The position numbers and the translations under genes are program-made. Positions 1 to 64,000 of a DNA stretch of 64,000 nucleotides are shown piece after piece. Under the pieces are notes generated by a model, which saw only the letters and a program-made list of their open reading frames with translations, was not told the origin of the DNA and did not search any database. How positions within the stretch are numbered: position 1 is the stretch's first letter; each line of letters begins with the position of its first letter. This stretch comes from Methanosarcina barkeri 3 (GTDB taxonomy: Archaea > Halobacteriota > Methanosarcinia > Methanosarcinales > Methanosarcinaceae), in contig NZ_CP009517.1 of NCBI RefSeq assembly GCF_000970305.1, positions 2,232,001 through 2,296,000 of the forward strand. The letters run 5' to 3'.

Positions 1-113
1 CAACCAGCTCTGACCCTTACGAGAAAAAAGATGCTTATACCGCTGAATGGGATATAACCATACCAGCAGACGGCTCAAAGAAAGTTACTTACACCGTAAA
101 ACGCAGTTATTAA
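1..113 (+). CDS. C-terminal end of a truncated gene, product not recognised
   Basis: An open frame enters from the left edge (first full codon at base 3) and stops with TAA at 111-113, leaving 36 residues. The tail is charged and beta-like, with EWDITIPADGSKK followed by VTYTVKRSY. This is reminiscent of the C-terminal strand pair of DUF4139-type proteins, but 36 residues are too few to assign a family. The preference for this frame is based on protein-like composition. The overlapping 61-codon frame beginning at 47 looks like a shadow. Confidence 0.5.
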   Translation, partial: TSSDPYEKKDAYTAEWDITIPADGSKKVTYTVKRSY

Positions 114-140
114 CTCAGAAAAAAGAACAAATTGCCAAAT

Positions 141-166
141 GCAGATTTTACAATGCTGAAATCTGC
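141..166 (+). terminator. Hairpin downstream of the truncated gene
   Basis: GCAGATTT at 141-148 can pair with AAATCTGC at 159-166 (8 bp, 10-base loop), 28 bases after the stop codon at 113. No strong T tract follows, so a termination role is only a guess. Confidence 0.25.
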
Positions 167-388
167 AGAAAACCCAATCAAGAACCTGTAACTCTGGAAA
201 AACGGAAAAACGAAAAATATGGATCTCATTAAACAGCTCTAAGCTTGTTGAAAGACAATTTACTTACCTAAAACAAGTCAGATTGGCTTAACTAAACATC
301 TTCGTTAGAATTTATCTCTCTCAATCACAATCGTTGCACTGCATGATCAAGCAGACAATATTTATTGATTGGACTTTCGATAAAGTGC

Positions 389-2275
389 TTAAGAAATATA
401 ATAAGCACTCAAGTCTTTGTTGTCATATATTTTATCATATTGACCCAATCTGGAGTGAAAAACCGGTCCAAGTACGGTATGCGAGGGTATTGGTTCATGT
501 CCTACTAATTTTATAGCATATTCTATAGGCCTTTTTTCCAAAAAAGATCTCCATAAAAAAATACTACCATGATTGAAATGCATACCGTTACTAAACATAC
601 CTGGATATTGCTTCGAATATGAATTAACTGCAAGACTTCCAAAACCGGGATCAGCAATAAAGTTTGTCCCAAGTTTAGACAATGTTTCTGCACCCTTTAC
701 CTCTTCTAAATTAAATGTTGTAGATACGGTATCGTTTTTGAGCCACAAAGGACTATCTAAATTTGAAACTGTACTTGCAGACATAAAAAAAGAGAAACCA
801 ATAAAAACAAAAAAAATGAAAATAAGTCTAGATATCCTACTTTTAAAATAGACAGTAAGTTCAATTATAGAGAAACTGGCCAGTATACTTAGAAAAAAAT
901 ACTCAAAAGAAAACCATCTGGTTGGCAGAATATCCCTCAGTCCGAAGAAAGGAAAGCAAAAGGTTATGCCAAAGAGAACTGCTAGCGAAAAAATAAACAT
1001 AAAATTAGTCTTACTTCTATATTTAGATGATAAACAAAAAAGAGATCCAATAATTCCAAAAAACAAAAATAGAAATAAACCAAAGGTATTCGCAAATCTT
1101 TCAAGAAATGGGGGCAACATAGCAGATATTGTTGAAATTGCTTCCGGTCTGTATAAGTCTACAGGCCCTGTGACATAATTATAAAATGTAGAAACTACTA
1201 CATCAAATAAAGACTTTCCTTCCTTAGAATAAACAACGATGAACCACCATTGAAGCAATGCTATTACAGAAACAAGAGAAATATTTTTAAACATTGATAT
1301 TTTACTTTTTTCATATATTAAACTGTAAAAAATAGATCCGAAGAAAAAGCCCAATATAGTAATTACAAATATAAAAGATGAGACCGCATGGGTGATTGTC
1401 AAAATAAAAATCAAACATATAGAGAGCGATACGAACTTCGGATCGGGTTTTGGGAAATATGCTTTAACAAGAATATATATGAGTAAATAATATAAAATAA
1501 TTCCATAAGAAGTTGTTTGAGGAGCGGAGCCCCAGTATATATTGAAATCATTAATACTAACCAGCAACATGGTAAATAGCCCTATTCTTTCTCCGAAAAA
1601 ATGTTTTGATGTTAAATATACAAAACTGGATGCAAGAACGAAGGGGATAATTATCGCAAAATTACTGGCATCCTTTAATGAGACATTAGAAATAAGGTTC
1701 ATAATTGCAGTTTGGATATGCATTACAGGAAAATACATTTCTTTATCAAATAACACCCCAATATTTCCTGTTTGAGAAAGCAGATAGTTCATTTTAGCCT
1801 GTTTCCAAGAATCGACACCAGGGACAAATCCGGCTAAATTAAAAATTGAATAATCGATATTAAAAGAAAGCAAAATTATCTTTGAATACTGAGTTAGGTA
1901 ATCAAGTTTATGAGTACTGAAAAATATAGACACTGCAACAGAACCTACACATAAGGAATATATAAAAAAATAACTGAAAGGCCGATATTCTGAGTAATGT
2001 AGTATAATCAATGATAGAGAAAATAATAATAAAAAACTGATATCCAAAACTGTTTTCCATTTTCCAGATAGATTTTGTTGTGGGTAGATAGGAAATTGTA
2101 CGTGAGCAATAACAAGGTACAAATAGCAACTTAAAGTAAGTGCCATACCGATAGAAAAGATATGAATTGTAGGTGACACTGCATATAATGAAATAATCAC
2201 GATACCGAAAACTACTCCAAGTGCCGCCAATAAGCAATCAACTTTATTTAGAGTATTAGAAACCATAATTGACAC
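389..2275 (-). CDS. Large multi-spanning membrane protein, GT-C glycosyltransferase-like
   Basis: 628 residues, almost entirely hydrophobic helices: roughly 12-14 membrane segments between residues 10 and 510, then a C-terminal soluble part of about 110 residues. Near residue 150 a loop carries PGVDSWKQAK, an acidic loop after the first helices of the kind seen in GT-C enzymes that use lipid-linked sugars (oligosaccharyl and dolichyl-phosphate-sugar transferases). That is family-style reasoning and not a firm match. It is AT-rich and stands alone, with no partner gene on either side. ATG at 2275 and ATG at 2266 are both possible starts. It could be a surface polysaccharide or S-layer glycosylation enzyme, or a membrane protein of unknown role. 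Confidence 0.7.
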   Translation of the reverse strand: MSIMVSNTLNKVDCLLAALGVVFGIVIISLYAVSPTIHIFSIGMALTLSCYLYLVIAHVQFPIYPQQNLSGKWKTVLDISFLLLFSLSLIILHYSEYRPFSYFFIYSLCVGSVAVSIFFSTHKLDYLTQYSKIILLSFNIDYSIFNLAGFVPGVDSWKQAKMNYLLSQTGNIGVLFDKEMYFPVMHIQTAIMNLISNVSLKDASNFAIIIPFVLASSFVYLTSKHFFGERIGLFTMLLVSINDFNIYWGSAPQTTSYGIILYYLLIYILVKAYFPKPDPKFVSLSICLIFILTITHAVSSFIFVITILGFFFGSIFYSLIYEKSKISMFKNISLVSVIALLQWWFIVVYSKEGKSLFDVVVSTFYNYVTGPVDLYRPEAISTISAMLPPFLERFANTFGLFLFLFFGIIGSLFCLSSKYRSKTNFMFIFSLAVLFGITFCFPFFGLRDILPTRWFSFEYFFLSILASFSIIELTVYFKSRISRLIFIFFVFIGFSFFMSASTVSNLDSPLWLKNDTVSTTFNLEEVKGAETLSKLGTNFIADPGFGSLAVNSYSKQYPGMFSNGMHFNHGSIFLWRSFLEKRPIEYAIKLVGHEPIPSHTVLGPVFHSRLGQYDKIYDNKDLSAYYIS

Positions 2276-2730
2276 AATTCCATAATCCAGTAATCTTTTT
2301 CATTTTTAGCTGGAAATGTTTACTTTACAGACAAATCATTCATCAAACAAAACAAAGTCGAGCTTTGAAACAGCTTGTAAAATTATTCTTTGGATGAACT
2401 TACAGTAGCATACAAAGACTCAGAACTTATTTAGGGGATCAATAACTAAGGAACGATGAAGATACAACCTCAAGCTTTTAGTTAGGGGATTAATCGATGG
2501 TTACATTTATAGTTTTCTTAATATAATCCAGTTTTTAAATATATTTTTGTATATCCTCGTTCCGCTTTTATAACTTTGATAAGTTTCAGGTCGTGCACTA
2601 CTAAGTCAGTTGATGTTATTTCCAAAACACCTTTAGTGGAGCATCATACCTTTTTTGCAGCTCAGTAGGGTTATAACATGCTTAATACACGAAAAATAAG
2701 GTACTTCTGGCATTAAAAAAGAATCACCGT
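2276..2730. other. Spacer with divergent promoters, no gene
   Basis: AT-rich spacer between two divergently transcribed genes. No open frame with protein-like composition was seen. It should hold the promoters for the membrane protein (minus) and pheA (plus). TATA-like stretches lie around 2536-2552. Confidence 0.4.
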
Positions 2731-2754
2731 CCTCCCGAGACGGGACTTGGGAGG
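2731..2754 (+). promoter_or_regulatory. Mutually exclusive hairpins over the pheA ribosome binding site
   Basis: CCTCCC at 2731-2736 is complementary to GGGAGG at 2749-2754, the only Shine-Dalgarno-like sequence before pheA. The same CCTCCC also overlaps a tight alternative stem, TCCCG-AGA-CGGGA at 2733-2745. Forming one stem excludes the other, so the site could hide or expose the ribosome binding site. The structure is read directly from the sequence; regulation is inferred. GGGAGG is 18 bases before the TTG at 2773, which is rather far for initiation and adds uncertainty. Confidence 0.35.
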
Positions 2755-2772
2755 CAAAAAATATTATTACCA

Positions 2773-3687
2773 TTGCCGCAATTAACCCCTAAGATGATTA
2801 TCGGTGCATTGGGGCCCGAAGGTTCGTACTCAGAGAAAGCTGTACAAATCTGGATTCTGAGACATAGGCTGGATAGTGTAGAAATTCAGTACTTTGCAGA
2901 TATAGAGGACGCATTTCTGGCTGTAATACAGAAAAAATCCGATCTCTCGATAGTTCCGATAGAAAACTCTATCGAAGGTTCGGTAGGTGTTACTCTCGAC
3001 TTACTTCATGAGAATGGGGTTGAGATAGTCGGAGAGATTGTTGTAAAAATTGAGCATTGCCTGCTCTCGAAAGGCGGACCTGAAAAGATTAAGGTTATTC
3101 TTTCTCATCCTCAGGGACTTGCCCAGTGCAGGCATTTTCTAAAAAAATATTTTCCTGAAGCTGAACTAAGGAGCACGGGCAGCACTTCCCATGCAGCAAG
3201 GCTCGCAGGAGAATTTGAAGAGATGGCAGCAATAGCTTCTCCTGAGGCTGCAGAGTGCTACAGGCTAAAGGTTCTCCTTCCAAATATACAGGATAGAAAA
3301 CAAAACTACACTCGCTTCATTGCTTTACGAGCAGCAGGAGAAAATACTACTGAGCAGGTTTTTGAGCAGGTTTTATGTGACACAGAAGATAAAACGAATG
3401 GGCCTGAAAATTCCAACCGTTCAGCTTTCAAGACCTCCATAATAGTATATCTGGAAAAAGACAGACCAGGAGCATTATACGAAATACTCGGGGCTTTTGC
3501 AAAAAATAAGATTAACCTGACAAGAATCGAGTCAAGGCCTTCTAAAAAAGAACTTGGAGATTATCACTTCTATATAGATTTTGAAGGGCATATAAGTGAT
3601 GCGGTTATAAAAGAGACCTTAAAAGAGATAAAAACTAAAACCGATACCCTTAAAATACTGGGTTCTTATCCCGCATTTAAAGCATAG
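2773..3687 (+). CDS. pheA: Prephenate dehydratase
   Basis: Converts prephenate to phenylpyruvate in phenylalanine synthesis, in the cytoplasm. The catalytic domain (residues about 8-190) begins with the typical GALGPEGSYSE and contains the TSHAARLA and NYTRFIAL segments that carry the conserved active-site threonines and TRF motif. A C-terminal ACT domain (about 222-300) with ESRPSKKELGDY is the usual phenylalanine-binding feedback module. A polar linker of about 30 residues joins the two domains. The listed start is TTG at 2773. ATG at 2794, seven codons later, sits right at the conserved domain and is a real alternative. Length (304) fits stand-alone archaeal and bacterial dehydratases. It is a single gene with its own leader (see 2731-2754). 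Confidence 0.93.
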   Translation: MPQLTPKMIIGALGPEGSYSEKAVQIWILRHRLDSVEIQYFADIEDAFLAVIQKKSDLSIVPIENSIEGSVGVTLDLLHENGVEIVGEIVVKIEHCLLSKGGPEKIKVILSHPQGLAQCRHFLKKYFPEAELRSTGSTSHAARLAGEFEEMAAIASPEAAECYRLKVLLPNIQDRKQNYTRFIALRAAGENTTEQVFEQVLCDTEDKTNGPENSNRSAFKTSIIVYLEKDRPGALYEILGAFAKNKINLTRIESRPSKKELGDYHFYIDFEGHISDAVIKETLKEIKTKTDTLKILGSYPAFKA

Positions 3688-4113
3688 CAACTACCTTTCC
3701 AAAACACTGAAGTTATCCAACTTTAAGAATGTCATCACCCATTAAAGATCGTACTTACCTCTTTTAAAACTTTAAGTAATTCCTGTGAGACACCAGAACT
3801 ATCTATCCTCAGTTATCATTACTTACATTAAAAACAAGTAAAGGCTCAGGTCGAGTTCTGCAAGTTTTGGCAAAAGGACGTGAAGGAGTGCAAATATATA
3901 CAAAATTGTGAATTTAAAAAGAAAGCTTAACAAAAATTGGATTTTTGTACGAATCCAAAAAATGCATATTCAGGAACGTGTACTTTTATATACTATCTTT
4001 CTCTATTCTCTTCCTAGAATATCTTCAGACAGTATATTTGTATGTTTCATACAGATTCTTTCTCATAACTACTTACGATCACAGCCTCTCACCAGGCTGA
4101 AAAAGGGAGCGAG
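3688..4113. other. Spacer, no gene supported
   Basis: 426 bases of AT-rich sequence upstream of the MoxR operon. A 71-codon frame beginning at 3908 overlaps the start of the next gene, has no ribosome binding site and reads as low-complexity sequence, so it was not called. The operon promoter probably lies here. Confidence 0.4.
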
Positions 4114-5007
4114 ATGGCTCTGAGTATTGAAGAAATAGTAAACAAACACGAATTGGCTCTAAAAAAGTATAGAGGACTCTATGCCTTTGCAGACCTGCTT
4201 GCAACTTATCTTGTTCTCTATATCCTGTTCGTGCTGTTCAATATGCGAGATTTATTTTTAATGTTTAGCGTCTTTGAGCCTTATACCGGTGCAAGATACA
4301 ACATTCTGGGCTTTGGGATTGTTTTTGAAACTCTGGGACTTATTTTTCTAGCTTTTGTCCTCTCCCTTATCTTTACAGCTATCAGGCATTACAGAGCTGA
4401 GAAGAAAGATGCGATTGCCCTTATAGAAGAGACGCACCCCGTGCTCAAGGAGAGGTTGAGGACTGCCTATGATAACCGCAGTACGGACAATATTATTGTC
4501 CGGGACCTTATAGGCGGAGTTATAATCGATTCAAAACCCGTACAGTCCTCGTCCTTTCTTGACAGGAGAAAACTTGTAAAAGACCTGTGTGTAATAGTTT
4601 TTGCAGTTTCCGTTCTCGCATATGTTGCCGGAACCGGATACCAGACGACTCTCAGTCCCACTGACCTTAACGGAGTAATCGATAAGCTTCCCTTAGTTTC
4701 GAATTCGAACTCTGAACTTTATCCTGTGGATGAAAATGGAGGAACCTCGAATAACACCAGCCAGGAAGGAATTTTTGGGAAGCCGGCCGTTGTTGTGGTG
4801 GAAGGCAAAGAGGTTGACCTGAAGATTCCTCCGGGTACAGGTCAGGGCTTTACAAGCCAGGAAACGGGAGAGCAGACGAACGAGTCATTTACCCAATCAG
4901 GCCTGGTAAACCCTGAAGCGGCAGCTTCACAGGCTTATTACGATAATTTACCGGAAGGATACAGGAACGTTATCCAGAGTTACTTTGAGGGACTTGCAGA
5001 AGAATAA
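4114..5007 (+). CDS. Membrane protein, first gene of the MoxR/VWA operon
   Basis: 297 residues. The N-terminal part has two membrane segments (about 24-45 and 65-90), then a cytoplasmic stretch with an EETHPVLKERLRTAYDNR helix, a third membrane segment (about 149-170), and a C-terminal region rich in Asn, Ser, Thr and Gly that should face outside. GGGAG a few bases before ATG 4114 supports the start. I do not recognise a named family. Position as first gene before a MoxR ATPase, a DUF58 protein and two VWA proteins suggests it is the membrane anchor or substrate-facing part of the same system. A gap of about 200 bases separates it from the ATPase gene. Confidence 0.8.
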   Translation: MALSIEEIVNKHELALKKYRGLYAFADLLATYLVLYILFVLFNMRDLFLMFSVFEPYTGARYNILGFGIVFETLGLIFLAFVLSLIFTAIRHYRAEKKDAIALIEETHPVLKERLRTAYDNRSTDNIIVRDLIGGVIIDSKPVQSSSFLDRRKLVKDLCVIVFAVSVLAYVAGTGYQTTLSPTDLNGVIDKLPLVSNSNSELYPVDENGGTSNNTSQEGIFGKPAVVVVEGKEVDLKIPPGTGQGFTSQETGEQTNESFTQSGLVNPEAAASQAYYDNLPEGYRNVIQSYFEGLAEE

Positions 5008-5223
5008 TTGGGAAAATTTATTTAAAGTGGATTTAAAAATTTAGTTAAAGTGGATTTATTTGAACTCAGGTTAATCGAATGTTATCTAACAGTAGTTTTT
5101 GAATAACAAACAGTATACTTGAGATACACTGCTCTGGAAATATACTCTGCAGGAGCAGGTAATATCCAGAAAAATCGGGCTTTTCGAGCCTCTAAAAACA
5201 GAAACTTAAAGGGTGAAGCGGAT

Positions 5224-6198
5224 ATGAATGAGACTAATATCGATTCTGGTCAGGCTGCTACAACTTACCAGAACGCAGGCCGGATTTTCAAAAACTTTTT
5301 TGAAGACATTGGAAATGTTGTGGTGGGTCAGAATAAAGTAGTAGAGCAAATTGTGATTGCAATACTCTGTGAAGGTCATGCCCTCGTTGAGAGCAACCCG
5401 GGGCTTGGAAAAACGCTTATGATCTCCACAGTGTCAAAGGCAATGAACCTTAAATTCAGCAGGATCCAGTGTACTCCTGACCTCATGCCCTCTGATATTA
5501 CAGGGACAAACGTTATTGAAGAAAAAGACAACAAAAAAGAATTCAGATTCCAGCCAGGGCCGGTTTTTGCAAACGTTATTCTTGCGGATGAAATTAATAG
5601 GGCATCCCCAAAGACCCAATCGGCCCTGCTTGAAGCTATGCAGGAAAAACAGGTAACAGTTGGAAACGATACCTTTATGCTGGATCGTCCCTTTTTCATT
5701 CTTGCCACCCAGAACCCCATAGAAATGGAAGGAACGTATCCCCTGCCTGAAGCCCAGCTCGACCGTTTTCTCTTAAAAGTCCTTGTAGATTATCCTTCCT
5801 ATGAAGAAGAAATGGAGATAATAAACCGCTATACGAAATCCGAAGTCCCGAATATTTCCAGGGGTCTTGACAAGTCTACACTACTTGATTTGCAGAAACT
5901 CACCAGGCAGGTCCCGATCTCCGAGGAACTCAAGCAGCGCGTCCTTTCTATTGTGGGTATGACAAGAAAAGACAAAGAGCATATCGAGTACGGGGCTTCT
6001 CCACGGGCATCGATCGGACTTATCCTTGCCGCAAAAGCCAAAGCCCTCATAGAAGGCAGAAACTTTGTAAGCAAAGAGGATATCGATTATATGGCATATC
6101 CGGTTCTCCGCCACAGGCTTATCCTTACCTTCGAAGCCGAAAGAAGCGGGATGACCCCTGATCAGGCTATTGAGGAAATTATCCGCAAGCTCAAATGA
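5224..6198 (+). CDS. MoxR-type AAA+ ATPase
   Basis: 324 residues from ATG 5224. The same frame is open further upstream, but GGGTGA lies about 10 bases before this ATG and homology begins soon after, so this start is preferred. Walker A is NPGLGKT (about 58-64), Walker B is VILADE (about 118-123) followed by INRASPKTQSALLEAMQE, and the C-terminal lid contains GASPRASIGL, all hallmarks of the MoxR branch of AAA+ proteins. Family knowledge: MoxR ATPases work with VWA-domain proteins as chaperones that insert metals or assemble complexes. Here it is followed by DUF58 and two VWA membrane proteins, the standard partners. Substrate unknown. Confidence 0.93.
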   Translation: MNETNIDSGQAATTYQNAGRIFKNFFEDIGNVVVGQNKVVEQIVIAILCEGHALVESNPGLGKTLMISTVSKAMNLKFSRIQCTPDLMPSDITGTNVIEEKDNKKEFRFQPGPVFANVILADEINRASPKTQSALLEAMQEKQVTVGNDTFMLDRPFFILATQNPIEMEGTYPLPEAQLDRFLLKVLVDYPSYEEEMEIINRYTKSEVPNISRGLDKSTLLDLQKLTRQVPISEELKQRVLSIVGMTRKDKEHIEYGASPRASIGLILAAKAKALIEGRNFVSKEDIDYMAYPVLRHRLILTFEAERSGMTPDQAIEEIIRKLK

Positions 6199-6308
6199 AA
6201 CCTGAGCCTTGGATTGCCAGGCCAGGAAAGGAACTGTAGAATAAGCTAAAATAACCCTGAAGGGTTTCCCGAACCCGGAATAAACCGGGCTTTTATTGAC
6301 GATCCAGA

Positions 6309-7190
6309 ATGACTCGCACAAAACAAAATATTGAAACGGATTTTTTCAGACAGCTTGACCGCTTTACTTTCTCTGTCCGAAAAAGGGTGTCTACCGTTTA
6401 CGCCGGAAACCGACCTTCAACCCGAAGTGGGCACGGAATAGATACCATTGGGTTCAGAGAATATGATCTCAACGACAGTCTGAAAGATATCGACTGGAAA
6501 GCCTATGCGAGGACTGAAAAACTGTATGTACGGCAGTTTGAGGAAGAGAAAACCCTTACCACCCATATCCTTCTGGACGCCAGCAAAAGTATGGATTACC
6601 CTGAAAAAGGGACTTCGAAATTTGAATACGCTGCCATGCTCGCGGCAGGCTATGCCTACATGGTAACAAAATATAACGATAGGTTTGCAATCTCAACCTT
6701 TACACAGGAAATCGATATAAACAAACCAAGTCGTGGGCGAAAAAACCTTTTGCGGGCAATCGACAGACTGACAGAGTTTGAACTATCCGGAAACACTTCT
6801 ATCGGGGAAGCTGTCATAAAATATAGTCGGGAAATCAAGTCCAGGTCTCTTGTAATCCTTATTTCGGACTTTCTTCAGGAACCCGAGGCAATAGAAACTG
6901 CAGTTTCCAGGTTATCTGACCACGACCTGATTTTGATCCAGGTGCTGGACTCCACGGAAAAAGTGCTCCCTCTCCAGGGCAACAGCAAACTTATAGACCT
7001 TGAAACCGGAGAAGAAATCAGGACTTATGTTAGTGAAAAGTTTAAGGAACGCTATATTAAAAAACTTGATGATCACAGCGCAAGGATTAAAAAAGCTTGT
7101 ATGAGGGTAGGAGCCGAATTCTATACTTTTACAACCGACACTCCTATCTTCGATGCTTTCTACTATACCATCAGGAGAAGGAGACACTAA
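6309..7190 (+). CDS. DUF58 / VWA-like protein, MoxR partner
   Basis: 293 residues, soluble. The DUF58 signature is clear: SGHGIDTIGFREY, then DIDWKAYARTEKLYVRQFEEE (residues about 56-76). It is followed by a VWA-like fold whose MIDAS motif DASKS (about 90-94) is intact, so metal-dependent ligand binding is plausible. It lies 110 bases after the MoxR gene and two bases before the next ATG, so it is clearly cotranscribed with the latter. DUF58 proteins are regular partners of MoxR ATPases; the exact job is not known. Confidence 0.9.
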   Translation: MTRTKQNIETDFFRQLDRFTFSVRKRVSTVYAGNRPSTRSGHGIDTIGFREYDLNDSLKDIDWKAYARTEKLYVRQFEEEKTLTTHILLDASKSMDYPEKGTSKFEYAAMLAAGYAYMVTKYNDRFAISTFTQEIDINKPSRGRKNLLRAIDRLTEFELSGNTSIGEAVIKYSREIKSRSLVILISDFLQEPEAIETAVSRLSDHDLILIQVLDSTEKVLPLQGNSKLIDLETGEEIRTYVSEKFKERYIKKLDDHSARIKKACMRVGAEFYTFTTDTPIFDAFYYTIRRRRH

Positions 7191-7192
7191 AA

Positions 7193-9070
7193 ATGCCTTT
7201 CGAAAATCCCCTTGCTCTTGCCGCTCTCCTGAGTGTAATACCACTTATTATTATTTACATGCTCCGTCCCAGGCCGACGGTACTTGCAATTCCCTCACTC
7301 ATGTTTGTCCTTAAACTTGAGAGGGAAAGGAAACGTGTTTATGCTTCACTAACCAAAATCGTGCGAGACCCGCTCTTCCTGATCCAGCTTCTGATGCTGG
7401 TCCTTCTTTCCATTGGCGCAGCAGGCTATTACTATACTTCACAGGAACCGCTGAGTGGAGAGCATACAGTGCTTGTCCTTGACACCTCTGCAAGTATGCA
7501 GGTTGATTCTCGCTTTGATGATGCTGTTAAGATTGCGGATGGCTATGTGAGCAAGAAAAATAGCATAATCCTGGCTTCGGATACGCCTCTTCTTGCTCTT
7601 GACGGAGGAGATGCATCCTCTGCAAAGGATATTCTCAATAAGGTTAAGCCAGGAGCAGGTACTGCCGACCTGTCTGCAGCAATTACTACAGGTATGCGAT
7701 CTCTTTCCACAGAAGGAGGAAGAATTATCGTTATTTCGGACTTCACTAACTACAAAGGTGATGATCCGGTTGCTTCCAAGAACCTGGCTGAGTCTTATGG
7801 GATTTCAGCCAATTTCGTAAAAGTGGGAAGTCCTGCCGATAATATAGGAATCATTAATGGTTGGATAGAGGCTACGGACGGAAAATATGGCTATACAGGT
7901 GTAATCAAGAACTACAAAGATCATAGCGAGAACGTTAAAATCGAAACAGGCAGAGGGACTTCAGGAAATTCCTCAACGTCTTTTTCTCTTGATGTTCCTG
8001 CAGGTGGGACAAAACAGTTTACTCTGGAAAATCTTGGGCCAGGCATTACAACAGTCCAGCTCGATGTTAAAGATAGCCTGCCTGTTGACAATAAAGCGTA
8101 TATTTCCATTCCTGAGACTTCAAGTCAGCGCATACTCTATGTTACTGATAACGGGAAACTACCCTCAAAAACTGCACTCTCCTTGCTTCCTAACAGCAAC
8201 CTGACAGTCTCAAAATCCGTACCTGACGTACTTGACAACTATACCCTTGTCGTACTTGCCCAGAAAAAAACCCCAATTGGCAACAGTTCAGTAGAAAGGA
8301 TCGAAAGTTATGTCCGAAATGGAGGCAATGCGGTTTTTATTGTAAGTGGAGCCCTTGTTCCCGAGAAAACCGATGTTGACCTTCTCAAGATCCTACCTGT
8401 GAAACCCTTGAAACTTGATGATGACGAAAACGGACTTGGGGCTAAGGAAGTCCTGAAGAGCAGTATTACGACGGATATAAGGAGCGATGAAATTTCGGTT
8501 CGCAAATACCTGAATGCAACTGAAAGGACCGGTTCAACAACCCTCGTAACACTTGATAACGGCGTTCCTTTACTGAGTTACTGGCAGGTAGGCAAAGGAA
8601 CAGTTTTCTACATGGGATTAAGTGACGAGCTAGGAGAAGATTCCTGGAACAATTTCCACAATCTGCCCGAGTATCCTGTCTTCTGGATAAAACTTGTCCA
8701 ATGGCTTGGAGGGACTGGGGATATTTCCGAATATAATCTGAATACAGGCACATTGAACTCCCTCTCAAAGACCGAGGAAATACGTACGCCTTCAAAGACT
8801 TTCACTTCAAACCGTGTCCTCTTTGACGAGGCCGGAATTTACGAACTTTCAGGGAAGAAAATTGCAGTGAACCTATACAATGACAGGGAGTCCAACACTA
8901 CAGTCGATGCTTCGGAACTTATCAAGCGGGCTGTTGCGGAAGATGGGCCTAAAATTGTGAAGGAAGATTCCTATACTTCCAAAAATGATATTACCGATTA
9001 TCTTATAGGATTTATGTTCCTGTTCATACTGCTCGAAATTCTTATTGTGCGCCAGCGGGGTGAATTATGA
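7193..9070 (+). CDS. BatA-type VWA membrane protein
   Basis: 625 residues from ATG 7193, which follows GGAGAAGGAG and starts right after the DUF58 stop; the frame is open earlier but only as overlap. The N-terminal BatA region (1-85) has two membrane segments around NPLALAALLSVIPLIIIYML and PLFLIQLLMLVLLSIG. A VWA domain follows with MIDAS motif DTSAS (about 96-100). Then come CARDB-like beta domains, a glutamine-amidotransferase-like fold (around 310-400) and a C-terminal membrane helix (about 598-618). Most of the protein should sit outside the cell between the helices. Its stop overlaps the next start by 4 bases. Confidence 0.88.
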   Translation: MPFENPLALAALLSVIPLIIIYMLRPRPTVLAIPSLMFVLKLERERKRVYASLTKIVRDPLFLIQLLMLVLLSIGAAGYYYTSQEPLSGEHTVLVLDTSASMQVDSRFDDAVKIADGYVSKKNSIILASDTPLLALDGGDASSAKDILNKVKPGAGTADLSAAITTGMRSLSTEGGRIIVISDFTNYKGDDPVASKNLAESYGISANFVKVGSPADNIGIINGWIEATDGKYGYTGVIKNYKDHSENVKIETGRGTSGNSSTSFSLDVPAGGTKQFTLENLGPGITTVQLDVKDSLPVDNKAYISIPETSSQRILYVTDNGKLPSKTALSLLPNSNLTVSKSVPDVLDNYTLVVLAQKKTPIGNSSVERIESYVRNGGNAVFIVSGALVPEKTDVDLLKILPVKPLKLDDDENGLGAKEVLKSSITTDIRSDEISVRKYLNATERTGSTTLVTLDNGVPLLSYWQVGKGTVFYMGLSDELGEDSWNNFHNLPEYPVFWIKLVQWLGGTGDISEYNLNTGTLNSLSKTEEIRTPSKTFTSNRVLFDEAGIYELSGKKIAVNLYNDRESNTTVDASELIKRAVAEDGPKIVKEDSYTSKNDITDYLIGFMFLFILLEILIVRQRGEL

Positions 9071-11556
9071 CTCTCTCTCTTGGACATCCCGAAATGCTCT
9101 TCCTGATTATCCCCGTGCTTATTGGGGGATTCTACCTCCTGAGGAAGACAAAAACGAAGCTTGTAGAATGGAGAATGCTTGTCGCGTTTCTGCTTGTGCT
9201 TGCCCTGGCTTCTCCTTTTACTACGGTTACACAGACAACCAATGAAAAAGATCCTTCTCTTGTGATGGTTCAGGACAAGACCTCAAGTATGAATCTCTTT
9301 CCTGAAGAAGCAGGCACTGAACTGTACAAAGCCCTGGTAGCCAATACCCCGACAACTTTAGTCCAGCTAACCGGGGATAAAACCTCGCTTGGAGATACTA
9401 TTACGCAATATGCTGGAAGCGGGAATCAGATAGTGCTGGTCAGCGACGGGAACAATAATGCAGGCAAGGACCTCCCTGAAGCCCTGGAGTTTGCAAAAGA
9501 AACCAGCACACCTGTTTATCTTGTCCAGCCCGAACTCCAGACAAATGACCTCAGTGTCGAAATGCAAGGGGATAAGACGGTTGTTGTGGATAACCAGAAC
9601 GAATTCGATATAGTTGTCAGACAGGCTTCAAACCAGAGTGTCAGCTATCTCCTTGAGGTATCTGTGGATGGAAAACTTTCGCAGAGCAGAGACTTTACTC
9701 TGCAGGGCAGGAATAACAGTGAGGATCCCATAAAGATTAATCAGGCTTTTAACACCCTTGGTGCCCATAACCTCAGTGTAAAAGTCACTCCTCACGGAGA
9801 GGACAAAAACACAGTTAACAATCAGTTTTTCAAGTCCGTGTATGTTATTCCGAAATCAAAGCTTATCCTGGTTACAGGCGAACCCGATTCTCCCCTCGGC
9901 AAGGTTCTGAGCAACCTTTACAATGTCTCGGTAGTCAGCACTTATCCCGGAGCAGCGGCTCTTAAAGGCAGTAAAGCTCTGGTGCTTGACAACCAGCCTA
10001 TCAGTTCTTTTTCCGAAGCCCAGATGAAAGAAATCAAAAACTATGTCAGCAACGGAGGCGGACTGGTTGTCGTGGGAGGAGAACAGGCTTACAACTATGG
10101 AGACTACCTTAACTCCTCACTTGAAGAAATCCTGCCTGTTCTCTCAAAGCCTTCCGACTATAAAGGAGGAAGAAATCTGGTCCTGCTCCTGGATGTCTCT
10201 CCGAGTACTGCTGCTCACAAGTCCCAGGGAGATATTCTGGGAAATGCTATCTACATTATCCAGAATGAAAACCTTAAAGATGCAAATGCAGGAGTTGTCG
10301 CATTCGGAAGTAAAGCATATGATGTTTCAGGAGGGTTTGTGTTTCTGGGACTTGAGCAGAATAAGAAAATATTGAAAGACAAAATTGAGCGGTTGACACC
10401 TGACGACCAGAGCAAGACTTCCTTAAATGAGGGACTTAATATCACAAAACAAATGCTTACCGGCAAAGATGGCAAGCTTGATGCTATTATTATTTCAGAC
10501 GGAGCAATAAAGCAATCCTATGAGCCAAGCCTTCAGGCTGCAAAAGAACTTCAGAAACTTGGTGTGAATCTTTATTTTATCCATATCAGCTCGGTAGCTC
10601 CTTCCCAGATAAATGAAAAAAGACAATACTACGCTGAGAACTTCATGAAGGAACTAGGACTTGAAAAGAACTATTTCCACATTGATAAGGGTGAAAGAGC
10701 AAACATAGGCTTTGAGCCTTCGAAAGAGTCTTCTGAGGAGAAAAAAGAAGAAAAAGAAGAAAACCTTGGTGCTTACCCTCTGCTTGCGTATTCTCCTGAT
10801 CATTTCATCACTAAAAACGTGAATCTCACAAATGCCAGTATTACGGGCTATAATGATGTTACTCAAAAAGCCGGAGCTGAACGCCTGGTAATTACTTCTA
10901 CCGGAAAGCCTGTACTTACCACCTGGCGTTTCGGGCTTGGTAGAGTTGCAGCCTTTACTACGGACAACGGGGAAGGAGAAGGCTCTCGCTGGGCGACTGC
11001 CCTTTATAACGGTTCAAATGCAAAGTTTATTTCGGGCACTATTAACTGGGCAATAGCAAACCCGAGAGCTGAAGAAGGAGCTGTTGTGGACAGTCCGGAT
11101 ACCTGGCTAGGGACTCCCTCCAATCTGACGCTTACGATGTACGATGAAGGAATCCCGCAGCTAAAGCTGGATGGAAACTCTCTCGACCTTGCTTTAACCG
11201 GAAGGAACACCTACGAAACAAGCGTAAATCCCGAAACCACCGGAATCCATGATATATCAGGCTATCCGCTTGCAGTAAATTACCAGCTTGAATATCGGGA
11301 TGTAGGGCTCAATGAAGACATAGAATCTCTTGTTCTTGAAACAGGAGGAAAAATTTACAGTGAGAAGGATGCAAGAGCCCTTCTCCTGAAAGATGCACGG
11401 CAGAGTTCAGTGAGACAATCTGACGAGCAGGTAAGCCTGAAAATGTATGTGCTCCTTACTGCGCTTGTGCTCTATCTGGGAGAGATCCTTGCCAGGCGCA
11501 TAAGGGAAATGAGAAAGCTCAGGAATGCACAGGTTGAGATTGCAGCTGGAAAATAA
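9067..11556 (+). CDS. Large double-VWA membrane protein with amidotransferase-like domain
   Basis: 829 residues. Starts at ATG 9067 inside the previous stop (ATGA), so translational coupling is likely. Two N-terminal membrane segments (about 8-27 and 36-55) precede a first VWA-like domain whose MIDAS reads DKTSS, a change from DxSxS. A beta-rich region is followed by a GATase1/ThuA-like segment (LVLDNQPISSF to GGGLVVVGGEQAYNYG, about 300-345), then a second VWA domain with a canonical DVSPS MIDAS (about 376-380), an acidic low-complexity linker (EEKKEEKEE) and a final membrane helix near 790-810. It closes the MoxR operon. Probable membrane scaffold of the complex. Confidence 0.87.
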   Translation: MTLSLGHPEMLFLIIPVLIGGFYLLRKTKTKLVEWRMLVAFLLVLALASPFTTVTQTTNEKDPSLVMVQDKTSSMNLFPEEAGTELYKALVANTPTTLVQLTGDKTSLGDTITQYAGSGNQIVLVSDGNNNAGKDLPEALEFAKETSTPVYLVQPELQTNDLSVEMQGDKTVVVDNQNEFDIVVRQASNQSVSYLLEVSVDGKLSQSRDFTLQGRNNSEDPIKINQAFNTLGAHNLSVKVTPHGEDKNTVNNQFFKSVYVIPKSKLILVTGEPDSPLGKVLSNLYNVSVVSTYPGAAALKGSKALVLDNQPISSFSEAQMKEIKNYVSNGGGLVVVGGEQAYNYGDYLNSSLEEILPVLSKPSDYKGGRNLVLLLDVSPSTAAHKSQGDILGNAIYIIQNENLKDANAGVVAFGSKAYDVSGGFVFLGLEQNKKILKDKIERLTPDDQSKTSLNEGLNITKQMLTGKDGKLDAIIISDGAIKQSYEPSLQAAKELQKLGVNLYFIHISSVAPSQINEKRQYYAENFMKELGLEKNYFHIDKGERANIGFEPSKESSEEKKEEKEENLGAYPLLAYSPDHFITKNVNLTNASITGYNDVTQKAGAERLVITSTGKPVLTTWRFGLGRVAAFTTDNGEGEGSRWATALYNGSNAKFISGTINWAIANPRAEEGAVVDSPDTWLGTPSNLTLTMYDEGIPQLKLDGNSLDLALTGRNTYETSVNPETTGIHDISGYPLAVNYQLEYRDVGLNEDIESLVLETGGKIYSEKDARALLLKDARQSSVRQSDEQVSLKMYVLLTALVLYLGEILARRIREMRKLRNAQVEIAAGK

Positions 11557-11825
11557 GAGTTCTAGACGAGCTGCTCTTTTAACTTTTTGAAAGCATCTCA
11601 AAGAACAAACTTTGAAAAACCTTTAAATTAAGGGGTTTCTTCAAGGATCCTTTAATTAAGGGGTTTTTCAAGAATCTTTTAATTAAGAGATTTTTCAAGA
11701 ATTTTTTAATTAAGAGACTTTTTCAAGGATCCCTTATTAAGAGGTTTTTCAAGAATCTTTTAACAAGGGGTTTCTTCAAGGATCCTTTAAATGTCGGCGT
11801 GCCCGTTGAGAAATCCCCAAGACTG
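11557..11825. repeat. Imperfect 27-bp tandem repeat, about six copies
   Basis: From about 11620 to 11790, copies of a unit with core TTTAATTAAGGGGTTTTTCA followed by AGAAT or AGGAT recur every 26-29 bases with substitutions. The array fills the spacer between two converging genes (operon end at 11556, next gene ending at 11826). No coding potential. Confidence 0.8.
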
Positions 11826-12422
11826 TCATAAATACGACAGAAGATTCAGAGTTATCTGCCCGAAAAAACCGGCGAAAACCGGCACTATAAGGTTATCATC
11901 GATTTTATTGACTGCAGTTTCCGTAAGGGTCGCAAGAAAAGCCATGACAAGGGAAACAATAGGATTTCCGAGAATAAGCAGCCCTATAAAGAAATCAATA
12001 AGAAATTCCGAAGCTGAGCCTTCAATTGATTTATCATTTTTAAAGATTTTTTGAAAAACTCTCCTCTTTCCGTAGAATTTTCCGATAAGGCCTGCAGTCA
12101 GGTCACCGAAAGTTGCCATAAGGATTGCAGAGTAAGCAATTTCTCTACTGCACAGAGATATTACTGAAATTGCTCCGAGTGCAAAAAAGATATGCCCTCC
12201 GAAGCGGTCAGATTCACTTTTTCTGTACATGATATGGAAAAAAGGTATTCGAATTCCATGCTCTATCCGGAAGTAGTCAAGCACGAGAACAGTTACAAGA
12301 AACAACATGAGCACCCAGAGAATGGCTTCTTTTCCGTAAAATTCGTAGATAAGCACTATCAGGATTGAAACCAGATGAACGCTTTTTCTCAGGATTTCCA
12401 GGACAAATTCTCTGGATGGCAT
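11826..12422 (-). CDS. Diacylglycerol/polyprenol kinase-like membrane protein
   Basis: 198 residues with six or so membrane segments. It starts with LEILRKSVHLVSILIVLIYE, and further on has FGGHIFFALGA, ATFGDLTAGLIGKFYG and KSIEGSASEFLIDF. These are the conserved pieces of the dolichol kinase / phytol kinase / CTP-dependent polyprenol kinase group (related to CDP-diglyceride synthetases): the GD..AGLIGK..G and K..EGS motifs bind nucleotide and metal. Likely role: CTP-dependent phosphorylation of a polyprenol or isoprenoid alcohol at the membrane for lipid-carrier recycling. It stands alone on the minus strand. Confidence 0.8.
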   Translation of the reverse strand: MPSREFVLEILRKSVHLVSILIVLIYEFYGKEAILWVLMLFLVTVLVLDYFRIEHGIRIPFFHIMYRKSESDRFGGHIFFALGAISVISLCSREIAYSAILMATFGDLTAGLIGKFYGKRRVFQKIFKNDKSIEGSASEFLIDFFIGLLILGNPIVSLVMAFLATLTETAVNKIDDNLIVPVFAGFFGQITLNLLSYL

Positions 12423-12487
12423 GGAAAAAGATTTTGTAAGGATCTAATATAAACATACCTTTACTTAGCTGAATCTTCTAACACGAC

Positions 12488-12851
12488 GGCGTGCTCACAA
12501 GCAAGCCTTTTTAAAAAAGGCTTGAGCGAAAACCTTTTGAGAAAAGGTTTTATCGAAAACCAGAGAATCATTTGGGTTTGAGGAGCTTATTCCCAAACCC
12601 TATAGGCGTGATCACAAGCCTTTTCAAAAAAGGCTTGAGCGAAAACCTTTTGAGAAAAGGTTTTATCGAAAACCAGAGAATCATTTGGGTTTGAGGAGCT
12701 TATTCCCAAACCCTATAGGCGTGATCACAAGCCTTTTCAAAAAAGGCTTGAGCGAAAATACTGATAAACCTAAAACATCATAACGGCGTGATCAACCGGC
12801 GCAACGGTTGCGGCCCAACGGTTTCGGTGCAACGGTTTCGGGTCAACGGTT
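12488..12851. repeat. Palindrome-rich 113-117 bp tandem element at the 3' end of the NDP-sugar synthase gene
   Basis: The motif GGCGTGATCACAAGCC (GGCGTGCTCACAAGC in the first copy) recurs at 12488, 12605 and 12718. Each unit carries strong hairpins: AAGCCTTTT with AAAAGGCTT, AAAACCTTTT-GAG-AAAAGGTTTT, and GGGTTTG with CAAACCC. It ends in CAACCGGCGCAACGGTTG-type stems that reach the TAA of the minus-strand gene at 12853. A related element lies at 37262-37492. The stems could act as terminators or mRNA-protecting ends; mobility is inferred from the recurrence. Confidence 0.85.
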
Positions 12852-12852
12852 C

Positions 12853-14031
12853 TTACGAGCCGTCGTTTGAAGCGTCATAATCGTAATTAATTACGGTTTC
12901 CTTTATGCTTGAGTCTTTATCTATAACAACTTCGGGCCAGATTTTAACTCCGGAATGTACTGTTGAATTACTTCCGATCAGTACTTTATGCCCGATAACG
13001 GTTCCGTTTTCAAGGAAGCAGTGTTCCCCGATGATTGTTTCATCTGCTACCACTCCGCCTGAAATATTGGATTCCTTTCCTATGAACACATTATCAAAAA
13101 GATAGGACGAAAGGATCTTTGCATTGTCCTCTATAGTGCAGTTTGAGCCTATCACGCTGTAAGGCCCGATAAGGACGTTATTGCCTATAGTTGTGTTTTC
13201 CCCTATTACTATTGGACCTACAAGGGAAGAGTTCGAACCTATGCATACATTGTTTCCTATGGACAGGGGACCTTTTATTCTTGCGTTCCGGGTCGTGAAA
13301 TTCCCTTCGATTGTTGTTCCAGGAAGAGAATCGAGCATCCAGCGCTGCGCCTGCCTGTAAGCTGCGGAGCTTCCTACATCAGTCCATTTTCCCCGCACAA
13401 GTACACCATTGATTTTTTTGTCGGCTGCAAGCATGAAGGGAAAAAGGTCTTTTGCAAAATCGTATTTTTTACCTTGAGGGATCCATTCAAATATCGAAGG
13501 GCTGCAAATGTAAATGCCTGTACTTGCGAGGTTGCTGAATATCTGGCCTGATTTCGGTTTTTCCAGGAAGCGGTGGATCCGGTTGTTAATGTCCATGTCC
13601 GCAATTCCGAATTCTCGAGGGTCGTCAATCGAAAGGAGCCCTATGGTTATCGGGGCATCATTTGCTTCATGGAAGCGGTACATCTCTCTCAGGTCGAGGT
13701 TAAGGACGTGATCTCCACCAAGGACGATAAATGGCTCGCCTTTCAAGTATTTCTCAGCATTTTTAACACCGCCTGCGGTTCCGAGTTTTTCTTTCTCATA
13801 TACATAGTCGATATGTACCCCAAACATGTGCCCGTCTCCGAGCTGCTCTTCTATACGCTCTCCCATGTACCCGAGAGTCATGACTATTTCATTGAACCCT
13901 TCTCTTGAAAGATGTTCTATCAAATGTCGGACTGACGGCTTATTCAGAATCGGTATGCTGGGTTTAGGGTGCTTGAAAGTTAGCGGCCTGAGCCTTGTCC
14001 CTGCCCCTCCACACATGATACACGCTTTCAT
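12853..14031 (-). CDS. NDP-sugar synthase (nucleotidyltransferase with left-handed beta-helix)
   Basis: 392 residues. The nucleotidyltransferase domain (1-230) opens with MKACIMCGGAGTRLRPLT, the nucleotide-binding loop, followed by KPSIPILNKP, GTAGGVKNA and GGDHVLNLD (metal-binding aspartate). From about 245 onward hexapeptide repeats (IGNNVCIGSNSSLVGPIVIG and similar) form a left-handed beta-helix. This is the family of mannose-1-phosphate guanylyltransferases and glucose-1-phosphate thymidylyl/uridylyltransferases; the sugar and nucleotide cannot be told from sequence alone. Likely role: activated sugars for surface glycans. Alone on its strand, with a palindromic repeat element directly after its stop codon. 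Confidence 0.9.
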   Translation of the reverse strand: MKACIMCGGAGTRLRPLTFKHPKPSIPILNKPSVRHLIEHLSREGFNEIVMTLGYMGERIEEQLGDGHMFGVHIDYVYEKEKLGTAGGVKNAEKYLKGEPFIVLGGDHVLNLDLREMYRFHEANDAPITIGLLSIDDPREFGIADMDINNRIHRFLEKPKSGQIFSNLASTGIYICSPSIFEWIPQGKKYDFAKDLFPFMLAADKKINGVLVRGKWTDVGSSAAYRQAQRWMLDSLPGTTIEGNFTTRNARIKGPLSIGNNVCIGSNSSLVGPIVIGENTTIGNNVLIGPYSVIGSNCTIEDNAKILSSYLFDNVFIGKESNISGGVVADETIIGEHCFLENGTVIGHKVLIGSNSTVHSGVKIWPEVVIDKDSSIKETVINYDYDASNDGS

Positions 14032-14088
14032 ATTTTTCCCAGATGTCCTTATATGAATATATTGTTAACGATTCTGTTGTCGTTATAA

Positions 14089-14262
14089 AGGTTATTGATA
14101 ACGATTATTCAATTAATGACAACCAATCAAATTAATGGAGATAAGGAGGTTATTAATGAAGGTTATTCAATTAATAACGACCAATCAAGCAATGACAAAA
14201 GGGTCACTGATAACGGTTATTCAATTAATGACAACTAATCAAATTAATGGAAACAAAGGTCA
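14089..14262. repeat. Imperfect tandem repeat of about 65 bp, three copies
   Basis: The core TATTCAATTAATGAC and AACCAATCAAATTAATGG recur three times upstream of the NDP-sugar synthase gene and run up to the stop of the next minus-strand gene (14260). Copies differ by substitutions and small gaps. Confidence 0.7.
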
Positions 14263-14667
14263 TTGACGGTCAATCAGAAGAATATCTTCATTTCTTTCTA
14301 CCTTGATTTCCCTTTTCCCTTCGTACTCCGAAACAGTACCGGTTACACTAATGATATCCCCTTTCTGGATTGAGTTATTAAAGGATTCAGCACCAGCAGT
14401 CTTTGGAATAAAGACACTAAGGACTTCGGAGTTATGATCTACCTGTAAAAGCAAGTGTTCACCTGTATAGGTTAACCTTTTGCTCAAAACTTGAGCTTCA
14501 AGGAACACCTTCTCCCCTTCACCGGATTCCCGAGTATACGGCTTGGCTTCTTTCCCTGCCTCCTGTCCAGAAGCTGTAAGTTCCGGTCCAAAGCAGAGAT
14601 AAGCTGTCACAAGAGAAGTCAATGTCATAAATAGCAGCAGTACCATGACTTTTTCTTCTTTTTCCAT
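14260..14667 (-). CDS. Membrane-anchored OB-fold-like small protein
   Basis: 135 residues: one N-terminal hydrophobic segment (about 8-25, signal anchor), a short polar linker, then a beta-rich domain (about 55-130) with VFLEAQVLSKRLTYTGEHLLL, GDIISVTGTVSEYEGKREIKV. The GDIISVTGTVSEY pattern is typical of OB folds of the tRNA_anti-codon type. It sits just downstream of three FKBP isomerase genes on the same strand (31 bases after the nearest), so it may belong to that transcription unit and act outside the membrane. No specific function can be given. Confidence 0.7.
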   Translation of the reverse strand: MEKEEKVMVLLLFMTLTSLVTAYLCFGPELTASGQEAGKEAKPYTRESGEGEKVFLEAQVLSKRLTYTGEHLLLQVDHNSEVLSVFIPKTAGAESFNNSIQKGDIISVTGTVSEYEGKREIKVERNEDILLIDRQ

Positions 14668-14698
14668 ACTTTATCTCCCCGAATTTATGGACCTGAAA

Positions 14699-15169
14699 TC
14701 AGTTTATAATCGAGACCAGTTTTATTTCAAGAACCAGAGTTTTGCCCGCAAGTTCACGGTTAAAGTCCAGAGTGGCAGAAGTTTCCGTGGAGTCAAGCAC
14801 TTTAACCTCACTCCCAGCGGGTGTTATGATTTTTGTTCCTGGCTCAGGAGGGTTCTGGAGTTCAAGTCTTGCAAGAGGGATCTTCTGGACAAGGTAACTC
14901 TTATAATCTCCATAAGCTTCTTCAGGAGGGATTATGAGGATTTTTTCTTCACCCTCCTTCATTCCAAGTACTCCCTTGTCGATTCCTTTTATAACCTGAT
15001 ATGTGTCCGCTCTAAAAAACAGAGGTCTGTACTCTTTTTTTTCGTCATATATCCCTTCTTTGAGGGCTTTTTCCTTCGAGGTGGTATCAAAGACCGTGCC
15101 GTCTTCAAATTTTCCGGTGTAATCAATAAGAAGGTAATCTCCTTTTTTCACAGTACGAGAATTTTCCAT
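14699..15169 (-). CDS. FKBP-type peptidyl-prolyl cis-trans isomerase, cytoplasmic copy
   Basis: 156 residues, no signal peptide. The FKBP core is plain: VKKGDYLLIDYTGKFEDG, VFDTTSKEKA, GIDKGVLGMKEGEEKILIIP and PEEAYGDY, then the C-terminal domain ending in NRELAGKTLVLEIKLVS. The DYTGKFEDGTVFDT and IPPEEAYG segments form the prolyl-isomerase site; the intervening region is the insert-in-flap found in archaeal/SlyD-like FKBPs. It is third in a row of three homologous genes on this strand (spacing 123 bases from the second), most likely produced by duplication. Expected role: folding of proteins at proline bonds. Confidence 0.93.
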   Translation of the reverse strand: MENSRTVKKGDYLLIDYTGKFEDGTVFDTTSKEKALKEGIYDEKKEYRPLFFRADTYQVIKGIDKGVLGMKEGEEKILIIPPEEAYGDYKSYLVQKIPLARLELQNPPEPGTKIITPAGSEVKVLDSTETSATLDFNRELAGKTLVLEIKLVSIIN

Positions 15170-15292
15170 TATCCCTTTCTCCTGTGCATTTTCCTTTCAG
15201 TATTCACGTCAGTTCAATATCTCAGAATACTGAAAGGATACACATTTTAAAGAAATATCATAATTCTCAATTTGATCTTCAGTAACTTAAAC

Positions 15293-15871
15293 TTATTCTA
15301 TTGAGATGAGTTTTATATCAAAAGTCAGGGTCTTGCCTGCAAGCTCGTGATTGACATCAAGAGTGATATGCGTGTCGTTTACAGCTGTTACTTTGTACTG
15401 GTTCCCGTTAATATCTCTCAGGGATTGTCCCACTTCAGGAATTTCGGATCGGTTTGTTAGATTTAGTTCTTCAATCGGAACAGCAAGGATTTTTGCTTTA
15501 TCATATTCCCCATAAGCTTCTTCTGGGGGAATTTTCAGGGTCTTTTCTTCCCCTACTTTCATTCCGATTACACCCTCATCAAAACCCTGGATTACCTGTC
15601 CCGAGCCAACAACAAAAGTAAGAGGGGCATATTCCCTTCCTTCAACGTATATGCCGGCCTGCTTTGCAACATCTTCTCTTGAGGTGTCAAAAACCGTGCC
15701 GTCTTCAAGCTTCCCGGTATAGTCGACCTTGACTGTATCTCCGGACTTTACTATTCTGCTATCTCCTCCCTCACTCCCTTTGTCCGTGCAGCCACTGACA
15801 AAAATTATACTCACCAGGAGCAGTACCGCTATGAAGAAAACTGCTCCTTTACTGGCCTTCATTCCGTTCAC
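15293..15871 (-). CDS. FKBP-type peptidyl-prolyl isomerase, lipoprotein
   Basis: 192 residues. The N-terminus is a lipoprotein signal: a charged start, FFIAVLLLVSIIF, then the lipobox VSGC, so the enzyme is probably anchored on the outer face of the membrane. The mature part is a full FKBP (VDYTGKLEDGTVFDTS, GFDEGVIGMKVGEEKTLKIP, PEEAYGEY, NHELAGKTLTFDIKLIS). The open frame starts at 15871, overlapping the stop of the upstream paralogue by four bases; ATG at 15862 gives a more typical signal peptide (MKASKGAVFF) and is equally likely. Middle gene of three tandem FKBP genes. Confidence 0.93.
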   Translation of the reverse strand: MNGMKASKGAVFFIAVLLLVSIIFVSGCTDKGSEGGDSRIVKSGDTVKVDYTGKLEDGTVFDTSREDVAKQAGIYVEGREYAPLTFVVGSGQVIQGFDEGVIGMKVGEEKTLKIPPEEAYGEYDKAKILAVPIEELNLTNRSEIPEVGQSLRDINGNQYKVTAVNDTHITLDVNHELAGKTLTFDIKLISIE

Positions 15872-16410
15872 TTCTCCACAGAAACAACTTTGACTGAGAA
15901 AATCAAGGTCTTGCCTGCAAGCTCATGGTTGAAGTCTACAACAAAGTTATTTTCACTTACGTTTGTGATAGTACCTGTCAGACCGCTGTCCGTAGCCAGC
16001 CTCATTCCGACTTCCGGAGTAAAATCAACAGCGTCAACAGGGATCTCTCTTACGAATTCTTCCCTGTATTCTCCGTATGCTTCTTCAGGCGGGATTGTAA
16101 AGGTTTTTTCTTCCCCCACTTGCATTCCAACAACACCCTCATCAAATCCTTTTATCATCTGACCTTCGCCGATGGTAAATGTGAGGGGCTCATAATTTCT
16201 CATTTGGTTGTATATCCCTGCCTCGGTAGCAACTTCTTTTACGGAAGTATCAAAAATTGCACCATCTTCAAGTTTTCCTACGTAATCAACTGAGATTGTA
16301 TCCCCATTCTCAATTTTTCTGCTTGTGTCTTTTGTTATATCCTCGGCCATAAGAATCAATAAAACAAACGAAAGCATTCTAGATAAACGTAATGATAAAA
16401 TAGAAGTCAA
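15868..16410 (-). CDS. FKBP-type peptidyl-prolyl isomerase, first of three
   Basis: Up to 180 residues with a complete FKBP domain (VDYVGKLEDGAIFDTS, GFDEGVVGMQVGEEKTFTIP, PEEAYGEY, NHELAGKTLIFSVKVVS). The start is unclear: the frame begins with TTG at 16410 and would give a short hydrophobic leader (MLSFVLLILM), while ATG 16350 (MAEDITKDTS) would give a cytoplasmic protein. No convincing Shine-Dalgarno site precedes either. The stop overlaps the following lipoprotein FKBP gene by 4 bases, so the two are translated from one transcript. Confidence 0.88.
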   Translation of the reverse strand: MTSILSLRLSRMLSFVLLILMAEDITKDTSRKIENGDTISVDYVGKLEDGAIFDTSVKEVATEAGIYNQMRNYEPLTFTIGEGQMIKGFDEGVVGMQVGEEKTFTIPPEEAYGEYREEFVREIPVDAVDFTPEVGMRLATDSGLTGTITNVSENNFVVDFNHELAGKTLIFSVKVVSVEK

Positions 16411-16471
16411 AAAACCAAGTAAACAGGAATTTCAGAATTCGGTATTACAGGAATGCTTGTAGTCCTCATTT

Positions 16472-16724
16472 TTAAGTTTTAATTTGAGATTTGATCCCTT
16501 TCAGTTCTTTTTGATATTCGAGGTATGAGTAAACAGCCGTGAACCCCGCAATAAAGATTACAAGCTCAAGAGTGAAGATGAATTAAGAGTCCGCCTATTA
16601 AGGTTGTAACTCTACTCCAACTTAAGAGAACCCTTAATATACTCAGGGCTGACAATGACCCGATAAGTGAATTAATTAACAGAAATATGCTAGTGACAAT
16701 TATCAGGAACACCAAAATCCACCC
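16472..16724 (-). pseudogene. Frameshifted remnant of a small membrane protein
   Basis: Two adjoining minus-strand frames look like pieces of one small hydrophobic protein. The upstream one reads ILVFLIIVTSIFLLINS and later VTTLIGGLLIHLHS before TGA. The downstream one, shifted by one frame, reads TLELVIFIAGFTAVYSYLEY, then QKELKGIKSQIKT and TAA. Joining them across one frameshift near 16570 gives about 85 residues with two or three membrane helices. Neither piece has a clear start codon with ribosome binding site. Family not recognised. Confidence 0.35.
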
Positions 16725-16964
16725 TCAATTCTGTTTTTTAACCTATCCATAAGTGTCAGACAACCCCTGTTATGTCACAAATGATGATGTGGGTACATTT
16801 TGACAAAATTAATATAGACTTATTTTAACATTTTATACTGAGATATTTGACATTTTATACTAATATATGTCTAAATTTATCCTAAGTTTAATTTTTCATA
16901 ATCTATTATCGAAGACTTAAAATATACTTTCTGCATATACAGTCTAATAAAAATTAGTATGTGA

Positions 16965-17543
16965 ATGGTCATGGTAACAAGTCAGGAAAGACAGAAGGCA
17001 AATCTGGCCAAAATGAAAAAAGTAATGGAAGAAATTGAAAATACGACAGATGATTTCGATCTGATAGCCGAACTGCGTGAACTTTTGAAAAAACCATATT
17101 CGCTGTCTCTTAAATGGCACCTGATTGTGTTTAAAAGTGAAATTGATAAGAGTTTGTGGTACCTGGAAGATATAAGAAAAGAAGAGATTGAAATAGAAAA
17201 GATGAAGCGAAGAAAAGGAAAAGATCCAAAAGAAGGATTAAAACAAGGTAACTGCAAATTTTCCGAGGCAGTTAGTGCATTTAAACTCGATCATCAGATG
17301 GTATATGATCCGAAAACAAGTAAGTATAAGTTGTCAAAGTCCGGGGTTTCCAGAACAACAAGAGAAAACATTTTTGCAATCCCAAAATCTATGATTGGGG
17401 ACGGTAAACTTCAGTGGAGTGAAGCAGTTAAACAAAAATGGGGAGAAGACACCATCGGGCAAACAGAACTATTGGAAAGAGAACTCTACAACCGGAAAAG
17501 TATGAGAGTCGATTGCAATCGGGAGGATGAACTATCTATTTAA
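16965..17543 (+). CDS. Hypothetical charged protein
   Basis: 192 residues, soluble, rich in Lys, Glu and Arg. The N-terminal half is helical and probably coiled (QKANLAKMKKVMEEIENT, EEIEIEKMKRRKGKDPKEG). The C-terminal half has AVSAFKLDHQMVYDPKTSKY and a helix-turn-helix-like stretch around SKSGVSRTTRENIFAIP, which hints at nucleic acid binding but is not a recognised motif. ATG 16965 and ATG 16971 are both possible starts, and no strong ribosome binding site is visible. A TATA-like TTTATACTAATATAT lies about 110 bases upstream. Followed directly by a 27-bp tandem array. Function unknown. Confidence 0.65.
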   Translation: MVMVTSQERQKANLAKMKKVMEEIENTTDDFDLIAELRELLKKPYSLSLKWHLIVFKSEIDKSLWYLEDIRKEEIEIEKMKRRKGKDPKEGLKQGNCKFSEAVSAFKLDHQMVYDPKTSKYKLSKSGVSRTTRENIFAIPKSMIGDGKLQWSEAVKQKWGEDTIGQTELLERELYNRKSMRVDCNREDELSI

Positions 17544-17563
17544 TTATTTCATCTTTCAATTAT

Positions 17564-17698
17564 CAATCCTTTAACAAATCTTCCAATCACCAATCCTTTA
17601 ACAAATCTTCCAATCACCAATCCTTTAACAAATCTTCCAATCACCAATCCTTTAACAAATCTTCCAATCACCAATCCTTTAACAAATCTTCCAATTAC
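17564..17698. repeat. Perfect-phase 27-bp tandem repeat, five copies
   Basis: The unit CAATCCTTTAACAAATCTTC followed by CAATCAC starts at 17564, 17591, 17618, 17645 and 17672, nearly identical each time. There are no unique spacers between copies, so it is a minisatellite and not a CRISPR array. It begins 20 bases after the stop of the preceding gene. Confidence 0.95.
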
Positions 17699-17850
17699 CA
17701 ATCTTTCAATTACCCAATCGTATATTTGATGAGCTTATTCCAAAACGAATTTCTTTTCAAATTAGTAAGGTCTTAGAACTATTTCCATAATCAGAAACTC
17801 AGTTAACTACAGTGGAAACTTCAAGGTAGATTTAATTAAAAACTGAATCC

Positions 17851-19164
17851 TCAGTCCCTCACGCCATCGATTTCAACAGTGAGATGTCGCGGTCCTCGTA
17901 GAGTAGCACTCTGCCGGTATGGAGGTGGATCATACGCGAGCCTGGGGTTTTCAAGCCGTCGTACGAGTTCTGTTAGTGCAATCTGAGTTTCCAACCTTGC
18001 GAGTGGGGCGCCGTAACAGTAATGGATACCGCTGCCAAAGCCAAGGTGCATATTATCCCTGCGATCAGGATCGAACTTATCTGGATCGTGGAAACGAGCA
18101 GGATCACGGTTTCCGGAAGCAAGCAGCAGAATCACAGGTGAACCTTTCTGAATAATAGTACCGGCAATAGTGATGTCGGCGAGAGCTACACGATTTGGCA
18201 GAATCTGGACAGGAGGTTCATAGCGTAGCAGTTCCTCGACCAGGCGAATAACCAGGTTTGGTTGACGACGCAGCCGTTCGAGGGCATCAGGATGCCTCAA
18301 CAGTGTGAGCATGCCGTTGGTGATCAGGTTCACTGTGGTCTCATGACCGGCAATGAGCAACAAACTCGCAGTGCTCACAATATCTGATTGGGCCATTGGC
18401 CCGTCAGGACCGTAGTCTGTTATGAGTCCTGAAAGCAGATCGGAACCAGGGTGCTTTCGATGACGCTCAATCAGCGCCTCCATGTATTGCTCCAGATCTT
18501 TAAAGGTTTGGCCAGACTGTTCTTGTCGCCTTTTTCGTTCCTCCTGGCTTTTCTGGGGATCCAGGTCAATACCTTCGATAATAGCTTCTGATAAAGCATG
18601 AAGGCGTGCTTGATCCTCAGGAGGTACACCAAGCAGCTCACTGATCATCGTTACCGGAATTGGGTAGGCGAAATCCTCGACAATGTCAATCGAAGACTTG
18701 CCTTTCATAGTATCTATCTGTCGATTTGCAAGGCAGATCAGTTCAGATTCCATGTCAGCGACTCTACCTGGTGTGTGAGGTGGGCCAAATGGCCATGTAG
18801 CTTGCCGGCGTATTCTATCGTGCTCAGGCGGATCCAGACCGATAAAACTTGGAACTACTTCCGTTTCAGAACCCTCGTTGGATGCGGATGTTTCCGTACC
18901 TGCTTCCGGTGCCTGATTTTTAGAAGCGGGCTCCTTATTTGTCGAAAGGCCTGCAGGAGGACGATTATGAACGGAGAGCTTGCGAAAATCTGAACCAATC
19001 CTGGGATCATGAAGTAGTGAGACAATCTCCCTATAAGTGCTGACAACATAGCTCCCATCTGTCTGTCGTGTAACTGGTGTCTGGCGCAATTGGGCATATA
19101 GAGGATAAGGGTTGGCACGATTAGCGTAGTCAAGAACTTGCTCATACAAAGATTTCTGTATCAC
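17851..19164 (-). CDS. Cytochrome P450, bacterial class I type
   Basis: 437 residues, soluble. All P450 landmarks are present: the I-helix oxygen-activation motif AGHETT (272-277), the K-helix ExxR as ELLR (311-314), and the heme-binding loop FGSGIHYCYGAPLARLE with ligand Cys383. LDPPEHDRIRR (about 110-120) is the usual C-helix signature of bacterial P450s. Odd: an Ala/Ser/Glu-rich insert of about 35 residues (70-104) lies in the B-C loop, the substrate-access region. Start is GTG at 19164 with AGGAGG nine bases upstream. It directly follows a ferredoxin reductase and a ferredoxin gene, a complete electron chain. Substrate unknown. A monooxygenase in a strict anaerobe is unexpected; transfer from bacteria is likely. 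Confidence 0.96.
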   Translation of the reverse strand: MIQKSLYEQVLDYANRANPYPLYAQLRQTPVTRQTDGSYVVSTYREIVSLLHDPRIGSDFRKLSVHNRPPAGLSTNKEPASKNQAPEAGTETSASNEGSETEVVPSFIGLDPPEHDRIRRQATWPFGPPHTPGRVADMESELICLANRQIDTMKGKSSIDIVEDFAYPIPVTMISELLGVPPEDQARLHALSEAIIEGIDLDPQKSQEERKRRQEQSGQTFKDLEQYMEALIERHRKHPGSDLLSGLITDYGPDGPMAQSDIVSTASLLLIAGHETTVNLITNGMLTLLRHPDALERLRRQPNLVIRLVEELLRYEPPVQILPNRVALADITIAGTIIQKGSPVILLLASGNRDPARFHDPDKFDPDRRDNMHLGFGSGIHYCYGAPLARLETQIALTELVRRLENPRLAYDPPPYRQSATLRGPRHLTVEIDGVRD

Positions 19165-19179
19165 GTAGTCTGCCTCCTA

Positions 19180-20625
19180 TCATTTGGGCTGAAATCCTGG
19201 CGGTACACGAGGGTCCTTCACTTTATCGCTTGTAGGTGATTCTTCTGGAGAAGGTATGCTCGGACCTGGACCGGTCTTTATAGCATTAGGGCTATGGGTA
19301 ATTTGTCCATGAGGTGGAAATCCGGCAGGAACTGGCCGAAGTTCGGCTGAACTATCTGGAGCATGAAGTACAGGCGGAAATGGAGCCCTGGCTTCGATCA
19401 TTGCCTCATAAGCTGGCAACCAGCGTGCCATATTTACGGTGAGAGCTGCGACAATTCTGCCCTTGTAGCCATAAGCTGCAACTAACCTGCGTTCCGAAAC
19501 AGAGCCCTGTGTGAGCACAACCTCATCAGCAAAGCTTGGAAGACCTATCATCTTCAGGTTGACGCCAAACTGACGGGACCAGAAAGCAGGCAGGCTTTTG
19601 TATGCCTGGAGATCTGCCGGAACACTCACCATATTATGTGCTGCCGTTCTTGCCTGCTCAACAGCATTTCCCCAGTGTTCGACTGCCAGCAGCTCACCTT
19701 CGTAGAGCGGGTGAGGCCAGCGAACTATATCTCCGGCAACAAAAACATCGTCTGTAACCATTCCATTGATGTCGAAAGCACGACAGGCGGCATCACAGGC
19801 TATTCCTCGGGAATCAAATGCCAACCCGGAATCACGCAACCATTCAACGTTTCTTACTGCTCCAAGAGCGACTACAGCCACATCGATGTCAAGTATATCA
19901 CCATCTGAAAGATAGGCACAGCGCAGCCGTCCGCTCTCATCTCCCTCCAGCGACATAACCGTGACATTGCAGCGCAGATCGACTCCATGTGCACGCTGGA
20001 GCTGACCAGCAAACGCACCTGCAGCTGCACCGAGAGCGCCGATAAGAGGTGTAGCACTGCGCTCTGTAACCGTGACAGCCAGACCCAGCTCTCTGCAAAC
20101 TGAAGCGACTTCGGAACCAGTGAAACCACCGCCAATCACCAGTACTCGCTTCGGCCTGGCAGCTAACCGGGCTCGTAGCCGGACAGCATCATCACGGGTG
20201 TGCAACAGGCATACTCCATCAAGGGCAGCCTGTGCCAAATCCGGCCACTGACGAGCATGTGTCCCGGTAGAAATTAACAGGCGATCAAAGCCAACCCGCC
20301 TCCCGTCAGCAAGCTCAACCTCTCGGTTACCCAGATCAAGCCCTATGGCAGGCATTCCAAGCAGCCACTCGGCCTGTAGATCAACACTCTGCGGAAGAGT
20401 CGTGTGCTCTGCCTGTAGCCAGCCTGTGAGGACAGTTTTAGACAGAGGAGGGCGATCATAGGGAGCATATGGTTCGTCGCCGATCACAGTTATTGTTCCG
20501 GCAAATCCTTCGGAACGCAGTGATTCTGCAGCACTTAAGCCAGCCAAAGAAGCACCGACGATAACTATTCTTTGAACAGGTTTTTGTACGGAGGAAGCAG
20601 TCTTCTTGGCATTATTGCTGCTCAC
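19180..20625 (-). CDS. FAD-dependent ferredoxin reductase of the P450 chain
   Basis: 481 residues from GTG 20625, chosen because GGGAGG sits eight bases upstream; the frame is open to an ATG at 20658 but that would overlap the ferredoxin gene by 47 bases. The protein has an N-terminal FAD site (RIVIVGASLAGLSAAE), the class signature APYDRPPLSK, a second dinucleotide site for NAD(P)H (RVLVIGGGFTGSEVASV) and the FAD-binding DVFVAGDIVRW near the C-terminal third. This is the putidaredoxin/rhodocoxin reductase family. A proline-rich tail of about 60 residues (after PPVLHAPDSS) is an addition to the usual fold. It passes electrons from NAD(P)H to the adjacent ferredoxin. Confidence 0.94.
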   Translation of the reverse strand: MSSNNAKKTASSVQKPVQRIVIVGASLAGLSAAESLRSEGFAGTITVIGDEPYAPYDRPPLSKTVLTGWLQAEHTTLPQSVDLQAEWLLGMPAIGLDLGNREVELADGRRVGFDRLLISTGTHARQWPDLAQAALDGVCLLHTRDDAVRLRARLAARPKRVLVIGGGFTGSEVASVCRELGLAVTVTERSATPLIGALGAAAGAFAGQLQRAHGVDLRCNVTVMSLEGDESGRLRCAYLSDGDILDIDVAVVALGAVRNVEWLRDSGLAFDSRGIACDAACRAFDINGMVTDDVFVAGDIVRWPHPLYEGELLAVEHWGNAVEQARTAAHNMVSVPADLQAYKSLPAFWSRQFGVNLKMIGLPSFADEVVLTQGSVSERRLVAAYGYKGRIVAALTVNMARWLPAYEAMIEARAPFPPVLHAPDSSAELRPVPAGFPPHGQITHSPNAIKTGPGPSIPSPEESPTSDKVKDPRVPPGFQPK

Positions 20626-20851
20626 TGTGGTTTCCTCCCTGCTGCTCCAACTGCTCATCCAGACAGCAAATACTAATCGCCTGTACCGGGCAAGCTGCAG
20701 CCGCCCGCTCTACTTGCACTCGTAGTGAGTCGTCCGGTGCATAATCATATTCGAGCGACTCTTCATCCTTCATCCAGAATACGGTCGGTGCGGCAAATAC
20801 GCATTGAGCGTAGCTCTCACACCGGTTTAAGTCGACTACAATTCGCAGCAC
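20612..20851 (-). CDS. [3Fe-4S] ferredoxin of the P450 chain
   Basis: 79 residues. Cluster ligands are C11, C17 and C54 (in ACPVQAI). Where a 4Fe-4S ferredoxin would have its second cysteine (CxxCxxC) there is Tyr14, the pattern of 3Fe-4S ferredoxins that serve bacterial P450s. The DLNRCESYAQCVFAAPTVF opening is typical. Start is GTG 20851 with GGAGG seven bases upstream; its stop lies 14 bases inside the reductase gene, so the genes are translationally coupled. First gene of the three-gene P450 operon. Confidence 0.95.
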   Translation of the reverse strand: MLRIVVDLNRCESYAQCVFAAPTVFWMKDEESLEYDYAPDDSLRVQVERAAAACPVQAISICCLDEQLEQQGGNHSEQQ

Positions 20852-21549
20852 TGCGAAACCTCCAATTCCAGAAACTTAAATGAGCAAACTCAGAACTTTT
20901 TAATTTTCGGGACATGTCTGCCACCAGGGCATTTCGTATGATGAAAATAGATGGCCGGACTGGCAAGGAATCCTTCAGTCATGCTTTCCAGCATCATTGG
21001 CGCAACTGGAGCTTTCTCTGTCTAATCCCCCTATCCAGAAATTACTACTACCAACTGCAATTGCCAACTACAGAAGTCTGCAAAATCAGCAACTCTTTTT
21101 ATTTGCTTATCTGGCCTGTTATTGATCCTTAACAGTTTAAGGAATTGTTTTCTGTAGTATCTCCTAGTAAATGGCTTCATGACCTCTTAATAATCAGATG
21201 TTTATCATTTCAGCGTTTAGCAACACACTAACTATATGACGCTTTTAATATAACCCTGATAAACTAAAGACAAACCCGGAATAAGACTTGTAAGATAATA
21301 ATAAGGGAATTTTTATATAATTAACTATTAGGCTTTGTAAAAATGTATTTAAATCAGTATCAAGAGACTAAATTCTGAAAAATCTTATCCTTTAACGTAT
21401 TTCGTCAAGAAAGTTTCTGGCTGCTGTCCTTTTCCTAAAGTGCTATAAACGTAAAGATAAGTTTGAAAAATAGTGGTATTGATTAAGATTATCTTGACTA
21501 TGTTACTTTTTAAGTAGACCGGCGACTTGCGAACTATACCCAAGCTCTC
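20852..21549. other. Spacer upstream of the P450 operon
   Basis: Holds the presumed promoter of the P450 operon (AT-rich AAAATTAAAAAG on the minus strand near 20898-20910) and an 8-bp palindrome GACATGTC at 20912-20919. A minus-strand frame ending near 20901 reads protein-like for about 40 residues (for example MTEGFLASPAIYFHH) but has no start signal, so it may be a relic. The 72-codon plus-strand frame here is judged a shadow. Confidence 0.35.
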
Positions 21550-21735
21550 TCAATTTTCTATTTCGAGCTCCGACTTTTCGGCTCTATATTTCACATACAA
21601 TGCTATTCCTACAGGGCCCTCAAGTATATCAACTTTGATACTACCCTCTTCACGCAGCATTTGTTCATTGCCCGAGGCATTCGTAACATCACCGATGACG
21701 ACGTGATCAAATTGACGTATATCGACGTGGCACAA
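21550..21735 (-). pseudogene. Short unrecognised coding fragment
   Basis: 61 codons with protein-like composition and higher GC than the surroundings (for example VDIRQFDHVVIGDVTNASG, then EGSIKVDILEGPVGIALYV). Only a TTG start is available, no ribosome binding site is visible, and a stop lies two codons upstream. It looks like the C-terminal end of a lost gene. I cannot name the family. It could be a real small gene. Confidence 0.3.
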
Positions 21736-21880
21736 ACATTATAGTTATTAAGCGTGTGGTGAAATCGTAGTATTACTGAAATTCTATTGAAGTCCTGCTT
21801 TCATCGTATTACTGAAGTCCTGCTTTCCTGCATCATGCATAATAGAATTTCAGAGCTTTGAAGCAATGTAGTAATCCTAT

Positions 21881-21940
21881 TAGGCAAAATCTTTGTTTTC
21901 TAGGTAAAATCTTTGTTTTCTAGGTAAAATCTTTGTTTTT
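21881..21940. repeat. 20-bp tandem repeat, three copies
   Basis: TAGGCAAAATCTTTGTTTTC at 21881 is followed by two copies with TAGGT at 21901 and 21921. The rest of 21736-22190 is AT-rich with no gene seen. Confidence 0.9.
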
Positions 21941-22190
21941 AGCTTCAATGGCAAAACTCATAAAATGTATTTATAGTCAGATTCACATATAACTAGGAAT
22001 GTATAATATTTTGATAATTATTTTGGAACTCTGAAGGTAAACATTGTTCATCACCAAGTTGTAGGAACGGTTTGAATTTTTAAAATATACTCTAAAGTTT
22101 TAAAAATCAGCCCTTAAATCTTAAATAATAGATATTGCAAAAAAGAGTACAAGAAAAGTGTTATAATCAGGACTATTAAAAGTTATTAGG

Positions 22191-22262
22191 TGGACCGGTC
22201 GGGAATTGAACCCGAGGCCTCTACCATGCCAAGGTAGCGATCTTCCCCTGATCTACCGGCCC
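22191..22262 (-). tRNA. tRNA-Ala(GGC)
   Basis: The minus strand folds into a full cloverleaf of 72 bases. The acceptor stem GGGCCGG pairs with CCGGTCC and contains the G3-U70 pair that identifies alanine tRNA. The anticodon stem is CTACC/GGTAG with loop TTGGCAT, anticodon GGC. T-loop TTCAATT. Discriminator A73 at 22191. CCA is not encoded (CCT follows). No intron. Confidence 0.96.
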
Positions 22263-22485
22263 ATATAAGGCTTTGCTTTATCAGCATCCCTCATACACTC
22301 AGTATCTTATATAAAGCTGTCGCCATATAGGCTCAGCATCTTATAAATAAACTTTTGGAATTTGAGTATGTAAGAGCTTCAAGCAAAAGTTATAAGTAGT
22401 AAATTGAGTATTAGAAGTGTTGTCGGATTGAGAAGCTTTCCCGAAAAGCCTTTCTATTTCGGTAATTTTAAAAAACCTGACATTC

Positions 22486-22562
22486 GGGCCCGTAGCTTAG
22501 CCTGGTGGAGCGCACGGCTGATAACCGTGAGGTCCTGCGTTCGAATCGCAGCGGGCCCACCA
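22486..22562 (+). tRNA. tRNA-Ile(GAT), copy 1, CCA encoded
   Basis: Acceptor stem GGGCCCG with CGGGCCC, anticodon stem CACGG/CCGTG, loop CTGATAA giving anticodon GAT, T-loop TTCGAAT. The body ends at 22559 and the genome encodes the terminal CCA (22560-22562). Identical in its 74-base body to the copy at 22625. Confidence 0.96.
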
Positions 22563-22624
22563 CAACTTGATAATCCTTTTTCAGGAGAATTTTCAGGTTT
22601 TACAACCTTACTTATCCTTCAATC

Positions 22625-22698
22625 GGGCCCGTAGCTTAGCCTGGTGGAGCGCACGGCTGATAACCGTGAGGTCCTGCGTTCGAATCGCAGCGGGCCCA
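22625..22698 (+). tRNA. tRNA-Ile(GAT), copy 2, no CCA encoded
   Basis: Base-for-base the same tRNA body as the copy 139 bases upstream, but followed by CTA and not CCA, so the 3' end must be added by the CCA enzyme. The sequence between the copies is unrelated to the tRNA, so this is a recent or gene-converted duplication. Confidence 0.96.
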
Positions 22699-22730
22699 CT
22701 ACATATATTATTAATGCTGTTAATCATTTG

Positions 22731-22968
22731 TGATGTTATTTTTAGTGATGTTATTTTTAATGATGTTATTTTTAATGATGTTATTTTTAATGATGTTATT
22801 TTTAATGATGTTATTTTTAATGATGTTATTTTTAATGATGTTATTTTTAATGACTTTGCTTTTAATTACTTTACTTTTAGTGATGTTATCTTTTAGTGAT
22901 GTTATCTTTTAGTGATATTATCTTTTAGCGATGTTATCTTTTAGCGATGTTATCTTTTAGTGATATCA
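22731..22968. repeat. 15-bp tandem array that changes to a 16-bp unit
   Basis: Eight copies of TGATGTTATTTTTAA/G (15 bp) run from 22731 to 22850, two diverged 15-mers follow, and from 22881 the unit becomes TGATGTTATCTTTTAG (16 bp, about five copies). The remaining 22969-23230 is AT-rich spacer with no gene seen. Confidence 0.93.
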
Positions 22969-23230
22969 TTCTGTTTTAAACTTTTTTAGAGATTTTTGAA
23001 TCATTTTCGCATATATTTAAATTTATTTAGCCTAGAATAAGAAAATAGACTCAGGAAAAACAAAGAACTAAAAAAAATAATCTCCGAAAAAAATAAATTC
23101 CGAAGATATTACATGAAATCAGAAATTTTCAATAAATCTTCGTTAAATGACTATTCTTTGTTAAGTACTTTGCAACAAAAGAGTTAATCATCAGGGAAAA
23201 GTTGGATTGGGGTAAATCCCCATGAATAAC

Positions 23231-23644
23231 TCAAGCAATATGTTTCAGGCGCTCAATATTTCCAAGCACGACTCTACTCTCGGCTACAATATCTTCTTCG
23301 ATCTTGCTAACAATATAGTCCATTGGGACTATTAGCCTGTATAACTTTATCGGTCTGCCTTTACCCTTTGACCTCTTTTCTTCTCGGATATCAATCCAGT
23401 TATTTTCGCGGAGATAACGCATTGCAACACTGACTTCAGGTTGTCTCAAGCCTGATACCATTTCAATGCTCTGGGACGAGATCTCCCTTCCTTTCGCAAG
23501 GCATGCAAGCGTAAGAGCAATTGGTCTACTAACATTAATTTTTCTAAATAGTTCTATCATTTCATGTTCGATCGGTCCCATAACTACAGGGATCTATTCT
23601 ATTGTATCAGAAATATCCATAACTGGACCACTTTCATCTACCAT
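23231..23644 (-). CDS. Winged-helix transcriptional regulator with in-frame amber codon
   Basis: The wHTH domain (SSQSIEMVSGLRQPEVSVAM recognition region, then RYLRENNWIDIREEKRSKGK wing) and a C-terminal helix are closely similar to the paralogue at 24918-25319. From ATG 23581 the product is 116 residues, but no ribosome binding site precedes it. The same frame continues upstream through a single TAG (23594-23596) to ATG 23644, which is preceded by GGGTGAT, an excellent methanogen Shine-Dalgarno site. Read through, the protein has 137 positions and an acidic N-terminal extension like the one in the paralogue. Either TAG is decoded (pyrrolysine is used in this genus), or the amber is a nonsense change and translation restarts at 23581. 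Confidence 0.75.
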
Positions 23645-24815
23645 TTAATCACCCAAAGAACCATTATAGAGTTGATTAATATAAATATTTACTTATGTAT
23701 TCTTTTTAATATTTGTTAATTAATAAAAGTTCACTGGGTGTGTTTATCGTTCACTCACTCTAAAAGTGTCCATGAGATACTGCTTTTTCATTTCCGGCGC
23801 GAGTTATAAAATTTTTCCTTATATTCTTAAAACTTTAAAATTAGCTAAAACCCTTAAAATCTACTAAAAACCTGAAAAAATGCTGAAAACTTAAAAATTT
23901 CTAAAAATATAAGAGTTTAATATTCTTTCTTCTCAAACAGGGTTCTTTTTAGATTATGATAGAGTTTTAAGTTCTGACTTTCATTTTATGACGACAATGT
24001 CCGAATTTTCTGTAAATTCAAAATCAAATTTTTCTATATTAATCATAATTCAATTCTTTTAATACTGGATTCTTAAGCTACAAACTCACTAGTTTCAAAT
24101 TTTACAGGGAAGTTGGCATACTGCCTTTATGACTCGAACTTTATCTTAACTTTGACTTTTTTAAAACTAAATTTTTGCTTCAAACTTAACTTTCTTGAAA
24201 GTCCAGTTTTGTAAATACATAAAAGTGTAAAAAGAATTTGCAGGACATTTTTATACTAAAAATTGCTAAAGCTTACTGGAAGCCCTCTTTACCTCTATTG
24301 GGATGTTTCCTCCTCGTACCCTTTATATACTCTATTCTCTAGAAATTGTACAGTTTAATTTAGAAAATCGATAACCTGGACCTCTAACTTTATAAATTAC
24401 AAGTTTAACTGGAGATTTTATTTTGCTTAATATTATATTTTCGGCGTAAGGTCCTAATCTCATAACTAAAAATTACTGCTCTTTTGTCGCTTTCGAAATT
24501 AAGATTCAAGTAGAAAAAGAAATATCAAAAGGATCTAGAAGAGGCATTGTAAAAATAGAGACTAGAGGATATAAACTGAAAACAGATGACAAGAACCAAG
24601 AATGGGTGATAAAAATAAAAAAGAGATAACAAAAATCAAAAACAGGTGGCAATAATCGAAATACAGACACTAAAAATCAATAAAAACAAGAATTGAAAAG
24701 AACTATCCAGTTATAAAAGAAAGATAATTTTCCTCAAGCATCATATCTTTAAACATATATTTAACAGATAAGAAGTCGAATCCGGGTTATAAAACCCAGA
24801 CTTTAAAATTAATAA
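23645..24815. other. Long AT-rich spacer between the two regulators
   Basis: About 1.2 kb with no open frame of protein-like composition on either strand. It contains short oligo-A and oligo-T runs and loosely repeated AAAAATCAAAAA-type words near 24590-24690. It may hold a regulatory region or non-coding RNA, but nothing specific can be supported. Confidence 0.4.
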
Positions 24816-24875
24816 TTAAGTTTTCTGAGATTAAGTTTTCTGAGATTAAGTTTTCTGAGATTAAGTTTTCTGAGA
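24816..24875. repeat. 15-bp tandem repeat, four exact copies
   Basis: TTAAGTTTTCTGAGA starts at 24816, 24831, 24846 and 24861 without variation, just downstream of the second regulator gene (ends 24918 on the minus strand). Confidence 0.95.
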
Positions 24876-24917
24876 ATTTGTGAAAAAAGTTTGTTATATT
24901 TCTACTCAAAAAATGTT

Positions 24918-25319
24918 TTAGGAAAGGTTCTTGAGACGTTCTATGTTCTGGAGTACGGCCTTACTTTCAGCCATTAAGTCTTCTTCTATTGAATTGATAA
25001 TTGTTTCCATCCGAACCGTCAGTTTATACAATTTAACTGGTCTTCCTTTACCCTGATTCTTTTTTTCTTCCCGCATATCTACCCAGTCATTTTCACGGAG
25101 ATAGCGCATTGCAATGCTAACTTCCGGCTGTCTCAAGCCTGATACCATTTCGATGCGTTGGGAAGAAATTTCCTCTCCTTTAGAGAGACACGCAAGGGTA
25201 AGAGCAACTGGCCTGTTAATATTAAGCCTTCTCAAAAGCTCCACCATCTCGTATTCAATCTCTCCCATCTTAAATTCGTAGTCCTCTGATATAAACTCAT
25301 TATCTGCCACAACTATCAT
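24918..25319 (-). CDS. Winged-helix transcriptional regulator, paralogue of the 23.2 kb gene
   Basis: 133 residues: an acidic N-terminal extension (DNEFISEDYEF), helices MGEIEYEMVELLRRLNINRP and VALTLACLSKGEEISSQ, a recognition region RIEMVSGLRQPEVSIAMRYL, a basic wing (REEKKNQGKGRPVKLYKL) and a C-terminal helix (SIEEDLMAESKAVLQNIERL). It belongs to the MarR/ArsR-like wHTH group of archaeal regulators. It is about two-thirds identical to the other copy by eye. The start at ATG 25319 is preceded by only a weak site (GGTAG). It is about 0.55 kb upstream of, and divergent from, hdrA1, so it might control that operon; this is an inference from position. Confidence 0.85.
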   Translation of the reverse strand: MIVVADNEFISEDYEFKMGEIEYEMVELLRRLNINRPVALTLACLSKGEEISSQRIEMVSGLRQPEVSIAMRYLRENDWVDMREEKKNQGKGRPVKLYKLTVRMETIINSIEEDLMAESKAVLQNIERLKNLS

Positions 25320-25874
25320 CTACCGATTATACCGAAAGAACAGCATATAATTGCTTTCGATATTAATTTCTCCGTCCAGTATTTCAGATCAATAGAAACA
25401 TATTATTTTACAGTTGTTATATTTCCAGTGTCTTTTATTGCCTTTATTAAATATATTTCTACTTATATGAGTTTCTGATCTGTGGGAGTATCTCACAAAA
25501 TCTGTTTTTCTCTGTTGATTTAAATAATAATACTTTCTTCATATATATAATTATGCGCCTATAAAAACTTCTCGACAATTTTACATATTATTTTTTTCAG
25601 GAAGCAAATATTGAATATCTAGACTGAAAGACAATTTATATCCTGGAGTTTTGCAAGCCTTCCTGTATATATAGGATAAGCCCATATTGATTATAGTTTC
25701 ATTTCTTAGGAAATTTAATTATAGCACTAACAGAGTAAACGAAAATTTAAAAATTCACCTTTTTTCTAAAATTGTCCTTTTTTTGTAAGTATTGCAAATG
25801 CTTTATCCGAATTGGGTTAATAATTTAGGTGTTCTGGCAAGTCTTAAATACGAATCCTTGAAAGATTTAACATA
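25320..25874. other. Divergent promoter region between regulator and hdrA1
   Basis: 555 AT-rich bases, no gene seen. TATA-like stretches such as TTCTTCATATATATAAT (around 25533-25551) are present. hdrA1 has no strong Shine-Dalgarno site immediately before ATG 25875. Confidence 0.4.
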
Positions 25875-28292
25875 ATGAACGCTGCCCTGGACAAACCCGC
25901 TGTATTTATCTGCCATTGCAGTGGGAACATTTCCGAACGTATTGATATTAATTCACTTAAGAAAACCCTTAAGGCAGAAGGGATCCCGGTCTTCGATTAC
26001 GAGTATCTCTGTTCAAGAGAGGGACAGACCCTTATCAAAAATAAGATTTTGGAAGGGAACCTAGACCGGATAGTAATAGGTTCGTGCACACCCTCAAAAC
26101 ACGGCACTCTCTTTAAAAAGTGTATTCAGGAAGCAGGCTTGAATCGGGCAATGCTTGAAATCGCAAACCTCAGGGAACACTGTGCATGGGTGCATCCGGA
26201 CAAAGCCGGAGCGACTGAGAAAGCACTCTCACTTATTCGGGGAAAACTCAACCGCCTGGAAAATCATAAGCCTCTTGAGGAGATAAAAGTAAATATCGTT
26301 CCACAGGCCCTCGTTATTGGTGGAGGAATTGCAGGGATAACTGCGGCGGTTAATCTTGCAGATAACGGAATTTCCACCTACCTTGTAGAGAAAGAATCCA
26401 GTATAGGTGGAAATATGGCAAAAATAGGCAAGGTTTTTTCTCCTGACAAGCTTGCGGAAGAGTGCGCGATGTGCTCGCTAAGTCCGCTAATGAATGAGGT
26501 AGTAGCTAACCCAAAAATAACCCTTTTAACCTGGACTGAGGTGGAACGCTTAAGCGGAAGTGCCGGCAACTTCACAGTCAGGCTAAGGAAAAAACCGAGA
26601 TACGTACATGACAACTGTACAGGCTGTGGCCGATGTAGCCGCGTCTGTCCTGTCCTGGTTGAAAACGAGTTTAACTGTGGGTACATAGACAAAAAGGCAA
26701 TTTCCCTGCGTTTTTCCCAATCCGTTCCGAAGATCTACTGCATAGACCCTGACCACTGTCTGCAGTTCAAGGGTGAGATATGTGGAAAATGTGTAGAAGC
26801 CTGTAAATCCGGAGCGATTGACTTCTCACAGAAGGAGGAGATTATTGAGCTTAATGTCGGTGCAGTTATTGTTGCCACAGGGTTTGAGGAGTATGACGTA
26901 TCCCAAAAACCTCAGTACGGTTATGGAGTTTTCAAAAATGTTATAACCCAGATGGAACTTGCCAGAATGCTCGGAATTAATGGCCCTTCAAAAGGAGCAT
27001 TGGTCAAGCCTTCGGACTTCAACCTGGACCCTGATGCTGTAAGCTCAACAAGTACCTGCAGTACTGAAAGATCCTCAGAAAGTTCTTCAGAAAATTATTC
27101 AGAGAAAGGATCGGGAACTCCTAAAAGGATAATTATGATTCAGTGTGTGGGTTCAAGGGATGAAAAAGAAGGCGGAAATCGCTATTGTTCCAGGTACTGC
27201 TGCATGGCAGCCTTAAAGCACTCGAACCTTATAATGAAAAAATACCCGGGTACTGAAATCACGATTTGTTATGTCGATTTGCGGGCGCTTGGCTTTTACG
27301 AGAACTACTATCGGGCAGTCCAGGATATGGGAGTTAGATTTGTAAGAGGAAGACCTGCTGAAATCGTCGAGAAGCCGGATAAAAGCCTTCTTGTCAGACT
27401 AGAAGATACACTTAACCAGAAAATAACAGAACTGCCTGCTGATCTCGTCATACTCTCTGCAGCCATGGTCCCTTCAAAGGGAACCCGAAAAATTGCCAGT
27501 ATACTGAATATTAGCCAGGATGAAAGCGGCTTTATTAAAGAAAGACATTCAAAACTGAGGCCCGTAGACAGCTCACTGGATGGGATCTTTGTCTGCGGCA
27601 CTGCCCAGAGCCCTAAGGATGTTACGGATACCATTTCCCAGGCAGGACTTGCATCTATAAGAGGAAGTGCCTTTATTGCTGACAGCCCAAAAGCCCTGGT
27701 AAACGAAATTCCGACTATCAATCAGCTTTTTTGTAATCAATGTAATGAATGCCTCAAGTGTCCGTTCGAGGCTTTTTCCCTAAATGATAGTGGAAAGGTC
27801 ATCGTAGACCCGCTTGTATGTACTGGGTGCGGATACTGTACTGAACTCTGTCAGAAAGGAGCTATTCAGATTTCAGGCTTTACAAAAAGCCAGCTAAAAG
27901 CCGAAGTTGAAGGAGTAGTCAAAGAAGGAGACCTGCTGGGTTTTGTAAACAGCGGTATCGCGTCCATAACCTGCGATAATATAGGAAATAGTGCACTGAC
28001 TTATCCTTCAAATGTCAAGCTAGTCAAAGTGCCCACAAACCTCGTCGTTGATAAAGACCTGTTACTTCACGCCTTCAAACGTGGAGCATCGGCTGTCCTA
28101 TTTATAGAGGATCCTCCTGACAGCCCGAAAGCCGAGGTAATATATCCTTTAACTATCAGCCATTTTGAAAAGTTGAAAAAAGAACTTGGAGATTCAGGAG
28201 ACAGACTTTATTTCAAAAAAGCTTATGTTCCAAACACAAGAGGGCTTGCAGGCACTTTTACCAGTCTTGCCCGGGAAGGAGAGATGATATAA
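25875..28292 (+). CDS. hdrA1: Heterodisulfide reductase subunit A, HdrA1 type
   Basis: 805 residues. FAD subunit of the cytoplasmic CoM-S-S-CoB reductase. N-terminal HdrA domain (1-135), FAD-binding GGGIAGITAAVNLA (149-162) and KESSIGGNMAKIGK, a two-cluster ferredoxin module (C248, C251, C254, C258 and C303, C306, C310), and a second ferredoxin module near the end (C620, C623, C626, C629 with unusually tight CxxCxxCxxCP spacing; C649, C652, C655, C659). Odd features: a Ser/Glu-rich insert (about 389-414), and a C-terminal tail (about 688-780) that resembles MvhD/FlpD but lacks nearly all of its cysteines. First gene of hdrA1-hdrC1-hdrB1; the stop shares a base with the next start (ATAATGATT). 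Established work in M. acetivorans links this set to growth on methylated compounds. Confidence 0.95.
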   Translation: MNAALDKPAVFICHCSGNISERIDINSLKKTLKAEGIPVFDYEYLCSREGQTLIKNKILEGNLDRIVIGSCTPSKHGTLFKKCIQEAGLNRAMLEIANLREHCAWVHPDKAGATEKALSLIRGKLNRLENHKPLEEIKVNIVPQALVIGGGIAGITAAVNLADNGISTYLVEKESSIGGNMAKIGKVFSPDKLAEECAMCSLSPLMNEVVANPKITLLTWTEVERLSGSAGNFTVRLRKKPRYVHDNCTGCGRCSRVCPVLVENEFNCGYIDKKAISLRFSQSVPKIYCIDPDHCLQFKGEICGKCVEACKSGAIDFSQKEEIIELNVGAVIVATGFEEYDVSQKPQYGYGVFKNVITQMELARMLGINGPSKGALVKPSDFNLDPDAVSSTSTCSTERSSESSSENYSEKGSGTPKRIIMIQCVGSRDEKEGGNRYCSRYCCMAALKHSNLIMKKYPGTEITICYVDLRALGFYENYYRAVQDMGVRFVRGRPAEIVEKPDKSLLVRLEDTLNQKITELPADLVILSAAMVPSKGTRKIASILNISQDESGFIKERHSKLRPVDSSLDGIFVCGTAQSPKDVTDTISQAGLASIRGSAFIADSPKALVNEIPTINQLFCNQCNECLKCPFEAFSLNDSGKVIVDPLVCTGCGYCTELCQKGAIQISGFTKSQLKAEVEGVVKEGDLLGFVNSGIASITCDNIGNSALTYPSNVKLVKVPTNLVVDKDLLLHAFKRGASAVLFIEDPPDSPKAEVIYPLTISHFEKLKKELGDSGDRLYFKKAYVPNTRGLAGTFTSLAREGEMI

Positions 28293-29002
28293 TGATTCCA
28301 TATGTAAATGAATATGATACCCCGGAATGTAAAACCCTTGCAGAAACTGCAAAGAAAAGCATCCGGACACCTGCCTCTCTGGGGCTTGACCGCTGCATCC
28401 AGTGTGGAGCCTGCACGGCTTCCTGCCCTGCAGCCCGCTTTACAGATTACAGCCCGCGCCAGATTGTGAAAAAAGTACTGGAAAATGACCGCAGTGTGCT
28501 TGAGTCCGAAATGATCTGGTCCTGTTTCTACTGTTATTCCTGCAATCTGCGTTGTCCCAGGAATAATAGCCCTGTAACAATTGTGCAGGTTCTCAGGCAG
28601 ATGGCCGTCAACGAGGGCATAGGAGTTGAAAAGCTTGCCTATTTCCTTGAAATAGGAGAGTACCTTGCAGAGAACGGAGCCAGCAAGGTACCGGGTGCAG
28701 GAGTTAAGAATATGGAAAGAGACCTTGGAGAACGCTGGATAGGTTTTAAGAAGAACCTTGAGTCAATTCGTAATGAACTGGGGCTCAGTTCAAAGGATAT
28801 CAGGAACACACATGGGGAAGTTCAGGCTATTCTTGAAGCCACAGGCTATTTTAACAGAGAAAAATGGCTCAAAGCAAAAATACAGGAAAAACTTTTGCAT
28901 CAGCTCCTGGAGAACCAGTGCATCAAGAGAGAAAATAGAAGCGGAGATTTCGGCTTTGAAAGCGATAGAAGATATTCCGGACAGCCAGCTTTTATTATTT
29001 AA
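28292..29002 (+). CDS. hdrC1: Heterodisulfide reductase subunit C, HdrC1 type
   Basis: 236 residues. Two 4Fe-4S clusters: CIQCGACTASCP (C35, C38, C41, C45) and CFYCYSCNLRCP (C78, C81, C84, C88). It relays electrons from HdrA to the catalytic HdrB. The core HdrC fold ends near residue 180; the extra C-terminal residues run 47 bases into the hdrB1 gene in another frame, and the last 15 are probably just the cost of that overlap. It starts at the base where hdrA1 ends. Confidence 0.95.
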   Translation: MIPYVNEYDTPECKTLAETAKKSIRTPASLGLDRCIQCGACTASCPAARFTDYSPRQIVKKVLENDRSVLESEMIWSCFYCYSCNLRCPRNNSPVTIVQVLRQMAVNEGIGVEKLAYFLEIGEYLAENGASKVPGAGVKNMERDLGERWIGFKKNLESIRNELGLSSKDIRNTHGEVQAILEATGYFNREKWLKAKIQEKLLHQLLENQCIKRENRSGDFGFESDRRYSGQPAFII

Positions 29003-29900
29003 GAGCTGCATGGTCGGGCAGGAGTACCCAGGAGTGGAAACCTCCACTTGTTATGTCTTTGACAGGCTTGGGATAGACTATTGTATAAACGATGAGCAGT
29101 CCTGCTGCACAGGAATAGGCCATTATACCGACGTCTTTGAAGGACTGACAACAGCAGCTATTGCAGCCCGGAACTTCGCAGTCGCAAAAAGGTGCGGTTA
29201 CCCCAACATAACCTGCCTCTGTTCAACCTGTTATGCCGTAAATAAAGAAGCCTGTGAAACCCTGAACACCAATACCGAAGTTCGGGAAAAAATTAACTCT
29301 ATCTTCCAGGAAAAGGGCCTTGAAAATCTTTTTTACAAGAAAGACGATATGAATCCGAGGAAAAACTTCTACCATGCAGTAGAGATTCTTTTAAGTAAGG
29401 TCGATAAAATCCAGGAGCAGAAAGAATTCGACTTTTCAGGAATCAAAACCGCATCTCATCATGCCTGCCATTACTATAAAGTTAAGTATCTCGATGTCCT
29501 CGGAAACCCTGAAAACCCTCAGTTGATAGATAACATAGCCGCAGCCTGCGGAGCCGAGCCTGTACGCTGGTACGAAGATCGGACTCTCACTTGCGGGATG
29601 GGCTTTTCCCAGCTCCACCTTAACAAAGACACCTCGCTTCAGGTAACAAAGACCAAACTTGACAGCCTTCAAAGAGCAGGCGTAGAGCTTATGCTTCATA
29701 TGTGCCCGAATTGCCAGATCCAGTATGACCGCTACCAACCGGTTATCGAAAGAGAGTTTGGCGTAAAATATGATATGGTGCACATGAATATAGCCCAGTT
29801 CGTAGCTCTTTCAATGGGTGCAGATCCATACAAGGTGTGCGGCTTCCAGACTCACTCCGTGCCTCTTGAAGAGTTTCTGGAAAAGAACGGCATAATCTAA
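28956..29900 (+). CDS. hdrB1: Heterodisulfide reductase subunit B, HdrB1 type
   Basis: 314 residues from TTG 28956, chosen because GGAG lies nine bases upstream and the conserved LLLFKSCMVGQEYPG follows; the frame is open further up but overlaps hdrC1 more. HdrB holds two non-cubane 4Fe-4S clusters at the heterodisulfide site, each made by a CCG motif. First motif: C18, C50-C51 (as CCTG), C89, C92. Second motif: C171, C213, C250, C253, but the first Cys of the CC pair is Thr212 (TCGMG). That difference may change or remove one ligand of a catalytic cluster. Terminal gene of the operon. Confidence 0.93.
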   Translation: MKAIEDIPDSQLLLFKSCMVGQEYPGVETSTCYVFDRLGIDYCINDEQSCCTGIGHYTDVFEGLTTAAIAARNFAVAKRCGYPNITCLCSTCYAVNKEACETLNTNTEVREKINSIFQEKGLENLFYKKDDMNPRKNFYHAVEILLSKVDKIQEQKEFDFSGIKTASHHACHYYKVKYLDVLGNPENPQLIDNIAAACGAEPVRWYEDRTLTCGMGFSQLHLNKDTSLQVTKTKLDSLQRAGVELMLHMCPNCQIQYDRYQPVIEREFGVKYDMVHMNIAQFVALSMGADPYKVCGFQTHSVPLEEFLEKNGII

Positions 29901-30007
29901 AACATGAGTTTATCCCATTTTAAGATTTTAGCCGGTAATTTTTTTCTTTTGATCTTTTATTCCGATTTTTTTAATTTTTTATTTTGATTCACATTACTTC
30001 TGAATAC

Positions 30008-30418
30008 TCAGATCGATTCCTCCCAGCCCTGTCCCATATCAACGAGAGGTCTCAGCTCAATAATCTCGAAGGTAACCGTTGCCTTCATCATCTCCGCAGC
30101 CTCCTCCCCGGCCATTTTTGCGATCTGGCTTTTAATCGTATCAAGCATTTCCCCCGACGTTGCAGATTCCTTCATCTTCAGGTAAACTCTGATCCCTTTC
30201 CATTCCGTATCTTGTTCCATTATCAGGTATATCGCGTAAGGGTTTTCCTGAAGGTTTGAAAACGTACGGTTCTTACCTGTTGCAATTACAACGGTCTTTT
30301 CATCGATCATATTCGGTGAGCCGAAAATAGCTGAGTCTACCTTTCCATCTTTACTCGCTGTGCTTAGAACTCCAATTCTCGGTTGCTTGTTAAAGTAGTC
30401 CATCAGTTTTGACGTCAT
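30008..30418 (-). CDS. Pyridoxamine-phosphate-oxidase-like FMN-binding protein
   Basis: 136 residues from ATG 30418, chosen because GAGGAGGT sits directly upstream; the longer frame to 30490 has no such signal. The fold is the split-barrel flavin reductase / PNPOx family: FNKQPRIGVLSTASKDGKVD, SAIFGSPNMID, VVIATGKNRTFSNLQENPYA, IYLIM. Proteins of this group bind FMN or F420 and reduce small molecules or act as general flavin proteins. The substrate cannot be told. Alone in its unit, downstream of and convergent with hdrB1. Confidence 0.88.
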   Translation of the reverse strand: MTSKLMDYFNKQPRIGVLSTASKDGKVDSAIFGSPNMIDEKTVVIATGKNRTFSNLQENPYAIYLIMEQDTEWKGIRVYLKMKESATSGEMLDTIKSQIAKMAGEEAAEMMKATVTFEIIELRPLVDMGQGWEESI

Positions 30419-30754
30419 ATCTAAACCTCCTCTAATAGCCTGTTTTAGCGCTCTCTCCTTTAAGAGTTGAGTTTGCGAAGCTGCTTTCACAAAACACTGT
30501 CATGAAAGAAACCATAACTAATTGGCAGATTGTAATAATAATAGTCTTAAATATGTTTAAAACTTTTTACTCTGCCAATATGTATACTATGAAGAACTTT
30601 GATAATCTGTTGATGAAAATATGACTAAATTCCATAAAAAGTAAGGTAAAAATTTTCAATATAAAATAATTAATAAATATATAAGAAAAGAATATATTTC
30701 TTTTCTTATTAATTGTAGTTTCAGTTGTTAAAGTAAATTTTATAGGAGTAAAGA
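30419..30754. other. Divergent promoter spacer
   Basis: 336 AT-rich bases between the FMN protein (minus) and a GNAT gene (plus). No gene seen. TATA-like AATAAATATATAAG at about 30671-30684 fits a promoter for the plus-strand gene. Confidence 0.4.
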
Positions 30755-31180
30755 ATGAAAGATATTGAATACAAGACAGGTCCTCCTACCTGGCATGAGC
30801 ATTTTCAACTGTTTTCAAGCACGGGATGGATGCCAGTTCTTAAGGTTTCCGAAGATGATTTGAAAAAGGTCTTTGATAATACCTGGTACTGGATAACAGC
30901 ATACAAAGACCAGAAGATTATTGGTGCAGGACGTTTGATTTCGGACGGAGCCATGTATGCTCTGATCTGCGATATAATTGTAATACCGGATCATCAAAAT
31001 AAAGGGATAGGAAGCACGATCTTAAAACAACTGGTTAACAAGTGCCAGGAGACCGATATTAAAAGGGTCTGGTTATTTGCAGCTCCCGGAAAAGCCAAAT
31101 TTTACGAAAAGTACGGTTTTTCAATTCGTCCAAACGAGGCACCTGGAATGCAACTTATAGAATTTGAATTCCAGCAGTGA
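30755..31180 (+). CDS. GNAT-family N-acetyltransferase
   Basis: 141 residues. Starts at ATG 30755 after AGGAG. The acetyl-CoA loop is IVIPDHQNKGIGSTILKQLV (about 74-93), the Q/RxxGxG/A motif of GNAT enzymes; the C-terminal strand-helix FYEKYGFSIRPNEAPGM is also typical. It resembles the small stand-alone acetyltransferases that modify amines or antibiotics. Substrate unknown. Confidence 0.92.
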   Translation: MKDIEYKTGPPTWHEHFQLFSSTGWMPVLKVSEDDLKKVFDNTWYWITAYKDQKIIGAGRLISDGAMYALICDIIVIPDHQNKGIGSTILKQLVNKCQETDIKRVWLFAAPGKAKFYEKYGFSIRPNEAPGMQLIEFEFQQ

Positions 31181-31219
31181 AATTATGTTATTTTATCATC
31201 AACCTGGAACTATAATTGT

Positions 31220-31244
31220 GCTACTTTTTCGGACAAAAAGTAGC
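31220..31244 (+). terminator. Strong hairpin between two GNAT genes
   Basis: GCTACTTTTT (31220-31229) pairs perfectly with AAAAAGTAGC (31235-31244) around the five-base loop CGGAC. It lies 39 bases after the stop of the first GNAT gene, with a further T-containing tail. Likely a transcript end for the upstream gene. Confidence 0.5.
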
Positions 31245-31332
31245 TTGCAGGTTTCAGAGCGTACTATTCTCAAGTCTTTAGTCTATTGAAACTTGCACGA
31301 ACTTGTTAATTTTGAAGTTAGGAATGAGAGAC

Positions 31333-31833
31333 ATGGCAGAACAAGTAGAAATTTTTCGGGCCAGCCTTGAAGATGCGATTGAAATCTTAACCCTCCAGAA
31401 ACTGGCATACAAGAGTGAAGCTCAGATCTACGATGACTGGTCCATTCCCCCTCTGCTTCAAACTGTCGAAGAGATAAGAAATGAGTTCAGTACCAGTGTG
31501 TTCCTCAAAGCCATCAGCGAGCACTCGATCGTAGGATCTGTACGATCTCGCGTAATAGAAAATACTTGCCATATAGGCAGGCTGATTGTGCACCCTGAAT
31601 GGCAGAATCTGGGGATAGGCACTCGTTTGATGACAGAGGTTGAGCTTATGCATCGGGATGTAGCTCGATTTGAGCTCTTCACCGGATCGAATAGCATCAG
31701 AAATATTCACCTCTATCATAAACTGGGGTATAAGGAGTTCAGGCGGGAACTGCTGGGCAGCAAAGTTGAACTTGTATATTTGGAAAAGATAGTGATTGGA
31801 AAAAAGAAAAATATTGGATATAAAAATTATTGA
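31333..31833 (+). CDS. GNAT-family N-acetyltransferase
   Basis: 166 residues from ATG 31333; AGGA ten bases upstream favours this over the ATG at 31324 or the open frame further up. The acetyl-CoA loop is LIVHPEWQNLGIGTRLMTEV (about 85-105), and the C-terminal signature NIHLYHKLGYKEFRRELLG is present. A different subfamily from the neighbour at 30755. Probably its own transcription unit after the hairpin at 31220. Substrate unknown. Confidence 0.92.
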   Translation: MAEQVEIFRASLEDAIEILTLQKLAYKSEAQIYDDWSIPPLLQTVEEIRNEFSTSVFLKAISEHSIVGSVRSRVIENTCHIGRLIVHPEWQNLGIGTRLMTEVELMHRDVARFELFTGSNSIRNIHLYHKLGYKEFRRELLGSKVELVYLEKIVIGKKKNIGYKNY

Positions 31834-32178
31834 TTTTTAATAGACATTATAGCCGTAACATTGGCCTGATAACTCTATTTACAGTCGGATGTAACACCAT
31901 AACTTTGATTTTGATTTCCTGTTTTGAGTTTCATGACTTTGGAAACTCAGATTGTTTTTTCCCAGCCATTCATAAGCTCCTTTATACTCACTTTGTTGAT
32001 AATAATAGTTATATATTTCATTTTTCATGGAATAAATGTTACTTAGATAAATTTATTATTTTTAGAGATGACGTAAGGAAACGAAGGAATTTTAGTCAGT
32101 AGCTATTTGTGTAGTCTTTACAAAGCTACTGAAATAACAGTTACAGTGATATTATAGAAAAAACTAAATTAAAAACTA

Positions 32179-32304
32179 CTCAAAATCCCGCAGGACAAAG
32201 AAGTCGTAGCTTTACTGACAGTAGGAATCTCAGCCGAATCGCCAGCTATCAGCCTCTAAGAAAATCTCTTGAAGAAAATAGTAGCTTACGAAGAACATAA
32301 ATAA
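32179..32304 (+). pseudogene. Relic of a nitroreductase-family gene, C-terminal end
   Basis: Three consecutive short frames together spell the tail of a nitroreductase: LKIPQDKEVVALLTVGISAE, then (shifted) PLRKSLEE, then (shifted back) IVAYEEHK and TAA. Family members end with a closely similar IPEDKEVVALL..GYPAE..P..RK.LEEIV..E pattern. Two frameshifts and an internal TAA show it is dead. The upstream 31834-32178 shows no convincing N-terminal part, so most of the gene is gone. Confidence 0.6.
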
Positions 32305-32717
32305 AAGTTTATACTTTTTTGATGTCTTCTAGTTTTTATTGATTTTGAAAAATATGGAATATTGAATTTAAAATAATTTTTAATTTAATGAAAATTATTT
32401 CTACTACTTCATTTACTTTAGTATATCAATTATTAACTCTTTCTAAAACAGATCTTAACTAAGTACACTTATCCTTGCATTATAGAAAACTGATAGTGAT
32501 TGCTTATGGCTAGTTGCGTTTGTCAGAGAAGAAATAATCATATTTTAAAGATCTCTGTAAAAATATTATCTTAATTCAAAGTCAAATGAATGTATTATAT
32601 TTAAAGAATATTATATATTAATATAGTTACGCAATAGATACTTTTAACGTTAGTGAGTCATCGACAGTAGGCTATAACCACTAGAGATAGGATAGAAATA
32701 GGAGCCTGAAGGGGAAT
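32305..32717. other. Promoter region of the sensor kinase
   Basis: 413 AT-rich bases, no gene seen. A TATA-like ATTATATATTAATATAG lies at 32609-32625, about 100 bases before the kinase start, and GGGG lies a few bases before ATG 32718. Confidence 0.4.
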
Positions 32718-34964
32718 ATGGAAACAAGCGTTGAAAAACTTCTAGCAAATGACCCAAATCCTGTGCTCAGTGTCGATACGGATGGTACCGTTATATATTC
32801 AAATGAAGCTAGTGAGCCCTTACTGAAGGAGTGGGGCACGAAAATCGGAGAAAAACTGCCGTCTTCTATCGGAGACTTAGCGCTAAAAACAATTTCTTGG
32901 AATATTCCGGAAACAAAGGAAGTAAGAGTGGGAAAAAGAGTATACCTGATCAATTTTCAACCTTTACCGGAAGAAGAATGCGTAAACATTTATGGATTCG
33001 ATATAAGTGACCGTGAAGTCCTTAAAGAAAAACTGTGGGAATGTGAGGAAAAGTACCGCAGCATCATAGAAACAGCAAACGAGGGTGTCTGGATTACCGA
33101 CACTGAAACAGTTACTACTTTTGTGAATCAAACAATGGCAGAAATGCTCGGGTACACAATGGAAGAAATGATAGGGAAATCAGCCCTTGACTTTGTCGAT
33201 AAAGATGATATGGAAAGTTCGCTTATCAGAATAAAATCCCTACAGGAAGGCATTAAAGAAAAAAGGTACGAAATGAAGTTCTGCTACAAGGATGGCAGTG
33301 TTGTCTGGTCGCTTGTTAACTCTATGCCTCTCATTAACGCAGAGGGAAAACATATCGGTAATATGAGCATGCACTCTGATATTACTCAGCGCAAGAAGGC
33401 TGAAGAAGAACTTAAAAGAATAAGTGAGATGCTGAAAAAACGGAATCAGGAAACAATAGACGAACGCCAACGTCTTTATAACGTGCTGGATACGTTGCCT
33501 GCAATGATAATCCTGCTAACATCTGACTACCATATCGCCTTTGCCAACTGCAGATTCCGTAAAAGATTTGGGGATCCAGGTGGTCGGTACTGCTATGAAT
33601 ATTATTTTGGATTCACCCAGCCATGTGAATTCTGTGAATCACATAAAGTACTTGAAACCGGTCAACCTCATCATTGGAAAGTAAGCGGGCCGGATGGAAG
33701 CTATTATGACGCTTATAATTTACCGTTCACTGATATTGACGGTTCTCTCATGATCCTTGAGATGGATATCGATGTCACTGAGCAAAAAAAGGCAGAAGAA
33801 AGACTTCAAGAAAGTGAGAACAGATACCGTAACATTGTGGAGACAGCAAACGAAGGCATAAGCATAATTGATGCTGAAGAGAGAATTACTTTCATCAATA
33901 AGCAGATTGAAGATATGCTTGGTTACAGTTCAGAAGAACTCGTTGGCAGGCCGATGTGGGACTTTCTCAGTGATGAAAGTAAGGCTATTATCAAACAGGC
34001 TTTTAAAAAAGGAAGGGAAAACATCAATGAGAGTCTTGAAGTTAAGTTTATACGCAAAGATGGCTCCCTTCTATGGACGCATACAAATGCCAAATCTATT
34101 TTTGACAAGGGTGGTAAGTTTTTAGGAATTTTGAACCTTCATACTGACATAACCAAGCGAAAGGAAGTCGAAGAAGCTCTCCGAAATTTTGAGATCGCTC
34201 GTAAGAAGGAGATACACCATAGAATCAAGAATAATCTTCAGGTAATCTCATCACTACTGGACCTTCAAGCTGAAAAATTCAGAAACCGAAAGAATATAAA
34301 TGAATCGGAAGTCCTGGAAGCTTTCAAGGAAAGTCAGGATCGTGTAATATCAATGGCTCTTATTCATGAAGAATTATATAGAGGTGAAGAGCTCGATAAA
34401 CTCAACTTTTCGCTGTACATTAAGGAACTCGCTAATGCTCTTTTCTTGACATATAGACTCGGTAATGCTGATGTCAGCTTAAGTATGGATCTGGAAGAAA
34501 ACATATTACTTGACATGGACACAGCAGTTCCGTTAGGAATAATTGTCAATGAGCTCGTTTCCAACTCTCTTAAATATGCATTCTCCGACCGAGATAAAGG
34601 AAAAATCCAAATAAAATTCCATAAAGATGGAGACCAAATAAAATTCCATAAAGATGGAGACCAAATAAAATTCCATAAAGATAAAAATGGAGAACATAAA
34701 AACATAATAGAAAAAAGTAAAAGCAAAGACTATAAGAGTACCAGTTTTATATTGACAGTTTCGGATAACGGTGTGGGTATTTCTGAAAACCTTGATATAG
34801 AGGAACTTGATAGTCTGGGACTTCAGCTTGTAACTTTCCTTGTCGACCAGTTAGATGGAGAACTTGAACTGAAAAAGAGCAATGGGACCGAGTTCATTAT
34901 TAGGTTCACTGTAGTAGAAAAGAATAATCATGCATTGACATCAGCGTTACATTTAATTAAATAA
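32718..34964 (+). CDS. Multi-PAS sensor histidine kinase (HisKA_2 type)
   Basis: 748 residues, no membrane segment, so a cytoplasmic sensor. An N-terminal PAS-like unit (about 5-98), PAS (110-225), a Cys-containing PAS (250-355, with C292, C303, C306), PAS (365-480), then the phosphoacceptor helix KEIHHRIKNNLQVISSLLDL (His500/His501) of the HisKA_2 group and an ATPase domain with N-box NELVSNSLKYAF (611-622) and G-box DNGVGI (683-688). The loop between those boxes is enlarged by a 9-residue unit, QIKFHKDGD, repeated in tandem. No response regulator gene lies next to it. The signal is unknown; cysteines in the third PAS could bind a redox cofactor. Confidence 0.93.
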   Translation: METSVEKLLANDPNPVLSVDTDGTVIYSNEASEPLLKEWGTKIGEKLPSSIGDLALKTISWNIPETKEVRVGKRVYLINFQPLPEEECVNIYGFDISDREVLKEKLWECEEKYRSIIETANEGVWITDTETVTTFVNQTMAEMLGYTMEEMIGKSALDFVDKDDMESSLIRIKSLQEGIKEKRYEMKFCYKDGSVVWSLVNSMPLINAEGKHIGNMSMHSDITQRKKAEEELKRISEMLKKRNQETIDERQRLYNVLDTLPAMIILLTSDYHIAFANCRFRKRFGDPGGRYCYEYYFGFTQPCEFCESHKVLETGQPHHWKVSGPDGSYYDAYNLPFTDIDGSLMILEMDIDVTEQKKAEERLQESENRYRNIVETANEGISIIDAEERITFINKQIEDMLGYSSEELVGRPMWDFLSDESKAIIKQAFKKGRENINESLEVKFIRKDGSLLWTHTNAKSIFDKGGKFLGILNLHTDITKRKEVEEALRNFEIARKKEIHHRIKNNLQVISSLLDLQAEKFRNRKNINESEVLEAFKESQDRVISMALIHEELYRGEELDKLNFSLYIKELANALFLTYRLGNADVSLSMDLEENILLDMDTAVPLGIIVNELVSNSLKYAFSDRDKGKIQIKFHKDGDQIKFHKDGDQIKFHKDKNGEHKNIIEKSKSKDYKSTSFILTVSDNGVGISENLDIEELDSLGLQLVTFLVDQLDGELELKKSNGTEFIIRFTVVEKNNHALTSALHLIK
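34608..34685 (+). repeat. In-frame 27-bp tandem repeat inside the kinase gene
   Basis: CAAATAAAATTCCATAAAGA followed by TGGAGAC begins at 34608, 34635 and (partial) 34662, encoding QIKFHKDGD twice and QIKFHKD once. It lies in the loop between the N and G1 boxes of the ATPase domain. The copies are identical at DNA level, so the expansion is recent. Confidence 0.95.
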
Positions 34965-35202
34965 AGAGTAGTTTATTTTGCTTTATAGAAACCTATATAA
35001 ACCAGCTTCAAGAGGCTGAAAAGATTTTTGTATAATTTATATTTGTAATATTAGGATTTTATTCTTTAATATGTCAAATATATATGTCAAATATATTACA
35101 GTTATTTCTTTATAGTGAATCCAGGAATCTGAACTTCTTAGACTTCATTACTATTCAATCATCAAACCATTATTACTTGATTATCAAACAGGAGACTTAC
35201 TT
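34965..35202. other. Spacer upstream of the LeuC/HacA gene
   Basis: AT-rich, with a repeated ATATGTCAAATATAT word near 35069-35097. No gene seen. Confidence 0.3.
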
Positions 35203-36444
35203 TTGGGAACAATTAGCGAAAAAATTTTCTCCCGAGCAGCGGGAAAAGAGGCAAATGCAAATGATTTTGTCCTGGCAGATGTTGATTATGCAATGGCGCA
35301 TGACGGCACCTCCGTACTTACAGTTAATGCTTTTAAAGAAATGGAAATGAAAAAGGTCTGGGACCCCTCAAGAATTATAATTCCTTTCGACCATATCGCG
35401 CCTGCAAATAACGAGACTTCAGCCATTCTTCAAAAGGAAATCCGGGAATGGGTAAAGGAGCAAGGTATTCCGAACTTTTACGAGCTTGGAGAGGGGATCT
35501 GCCATCAGGTACTTCCCGAAAACGGATTTGCCCTGCCTGGAAAACTGGTTGTGGGAGCTGATTCGCATTCCTGTACCTATGGGGCTTTCGGGGCTTTTGC
35601 AACAGGCGTAGGTGCTACCGATATGGCTGAAATTTTCGCTACAGGCGAACTCTGGTTTAAGGTGCCTGAAAGTCTCAGGTTTACGGTTGAAGGAAGGCTT
35701 GGAAAAGGAGTTTATGCAAAAGACCTGACCCTTTACCTTATCGGAAAGACCGGAATTGACGGTGCAACCTATAAGGCGGTAGAGTTTTACGGGCAGGCTA
35801 TCTCTGAATTGTCAGTTTCCGGCAGAATGACTCTCTGCAACATGGCAATAGAAATGGGAGCAAAAACCGGAATTGTTCCACCTGACGAAAAAACCTTCGA
35901 TTTTCTGAAAAACAGAGCGGCTGCTCCATATGAGCCGGTTTATGCCGATCAGGACGCATTTTATGTAAAAGAACCCGTTTACTCTGCTGAGGATATCGAG
36001 CCTCAGGTAGCCTGTCCTCATCAGGTTGACAACGTAAAGCCTGTTGGAGAGGTTGAAGGTACCCACGTAGACCAGGTATTCATAGGGACGTGTACAAATG
36101 GCAGACTTGAAGACCTTGAGGTCGCAGCATCAATCCTGAAAGGAAAAAAGGTTGCAGTCAGGACAATTGTAATTCCTGCATCCCGAATAACTCTCCTTGC
36201 AGCGATTGAGAACGGAACAATGGAAACTCTACTCAAAGCAGGTGTCACACTCGCAACCCCTGGCTGCGGGCCCTGTCTTGGCGCCCACCAGGGAGTAATA
36301 AGTGAAGGAGAAGTCTGCATTTCAACCGCAAACCGAAACTTCAAAGGCAGAATGGGAAAAGGTGGTTTTATCTACCTGGCCTCCCCTGCAACCGCGGCAG
36401 CCTCAGCATTATCAGGTGAGATTACTGATCCAAGGACAGTATAA
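35203..36444 (+). CDS. leuC: 3-isopropylmalate dehydratase / homoaconitase large subunit
   Basis: 413 residues, the usual length of the short archaeal large subunits. Cluster ligands are Cys297 ([13 protein letters not shown]) and Cys355/Cys358 ([14 protein letters not shown]). Other signatures are [19 protein letters not shown] and VIPASR. Start is TTG 35203 with CAGGAG upstream. It isomerises 2-isopropylmalate to 3-isopropylmalate in leucine synthesis, or the homologous tricarboxylates on the 2-oxosuberate route to coenzyme B. Methanogens carry two such enzymes and the large subunit alone does not separate them. The small subunit gene is not in this window next to it, so the complex must be assembled from elsewhere. 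Confidence 0.9.
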
Positions 36445-36461
36445 ACCTGAAAACTGAAGTA

Positions 36462-36545
36462 GTGTTATCAAAGTGTTATCAAAGTGTTATCAAAGTGTTA
36501 TCAAAGTGTTATCAAAGTGTTATCAAAGTATTATCAAAGTGTTAT
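36462..36545. repeat. 11-bp tandem repeat, seven and a half copies
   Basis: GTGTTATCAAA repeats in phase from 36462, with one GTATTATCAAA variant. It begins 17 bases after the stop of the LeuC gene. The 11-bp period is about one turn of DNA. The following 36546-36813 is AT-rich and should hold the promoter of the small gene at 36814. Confidence 0.95.
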
Positions 36546-36813
36546 AATGTAAGCGTTAAAGCAGAATCGTTCAAAACCTTATTCTTAGCTCTTGAAATTT
36601 AAGCAATTCTGCTTATCAAACTATTTTTATTATCAAATTATTTTTATTATCGAATATTTTTACTATCGAATTAGTTTATATTAATATATTCTATCTGTTA
36701 TCTCTTATTTGTTTATTTTTTGATATTCTCACGGTATCTTTATAGAAATTCTAATTATATCCAGCGGGCATTTATACCATGAATCGTATATATTTTGAAC
36801 AGGAGGGACGACT

Positions 36814-37026
36814 ATTACTGAAGAACTTAGTCATGACAACCTTTCACATTTGATTGAGCACTGGATCGAGCATAACGAAAGCCACATTGAAAGTTTCAAG
36901 GAATGGGCTCAGAAAGCTAAAAAAGATGGCTTTCTCGATGCTTCCGAGGATATCCTTGGAGCTGCCAGTAAAATTGAGGAAGCAAACAAATATCTTAATA
37001 AAGCAAAAGAAGAGCTTTTCCATTAA
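36814..37026 (+). CDS. Small acidic helical protein, probable ATT start
   Basis: A 70-residue frame with good coding composition: LSHDNLSHLIEHWIEHNESH, then IESFKEWAQKAKKDGFLDA, then a helix ending in NKYLNKAKEELFH. It is rich in His, Glu and Lys and predicted all-helical. A perfect AGGAGG (36801-36806) lies seven bases before an in-frame ATT at 36814. No ATG, GTG or TTG is available near that site; the first in-frame TTG (36850) has no ribosome binding site and would cut off the conserved-looking N-terminus. I infer initiation at ATT. Family not recognised; the His-rich helix could bind metal. Confidence 0.7.
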   Translation: MTEELSHDNLSHLIEHWIEHNESHIESFKEWAQKAKKDGFLDASEDILGAASKIEEANKYLNKAKEELFH

Positions 37027-37204
37027 ATGAATAAGTATAAAACGGGAAATCTTAAGAGCAGAGTAAAATCTTAAGAACTGCCCTGAGAACTGCCTTCTAA
37101 AGCTGAATCTTAGGAACTATTCTTAAGAGCTCTATGGCAAGACTTTCTCATGGCGGATTCCTGTCACTATTTTTGTTTTCTTGGCATCAAAGTGCTTTGT
37201 CAGG

Positions 37205-37234
37205 AAAGTGTTTGAAAGTATTTTCAAACACTTT
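37205..37234 (+). terminator. Intrinsic-terminator-like hairpin
   Basis: AAAGTGTTTGAAA (37205-37217) pairs with TTTCAAACACTTT (37222-37234), a 13-bp perfect stem with a 4-base loop, followed by TATTTATTT. It lies about 180 bases after the small gene ending at 37026 and could end transcription from either side. Confidence 0.55.
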
Positions 37235-37261
37235 TATTTATTTGCATGTAATATGCTGATT

Positions 37262-37492
37262 GCGTTTGAATTTGAGAAATTTATTCCCAAACCTAATAAG
37301 GCGATCACAAGCCTTTTTAAAAAAGGCTTGAGCGAAAATTAATGCTAAGTAAACATATGACGACGTGATCAACCGGCGCAACGGTTGATCGACCTGATAA
37401 CATTTGGTTTGATAACCTTATCTCCCTAACCCTATAGGCGTGATCAACCGGCGCAACGGTTGCGGCTCAACGGTTGCGGGTCAACCGTTGAG
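37262..37492. repeat. Palindromic repeat element at the 3' end of hmgA
   Basis: Related to the element at 12488-12851: it contains TTTATTCCCAAACC, CGATCACAAGCC with the AAGCCTTTTT/AAAAAGGCTT stem, GAGCGAAAA, and two copies of GTGATCAACCGGCGCAACGG. It ends in CAACGGTTGCGGGTCAACCG, which reaches the TAA of the minus-strand hmgA gene at 37493. The order of modules matches the other copy. Confidence 0.85.
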
Positions 37493-38785
37493 TTAGAACT
37501 TTCCACGACCGAGCTGGGCGTGAGCACGGGCCAGATGTCCTGCAGCCTGAGCTCCTATAAGATTAACTTCTCCTGCAAGCACGGCAGAAGCTACGATTTC
37601 CGCAAATTTCTTAGAGTTTATTCCTGGAACGTCACCTGCTCCTGCAACGCCGAGAATATTCAGGCAGTCTCTCTGGGTCCCAAGACTTGTGCCTCCACCA
37701 ACGGTTCCCACAGGTAGGGCAGGGAGAGTGACAGTACAGTGAATCTCTTCGTATTTTGTAAGTTCCATACTTGTAATTGCAGTGCTTCCTTCAACAACAT
37801 GAGCTACATCCTGTCCGCAGGCCAGATAAATAGCAGCAATAATATTTGCAGCATGGGCATTAAAGCCAAGTGCTCCTGCTCTTGCTGAACCCAGCATGTT
37901 TTTGCTATAATTAACCTCAAACATGGACTCAGGCGTACATTTAAGAGTCTCCTTGACAATCTCCTTTGGAATCGTAACCTCAGCTACAACGGTTTTGCCT
38001 CTTCCGAGAATTGTGCTTATGGAGGCCGGTTTTTTGTCAGTACACATATTTGCTGAAATGGTAACGGGATGTGCACCGAATTCGTCTTCTATAAGGTGCA
38101 TCACTGCGTCGGTAGCTATAGTTACCATGTTCATGCCCATAGCGTCTTTTGTATCGTAAGAAAATCTGAGGTATACATATGTGCCGGCTACAAAGGGTTT
38201 TACGGAAAGCAATTTTCCAAAACGCGTTGTTTTTTCGGCAACAGCTTTCATCTGTTCGAAAATTTCAGGACATTTTACCCACTCGTAAAATTCTTTAGCT
38301 CTGCTGACGCTTTCAAGCTTAAAAACAGGTGCTCTCGTCATCTCATCCTCAAAGACCCTTACATTTGCTCCTCCTGATTTTGTAATAACCGAACAGCCGC
38401 GATTTACACCCGCAACAAGAGCTCCTTCAGTTGTAGCAAGCGGAATGTAGTATTCGGAATTTGCATATTCACCGTTTACTTTCAGAAGACCTGCAACTCC
38501 GAGAGGAATCTGAACTGCACCTATCATATTTTCAATATTCCTTTTCGATGCTACTTCAACATCGAGGGAAAAGTTCTGGATATTCTCAAACTCAAGTTTT
38601 GCAAACTCCTGTATTGCAAGCCTTCTGATTTTTACTGAAGTCACAGGGTCCGCAAATTCGTCAATTTTACGAAGAGCCACATCTCCATCCAGAACCTTTT
38701 GCAAAAGGATTTTCTCTTCCTCGTTTAACTCATAATTCTGTAAAAACACGAAATCACCTGCTGAAATTATTTTTTTAATTTTCAA
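37493..38785 (-). CDS. hmgA: 3-hydroxy-3-methylglutaryl-CoA reductase, class I
   Basis: 430 residues. Makes mevalonate from HMG-CoA with NADPH, the committed step to archaeal isoprenoid lipids. Catalytic residues: Glu120 (PLATTEGALVAG), Lys251 (CTDKKPA), Asp326 (CGQDVAHV) and His417 (GHLARAH). The NADPH loop GMNMVTIATD and the C-terminal signature VGGGTSLGTQ are present. There is no membrane domain, as usual in archaea. The N-terminal MKIKKII may be extra; the conserved part starts near residue 12. Single-gene unit, with a palindromic repeat touching its stop codon. Confidence 0.97.
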   Translation of the reverse strand: MKIKKIISAGDFVFLQNYELNEEEKILLQKVLDGDVALRKIDEFADPVTSVKIRRLAIQEFAKLEFENIQNFSLDVEVASKRNIENMIGAVQIPLGVAGLLKVNGEYANSEYYIPLATTEGALVAGVNRGCSVITKSGGANVRVFEDEMTRAPVFKLESVSRAKEFYEWVKCPEIFEQMKAVAEKTTRFGKLLSVKPFVAGTYVYLRFSYDTKDAMGMNMVTIATDAVMHLIEDEFGAHPVTISANMCTDKKPASISTILGRGKTVVAEVTIPKEIVKETLKCTPESMFEVNYSKNMLGSARAGALGFNAHAANIIAAIYLACGQDVAHVVEGSTAITSMELTKYEEIHCTVTLPALPVGTVGGGTSLGTQRDCLNILGVAGAGDVPGINSKKFAEIVASAVLAGEVNLIGAQAAGHLARAHAQLGRGKF

Positions 38786-39116
38786 AAATTAATTGACTCA
38801 AAAGCTGAAATCTTAATATCAAATAATTATTTTAAAATGTGTACTTATAGTTGTATACTCTATCTTAAAGTCTATTTTTATCTCATTATGTGCACAAACG
38901 TTCGCTCGTTTGATCCATGTTTTTAGATTTTTATTCTAATTATGTCCATATTGACATATAATTCATTCCTCAACCGATATTTTTCGGTTAGCCTTGGACA
39001 GTCTAAAAAAGGCATTACATATAAAAAGTTCTGTCGGTTTAAATTAACATTTAGAAATATTTGAGTAACTGAATAAAGCTGAAGAATTAAGTTGAAGAAA
39101 ACCTGACTCAGGAAAA
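38786..39116. other. Promoter spacer of hmgA
   Basis: AT-rich, no gene supported. Contains a small stem AACCGA/TCGGTT at about 38972-38991. A 69-codon minus frame here is low-complexity and was rejected. Confidence 0.35.
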
Positions 39117-39256
39117 AGTTACAGTAAAACACATTTAGTTACAGTAAAACACATTTAGTTACAGTAAAACACATTTAGTTACAGTAAAACACATTTAGTT
39201 ACAGTAAAACACATTTAGTTACAGTAAAACACATTTAGTTACAGTAAAATACATCT
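39117..39256. repeat. 20-bp tandem repeat, seven copies
   Basis: AGTTACAGTAAAACACATTT repeats six times without change from 39117, with a seventh copy carrying substitutions. It lies downstream of the DsrE-like gene (minus). Confidence 0.96.
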
Positions 39257-39314
39257 AATTGCTTAAGGCAGTTATTGCTTAAATGCCTCATTTAATGTTA
39301 GAAATTTCTAAGGC

Positions 39315-39683
39315 TCAGAAATTAATAATTAACTGGTGTTCTTCTGTGTATTTCTGAAAAAGTTCAGCTACTTCTTTTGAGCAGATAAATTCAATTCCAG
39401 GGATTAGTTCTTCTTTCTTAAGTCCAATCATGTCCGAGGCAAGCTGGCAGCATCGGAACTCTACTCCCATGTCGATACATTCCTGAACAGCCATATCATA
39501 CTTGGGCGATCCTCTTGTTTTATCTTTCTTTCCAAGTAACACTCCCATAGGTCCCCATAGAATAACCAGCACATCGAGCCCTTTACTCCTGTAATATTTC
39601 GCAAACTTGAGAGTTTCCTGCGGGCTAGTGCTTTCATACACCATATTTTTGAGTAATAGTAATACCTTTTCGACTTTTGTCAT
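39315..39683 (-). CDS. DsrE/DsrF-like family protein
   Basis: 122 residues. Start ATG 39683 follows GGAG. The fold pattern is that of DsrE-like sulfur-relay or peroxiredoxin-like proteins: KVLLLLKNMVYES near the start, FAKYYRSKGLDVLVILWGPMGVLLGK in the middle, and VQECIDMGVEFRCCQLASDMIG, where the cysteine region corresponds to the persulfide-carrying site in this family. It may take part in cytoplasmic sulfur transfer. Alone in its unit. Confidence 0.8.
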   Translation of the reverse strand: MTKVEKVLLLLKNMVYESTSPQETLKFAKYYRSKGLDVLVILWGPMGVLLGKKDKTRGSPKYDMAVQECIDMGVEFRCCQLASDMIGLKKEELIPGIEFICSKEVAELFQKYTEEHQLIINF

Positions 39684-40343
39684 AAAAACTCCAGGTGTAA
39701 ATAATACATTTCTGAAACAGATTACCTGGATGTATATAAAGTTTCACATTGGAAAAGGGAATCTTTGTCATTTCACTTTCTTAAAATAATAATATTATTT
39801 TTGGTGAAATTTGCAAAATTCAGATATTTACACCTGATTAACAACCTTCAATGTAACGTAAAATCATATAACTACTCCACCAGTTTGAAGCTAGCTGGAA
39901 TATTTATATACCAAAATTTTTTTAAAGTTTGTGACTGATTCTAAATGCCCGGTATTTGAGACTCCTACTTTATAGAAATCCCCAATTTTAGCTGACGACT
40001 TGTGAATTTACTTCATAAATTTGTACACCAGGAATCTATTTTGATCTTTGAAAATGATATTTTAGTATAGTGAGAAAAAGAATACGAAAAAATAGTTGAG
40101 TAGCCGGAATGAAGAATTATTAAGGCTGAAATGAAGAATTATTAAGGCTGAAATGAAGAATTATTAGGGCTGGAATGAAGAATTAAAGTCAGAGTTTGAA
40201 CATGGAGGATCTGACCTGAAGATATCCTGCCCTCAAATTGCCGTATCTTCAGCTTGTCATACTTCAGCTGTTAGTAAAAAACTGAAAAAATAAGCATCTT
40301 CAGAATAATAACAGATGTTTTTCATAAAAAGGTAAGCAAAAGC
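39684..40343. other. Spacer with a 22-bp repeat
   Basis: AT-rich and without a gene. At 40102-40185 the unit GGCTGAAATGAAGAATTATT followed by AA recurs nearly four times with small changes, about 160 bases beyond the 3' end of valS (which ends at 40344 on the minus strand). Confidence 0.7.
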
Positions 40344-42953
40344 TTACCTTACGATTACGACAACTGCACCTCTGACTTCAAGCACATCAACCTCTCTGCC
40401 GCCGGAGATCACTTCTTTCCTTATTTCTACAGCTTCGGGTTCGAGCTCGATCGGTTTGCCGTTTACGTTAACGGTTATTTTTCCTGAGACTGCCTGAGCT
40501 TCAACGGAAGCAGGGTTTTCGGCCTTGAGAGCTTTCACAACAGCACCTGCATCTTTTCTGAATCTGGGACCCAGAATGCCCATATTAGGCTTAACTTCCA
40601 CTGGCACATATTCAAAGGAAGGAGCTCCTTCCATCAACTCAACTTTCGAGTTTGTTGCACCTGCGATATCTCCTGTATCAATATTTGCGTTGTATATCTC
40701 AAGTTTCTTCAGGGGAGCATTAAGTGCCATTCCCAGTTCGGATTTGTACCTGCGTACCTCGCCTGTGATCTCTTTAATCAATTCCCCTGCAGCTTCGGCC
40801 TCTTCGTTTATGAAGCTCTCATCAACTGCCGGCCAGGCCTGTGTATGGACGCTCTCATCACTAAACCTGGAGTACAGTTCTTCTGCAAAGAATGGTATAA
40901 ATGGAGCAAGCAGAAGCGAGAGGGTTTTCATTGTCCTGTAGAGCACATACTGAGCTGCTCTTCTGCCTTCAAGGTCATCGCCATAAAGCCTGCCTTTTAC
41001 AAGTTCCAGATAGTTGTCAGCAAGAACTTCCCAGGCAAAACCTCGTATGGATTTGAAAGTGGAATCAAACTGGTACCCATCAAGCTCCTTTGTTGCAGTA
41101 TCTATAAGCCTGTTAAGTTTACTCAGTAGCCACCTGTCAATTATAAGGAGAGAGTCAGTCTGGAATTTATCAGCATCTTCCTGGCCGAAGCCCTTCAGGT
41201 GAGACATTGAAAAACGGTAGATACTCCACATCTTCTGAAGGAAACGAGAAGCTGAAACCACATCCTTCCAGCGGAACATTACATCCGAACCTGTGGAGCC
41301 ACCAACTGCACCCCACTGCCTGAAAGCATCAGCGCTGTACTGTGTGGTTACTTCCTCAGGAGAGATAACATTTCCAAGGGACTTGCTCATCTTATGTCCG
41401 TCAGGCCCGAGCACCATACCGTTAATGACTATAGAGTCCCAGGGTTTCTTGCCTTCAAGAGCCAGGCTTCGCAGGATTGTGTAAAAGGCCCAGGTTCTTA
41501 TGATATCATGTCCCTGTGGACGGATCTGCGCAGGCAGGCGGAGATCATGCTCACTCTCCCAGCCAGTAACGTGTAATGCCGTAATCGAGGAGTCCATCCA
41601 TGTGTCCAGTACATCGGTCTCAGGCTCAAACTCGGTTGAGCCGCAGGCGCAGGCTTTCTTTGGGGCAGCCTCATTCGGGTCAATAGGAAGCCAGCTCTCT
41701 TCTGCAACCATAACTTCCCCGCATTTCTTGCAGTACCAGATAGGAATCGGAGTTGCAAAGATCCTCTGTCTGGAGATGCACCAGTCCCATTCCATAGTGC
41801 CTGCCCAGTTCTGGAGCCTGACTTTCATGTACTCAGGATACCATTTGATCTCGTCTGCAGCTTTCAGGATGCCGTCATTGTCGATCTTTACGAACCACTG
41901 GGGCTCCGAAAGGATTTCAATCGGGGTATCGCAGCGCCAGCAAAGCCCGACATTCTGTTCCAGAGGTTTCTGGTCATAGAGGAAACCTGCAGACCTCAGG
42001 TCCGCAATGACGGCTTCCCTGCACTCGGCAATGCTCAGGCCTTCGTACTTGCCTGCAGCTTTTGTCATCTTGCCCTGTTTGTCGATGGCTTTTATAAGGG
42101 GAAGTTCGTATTTCACCCACCAGCGTACATCCTGCTTATCTCCGAAAGTACAGATCATCACGGCACCTGTACCGAATCCAGGTTCAACGTCTTCATCAGC
42201 AATCAGAGTCACTTTCTGACCAAAGAGAGGTACTGTTATTTCCTGGCCGACGTACTGGCTGTAACGCTTGTCTTCGGGATTTACTGCAACTGCAACACAG
42301 GCTGCCATAAGTTCAGGCCTGGTGGTTGCAATGTCTACCTTATCGAAATGGACGAAGTTAAGCTTTGTTTGCCTTGTTTCATACTCGACTTCTGCAAAAG
42401 CAATAGCGGTTTCACAGCGGGGACACCAGTTGACAGGATGTTCCTCGTGATAGATGTAATCATTATTATACATCCTGACAAAAGATTTCTGTGTTTTTAC
42501 AAAGTATGAAGGCTCCATGGTAACGAACTCGTTACTCCAGTCCACAGAAAAGCCCAGACGCAGCATTGTTTTGCGCATTTTGTCGATGTTTCCTGCAGTC
42601 AGTTCCCTGCACATTTTGCGAAACTCAGCACGTGGAACCTGGTTTTTCGTAATTCCATGAATTTCTTCAACCTTGACTTCGGTTGGCAGACCGTGACAGT
42701 CCCAGCCCTGTGGGAACATTACATTGTACCCTCGCATACGTTTGTATCGGGCAACAAAGTCGATATAGCACCAGTTGAGTGCATTTCCGATATGGAAATT
42801 ACCTGTAGGATAAGGAGGTGGGGTGTCGATAATATATTGGGGACGGGGGTCTTCTCCCCAGTTGAAATGGTACATGGAGAGGTTCCACTTCTCCATCCAT
42901 TTTTCCTCAACCTCACTTGCATTATATTCTTTTGGAATTTCTGATTCTGTCAT
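40344..42953 (-). CDS. valS: Valyl-tRNA synthetase
   Basis: 869 residues, archaeal/eukaryal-like class I synthetase. The HIGH motif appears as FHIGN (53-57) inside [17 protein letters not shown] and the KMSKS motif as [11 protein letters not shown] (521-525). The editing domain (about 190-330) and a zinc-like knuckle ([27 protein letters not shown]) are present, and the anticodon-binding domain begins near residue 600. Charges tRNA-Val. The frame starts at ATG 42953. Single gene. The C-terminal 90 residues are a small basic/beta domain usual for archaeal ValS. Confidence 0.98.
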
Positions 42954-43587
42954 AAAGACACTCCATGATTGGGAAATAGTGTAAGAATTCTTGGGGTTTA
43001 GAATGCTTGCGATTATTTAAATATATCTGGTTTTGGATAGAGTGAATATTTCTTACTGTTCTATATCTGTAGGGAATACAAATTTTACTTTCATTGATTG
43101 CGTTTTGTTATCCGGAATCTCTGCAGAAAAGAAACTGTTTTATAATGAACAAATTCCAAAATTATTATCCTTTATTTATACCCGACTTTCCGCAGATGTT
43201 TTCAAAAAAACAATAATTTTCTTGCTATCGGTTTTGGAGAATTTCTCAAAATCTCCTGTTACTATCTCAACTGAAGTTTTGGAAAATCTAGCTGAAAGTT
43301 TTCATTGAAGGTAAAATTGTGAAAATTGTAAGGACATCTGCGGAAAGTAAGTTGGAGCTAAAAAACTGAGAATAATAGATTTAACCTTAACTTGGCGACT
43401 TAATAATCATCATGAAAACCATACAAGTAGAAAAATCCATTCATAAAGAATTCTATTTATATAGTATAGACCTACCTGAAATTTTTTCCGAGTGGAGTAA
43501 CTAACCGATAACTTTACAAAATTAAAATAGAAACTATTTTTAAATAGAATTCTAATTTAAGAGCCTCTCCTGAATGGAGGTTTAATC
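42954..43587. other. Spacer between valS and a GNAT gene
   Basis: AT-rich divergent spacer. A 91-codon plus frame at 43033-43308 has no ribosome binding site and skewed composition and was rejected. The valS promoter should lie near 42990-43030, where ATTTAAATATAT occurs. Confidence 0.4.
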
Positions 43588-44127
43588 TTGCGCGAAATAG
43601 AAACCGATAGAGTAATGATTAGAAAATTTACACCTGCAGATTGGAAAGACTTGTATGATTATCTGTCTGATGCATCAGTTGTGAAATTTGAACCTTATGA
43701 TACTTTTACTGAAGCGCAATGCAAATTAGAAGCAATAAAAAGGTCAAATCAAGAATCTTTTTTGGCAGTTTGCTTGAAAAATACTGATAAATTGATAGGA
43801 AATATTTATATTGAGCAACAATACCCAAAAAAATATTCTACATGGGAGCTCGGATATGTCTTTAACTCTAGATATCAAGGATATGGATATGCGACTGAAA
43901 GTTGTAAAGCAGTTTTAAATTACGCATTTAAAAATCTACAAGCCAGGAGAGTCATTGCCATGTGCAATCCTCAAAACAAAGCATCATGGAAACTGCTGGA
44001 ACGATTACATTTTCGAAAAGAAGGCCATTTACTCAAAAACATATATTTTAAGTCTGATGAACAAGGAAACCCTATTTGGCAAGATACTTATGAGTATGCA
44101 ATATTATTTGACGAATGGCTATCCTAA
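43588..44127 (+). CDS. GNAT acetyltransferase, RimJ/RimL-like
   Basis: 179 residues from TTG 43588, preceded by TGGAGGT. It opens with REIETDRVMIRKFTPADWKD, the typical ribosomal-protein-acetyltransferase beginning (ETxRLxLR), and contains the acetyl-CoA loop FNSRYQGYGYATESCKAVLN and ARRVIAMCNPQNKASWKLLE. Members acetylate protein N-termini or small molecules. The gene is more AT-rich than its neighbours, which could mean acquisition. Confidence 0.92.
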   Translation: MREIETDRVMIRKFTPADWKDLYDYLSDASVVKFEPYDTFTEAQCKLEAIKRSNQESFLAVCLKNTDKLIGNIYIEQQYPKKYSTWELGYVFNSRYQGYGYATESCKAVLNYAFKNLQARRVIAMCNPQNKASWKLLERLHFRKEGHLLKNIYFKSDEQGNPIWQDTYEYAILFDEWLS

Positions 44128-44379
44128 ACTACAAGGCATAACTCTGTTTTTGGTATGTAAGCAGATTGATATAATTAATCCATATTTAATTATTTAGCTC
44201 TCCATGCAATATGTATAGCTGGAATTTTCAAACAACTTGAAGCTGACAAATTGATCGATGGAAAATTTCCACCAGATAAAGAAGTTCCACTCAACGAAAA
44301 GCTTTAACTCGATGAAAACTTCCACTCAATGATGAACGTCCTAAACAATAAAATCGCAATGTCGCTCTTTGCCTTCCAG

Positions 44380-45258
44380 TTAAAGTTCGATCGTGTCAGA
44401 CCGGGGATCGGTAATTGATCTCAGTTCGGAACCGATGAGATTTACCGCAAGAACAAACAGCATTATCGTGCCTCCTGAAGATAAAGCCATCATAGGTGCA
44501 GTCTGAAGGTATACAAGTCCATCTTTCAGGATTGTTCCCAATTCCGGAGTAGGAGGCTGAACCCCAAGCCCTAAAAACCCTAGCCCGGAAATTGAAATAA
44601 TCTTGGATCCCAATCCAAGTGTTGCGATCTCAGTAATAGGTCCAAAAATATTGGGAAGAATATGTCGGAAAAGAACGTATTTATCAGATGCTCCAATTGC
44701 TCTCGCTGCCTCAACGAATCCGCTATTTTTCAGCGAAAGAGTGGAACCCCGGATTAACCGTGCATACTTTGCCCAGCCAGGAATGGAAAGTGATAGAATG
44801 ATTCCTGCAGGACTTGGACCTACTACTCCCACAATCGCAATTGAAAGAACTATACTGGGGAAAGCAAGAAAGATATCTGCCAATCGCATCAAGAAAGCAT
44901 CACATCTGCTGAAATAACCTGCATACATTCCTATTATAATTCCTGCAGGCACGATAATTAGAGTTGAAACAATTGCAATGAAGAACGAAGTCTGTGCACC
45001 ATATAATATACGGCTGAAAATACACCTTCCAAACTGGTCTGTCCCAAGAGGAAAAGATGCTGATGGAGTAGATAACCTTTCTTCAAGATGCATCTCTGCA
45101 GGGTTATGTGGAGAAATCACCGGAGCCATTACAGCCATCATGGAGATAAAAATGAACAGCAGAACTCCTATTGTAAGTGTTAGATTGCTCCGTAAAACTC
45201 CCCATACTCTTTTCACTTCGGAAACTACCAGTTTTTCGCCAAAGTATAAGTGTTCCAT
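44380..45258 (-). CDS. ABC importer permease, DppC/NikC type
   Basis: 292 residues. N-terminal helix, a periplasm-type loop, then five helices typical of BPD permeases. The EAA loop that contacts the ATPase is GFVEAARAIGASDKYVLFRH (about 182-201). Together with the downstream-numbered partner permease it forms the membrane channel of a peptide/nickel-type importer. Last gene of the transcription unit, 14 bases after the other permease gene. AGGAAGAG precedes ATG 45258. Confidence 0.93.
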   Translation of the reverse strand: MEHLYFGEKLVVSEVKRVWGVLRSNLTLTIGVLLFIFISMMAVMAPVISPHNPAEMHLEERLSTPSASFPLGTDQFGRCIFSRILYGAQTSFFIAIVSTLIIVPAGIIIGMYAGYFSRCDAFLMRLADIFLAFPSIVLSIAIVGVVGPSPAGIILSLSIPGWAKYARLIRGSTLSLKNSGFVEAARAIGASDKYVLFRHILPNIFGPITEIATLGLGSKIISISGLGFLGLGVQPPTPELGTILKDGLVYLQTAPMMALSSGGTIMLFVLAVNLIGSELRSITDPRSDTIEL

Positions 45259-45272
45259 AAATACTCTTCCTA

Positions 45273-46217
45273 TTATTCTCCCTGAGCCCTGACTGATGGG
45301 TCGAGATAAAGCTGGACGAGATCGACAAAGAGATTAATAAGCACTACAATCATCGCGAAGGTAAGCATACATCCCTGCATCACCATGATGTCCATCGAAG
45401 AAACAGAGTTAACAAGAAGCCTCCCAAGTCCTGGAAGTGCAAAAACACTTTCAATGGTAACTGCCCCTCCGAAAATCCATCCGAACTGGGTACCCATATA
45501 TATAATGACAGGGAGCAATGCATTCTTTAAAGCATGTCGTTGAATAATTTTTCTACGGCTGAGCCCTTTTGCACGTGCTGTCCTCATATAATCCTGCTCA
45601 AGCGTTTCAATCATACTTGTCCTCATGATACGCATTGTAATTGCAATAAGGCCAACCGAGAGGGTCAGGGATGGAAGAATGAAATACTCTATTCCTCCTG
45701 TTCCTGCAATCGGAAAGATATCCAGATAGATGCCTCCTGCAAGCATAAAAACTATAGCAACAAAATATTCAGGGCTCGAGAGGCAAACTATTGAAGTAAG
45801 CCTGCAAATATGGTCTACAAACCCGTTCTGTCTCAGAGCTGCTGCAATTCCAAGCGGAATAGCTATGATAGCCGAGAATAGCATTGAAATAGAGGCTAGA
45901 CAAAAGGTCGTGGGCAGAGCACGTATTATCTCTTCAAGAGTACTCCTTTTTGTCTGATAGGAATATCCAAGATCTCCATGCACAACCCTTGAAATCCATT
46001 TTAGATAGCTGACATGCCATGGATCGTCAAGCCCCATTTCTTCATGAAGTCTGGCTACTGCCTCTTTAGGTGGGCTTTCGGTACCAAGAGTAGCCCTGAG
46101 CGTAATTTCAGCTGGATCTCCTGGCGAAAGGGAAATCACTGCAAAAGTGATGAGGGATATCCCTACCATGACCTGTATCATTTGAAATAGACGGTTCAGT
46201 ATAATTCTACGTATCAT
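45273..46217 (-). CDS. ABC importer permease, DppB/NikB type
   Basis: 314 residues with six membrane helices. The opening MIRRIILNRLFQMIQVMVGI and the EAA loop YMRTARAKGLSRRKIIQRHA (about 210-229) are characteristic of the DppB/NikB group. Pairs with the DppC-type permease encoded just downstream. Located 50 bases after the binding-protein gene on the same strand. Confidence 0.94.
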   Translation of the reverse strand: MIRRIILNRLFQMIQVMVGISLITFAVISLSPGDPAEITLRATLGTESPPKEAVARLHEEMGLDDPWHVSYLKWISRVVHGDLGYSYQTKRSTLEEIIRALPTTFCLASISMLFSAIIAIPLGIAAALRQNGFVDHICRLTSIVCLSSPEYFVAIVFMLAGGIYLDIFPIAGTGGIEYFILPSLTLSVGLIAITMRIMRTSMIETLEQDYMRTARAKGLSRRKIIQRHALKNALLPVIIYMGTQFGWIFGGAVTIESVFALPGLGRLLVNSVSSMDIMVMQGCMLTFAMIVVLINLFVDLVQLYLDPSVRAQGE

Positions 46218-46267
46218 TCTTACTCAAACTCTTTTAAATAAAAAAGTACGTGGGTAAAATACCCACA

Positions 46268-47827
46268 TCAGGCAATTGAGACATTCTGCAGGTCTAAAGA
46301 GTACTCTGTAGGATGGAGATGATATCCCTTTATGTTCGAAGTTGTGACGTCAATATTAACGTAGTAGTTAAGATATGCAACCGGGGCTTCTTCGACAACA
46401 ATTTCCTGAACTTCATCATAGAGTTTCTTTCTGACAGCTTCATCGGAAGTAGTTCTGGCCTGTTCAATCAGCTTATCTACAGTATCATTGTGCCAGCGAT
46501 ATGCTCCCCAACCGTCGCCTGAAGTACCATTTGAATGATAGTCCGTCATCATTATCTCATCAGGATCAGGTACGAAAAGTAATCCTCTTCCTACAAGGTA
46601 CATATCAAAATTCCCTTTATTCCTCTGGGCGTTTGAAGCATCGGTATTGAGAACCTTAAGTTCTGTCTTTATACCTACTTTTTCAAGCTGCTGCTGGATC
46701 ACCTCAGCGATCGGCGGCAGTTCTGCTCTTTCAGGATAAGTGACTAATGTAATTTTTAAAGGCTTGCCGTTTTTATCAAGAATTCCATCCCCATCCGAGT
46801 CGGTCCATCCTGCTTCATTAAGGAGTTTTTTTGCTTTTTCCGTGTCATAAGTATAAGGAGCAATATCCTTGTTTGCCCAGTAAAACTGAGGAGGAAAAAG
46901 TCCTGCTGCTGTGTTTCCGTATCCGTAAAGGACAGAATTCACTATTGCTTCTCTATCTATAGCGTAATTAATAGCCTGACGTACTTTTTTATCGTTGAAG
47001 GGCTCCTTTTCCGTATTGAAAGCAATCATCCTTACACGAGCAATCGGCTGCTCAAGGACTGTATAATCAGCCTTTTCTGTATATTTATCAGCAATATCGG
47101 GCGAAAGAATCATTGCTACCTGAATGTCCTTACTGTCGAGGAGCATCTTTCTTGTAAGTTCTTCAGGAATTACCCGATATACCACCTTATCAACTGAAGC
47201 AACATGTCCCCAGTAATCCGGATTCTTGACGACAACAATTTCTTCTTCCGGTTTCCAGGACTCAAAGATAAAAGGTCCTGTACCGATAGGCTTTGTCACG
47301 TTTCCGCTTGCATCATAAGACCCGGGAGCTAGGGCAACACTTTCTCCTTTGGAAAGATAGGCAGGAAGTGCAGGGAAAGTTGAATTGAGGCTGATCACTA
47401 ATGTCAGGTTATCGGGAGTTTCAATCGACGTTACAGGAATTTTTCCGAATGTTGATGCCGACTGGATAAAGGATCTTTCGAGAGATTTTTTCATAACCTC
47501 GGCTGTGAAAGATGTCCCATCATGGAATAGGACTCCCTCTCTCAATTTGAATGTCCATTTTTTTCCATCGCTGGAAACTTCCCATGATTTTGCAAGATTT
47601 GGGATAATTTTTCCCTCATAATCAACTCCTACAAGAGTTTCTGCGTATTCTAGCCTCTGCGGCATATAACCCGATAGGTGAGGATCAATAGAGGTTGGAC
47701 TCCATTGACCTGAAATGTATAATGTTTGAGATGTTTGATTTTCTTCTTTTTGTTCTTTGTCTGTACAACCTGCTCCCAGGACAACGAGAGCCAGCAAAAT
47801 AAATAGAATTCCCTCTTTTCTTTTCAT
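46268..47827 (-). CDS. ABC importer substrate-binding lipoprotein, peptide/nickel family
   Basis: 519 residues from ATG 47827, preferred because GGTGTGAT lies just upstream (a TTG at 47836 is also in frame). Signal peptide with FILLALVVLGAGC lipobox, so membrane-anchored outside the cell. SBP family 5 (OppA/DppA/NikA): STSIDPHLSGYMPQRLEYAE, WEVSSDGKKWTFKLREGVLF, HDGTSFTAEV, then AINYAIDREAIVNSVLYGYG. The ligand may be a peptide, nickel complex or opine-type metallophore; the family does not decide. The Ca-like DSDGDGILDKNGK loop near residue 345 is a dockerin-type calcium motif sometimes seen in this family. Confidence 0.93.
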   Translation of the reverse strand: MKRKEGILFILLALVVLGAGCTDKEQKEENQTSQTLYISGQWSPTSIDPHLSGYMPQRLEYAETLVGVDYEGKIIPNLAKSWEVSSDGKKWTFKLREGVLFHDGTSFTAEVMKKSLERSFIQSASTFGKIPVTSIETPDNLTLVISLNSTFPALPAYLSKGESVALAPGSYDASGNVTKPIGTGPFIFESWKPEEEIVVVKNPDYWGHVASVDKVVYRVIPEELTRKMLLDSKDIQVAMILSPDIADKYTEKADYTVLEQPIARVRMIAFNTEKEPFNDKKVRQAINYAIDREAIVNSVLYGYGNTAAGLFPPQFYWANKDIAPYTYDTEKAKKLLNEAGWTDSDGDGILDKNGKPLKITLVTYPERAELPPIAEVIQQQLEKVGIKTELKVLNTDASNAQRNKGNFDMYLVGRGLLFVPDPDEIMMTDYHSNGTSGDGWGAYRWHNDTVDKLIEQARTTSDEAVRKKLYDEVQEIVVEEAPVAYLNYYVNIDVTTSNIKGYHLHPTEYSLDLQNVSIA

Positions 47828-47950
47828 GTTTGCCAATCACACCCGATACTGTTACATATTAACATTAAACTCTGCAAAAATTACGTGAACTGGAAGTTTT
47901 AGAGTAATCGTCTTAAGTTTGGGTAACCTGTTGTGATAATTCAGAACGAT

Positions 47951-48042
47951 TTGTTGGGACAACCCGGGAAAACTGTTAAGACAATCCGGGAAAACTTGTT
48001 AGGACAATCCAGGAGAATTTGTTAAGACAATCCTGGACTTAT
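47951..48042. repeat. 23-bp tandem repeat, four copies, inside the ABC cluster
   Basis: TTGTTAGGACAATCCGGGAA followed by AAC recurs four times with substitutions in the gap between the ATPase genes and the binding-protein gene. It may separate the cluster into two transcripts or simply be an expanded spacer. Confidence 0.85.
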
Positions 48043-48109
48043 TTGAGTAAACACCTGGCATGCAGTTGTATCGCTAAAATCCATCAGGAGATATCGAGAG
48101 AATGCACGA

Positions 48110-48157
48110 TTATCAAGCAGATGAGTTATCAAGCAGATGAGTTATCAAGCAAATGAA
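48110..48157. repeat. 16-bp tandem repeat reaching into the 3' end of an ATPase gene
   Basis: TTATCAAGCAGATGAG occurs at 48110 and 48126, and a variant at 48142 runs into the last codons of the ABC ATPase gene whose stop is at 48145-48147 on the minus strand. Confidence 0.9.
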
Positions 48158-49059
48158 AAGTTATGGCAACGCACCCGTCTATCTTCATATTCCATCATTT
48201 CAGGGCTGTACAGGCATTTTTCGGTCTTTTTCGGGCAGAATTGATAATATACGCATGAACCTGGAATCTTCTTCCCTTGAGGTTCCGATGGATGTAAGGA
48301 GCCGGAATCCGAGATTGATGTTATTCTACGAGTAAATGGATGGTAGGGCCTATCCAGAACACCTTGTCCCTCTTCTACGATCTGTCCGGCAAACATTACA
48401 GCTGTCCGGTCTCCAATAGCGTGTGCAAGTCCCTGGTCGTGAGTAATGAAGAGAAGGGCACATCTGAGGTCTTGCTGAAGTGTTTTCAGAAGATGTATAA
48501 TAGATGCCTGGGTGGACACGTCAAGCATTGAAGTCGGTTCATCACATATGAGAAAGGCAGGCTCAAGCGCGATAGCACGAGCAATAACAGCACGCTGCAA
48601 TTCTCCACCGCTGAGTTGATGTGGATATCGGGCTGCCTGCTCAGGTTCAAGACCAACAAGCCCAATAAGTCTTTTCAGCTCTTCTTCAATCTGCCTTCCG
48701 CGTAACAAATCAGGATGTATGCGAAAAGGTTCACAGATTGAGTGAGCTATCTTCCACCTGGGGTTCAGGGAGCTTTCAGGCTGTTGTGGCACAATCTGAA
48801 TTTTTTTCCGGATAGAGTGGAGTTCTTTTCCCTTCAGCCCTTTAAGAGCCTGGCCCTCAAAGAATATCTCTCCCCGTGTTGGAGGAATAAGCAAGAGAAG
48901 CAATCTTGAGAGAGTGGACTTTCCACATCCGCTCTCTCCTACAAGAGTGAGGGTCTCTCCAGCTTCTATCCTGATATTTACATTGTCAACAGCAGTGATC
49001 CGGTTTTTTCCCGTAGAGGTGGGAGAGAATATTTTTGTCAGGCCTCTTCCTTCAATCAT
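48145..49059 (-). CDS. ABC importer ATPase, DppF/NikE type
   Basis: 304 residues from ATG 49059 (AAGGAGAAGG lies directly upstream; the frame is open to 49077). Walker A GESGCGKST, signature LSGGELQRAVIARAI, Walker B FLICDEPTSMLD, then the H-loop FITHDQ. The C-terminal oligopeptide-type extension has CVYYQFCPKKTEKCLYSP, the cysteine pattern common in OppD/OppF ATPases. It powers import with the second ATPase at 49087. The start region is tandemly duplicated (see findings). Confidence 0.95.
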   Translation of the reverse strand: MIEGRGLTKIFSPTSTGKNRITAVDNVNIRIEAGETLTLVGESGCGKSTLSRLLLLLIPPTRGEIFFEGQALKGLKGKELHSIRKKIQIVPQQPESSLNPRWKIAHSICEPFRIHPDLLRGRQIEEELKRLIGLVGLEPEQAARYPHQLSGGELQRAVIARAIALEPAFLICDEPTSMLDVSTQASIIHLLKTLQQDLRCALLFITHDQGLAHAIGDRTAVMFAGQIVEEGQGVLDRPYHPFTRRITSISDSGSLHPSEPQGKKIPGSCVYYQFCPKKTEKCLYSPEMMEYEDRRVRCHNFSFA

Positions 49060-49086
49060 GCAACCTTCTCCTTTCAATCATGGAAC

Positions 49087-50034
49087 TTACTCCCTTCGAT
49101 CATACAACCAGCATCTGACAGCCGATCCTTCCGGAAAAGGGATGAGCGGAGGCTCAATCCTGCACCTTTCTATTGCAGATGTGCATCGAAACCTGAACCT
49201 ACAGCCTCCATCCTTTTCTTCTGAATCTTCTGTTCCGGATGGTATGGGGTGAAGACCGTTCTCAGGGAGCGAACGAAGTAGTCCCCTGGAATAGGGGTGC
49301 AGTGGCCCATCAAAAAACGCCTGCCTCTCTCTTATTTCCACTATCCTCCCGGAATACATAACTGCAATCCTGTCCGCGAGGTTTTGGACAAACGGCAGAT
49401 CATGTGTGATGAGAATTAGAGTAATTCCTTCCTTACATAAAACCCGAAGCAGGTAAGTAATAGCCTGCTTATTCATTATGTCTATACCCTTTGTAGGCTC
49501 GTCTGCAACGAGTACTTCCGGATGGCCTGAGATTCCCATCGCAACAAGCGAGCGTTGAAGCATTCCACCACTGAATGAGTAAGGATAGGAGTCTATTCTT
49601 TCTTCTGGGGGAATTATTCTTACGAATTGAAGAAGTTCAAGAACCTTCTTTCTAATTTTAGTTTTGTCCTTTTCTATATGAAGAGAGATTGGTTCTCCGA
49701 TCTGGTTTCCCACAGTCATCGAAGGATTCATTGCTCCTGTAGGGTTTTGCGGAACCCATGCAATCTTTCTGCCACGGATCATTTCAAGTTCATTTTCAGA
49801 AAGAGTTAGAAGATTATCTCCATGATAGCGTATAACTCCGTTTACAGTGCAGTTTGCAGGCAAGAGCCCCAGTAGCGCCAGTCCCAGTACAGATTTTCCG
49901 CTACCGCTTTCCCCTATAATTGCAAGTGCCTCGGGCTGTTCAATGTTAATATCAACCCCATCAACCGCCCTGATGACGGTGCTTGAAACGGGAAAATGTA
50001 CATACAGCTGTTGAATATCAAGAATCATGGTCAT
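49087..50034 (-). CDS. ABC importer ATPase, DppD/NikD type
   Basis: 315 residues. Walker A GESGSGKSVLG, signature SFSGGMLQRSLVAMGIS, Walker B LVADEPTKGIDIM, H-loop LITHDLPFV. A C-terminal extension with CRFRFRCTSAIERCRIEPP carries the cysteines usual in the peptide-transport branch. First gene of the importer cluster, divergent from two methyltransferase genes 152 bases away. It ends 27 bases before the next ATPase start. Confidence 0.95.
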   Translation of the reverse strand: MTMILDIQQLYVHFPVSSTVIRAVDGVDINIEQPEALAIIGESGSGKSVLGLALLGLLPANCTVNGVIRYHGDNLLTLSENELEMIRGRKIAWVPQNPTGAMNPSMTVGNQIGEPISLHIEKDKTKIRKKVLELLQFVRIIPPEERIDSYPYSFSGGMLQRSLVAMGISGHPEVLVADEPTKGIDIMNKQAITYLLRVLCKEGITLILITHDLPFVQNLADRIAVMYSGRIVEIRERQAFFDGPLHPYSRGLLRSLPENGLHPIPSGTEDSEEKDGGCRFRFRCTSAIERCRIEPPLIPFPEGSAVRCWLYDRRE

Positions 50035-50186
50035 CTTGCTACATCTGCATATCTTTTATCATAACAATTACAGGGTGTATGTTGTTACTATTTATATTCT
50101 TTTTCATATATTTCGCCATAATAAAGAAATAAATTATTATATCTTAACACTAATAATTGGATAATTAGTATTTTAGAAGGAATAGT

Positions 50187-50993
50187 ATGATTACACAAAT
50201 TGATTGGGAGACAACCTGGGCTGCAGGTATTAATGAAATGAATAGGCTTTCTACCACAAATTACTGGAATCAAAGGGCAGAAGATTATTCTGACATGGTA
50301 CTGGCAAGTGATTGTAATCATGGACGTAATATCCTCAACTTGTTTGAAAAGGAAGGCCTACTGCAGAAGGATTGGCATATTTTAGATATAGCATCCGGGC
50401 CTGGCGCAATAACGATCCCATTTGCAGAAAAAGTATGCAGAGTGACTGCTGTAGAGCCTGCTGATAGGATGGCAGCAGCATTGATGTCATATGCGCAGAA
50501 CAGAGGGCTTTCCAATATCGAAATAATCCCTAAGACCTGGCAGGAAGTGGATGAGGCAGTTTATTTAAAAAACTATGATCTGGTTATCTGCTGCCATGCA
50601 CTCTGGCAATTTTCGGACATTCTTTCTCAGGTCCGGCGGATGGAGGCAGTGTCCAGAGGATACTGTTGCCTTGCTCATGGGCTTGAGGCTCCTTCAGAAA
50701 GCCGAAAACTAACGGAAGATCTCGGGATAGATGACGGTGAATTTGACCAGTTCATCACAGTGTTCAATCTTCTCAATGATTCTGGAGCATGTCCAAACGT
50801 TGATGCGATCGATTACACACTTACGAGGTCAGTTACCTCAGCAATTACTTCAGTTGAGAAACTTGTAGAGAAATATCGACCTCTTAACTCCAGGGATAGT
50901 GAAATGATTCAGAAACACGTTCAAAATCATGCAAAAGAGGGCATGTATCAGGTTAGCGGCAGGATGGGAGTACTATGGTGGAGGGTAGCATGA
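50187..50993 (+). CDS. Class I SAM-dependent methyltransferase, first of two paralogues
   Basis: 268 residues. Start ATG 50187 after AGAAGGAATAGT. SAM-binding motif I is LDIASGPGAITIPFAEKVC (about 69-87), followed by RVTAVEPADRMA, where the glutamate binds the SAM ribose. The N-terminal part (YWNQRAEDYSDMVLAS) is typical of this methyltransferase group. The stop overlaps the next ATG by four bases (ATGA). It is divergent from an ABC importer of the peptide/nickel family and shares the promoter region. Substrate unknown; methylation of a transported small molecule or metal ligand is one possibility. Confidence 0.9.
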   Translation: MITQIDWETTWAAGINEMNRLSTTNYWNQRAEDYSDMVLASDCNHGRNILNLFEKEGLLQKDWHILDIASGPGAITIPFAEKVCRVTAVEPADRMAAALMSYAQNRGLSNIEIIPKTWQEVDEAVYLKNYDLVICCHALWQFSDILSQVRRMEAVSRGYCCLAHGLEAPSESRKLTEDLGIDDGEFDQFITVFNLLNDSGACPNVDAIDYTLTRSVTSAITSVEKLVEKYRPLNSRDSEMIQKHVQNHAKEGMYQVSGRMGVLWWRVA

Positions 50994-51862
50994 CCTCCGA
51001 CTCTCTTACAACCACTATAGACTGGGTGAGATACTGGGAAGACAGTTATGATGCCAGGTCAAAGACTATGTTCAGGGACTATGAGATCGATGACTGGAGT
51101 GAAAGGGCAGAGGACTACTCAGAATCCAGGCGGACAAATAATTACGAGTTCGGAGAATCAGTATACTCTACCCTTGCCCTCCATGGAATCGTTTCTCCTC
51201 ACTCCAGGGTCCTTGAAGTTGGTGCAGGTCCTGGAACATTTGTAATACCCTTCGCAAGGAGGGTTGACCATGTAACTGCTGTTGAACCTGCCGAGGGAAT
51301 GAGACACATGATATCTCAAAATGCTTTGGAAGCCGGAGTGAGTAACTATGATATTATTCCGAAAATCTGGCAGGATATAAACATTGAAGATTTCAGGAAG
51401 CAGTATGACCTTACTATCACCTCAACCGTCATATGGATGTTTCGTGACATTATGACCCAGATAAGCCGGATGGAAGAGTTAACACGGGGATATTGCTGTG
51501 TGGTTGGTGGAGTTGGCACAGGGCAAACATTTGAAGCCGAACTCTGGAAGAAAATCATGGGCAATACACCTTATCCTCAGTACCCTGAATACCCTTTGAT
51601 CTATAATTTACTTTACACGTGCGGAAGAATTCCTCATGTAAGGCTTATCAATTATACAAGTAAGAGAACACCTGAGAACATGCTCAGGATGTACAGGATT
51701 TTCTACTCAATCTATACGGAGGTCACACCTGAGATTGAGGAGATTATTCGAGAGGCGTTGTACAGTGACTCTGGAGAAGAAGCATGTGTCAGAAAATATC
51801 GATCGGCTGTAGTCTGGTGGAATCCGGCTGTTCGAAGAAAAGAATTAAAAGGTATTGCCTGA
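50990..51862 (+). CDS. Class I SAM-dependent methyltransferase, second paralogue
   Basis: 290 residues from ATG 50990, which has GGAGGG four bases upstream and overlaps the preceding stop. SAM motif I is VLEVGAGPGTFVIPFARRV, then HVTAVEPAEGMR. It shares with its neighbour the N-terminal pattern (SERAEDYSESR) and the segment MEELTRGYCCVVGG (MEAVSRGYCCLAHG in the other). The two genes arose by duplication and are translated together, suggesting two successive methylations or a heterodimer. Confidence 0.9.
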   Translation: MTSDSLTTTIDWVRYWEDSYDARSKTMFRDYEIDDWSERAEDYSESRRTNNYEFGESVYSTLALHGIVSPHSRVLEVGAGPGTFVIPFARRVDHVTAVEPAEGMRHMISQNALEAGVSNYDIIPKIWQDINIEDFRKQYDLTITSTVIWMFRDIMTQISRMEELTRGYCCVVGGVGTGQTFEAELWKKIMGNTPYPQYPEYPLIYNLLYTCGRIPHVRLINYTSKRTPENMLRMYRIFYSIYTEVTPEIEEIIREALYSDSGEEACVRKYRSAVVWWNPAVRRKELKGIA

Positions 51863-52012
51863 AATTTCGGACAGATTGAATAAAAGTATGCATGAAGAAA
51901 AAGAAGAAAAAGAAGAAAAACGAATAAACATAAGTAATTGGGATAAACACTGAGCGGGTCTTCTCCCAGACATTTTTTGAAGAATTTTTTGAAGAGAGCG
52001 AATTTTATGGAA

Positions 52013-52789
52013 TCAATCTGTCAATCCAAACTGCTTCCAAGCTTCTTTAATATTCATAGCGCGCATTCCCAGTTTTTTCGCGGGCTCTAGCTCGTTTTCG
52101 TCAGAGTCTCCTATTGAAATGACACATTTAGGTTCGAGTTCAAAGCCCATCCTTTTTAGCGCAGTCATAAAAAGTCGGAGATCAGGTTTCTTATACCCTA
52201 CATCCGACGAGAAGATAACAAAATCAAAATAGTCGTGGAGCCCGAGAAACCTGAGTTCCAGTTCAGAAAAAACTCTTTGCCCGTTGGAGATTACACACTT
52301 GGGAATGTTTATGCAATGTTCAATCATTTTGATGCTCTGAGGGAAAGCCCGGAGTTTCCGTATGGAAGCTGCCCGAAAAACCCTTGAGGCTTCTACTCCA
52401 AGGCCTTTTTCGTCAATATTCCAGATCGAATTTTCCTTACAGATCTCTGAAAAGATTTCCTCTACCTTGATCTCGGGATACACTTCCCTGGAATTCTCCA
52501 TTTTCTGCCTGACCTTAAACATATAAGTATCCCATAGCTTTTCGGGCTCGATTTTCACTCCCTGATAGGCAAGCCATGCGCTCAGTACTTTATAAGTCTC
52601 CAGGCTATGTTCTTCAGTATGAATGTCAATGAGGGTCTCATAGCAGTCAAAAATAACCCCTTTTATATGGCAGCTCTCAAATGCCTCCTCCCCTTTTGCA
52701 AGAGAATGACTAAGAAATGTAACTTCATCCTTGCTTACATCAGGCCTGTGATTTCCCGATATGCTCTTTCCTCCCAGATCCCTTTTCAA
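52013..52789 (-). CDS. HAD-superfamily hydrolase
   Basis: 258 residues. HAD motifs: I is GVIFDCYETLI, where the usual second aspartate (DxD) is replaced by Tyr (DCY); II is CVISNGQ; III Lys is in VGYKKPD; IV is ISIGDSDENE. Such enzymes hydrolyse phosphate esters or, with DxY-type motif I, carry out dehalogenase-like reactions. The listed TTG start has no ribosome binding site. GGGAGG lies inside the frame seven bases before codon 10 (ATA), so the true start may be later. It follows the kinase-like gene at 52869 on the same strand and may be cotranscribed. Confidence 0.85.
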   Translation of the reverse strand: MKRDLGGKSISGNHRPDVSKDEVTFLSHSLAKGEEAFESCHIKGVIFDCYETLIDIHTEEHSLETYKVLSAWLAYQGVKIEPEKLWDTYMFKVRQKMENSREVYPEIKVEEIFSEICKENSIWNIDEKGLGVEASRVFRAASIRKLRAFPQSIKMIEHCINIPKCVISNGQRVFSELELRFLGLHDYFDFVIFSSDVGYKKPDLRLFMTALKRMGFELEPKCVISIGDSDENELEPAKKLGMRAMNIKEAWKQFGLTD

Positions 52790-52868
52790 GCTTCAACTTC
52801 GGATTTTGCCGTAATTAACTGCCTTAAAGCACTCAAGTTGCTTCTCTGACAAGATAGTTTCTCATGCT

Positions 52869-53816
52869 TTATCTGTAATTAATTGCCTTTAAACATTCAC
52901 GTGCTTCCCTAATGAGATAATTTCTATAGTCGCCCTGGTGAAGCCTTGCAGAACGAAGGAGTCCTATACTCATAAAAAAAGGCAAAGCTCTGGTAATATA
53001 GTAAAAGTCTTTTTCATCGCTGCTGTATTCCCAGAGGAAATTTCCGATATAAGGTTCAGCTTTTTCTCCTCCTCCCATATGTAGCTCGAACTCGTTTTTG
53101 AGTTCCGCAGCTAGAATTCCGAGATCTCTGACAGGATTGGCCTCGAACCAGGAACTTTCAAAATCAAGGGCATAGGGTTTACCTTTGCAAAAGATGTAGT
53201 TTGAAGGATTGACATCCCTATGAACCATACAGCCGTATTCCCTGTTAAGCAGGGAACTATACCACCATTCTCCAAGTAACCTATTGAATGTCTCTCTAGT
53301 GTTATGATCCAGTTTCAGATGACCCAGAACATCATGATAGTTTCTGAATTCATTTACCTTATTGTAGGAAGATTTTGTGTTTTCATGCAACTGTCTGAGC
53401 ATGTGCGCAACTGCAGAAAGCCTCACATATAGGTTTTCTTCGTGCCTTATGTACCAGCCCAGAGATTTTCCAGGTATATGCTCCGTTACAAGGACGCAGT
53501 TAAACTTCTTATTTATTGCAAGAGGTTTTGCAACATTTATTACTGACGCAGCTTTTTTAAGATTCCGATATTCGTTCATCATTCCTTTAGAAGGGTTATA
53601 GTCTTTCAACTGGCCTGTAGGTTCGGCAAAAAACTTTGCCATAACGCTGAAGTGTTCACCTTTGAACTGATACCTACAAACCGTATGGGAGGAATTGTAT
53701 TTAAAAACATTAACAGAGCAGCTTTTATTCCGTAGCCTATCTCCAACAACTTCTTTAACAAGCCAGTCCCTAAAAGGGTCACCAGGGTTTAAAGTATTAA
53801 CATGGCGAGATGCCAA
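52869..53816 (-). CDS. Aminoglycoside-phosphotransferase-like kinase
   Basis: 315 residues. The kinase core has VTEHIPGKSLGWYI (hinge), the catalytic loop VHRDVNPSNYIF with Asp and Asn, and the metal-binding YALDFESSWF (DFG-equivalent). These are marks of the APH/choline-kinase fold. Starts at TTG 53816. It may phosphorylate a small molecule such as a sugar, lipid head group or amino sugar. 79 bases upstream of the HAD phosphatase gene, so a kinase/phosphatase pair on one transcript is plausible. Confidence 0.85.
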   Translation of the reverse strand: MASRHVNTLNPGDPFRDWLVKEVVGDRLRNKSCSVNVFKYNSSHTVCRYQFKGEHFSVMAKFFAEPTGQLKDYNPSKGMMNEYRNLKKAASVINVAKPLAINKKFNCVLVTEHIPGKSLGWYIRHEENLYVRLSAVAHMLRQLHENTKSSYNKVNEFRNYHDVLGHLKLDHNTRETFNRLLGEWWYSSLLNREYGCMVHRDVNPSNYIFCKGKPYALDFESSWFEANPVRDLGILAAELKNEFELHMGGGEKAEPYIGNFLWEYSSDEKDFYYITRALPFFMSIGLLRSARLHQGDYRNYLIREARECLKAINYR

Positions 53817-53941
53817 CTCAAATTACCCCCACTTTTTTAGAAGTACTTCCAAATTGTGTTTTTCGCGCAGTATACTCTTATCTCCAAGTATATTTTTATT
53901 ATAGTGTAGATGCCAGTTTTGTTTGTTGGCTTTGCAGTACT

Positions 53942-54093
53942 GATAAAAGTATACTGTATCTGGATAAACAGTATACTGTATTTGGATAAACAGTATACTA
54001 TATTTAGATAAACAGTATACTATATTTGGACAAACGGTGTACTATATTTTGGATAAACAATATACTATATTTGGATAAACAGTATACCATAGT
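53942..54093. repeat. 22-bp tandem repeat built around the palindrome AGTATACT
   Basis: The unit GGATAAACAGTATACTATAT followed by TT recurs about seven times with small changes. Each copy contains GTATAC, usually as the perfect palindrome AGTATACT, spaced 21-23 bases apart. The array lies between two divergent genes (kinase at 53816, GNAT at 54212), so it could also be an operator array. Confidence 0.9.
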
Positions 54094-54211
54094 TTCGATA
54101 TATTATATTGTTATTGGTGTTTAACTGTAAGGAGCTTATTCCTCTCTCTCAGGCTAAGGCTCGCAGGACATCGGCCATAATTGCATTTCGAATACACAAA
54201 CACTGCTGCAT

Positions 54212-54673
54212 ATGGCGGTTATTGCCATGAAAGTTGAAATAATCCTGAATAATAAAAAACAATTTCTTGATTTGCTGCTTTTAGCAGACGAACAAGAAGA
54301 TATGATTGACAAATATTTAGATCGCGGGGATATGTTTGCTCTGTATGATGGCAATTTGAAAAGTCTCTGTGTAGTAACACGTGAAGATGATGGTATCTAC
54401 GAATTGAAAAATATAGCAACTTATGAAAAGTATCAGGGACAAGGTTACGGCAGGCAACTTGTAAAATTCATCTTTGAGTATTATAAAGGCAAATGCAAAA
54501 CCATGATTGTTGGTACGGGAGATAGTCCTCTTATTATCCAGTTTTATAAAAATTGCGGATTTGTTATGTCACATTATATTAGAAATTTTTTTATTGACAA
54601 CTATGACCATCAGATTTTCGAATGTGGTAAACAACTCATTGATCAGGTTTATTTAAAGAAGGATTTCCCATAA
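54212..54673 (+). CDS. GNAT-family N-acetyltransferase
   Basis: 153 residues. The acetyl-CoA loop ATYEKYQGQGYGRQLVKFIF (about 69-88) and the C-terminal PLIIQFYKNCGFVMSHYIRN are clear. ATG 54212 has no ribosome binding site; ATG 54227 (MKVEIILNNK) is the more likely start because homology should begin at VEIIL. Resembles bacterial acetyltransferases of the YhbS type. AT-rich, possibly acquired. Confidence 0.9.
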   Translation: MAVIAMKVEIILNNKKQFLDLLLLADEQEDMIDKYLDRGDMFALYDGNLKSLCVVTREDDGIYELKNIATYEKYQGQGYGRQLVKFIFEYYKGKCKTMIVGTGDSPLIIQFYKNCGFVMSHYIRNFFIDNYDHQIFECGKQLIDQVYLKKDFP

Positions 54674-55154
54674 TTTTGAGGATAATTGAAAGAATTGGGC
54701 ATGAAGCTAACTTTTTCTTTGAATATTTGTTTTTGTTATTCCGTCGTTTATAACAAACAGGCAAAAATATCCTCTCTGCCATGAATATATCAGACTTTTA
54801 AATCAAAAATGAGGAATTCTTTTATTGCTGGAAACAGTTGTCAGACAGCCTGTAAAGGTCTGGATATTTGTGACCTATGCAGTCCAGATGTAATGAAATT
54901 GAGAAATTATATTACCGTCAACCGTTATCAGGAAAGTTTTCCATCCCCACAGCAAGCTAGCGGGATATTTGACTGAAATAAAAAATTAGGAATAAGCAAA
55001 TCAGTTTTGTATGTTTGTTTACTCCCCTTTAATTGCTTTCTATTTTAGTTCTTAAAAGTATGTTTGAAATAAATAAGTGACTATTTATGAAAAACTCTAA
55101 AGTTTTGACTGAACAAACGACAATATCAAGTTTTAATTTCACAGAGCTGTTAGC
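54674..55154. other. Spacer with a doubtful Cys-rich mini-ORF
   Basis: No firm gene. A 55-codon frame at 54809-54976 (ATG, AGG, AAT...) encodes a CQTACKGLDICDLCSPDVMK segment with four spaced cysteines, but lacks a ribosome binding site; it may be a relic of an iron-sulfur protein or chance. Confidence 0.3.
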
Positions 55155-56069
55155 GTGATTGAACTCTATAATGAAATCCCTGATTCTTGTAAATGGCAAA
55201 TCATCAGACCGATTAATAAGGGATGGTCAAATGATCAGAAATACTATATCCAAACAACAGATGGCAGGGAATTATTACTCAGGATCTCGGATATATCACA
55301 ATATGAAAATAAGAAACGAGATTTTGAAGCAGTAAAGCAGCTTGATGACATTGACATTTTAATTTCGCGTCCCATTAGTTTCGGAGTTTGCAATAATGGT
55401 CAATCCGTCTATTCATTACTAACCTGGATTGCAGGGAAGGATGCAGAACATATCCTTCCGGAGCTGAGCAGCAAAGAGCAGTACAAGCTTGGTGTGAAAG
55501 CTGGAGAAATATTAAGAATTATGCATCAGGTTCCTGCGGTAGAAAGTCAGATCTCATGGTCGGATCGTTTCAATAAAAAAATAAATAGAAATATCACAGA
55601 TTATGAAGCTTGTGGAATTTGCTTTGAAGGAGCAGATAAAATAATTGAATATATCGAACAAAATAGATGCTTATTGGAAAATCGCCCTCAATCCTTCCAA
55701 CACGGAGACTATCATGCCGGAAATATGATTGTTACAAAGTCCGGAGAGTTGGGAATCATTGATTTTGACAGGCTTGATTACGGTGACCCCTGGGAAGAAT
55801 TCAACCGCATTACCTGGTGTGCAGATATAAGTACCTTCTTTGCATCAGGGCGCATAAACGGCTATTTTCATCATAAAGTGCCAGTTTTATTTTTCAAATT
55901 AATGGCTTTATATATTGCGGGCAACCAGCTTTCATCAATTCCCTGGGCAATTAAATTCGGAAATAAAGAAATCAGCACAATGCTCAGGCAAGCTAAAAAT
56001 GTTCTGGAATGGTATGATGGGTTTGAAACGTGCGTTCCAAAATGGTATATTTCCAATCCTGTTAAGTAA
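55155..56069 (+). CDS. Aminoglycoside-phosphotransferase family kinase
   Basis: 304 residues from GTG 55155 (GAGCTG upstream is a weak site). Catalytic loop FQHGDYHAGNMIV (Asp and Asn), metal site GIIDFDRLDYGDPWEEF, N-lobe INKGWSNDQKYYI and LLRIS. It looks like the APH/MPH kinases common in Firmicutes and is not closely similar to the kinase at 52869. AT-rich codon use and an isolated position suggest transfer from bacteria. Probable small-molecule (antibiotic or sugar) kinase. Confidence 0.9.
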   Translation: MIELYNEIPDSCKWQIIRPINKGWSNDQKYYIQTTDGRELLLRISDISQYENKKRDFEAVKQLDDIDILISRPISFGVCNNGQSVYSLLTWIAGKDAEHILPELSSKEQYKLGVKAGEILRIMHQVPAVESQISWSDRFNKKINRNITDYEACGICFEGADKIIEYIEQNRCLLENRPQSFQHGDYHAGNMIVTKSGELGIIDFDRLDYGDPWEEFNRITWCADISTFFASGRINGYFHHKVPVLFFKLMALYIAGNQLSSIPWAIKFGNKEISTMLRQAKNVLEWYDGFETCVPKWYISNPVK

Positions 56070-56226
56070 GCAATCATAAAAGTTATAACTCGAAGGAAGA
56101 AAGCCAGGGTAACAGGCTTATGGAAGAAAATCCAAAAAAATCGTTATTTGGAAAGAATCGTTGTTTGGAAAGTTAAGAAAAAATAGAAATTTGATAAACC
56201 GGAATTAAATAAAACCTGAAATTCTC

Positions 56227-57426
56227 TCAGGCTTTATAATACCCGATTTCCTCTTTTGTAAGATAACATGCAGGGTCATCTGCCCAGACATTCCCGTATA
56301 CGGCTTCGGCTCGTACCCTGAAGTTCCCGTTGCAAACATCGAGCCAGTTACATCTGGCACATCTGTCTCCATTAACTTTTATAAGGGGTTTTCGGTTTTT
56401 AAGTCCTGCCATGAGTTTATCACTCAGGTCAGTCCAGATTTCACTGAATGGGCGCTCCCGTATATTCCCAAAGGAGTAATGCCTCCAGAACTGATCGGCA
56501 TGTACCGCACCGTCCCAGGATACACATCCTATACCTATTCCTGAAGAGTTACCCTGGTTCATGGAAAGAAGTTCAAATACTTCGGCAGCCCTTTCAGGAT
56601 TTTCTTTGAGGAGCTTCATATAAAGGTAGGGGCCGTCACAATGGTTGTCCACGGTCAGGACTTCAGCAGGAAAGCCTTTTTCGTGAAGTTTTCTTGTCCT
56701 CTCGAGTATCAGGTCGACAGCCTGCCTGGATTCCTCAAGGGAAAGATCTTCTTTTACCATTTTTGAGCCCCGACCTGCATAAACCAGATGATAGAAACAT
56801 ATTCTCGGAATATTTTCTTCTTCAAGCAGATCAAAAATTGCAGGAATATCCCTGACATTTTGCTTGTTAATTGTAAAACGCAAGCCTACCTTTATGCCTT
56901 CTTCCTGGCAATTGTGAAGCCCTCTTAGAGCTGCATCGAATGCTCCTTTCACGCCCCTGAATTTATCATTTGTTTCCCTTATCCCGTCAAGTGAAACTCC
57001 TACGTAAGAGAGGCCGACTTCCTTTAGTTTTTTTGCCATATCTCGGTCTATGAGCGTCCCATTTGTAGAAATCACGGCCCTCATTCCCTTCTCACGGGCA
57101 TAAGCCGCAAGCTCAGGCAGGTCTTTTCTCAAGGTTGGTTCCCCTCCGGAGAAAAGGATTACCGGACTTCCGAAACTTGCAAGGTCATCGATAAGAGCTT
57201 TGCCTTCTTCAGTAGAAAGCTCGTTTTCAAATTCTATGTCCTTTGCCTGGGCATAACAGTGGACACATTTCAGGTTGCAGCGTCGGGTCATATTCCAGAC
57301 CACAACTGGCTTTTTATCTTTTGAAAACTGCAGCAAGTGAGAGGGAAGCTTTTTTGATTCCCTTCCATAGCGGAGGGCATCTGAAGGTTCCACGGTTCCG
57401 CAGTAAAGTTTTGAAATGCCTATCAT
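56227..57426 (-). CDS. ahbC: Radical SAM heme-synthesis enzyme AhbC (12,18-didecarboxysiroheme deacetylase)
   Basis: 399 residues. Radical SAM cluster motif CNLKCVHC (Cys at about 51, 55, 58), SGGEPTLR for SAM binding, and a C-terminal SPASM-like auxiliary site GDRCARCNWLDVCNG plus GCVSWDG. The opening MIGISKLYCGTVEPSDALRYGR is, to my recollection, that of AhbC. AhbC turns 12,18-didecarboxysiroheme into iron-coproporphyrin III, the next-to-last step of the siroheme-dependent heme route shown in M. barkeri. It follows hemD and sumT on one transcript (20-base gap). AhbD is the main alternative; AhbD would complete heme. Confidence 0.82.
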   Translation of the reverse strand: MIGISKLYCGTVEPSDALRYGRESKKLPSHLLQFSKDKKPVVVWNMTRRCNLKCVHCYAQAKDIEFENELSTEEGKALIDDLASFGSPVILFSGGEPTLRKDLPELAAYAREKGMRAVISTNGTLIDRDMAKKLKEVGLSYVGVSLDGIRETNDKFRGVKGAFDAALRGLHNCQEEGIKVGLRFTINKQNVRDIPAIFDLLEEENIPRICFYHLVYAGRGSKMVKEDLSLEESRQAVDLILERTRKLHEKGFPAEVLTVDNHCDGPYLYMKLLKENPERAAEVFELLSMNQGNSSGIGIGCVSWDGAVHADQFWRHYSFGNIRERPFSEIWTDLSDKLMAGLKNRKPLIKVNGDRCARCNWLDVCNGNFRVRAEAVYGNVWADDPACYLTKEEIGYYKA

Positions 57427-57446
57427 GATGTTGATCCTTCAAAATC

Positions 57447-58238
57447 TCAAAGCTGGTTCTTTATAGCCTTTAACAGTGCTTCAAAAGTAAACTCATCGGG
57501 AATCACATTTGCATTGACTCCATATTTCTTCAGAGTATTTCCTGTAGGCGTTCCTATAGCTCCTACCACGGCCCTGTTAAGAGACTCTTTTACAGTTTCC
57601 TCTGCTCCCAGCCCTTTTGCATGCTTCATAAAGCCTTTAACCATCATCGAACTTGTAAAAGCAAAAGCGTTCACTTCTCCTGCGAGCGTGCGCTCTATCA
57701 ACTCTTTCTGAGCTGTTCCTTCAGGAATACTGAGAGTGTACACGTGAGTTTCATAAACCGTAGCTCCGCACTTTTCAAGCCCTTCTATTAAGACCTTAGC
57801 CCCAAAAGCGCTTCTGGCAAGATCTACTTTCTTTCCTTTTACCTCAGAGCAAAGAGCTTTTACAATTCCTTCCGAACTGTAGTCACCTGGCAGGAAAGAT
57901 TTGTCAATTCCTATTTTTATAAGTTCTTTTTCCGTATTAGGCCCGATTGCAATTACCCTGATTTTTTTAAGCGCTGTGATAAAGTCTTTCTTTTCAGTCT
58001 CAGAAAGCTTGTCCAGAGTAAAACTTATTCCGTTTGCACTGGTAAAGACTACATAATCCGAAGCTTCTGCAAGAACTCTTTGTATGAAGGGCTCAAACCC
58101 TTCATCTTTTATGCCTTCAAGCCGGATCATTGGGACGTATAAAGGTTCAAAACCGTAATCTTGCGCAAGGGCCTCTGATTTTTCCCTGTAGCTTTCCGGC
58201 CTCATAATTGCGAGGACAGGTGTTTTTTCTTCTGCCAT
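57447..58238 (-). CDS. hemD: Uroporphyrinogen-III synthase
   Basis: 263 residues. Cyclises hydroxymethylbilane to uroporphyrinogen III, the branch point of heme, F430, siroheme and corrinoids. The two-domain HemD pattern is visible: VLAIMRPESYREKSEALAQD at the start, DYVVFTSANGISFTL, VIAIGPNTEKEL, and near the end AFAFTSSMMVKGFMKHAK and VGAIGTPTGNTLKKYG. Sequence conservation in this family is low, but the position between sumT and ahbC supports the call. Forty bases after sumT. Confidence 0.92.
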   Translation of the reverse strand: MAEEKTPVLAIMRPESYREKSEALAQDYGFEPLYVPMIRLEGIKDEGFEPFIQRVLAEASDYVVFTSANGISFTLDKLSETEKKDFITALKKIRVIAIGPNTEKELIKIGIDKSFLPGDYSSEGIVKALCSEVKGKKVDLARSAFGAKVLIEGLEKCGATVYETHVYTLSIPEGTAQKELIERTLAGEVNAFAFTSSMMVKGFMKHAKGLGAEETVKESLNRAVVGAIGTPTGNTLKKYGVNANVIPDEFTFEALLKAIKNQL

Positions 58239-58278
58239 ATTACCTTCTCCTATTATATTCAGGTCTTCTCATGTCAGG

Positions 58279-59046
58279 TTAGAAGTCAGCTCCTGTCCGC
58301 TGTTCCCTGAGAATCTCATGAAGGCGTACAACATCCCCTACAACCGTAATAGCTGGCGCCTTTACTTTTCTTTCTTCTGCCAGGCTGGCGATATTTGCAA
58401 GAGTCCCTACAGTTACTCTCTGATCGGCTCTGGTCCCTCTTTCAATAACTGCAACAGGAGTATCCGGGGCTTTGCCATGTTTTATTAACTCCTCTGCGTT
58501 CCGACCGAGCATTTTCACGCCCATAAGAATTACAATCGTTCCTTCGAATTTTGCCAGAACTTCCCAGTCAAGTCCGCTCTCAGGCTTTGTAGGGTCCTCA
58601 TGTCCGGTTATGAAAGTAACCATCGAAGTACTTTCCCTGTGAGTCACCGGAATTCCGGCATAAGCTGGCACTGCAATTGCAGAGGTAATCCCTGGCACGA
58701 CCTCAAACTCAACGCCTTCAGCTACGAGTACCTCGGCCTCTTCTCCTCCTCTTCCAAAAACATAGGGATCACCTCCTTTAAGTCTGACCACAGTCTTTCC
58801 TTCTTTTGCTTTTTGCACAAGCACTTCATTAATTTCATCCTGGGTCATGGTGTGGTTGCCGGCATATTTTCCAACATCGATCTTTTCCGCACTTGCTGGC
58901 ATTGAGTCCAGAATAGCTTTTCCAGGAAGCTGGTCATAAACAATTACTTCAGCATTGTCAATCAGACGGCGGGCTTTCAGGGTAAGAAGTTCCGGGTCAC
59001 CTGGACCCGAACCTACAAGGTAAACTTTTCCGTAATTTCCTGACAT
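58279..59046 (-). CDS. cobA: Uroporphyrinogen-III C-methyltransferase
   Basis: 255 residues. SAM-dependent bis-methylation of uroporphyrinogen III to precorrin-2 (SumT). Family marks: VYLVGSGPGDPELLTLKA at the N-terminus, VRLKGGDPYVFGRGGEEAEV, VVPGITSAIAVPAYAGIPVT and THREYST-like THRESTSMVTFITGH. No fused oxidase/ferrochelatase part. First gene of the sumT-hemD-ahbC unit, which supplies the tetrapyrroles for F430, cobamides, siroheme and heme. Confidence 0.96.
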   Translation of the reverse strand: MSGNYGKVYLVGSGPGDPELLTLKARRLIDNAEVIVYDQLPGKAILDSMPASAEKIDVGKYAGNHTMTQDEINEVLVQKAKEGKTVVRLKGGDPYVFGRGGEEAEVLVAEGVEFEVVPGITSAIAVPAYAGIPVTHRESTSMVTFITGHEDPTKPESGLDWEVLAKFEGTIVILMGVKMLGRNAEELIKHGKAPDTPVAVIERGTRADQRVTVGTLANIASLAEERKVKAPAITVVGDVVRLHEILREQRTGADF

Positions 59047-59393
59047 ATGATGACGGTTCCTTTTTTCCTTTATTTCCTGATAGATGACTTTTCTCTCTTC
59101 TCACTTATTTCAAATTTTAGCGGATAACTTATGTCCTGGCTGGGGGAGCCCGATTGATAACAAATTATTTTTCGAGAAGAAAGCGTGTCTCTAAAGGAAG
59201 GTTTGATAGAAATGTAAATCTGTAGGGTTTAAAGGGCTTTTATAATAAATACTATCCCATCTTAACATACTTTTATCTGGTAATTTGTATACATAGATTT
59301 ATATTTATACTTGTATGTGGCTCCGCTCCTGAAATTCGGTAGTTGAGATTATAGCAATTAATAAATACCTCTTAAGTAGTTAGTGAGTTCGAT
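59047..59393. other. Divergent promoter spacer between sumT and rnz
   Basis: 347 bases, no gene seen. TATA-like TATATTTATACTTG lies at about 59301-59314, some 80 bases before the RNase Z start. Confidence 0.4.
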
Positions 59394-60311
59394 ATGCTTC
59401 GCATAATTTTTCTTGGCACTGGAGGCTCTCTGCCTACCCGCAACAGAAATCCGTCTGCAGTAATGGTCAATCGGGAAGGAGAACTTATCCTGTTTGACTG
59501 TGGAGAAGGAACCCAACAGCAGATGATGCGGGCGAAAACAGGGATGATGAACCTGTCCTCTATTTTTGTCAGCCACTTCCATGCAGATCATTTTCTGGGA
59601 ATTCCTGGCCTGATCCAGACCATGTCTTTCATGGGAAGAAAAGAGCCTCTTCTGATCTACGGTCCTGAGGGAACCATAGAATTTACTGAACTTTTTAAAG
59701 CTCTTGGCTACTTCAACCTTAAGTATGAAGTTCAAGGCATCCAGTTGAAACCCGGAGATGTTGTTGAAAGAGAAGAATATGTGATCCGAGCTTTAAAAAC
59801 CGAACACAGCATCTCAAGCCTCGGTTACGCCCTTATAGAAAATCCCCGTCCAGGGCGTTTTAACAGGGAAAGGGCAATTGAACTAGGGATTCCTCCGGGT
59901 CCTCTTTTCGCAAAATTACAAAAAGGAAACATGGTAGAAGTCAATGGAAAGCTCGTAAAATCGGAAGATGTAATGGGAACCTTAAGGCCAGGACGGACTA
60001 TTGTATATAGTGGAGATACAAGGCCCTGTGAGCCCATTCTTGAAGCCAGCCGGGATGCAGATGTGCTGATACATGATGGCAGTTTTGCAGACGAGATGGC
60101 AGATTGGGCTGAAGAGTCCAAACATTCGACAGCAGGGGAAGTCGCTGCCCTTGCAAAGGAAGCTGAGGTCAGAACATTGATCCTTACCCATATAAGTTCC
60201 CGTTATACTGATGATGCTGAACCTCTCCTGACCGATGCGAAAAAAGTGTTTGAAAAAGTAATTATAGCTGAAGATCTGATGGAAATTGAAGTCCCGTACA
60301 GGTCGAAATAA
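59394..60311 (+). CDS. rnz: Ribonuclease Z (tRNA 3' processing endonuclease)
   Basis: 305 residues, the usual short RNase Z. It begins with FLGTGGSLPTRNRNPSA, has the metallo-beta-lactamase zinc motif SHFHADH (60-66), then FMGRKEPLLIYGPEGT, the exosite region PRPGRFNRERAIELGIPPGP, YSGDTRPC, and HSTAGEVAALAKEAEVRTLI with LTHISSRY. It cuts precursor tRNAs after the discriminator base, needed for tRNAs without encoded CCA such as two of the three in this window. Single gene. Confidence 0.97.
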   Translation: MLRIIFLGTGGSLPTRNRNPSAVMVNREGELILFDCGEGTQQQMMRAKTGMMNLSSIFVSHFHADHFLGIPGLIQTMSFMGRKEPLLIYGPEGTIEFTELFKALGYFNLKYEVQGIQLKPGDVVEREEYVIRALKTEHSISSLGYALIENPRPGRFNRERAIELGIPPGPLFAKLQKGNMVEVNGKLVKSEDVMGTLRPGRTIVYSGDTRPCEPILEASRDADVLIHDGSFADEMADWAEESKHSTAGEVAALAKEAEVRTLILTHISSRYTDDAEPLLTDAKKVFEKVIIAEDLMEIEVPYRSK

Positions 60312-60652
60312 GGCTTAATTCTTTTTCAACAAACTATAGTTATAACAGCAAGAGTAGGAATAATTCCATGATAATGACATAAGTTAGAACAATGTCTAAC
60401 AGAATAAAATTCATGTACTAACAGAATATAATTCAATGTACTAACAGAATATAATTCAATGTACTAACAGAATATAATTCAATGTACTAACAGAATATAA
60501 TTCAATGTACTAACAGAATATAACTCAATGTGCTGCAAAAAACTTAAAATATCTTCAGAGAAAAATTAAACATTCATGAGTTTTATATCAGATATTTTAG
60601 TGAAAAGAAGCTGTAGCAGATATAATCTGCATCGCAACGAGATCAGAATAAC
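60312..60652. repeat. Spacer with a 23-bp tandem repeat
   Basis: At 60393-60531 the unit TGTACTAACAGAATATAATT followed by CAA repeats about six times, with diverged first and last copies. It lies between two converging genes. No other feature was seen. Confidence 0.92.
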
Positions 60653-60913
60653 TCAGACGAGAGTCCAATCCAGTTTTTTATTCTCAGCATCGTAAAGCGT
60701 GACATGCATTGTTTTGTCCTCGACTTCATAGACAGGTTTGATACCTAAGTAAAGAGTGTCTCCATGATTAATATTGAGTTCACCATTTACTCTTCCGAAG
60801 TATACTCTGCCTTTTGTGCCGTTTTCTTCTACTGTTATACCTTTCCACATAAGGTTTTGAATTACATTTACAACTTTACACTCAAAACGGTCAACTTCAC
60901 GTATCTCATTCAT
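60653..60913 (-). CDS. Small hypothetical beta-rich protein
   Basis: 86 residues from ATG 60913, preceded by AAGGGACC. The pattern of strands (VVNVIQNLMWKGITVEENG, KGRVYFGRVNGELNINHGD, TLYLGIKPVYEVEDKTMHVT) suggests a small beta-barrel of the TOBE or OB type, but no family is recognised. No partner gene is nearby on the strand. Confidence 0.65.
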   Translation of the reverse strand: MNEIREVDRFECKVVNVIQNLMWKGITVEENGTKGRVYFGRVNGELNINHGDTLYLGIKPVYEVEDKTMHVTLYDAENKKLDWTLV

Positions 60914-61259
60914 GGGGGTCCCTTTTAATTCTTATTTTAGATTTGGTTAAGTTCATTAAACTCGTTTTGTTAGAAAATAACGATTTTTGTACATAAAATT
61001 ATTCCTGATCTTCAGCCAAAGAAGATAAATGTGTAAAAGCGTGATACTGAAGCAGGTAACAACATTATACTGAAGCAGATAACAGCGTTACACTAACGCA
61101 AATAGCATTATACTAACGCAAATAGCATTAATATTCTAAAATGCGTTGGATATTAAAGACAATTACTTTCAAGAGCAGCAAGAATAGCCATCAAAAAATA
61201 GGTACTTTAAAAATAAGTACCTTAAAAGTGTAGTTTAACGGCAGTGTACCACCTATAGC
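60914..61259. repeat. Spacer with short repeats
   Basis: Between 61040 and 61131, blocks such as ATACTGAAGCAGATAACA and TACTAACGCAAATAGCATTA are each duplicated in tandem. No gene seen in this spacer. Confidence 0.6.
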
Positions 61260-62378
61260 TCAAATGTAAAGTTCAAAAGGCCCCTGAGGTGCATCTTTTC
61301 TGCCAAGTTTCGCAAGCGCATTTTCAAAGTCCTTACTTGTTACTATTTCCCGGTCTTCTATAATTGCCTGGTGAAGAGCAGTTTTTAAGACTTTTTCCAC
61401 AATATCTCTGCCCGAAAGCCCATTTGCTTTCTTTGCAAGTAACCGGAAGTTACAGTCCTCTACCTGCAAGGGGAAGGTTTTCACATTTGACTCGAATATC
61501 TTGACGACTTCTTCTTCTCCGGGAAGAACGAATTCAATTTCTTCTTCGAACCTGCTTCTTATGGCTGAGTCCAGGGAATAGATCCTGTTTGTGGAGCAGA
61601 TAGTACATACTCCGTCACGTTCCACTATACCATCCATTTCGGTCAGAAGAGCGTTTACAATTTCGCTTACATCTCCCCTTAACTCCTGGAATTTTCGATC
61701 CAGAGCTATGGCATCAAGCTCGTCAATAAAGATTATACAGGGAGCCATCTCTTCTGCTCGGTCATAGAGCTGGTGGATCTGGCGAGCTCCTTCTCCCACA
61801 TATTCCCCTATAAGCTGTGTAGCTTTAACAGGAATGATAGGAACATCGGTTTTATTCGCAAGAGCCTTTGCAAGCATGGTCTTTCCGGTACCTGAAGGCC
61901 CGAAAAAAAGGATATTTCTTGGCGCCCATTTCCCAAAGCGTTCAGGTTCTTCAAGGAAGCGTTCGATCAGCCTGCACTTTTGCTTTGCAAGTTCCTGCCC
62001 GATTACGTCCTCAAACTTAACGCTACTCTTTATTTCTGCCGAGGAAGGAAGCCCATTTTCTTCTTCAGTTACAATAATTGAAGTTGAACTTCCTATTATG
62101 GATTCTGCAGGTTCCACATCTATGATGCGATAAGCAAAATCCGGGAACATCCGGCGGTCAAAGAGATAATCTCCCTTACGAGCAACATAGCCGTTCCACT
62201 GTTCCCTGGCATAGAACTCAAAAACATCCCGATTTTCAATAACAGGATATTCGTCCATCATGCCGCTTAACGGATAACCTTCAGGCTTCAGAATCAGAAG
62301 CTCGGAGGTAGATTTTCCAAACTCGGTATTATTTTCATGAGTTTTTTTCGCGTTCACTCTTTGTGAGACTGGTCGCAC
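61260..62378 (-). CDS. AAA-family ATPase (CDC48/FtsH-like single module)
   Basis: 372 residues. An N-terminal region of about 120 residues without recognised domain is followed by one AAA module: Walker A GPSGTGKT (160-167), Walker B CIIFIDELDA (214-223), sensor and arginine fingers in SLDSAIRSRFEEEIEF, and a C-terminal helical lid (LSGRDIVEKVLKTALHQ). Similar modules occur in Vps4/spastin-like and proteasome-type unfoldases. VKFEDVIGQELAKQKCR is the usual lead-in. Likely an unfoldase or disassembly factor; substrate unknown. Confidence 0.9.
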   Translation of the reverse strand: MRPVSQRVNAKKTHENNTEFGKSTSELLILKPEGYPLSGMMDEYPVIENRDVFEFYAREQWNGYVARKGDYLFDRRMFPDFAYRIIDVEPAESIIGSSTSIIVTEEENGLPSSAEIKSSVKFEDVIGQELAKQKCRLIERFLEEPERFGKWAPRNILFFGPSGTGKTMLAKALANKTDVPIIPVKATQLIGEYVGEGARQIHQLYDRAEEMAPCIIFIDELDAIALDRKFQELRGDVSEIVNALLTEMDGIVERDGVCTICSTNRIYSLDSAIRSRFEEEIEFVLPGEEEVVKIFESNVKTFPLQVEDCNFRLLAKKANGLSGRDIVEKVLKTALHQAIIEDREIVTSKDFENALAKLGRKDAPQGPFELYI

Positions 62379-63025
62379 TTTGTTATCAACTCGAATACTT
62401 TTCTATGTCTCTATATTACTATAGTACTCCGAAGAGCTAATAAAATTAACCCATAAACCAGATAAAATATTCGACTGCGAAAGACTTGCCCTCTTCTTAA
62501 AGACAAGAAAGATCTTTTAGAAACCCTGTATTTAAGTTTCTCTGAGGGTAAATATCTGTCAGGTTCCTTTTCATGGAGTCAGGCAATCATTATATATTCA
62601 TATACTTAATGTAACAAGGTATAAACCCTGTGGGACATTACATAAGTGTAAAATATTTATATGAGTAACCAAATAGGTAATTTGTTATTTGAAATATATT
62701 TGAATTAACGGTTATGTAATATAACAGACTTTCTAAAGTTCTAATGTTAGAATTTTGAGATTGTGTTTTTATATAGTACATACGAAGTCTGATTTAAAAA
62801 GAGAAAGCTAATATATTAGATAAATAATATAAAACTTATAATTATTGAATGAATATGTTTTCAAATTTTTTGGAAATCTATCAATAATGTTGAGTAAATT
62901 ACCGGACTAATATGTTTATATATTAAATATTTACGAATTAAGTATTAAATTGTACAGCAATATTATGTCGGTAATAAGGACTAACGACTTAAAAATGTAG
63001 TGCCTAAATAAGGCAATTTCAGAGT
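62379..63025. other. AT-rich divergent spacer
   Basis: About 650 bases with very high AT content and no coding frame. It should contain the promoters of the AAA ATPase (minus) and the small gene (plus): TTTATATATTAAATATTTACG occurs at about 62912 onward. Confidence 0.4.
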
Positions 63026-63223
63026 ATGATTTTTATGTTTACTATGGAGAACACGGAAGGTTTCGACCAGAAAACTCTTGATAAGATGAATGCTGAAGTT
63101 AAGAAAACTATGAGCAAGCACGATCCTAAATCGAAAGATTACAAAAAGTTATTCGAGCAGGTTGAAGACCAGATCTTCGACAAATATTGTTCAGAGGTAT
63201 TCAGACCCTCTCTCAAACTTTGA
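63026..63223 (+). CDS. Small charged hypothetical protein
   Basis: Up to 65 residues, helical and rich in Lys, Glu and Asp: ENTEGFDQKTLDKMNAEVKK, then TMSKHDPKSKDYKKLFEQVE, then DQIFDKYCSEVFRPSLKL. Three in-frame ATGs (63026, 63035, 63044); MENTEGFD at 63044 gives the most natural N-terminus but no ribosome binding site favours any of them. Composition fits a real small protein. Function unknown. Confidence 0.6.
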   Translation: MIFMFTMENTEGFDQKTLDKMNAEVKKTMSKHDPKSKDYKKLFEQVEDQIFDKYCSEVFRPSLKL

Positions 63224-63889
63224 TAATTTACCATTTGGATTTACCTTTAACTAAATCCTTCAGATAAATTCTTTTTTATTTTTTACTTATGTACCTATAT
63301 TAATTAGCTGATATCGTTTTATTTTTTAGTTATTAACACTCATCCTTTTAGTAAATTCATATTCTTCTCCAAGTACATTTTTGATGAATAAACACAATTT
63401 GTCGATCTCAACTTTGGAGATGTAGATTCTTTATCAGATCTTCACTTACCTGTCTCATGTTATTCCATTGCTACCCGTTGCGTAAAACATCCTTACTAGT
63501 CGTGAAAGATGAGAAGGACAACGTACCATAGCAAATAAAACAATTTTAAAAGGACGTTATCAAGAAACCTGAATCCCTTACAGAAAATCAACATTAAAAC
63601 CCCTTACATAAAATCAATGTTAAAAACCGTTACATAAAATCAGTATTAGAAAAGTGGCATACAATAATCAAAAACACTTTGAAAATGGATTAAGTACTAA
63701 AAAAGCAACAAAGAGTAAGCAAATTTCACAGATTGAGTATACAAAAGCGTAAAAATAACTTAAGAAATATGCTAGAATCAAAATTTAAGATATAAAAGAA
63801 TTAAAATTTGATATATGCAAGAATCAAAATATACAATAATCTAAAAGAACTAATTTTTAAAAAAGCCATGGAAAAGTAAAGTATTATAA
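63224..63889. other. Spacer downstream of the rRNA gene with a 27-bp repeat
   Basis: AT-rich, no gene supported. Three imperfect copies of a unit like CCCTTACATAAAATCAATGT followed by TAAAAA lie at about 63567-63650. On the minus strand the 5S gene is followed by GGCTTTTTTAAAAATTAG (near 63851-63868), a T-rich stretch suitable for ending the rRNA transcript. Confidence 0.5.
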
Positions 63890-64000
63890 GGTGAGCATGG
63901 CAGCGATCCAGAGTTCCCGAAGGCTCGCACACTTCAGTACAGTAAGGAACGCGGGCAGGCTTATCTACTGTGTTCGGGATGGGTACAGGAGTTGCACTGC
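63890..64000 (-). rRNA. 5S ribosomal RNA, 3' part
   Basis: Reading the minus strand from the right edge gives CCTGTACCCATCCCGAACAC, then AGTAGATAAGCCTGCCCGCG, and ends near GCTGCCATGCTCACC. This is the conserved 5S core (CCCATCCCGAACACAG..GATAAGCC) and its helices IV/V. The 5' end lies beyond the window; the 3' end is placed at about 63890 and is approximate. An rRNA operon on the minus strand therefore continues to the right. Confidence 0.92.

Follow-up and report, generated by a model that had tools for sequence, protein, structure and literature searches.

A regulator gene beside the soluble heterodisulfide reductase operon hdrACB of a complete Methanosarcina genome (4,560,446 bases, one contig, 99.99% complete) is interrupted near its 5' end by a single in-frame amber codon, which raises the question of whether this codon is read as pyrrolysine, passed over by a restart of translation, or the first lesion of a gene being lost. 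The window analysed here is the whole stretch of 64,000 nucleotides, to which positions given without a contig label refer (Table 1). Along the minus strand the gene reads GGGTGATTAA-ATG 23644, then MVDESGPVMDISDTIE, TAG 23596..23594, IPVV, ATG 23581 and finally TGA 23233..23231, confirming that the frame opened at ATG 23644 has one interruption only. The observation of the initial annotation that the only good Shine-Dalgarno site (GGGTGAT) lies ahead of ATG 23644 also holds, the best duplex with the 16S 3' end reaching –8.7 kcal/mol upstream of ATG 23644 versus –0.7 kcal/mol upstream of ATG 23581.

The identity of the gene rests on family and on gene order. The gene product scores 143.7 bits on the NCBIfam MreA family model (NF053756; cut-off 100), covering model positions 3–110 of 110, and the second minus-strand regulator of the locus also scores above this cut-off; a Pfam scan gave no match above cut-off. 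The order hdrB, hdrC, hdrA, paralogue, hdrR is that of M. barkeri, our gene being distal to the first MreA-family paralogue, and by these two lines of evidence it is the orthologue of M. barkeri HdrR (MSBRM_RS03855) and of M. acetivorans MreD (MA3130; PMC5112694), both MreA-family members encoded by the second such gene adjoining hdrA, hdrC and hdrB. It differs from both in having TAG at codon 17, where they have a sense codon. In M. barkeri the distal gene product, HdrR, activates hdrBCA, and its deletion is harmful during growth on H2/CO2 only, not on methanol or acetate; the proximal paralogue lacks this effect (PMC11218639). The intact paralogue in our window does have the N-terminal extension that had been attributed to it, which is short (about 17 aa).

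Table 1. Features of the hdrR locus (positions in the window)
Feature	Position	Strand	Remarks
hdrR/mreD orthologue, MreA-family winged-helix regulator	23231..23644	-	137 codons read through the amber codon; from sequence, family match and gene order
In-frame TAG	23594..23596	-	Codon 17; GAG in the two nearest relatives
Shine-Dalgarno site GGGTGAT	23648..23654	-	Ahead of ATG 23644; kept across the genus
ATG codon 22	23579..23581	-	Possible restart 12 nt past the TAG; no Shine-Dalgarno site
116-aa core	23231..23581	-	Holds the whole MreA family domain; would-be restart product
MreA-family paralogue, intact	24918..25319	-	Counterpart of M. barkeri MSBRM_RS03850 by gene order
Imperfect palindrome TTATCCGAATTGGGTTAA (TTATCC-GAATTG-GGTTAA)	25803..25820	+	In the hdrA promoter; candidate operator for MreA-type regulators
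TATA-like stretch CTTAAATA	25841..25857	+	Before hdrA; conserved
hdrA	25875..28292	+	First gene of the presumed target operon
hdrC	28292..29002	+	
Open frame holding hdrB	28758..29900	+	True start inside; named by sequence and position

Some features of the surroundings deserve mention in their own right. Relatives have comparable TCC...GG sequences at the position of the hdrA-promoter palindrome. Given the operon order hdrA, hdrC, hdrB (25875–29900), a probe placed just upstream of hdrB, as the wording of the HdrR paper has it, would lie within hdrC, and the promoter would precede hdrA rather than hdrB, provided that the M. barkeri operon is transcribed hdrA-first as well. Between the tRNA genes (two tandem tRNA-Ile (GAT) genes at 22486–22699 and a tRNA-Ala (GGC) gene on the opposite strand at 22189–22262) and hdrR a 15-base unit, TGATGTTATTTTTAA, is repeated 15.3 times in an array (22731–22964), and four perfect copies of another 15-base unit, ATTAAGTTTTCTGAG, stand just downstream of the paralogue gene (24815–24875).

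Each of the 31 Methanosarcina genomes searched has family members, and in 21 genomes besides this one the hdrR orthologue is an uninterrupted frame of 136–155 codons from stop to stop, in which the first six codons, together with the start and its Shine-Dalgarno site, are nearly identical in sequence. The initial annotation reckoned with orthologues that might lack any reading frame ahead of the equivalent of 23581; in all 21 the leader frame is open, with a sense codon at position 17 and no stop. Because the open leader, with its start and Shine-Dalgarno site, is kept in these 21 genomes, the frame starting at ATG 23644 is, judged from sequence, a genuine gene, and we reject the idea that the leader is open by chance. 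We likewise reject ATG 23581 as the ancestral start, since the leader and its Shine-Dalgarno site are conserved and the deepest orthologues do not share methionine 22, codon 22 reading ATC or ATT in L048 and L049, beyond the genus clade. In the codon alignment, position 17 is glutamate (GAG or GAA) in 18 of 20 orthologues, aspartate (GAT) in one and lysine (AAG) in one; TAG is found in this genome alone. GAG stands at this codon in isolate UBA11020 and in M. spelaei, the two nearest relatives, and the TAG therefore reflects one G-to-T change on the branch leading to this genome. Relative to these two, the same branch carries R128G (glycine at 128 is found in other species too), one or two synonymous changes and no indel, codon 21 being ambiguous as to branch change; these are too few changes to tell relaxed from purifying selection in the core.

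The amber codon fell in a part of the protein that appears to bear little constraint. Mean pairwise dN/dS among 20 orthologues (Nei-Gojobori) is 1.14 for codons 7–16 and 0.67 for codons 7–21 against 0.075 for codons 28–137, and codons 1–6 barely vary even at synonymous sites, as expected of an initiation region. An AlphaFold2 model built on a 34-sequence alignment, with the UAG entered as K, predicts a disordered tail followed by a winged-helix core, modelled confidently, that includes a long C-terminal helix: pLDDT is below 50 for residues 1–14, with block means of 42 (residues 1–10) and about 51 (residues 11–20), and exceeds 90 over most of the core. From the alignment and the model, the leader near codon 17 is thus probably close to neutral, floppy and weakly constrained. 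It is not wholly free of constraint, because proline 19 never varies among the 20 orthologues and most of them have an acidic residue at position 17.

Can this cell read the codon? The genome encodes tRNA-Pyl (anticodon CUA) and PylS, and mttB and three mtmB genes each contain one in-frame TAG. Among long frames, TAG is also the stop codon of 54 out of 1154 in one stretch and 37 out of 552 in another, together spanning 2.4 Mb (91/1706), and is an uncommon but used terminator here; most UAG events may accordingly be terminations. Archaea in which all TAG codons stand for pyrrolysine have reportedly been proposed recently, and this genome, with its TAG terminators, does not look like them. Downstream of the hdrR UAG we found no structured PYLIS-like element, the fold being no better than that of shuffled sequences (z –0.67), and no relevant Rfam match; PYLIS is not essential (PMC2933860). 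A coding-score scan of the 2.4 Mb for internal TAG versus TAA/TGA could detect only long interruptions, which were too few for a test. Its clear TAG cases were methylamine methyltransferases and, named from sequence, pcm and an IS66-like transposase, while the TAA/TGA cases mostly looked like neighbouring genes. When the whole genome was set against that of G030, little synteny was available for comparison. The transposase frame (C1:3082325, minus strand) has one in-frame TAG with its two sides open for 100 and 302 codons.

The pcm gene, for protein-L-isoaspartate methyltransferase, provides the strongest comparison within the same genome, likewise with an in-frame TAG outside methylamine metabolism. 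It lies outside the window (C1:2644567-2645190, minus strand) and its frame around C1:2644780 has TAG in the context GYS-TAG-YAPYDR. Twelve species share TAG at this site (G000, G002, G003, G004, G005, G012, G014, G018, G026, G028, G029, G030), G013 has TAT, other sense codons occur elsewhere, and the frame is intact on both sides. An intact frame downstream of a TAG common to 12 species argues that UAG is read through in pcm, whose M. barkeri homologue was listed as a predicted pyrrolysine gene in 2005 (PMC1242214). Whereas the pcm TAG is conserved at one site across species, that of hdrR is private, and pcm is by this comparison the stronger case for pyrrolysine outside methylamine metabolism.

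A model that we consider, on balance, somewhat more probable than all others taken together is that hdrR has suffered a recent, species-private, near-neutral amber mutation and still yields some full-length protein through pyrrolysine readthrough, the regulator working at a reduced level. Translation would start at ATG 23644, and at the UAG created from GAG at codon 17 part of the ribosomes would insert pyrrolysine, since tRNA-Pyl competes with release factor at any UAG, giving a 137-aa HdrR with Pyl17 in its disordered N-terminal tail. The remaining ribosomes would stop there, a fraction perhaps starting again at ATG 23581 and producing a 116-aa protein that retains the entire DNA-binding core. 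In this way the regulator would keep working, pyrrolysine itself having no role in its function. The full-length, pyrrolysine-containing regulator first suggested for this locus is plausible in view of pylT, pylS, the in-frame TAG codons of the methylamine methyltransferase genes and the pcm TAG in 12 species. In M. acetivorans an amber codon placed in uidA gave 20–30% full-length product with pyrrolysine and needed no special context (PMC2933860). The closest precedent is Thg1 of M. acetivorans, an ordinary gene that acquired an amber codon in this species alone and in whose product pyrrolysine is not essential for activity (PMC2933860); pyrrolysine was physically observed in Thg1, whereas hdrR is known here from its sequence and has restart as an alternative. 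A TetR-family regulator gene of M. acetivorans also contains an in-frame UAG; it belongs to another family, and its UAG cluster has members in two organisms, as opposed to the single genome of hdrR. It was proposed earlier that UAG drifts into tolerant sites (PMC3639795), and the hdrR amber belongs to this known kind, the tolerated amber codons of Pyl-decoding archaea.

The same arrangement can be explained with pyrrolysine in a minor role, if translation ends at the UAG and begins anew at ATG 23581, the 116-aa protein being the working regulator. This product holds the folded core and the whole MreA match (its residues 5–113 cover 3–110 of 110), and the 12 nt gap lies within the measured archaeal range: reinitiation in H. 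volcanii attains 40–60% of native at 13–14 nt, and in E. coli a 15-nt portion of upstream gene sufficed (PMC10666635). The restart that had been offered as the alternative to readthrough is plausible in this respect, but ATG 23581 lacks a Shine-Dalgarno site, which the H. volcanii construct as drawn possesses (PMC10666635), and the variability of methionine 22 outside the genus clade speaks against an ancestral start there. As a complete account we find restart rather unlikely; within the favoured model, readthrough and restart may both operate, and sequence cannot apportion them. The amber could instead be the early knock-out of a dispensable regulator, hdrACB being left under the paralogue or unregulated. 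Among the 31 genus genomes, no close hdrR orthologue was found in the near-complete G029 (one contig), G014 and G024, and in G002 (C16:341035-341381) the leader is present and the core is split by a frameshift. These absences and this frameshift suggest that hdrR is dispensable in some species, where its loss may be tolerated, and the restriction of the M. barkeri deletion phenotype to H2/CO2 growth (PMC11218639) fits such an outcome. However, there is no second lesion or indel, the Shine-Dalgarno site, the core and the candidate hdrA operator are all intact, and a lone UAG in a Pyl-decoding cell is not a full knock-out (PMC2933860); we judge a dying gene unlikely.

The initial annotation went further and imagined readthrough as a methylamine sensor, full-length HdrR being produced only with active pyl genes, so that growth on methylamines would feed into hdrACB control. 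If true, one mutation would newly have put the regulator of soluble heterodisulfide reductase under the control of the genetic code. Such a switch is logically possible, UAG decoding being dependent on pylTSBCD, and in Acetohalobium arabaticum it depends on trimethylamine (PMC8211752). We nevertheless found no support for it and consider it highly improbable: only this genome has the TAG, nearly all relatives carry E or D at codon 17, the leader seems close to neutral, and HdrR acts in H2/CO2 growth (PMC11218639), while the M. acetivorans amber reporter is read through without special context and an M. acetivorans pylT deletion grows normally on methanol and acetate (PMC2933860). The TAG is most likely a tolerated accident rather than a new sensor. 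It is also very doubtful that it is a sequencing or assembly error hiding a true GAG: this is a single substitution in one assembly with GAG in the two nearest relatives, but the genome is a single, 99.99% complete contig, and substitution errors are rare in finished genomes.

In the reading that we prefer, a tolerated amber with partial readthrough, a characterised energy-metabolism regulator has recently gained an amber codon, in a cell able to decode UAG as pyrrolysine. The gene could serve to quantify the protection against nonsense mutations that pyrrolysine decoding affords, and to establish whether readthrough or restart is the rescuer. It is also a warning to annotators, as genes with such amber codons may be wrongly called pseudogenes.
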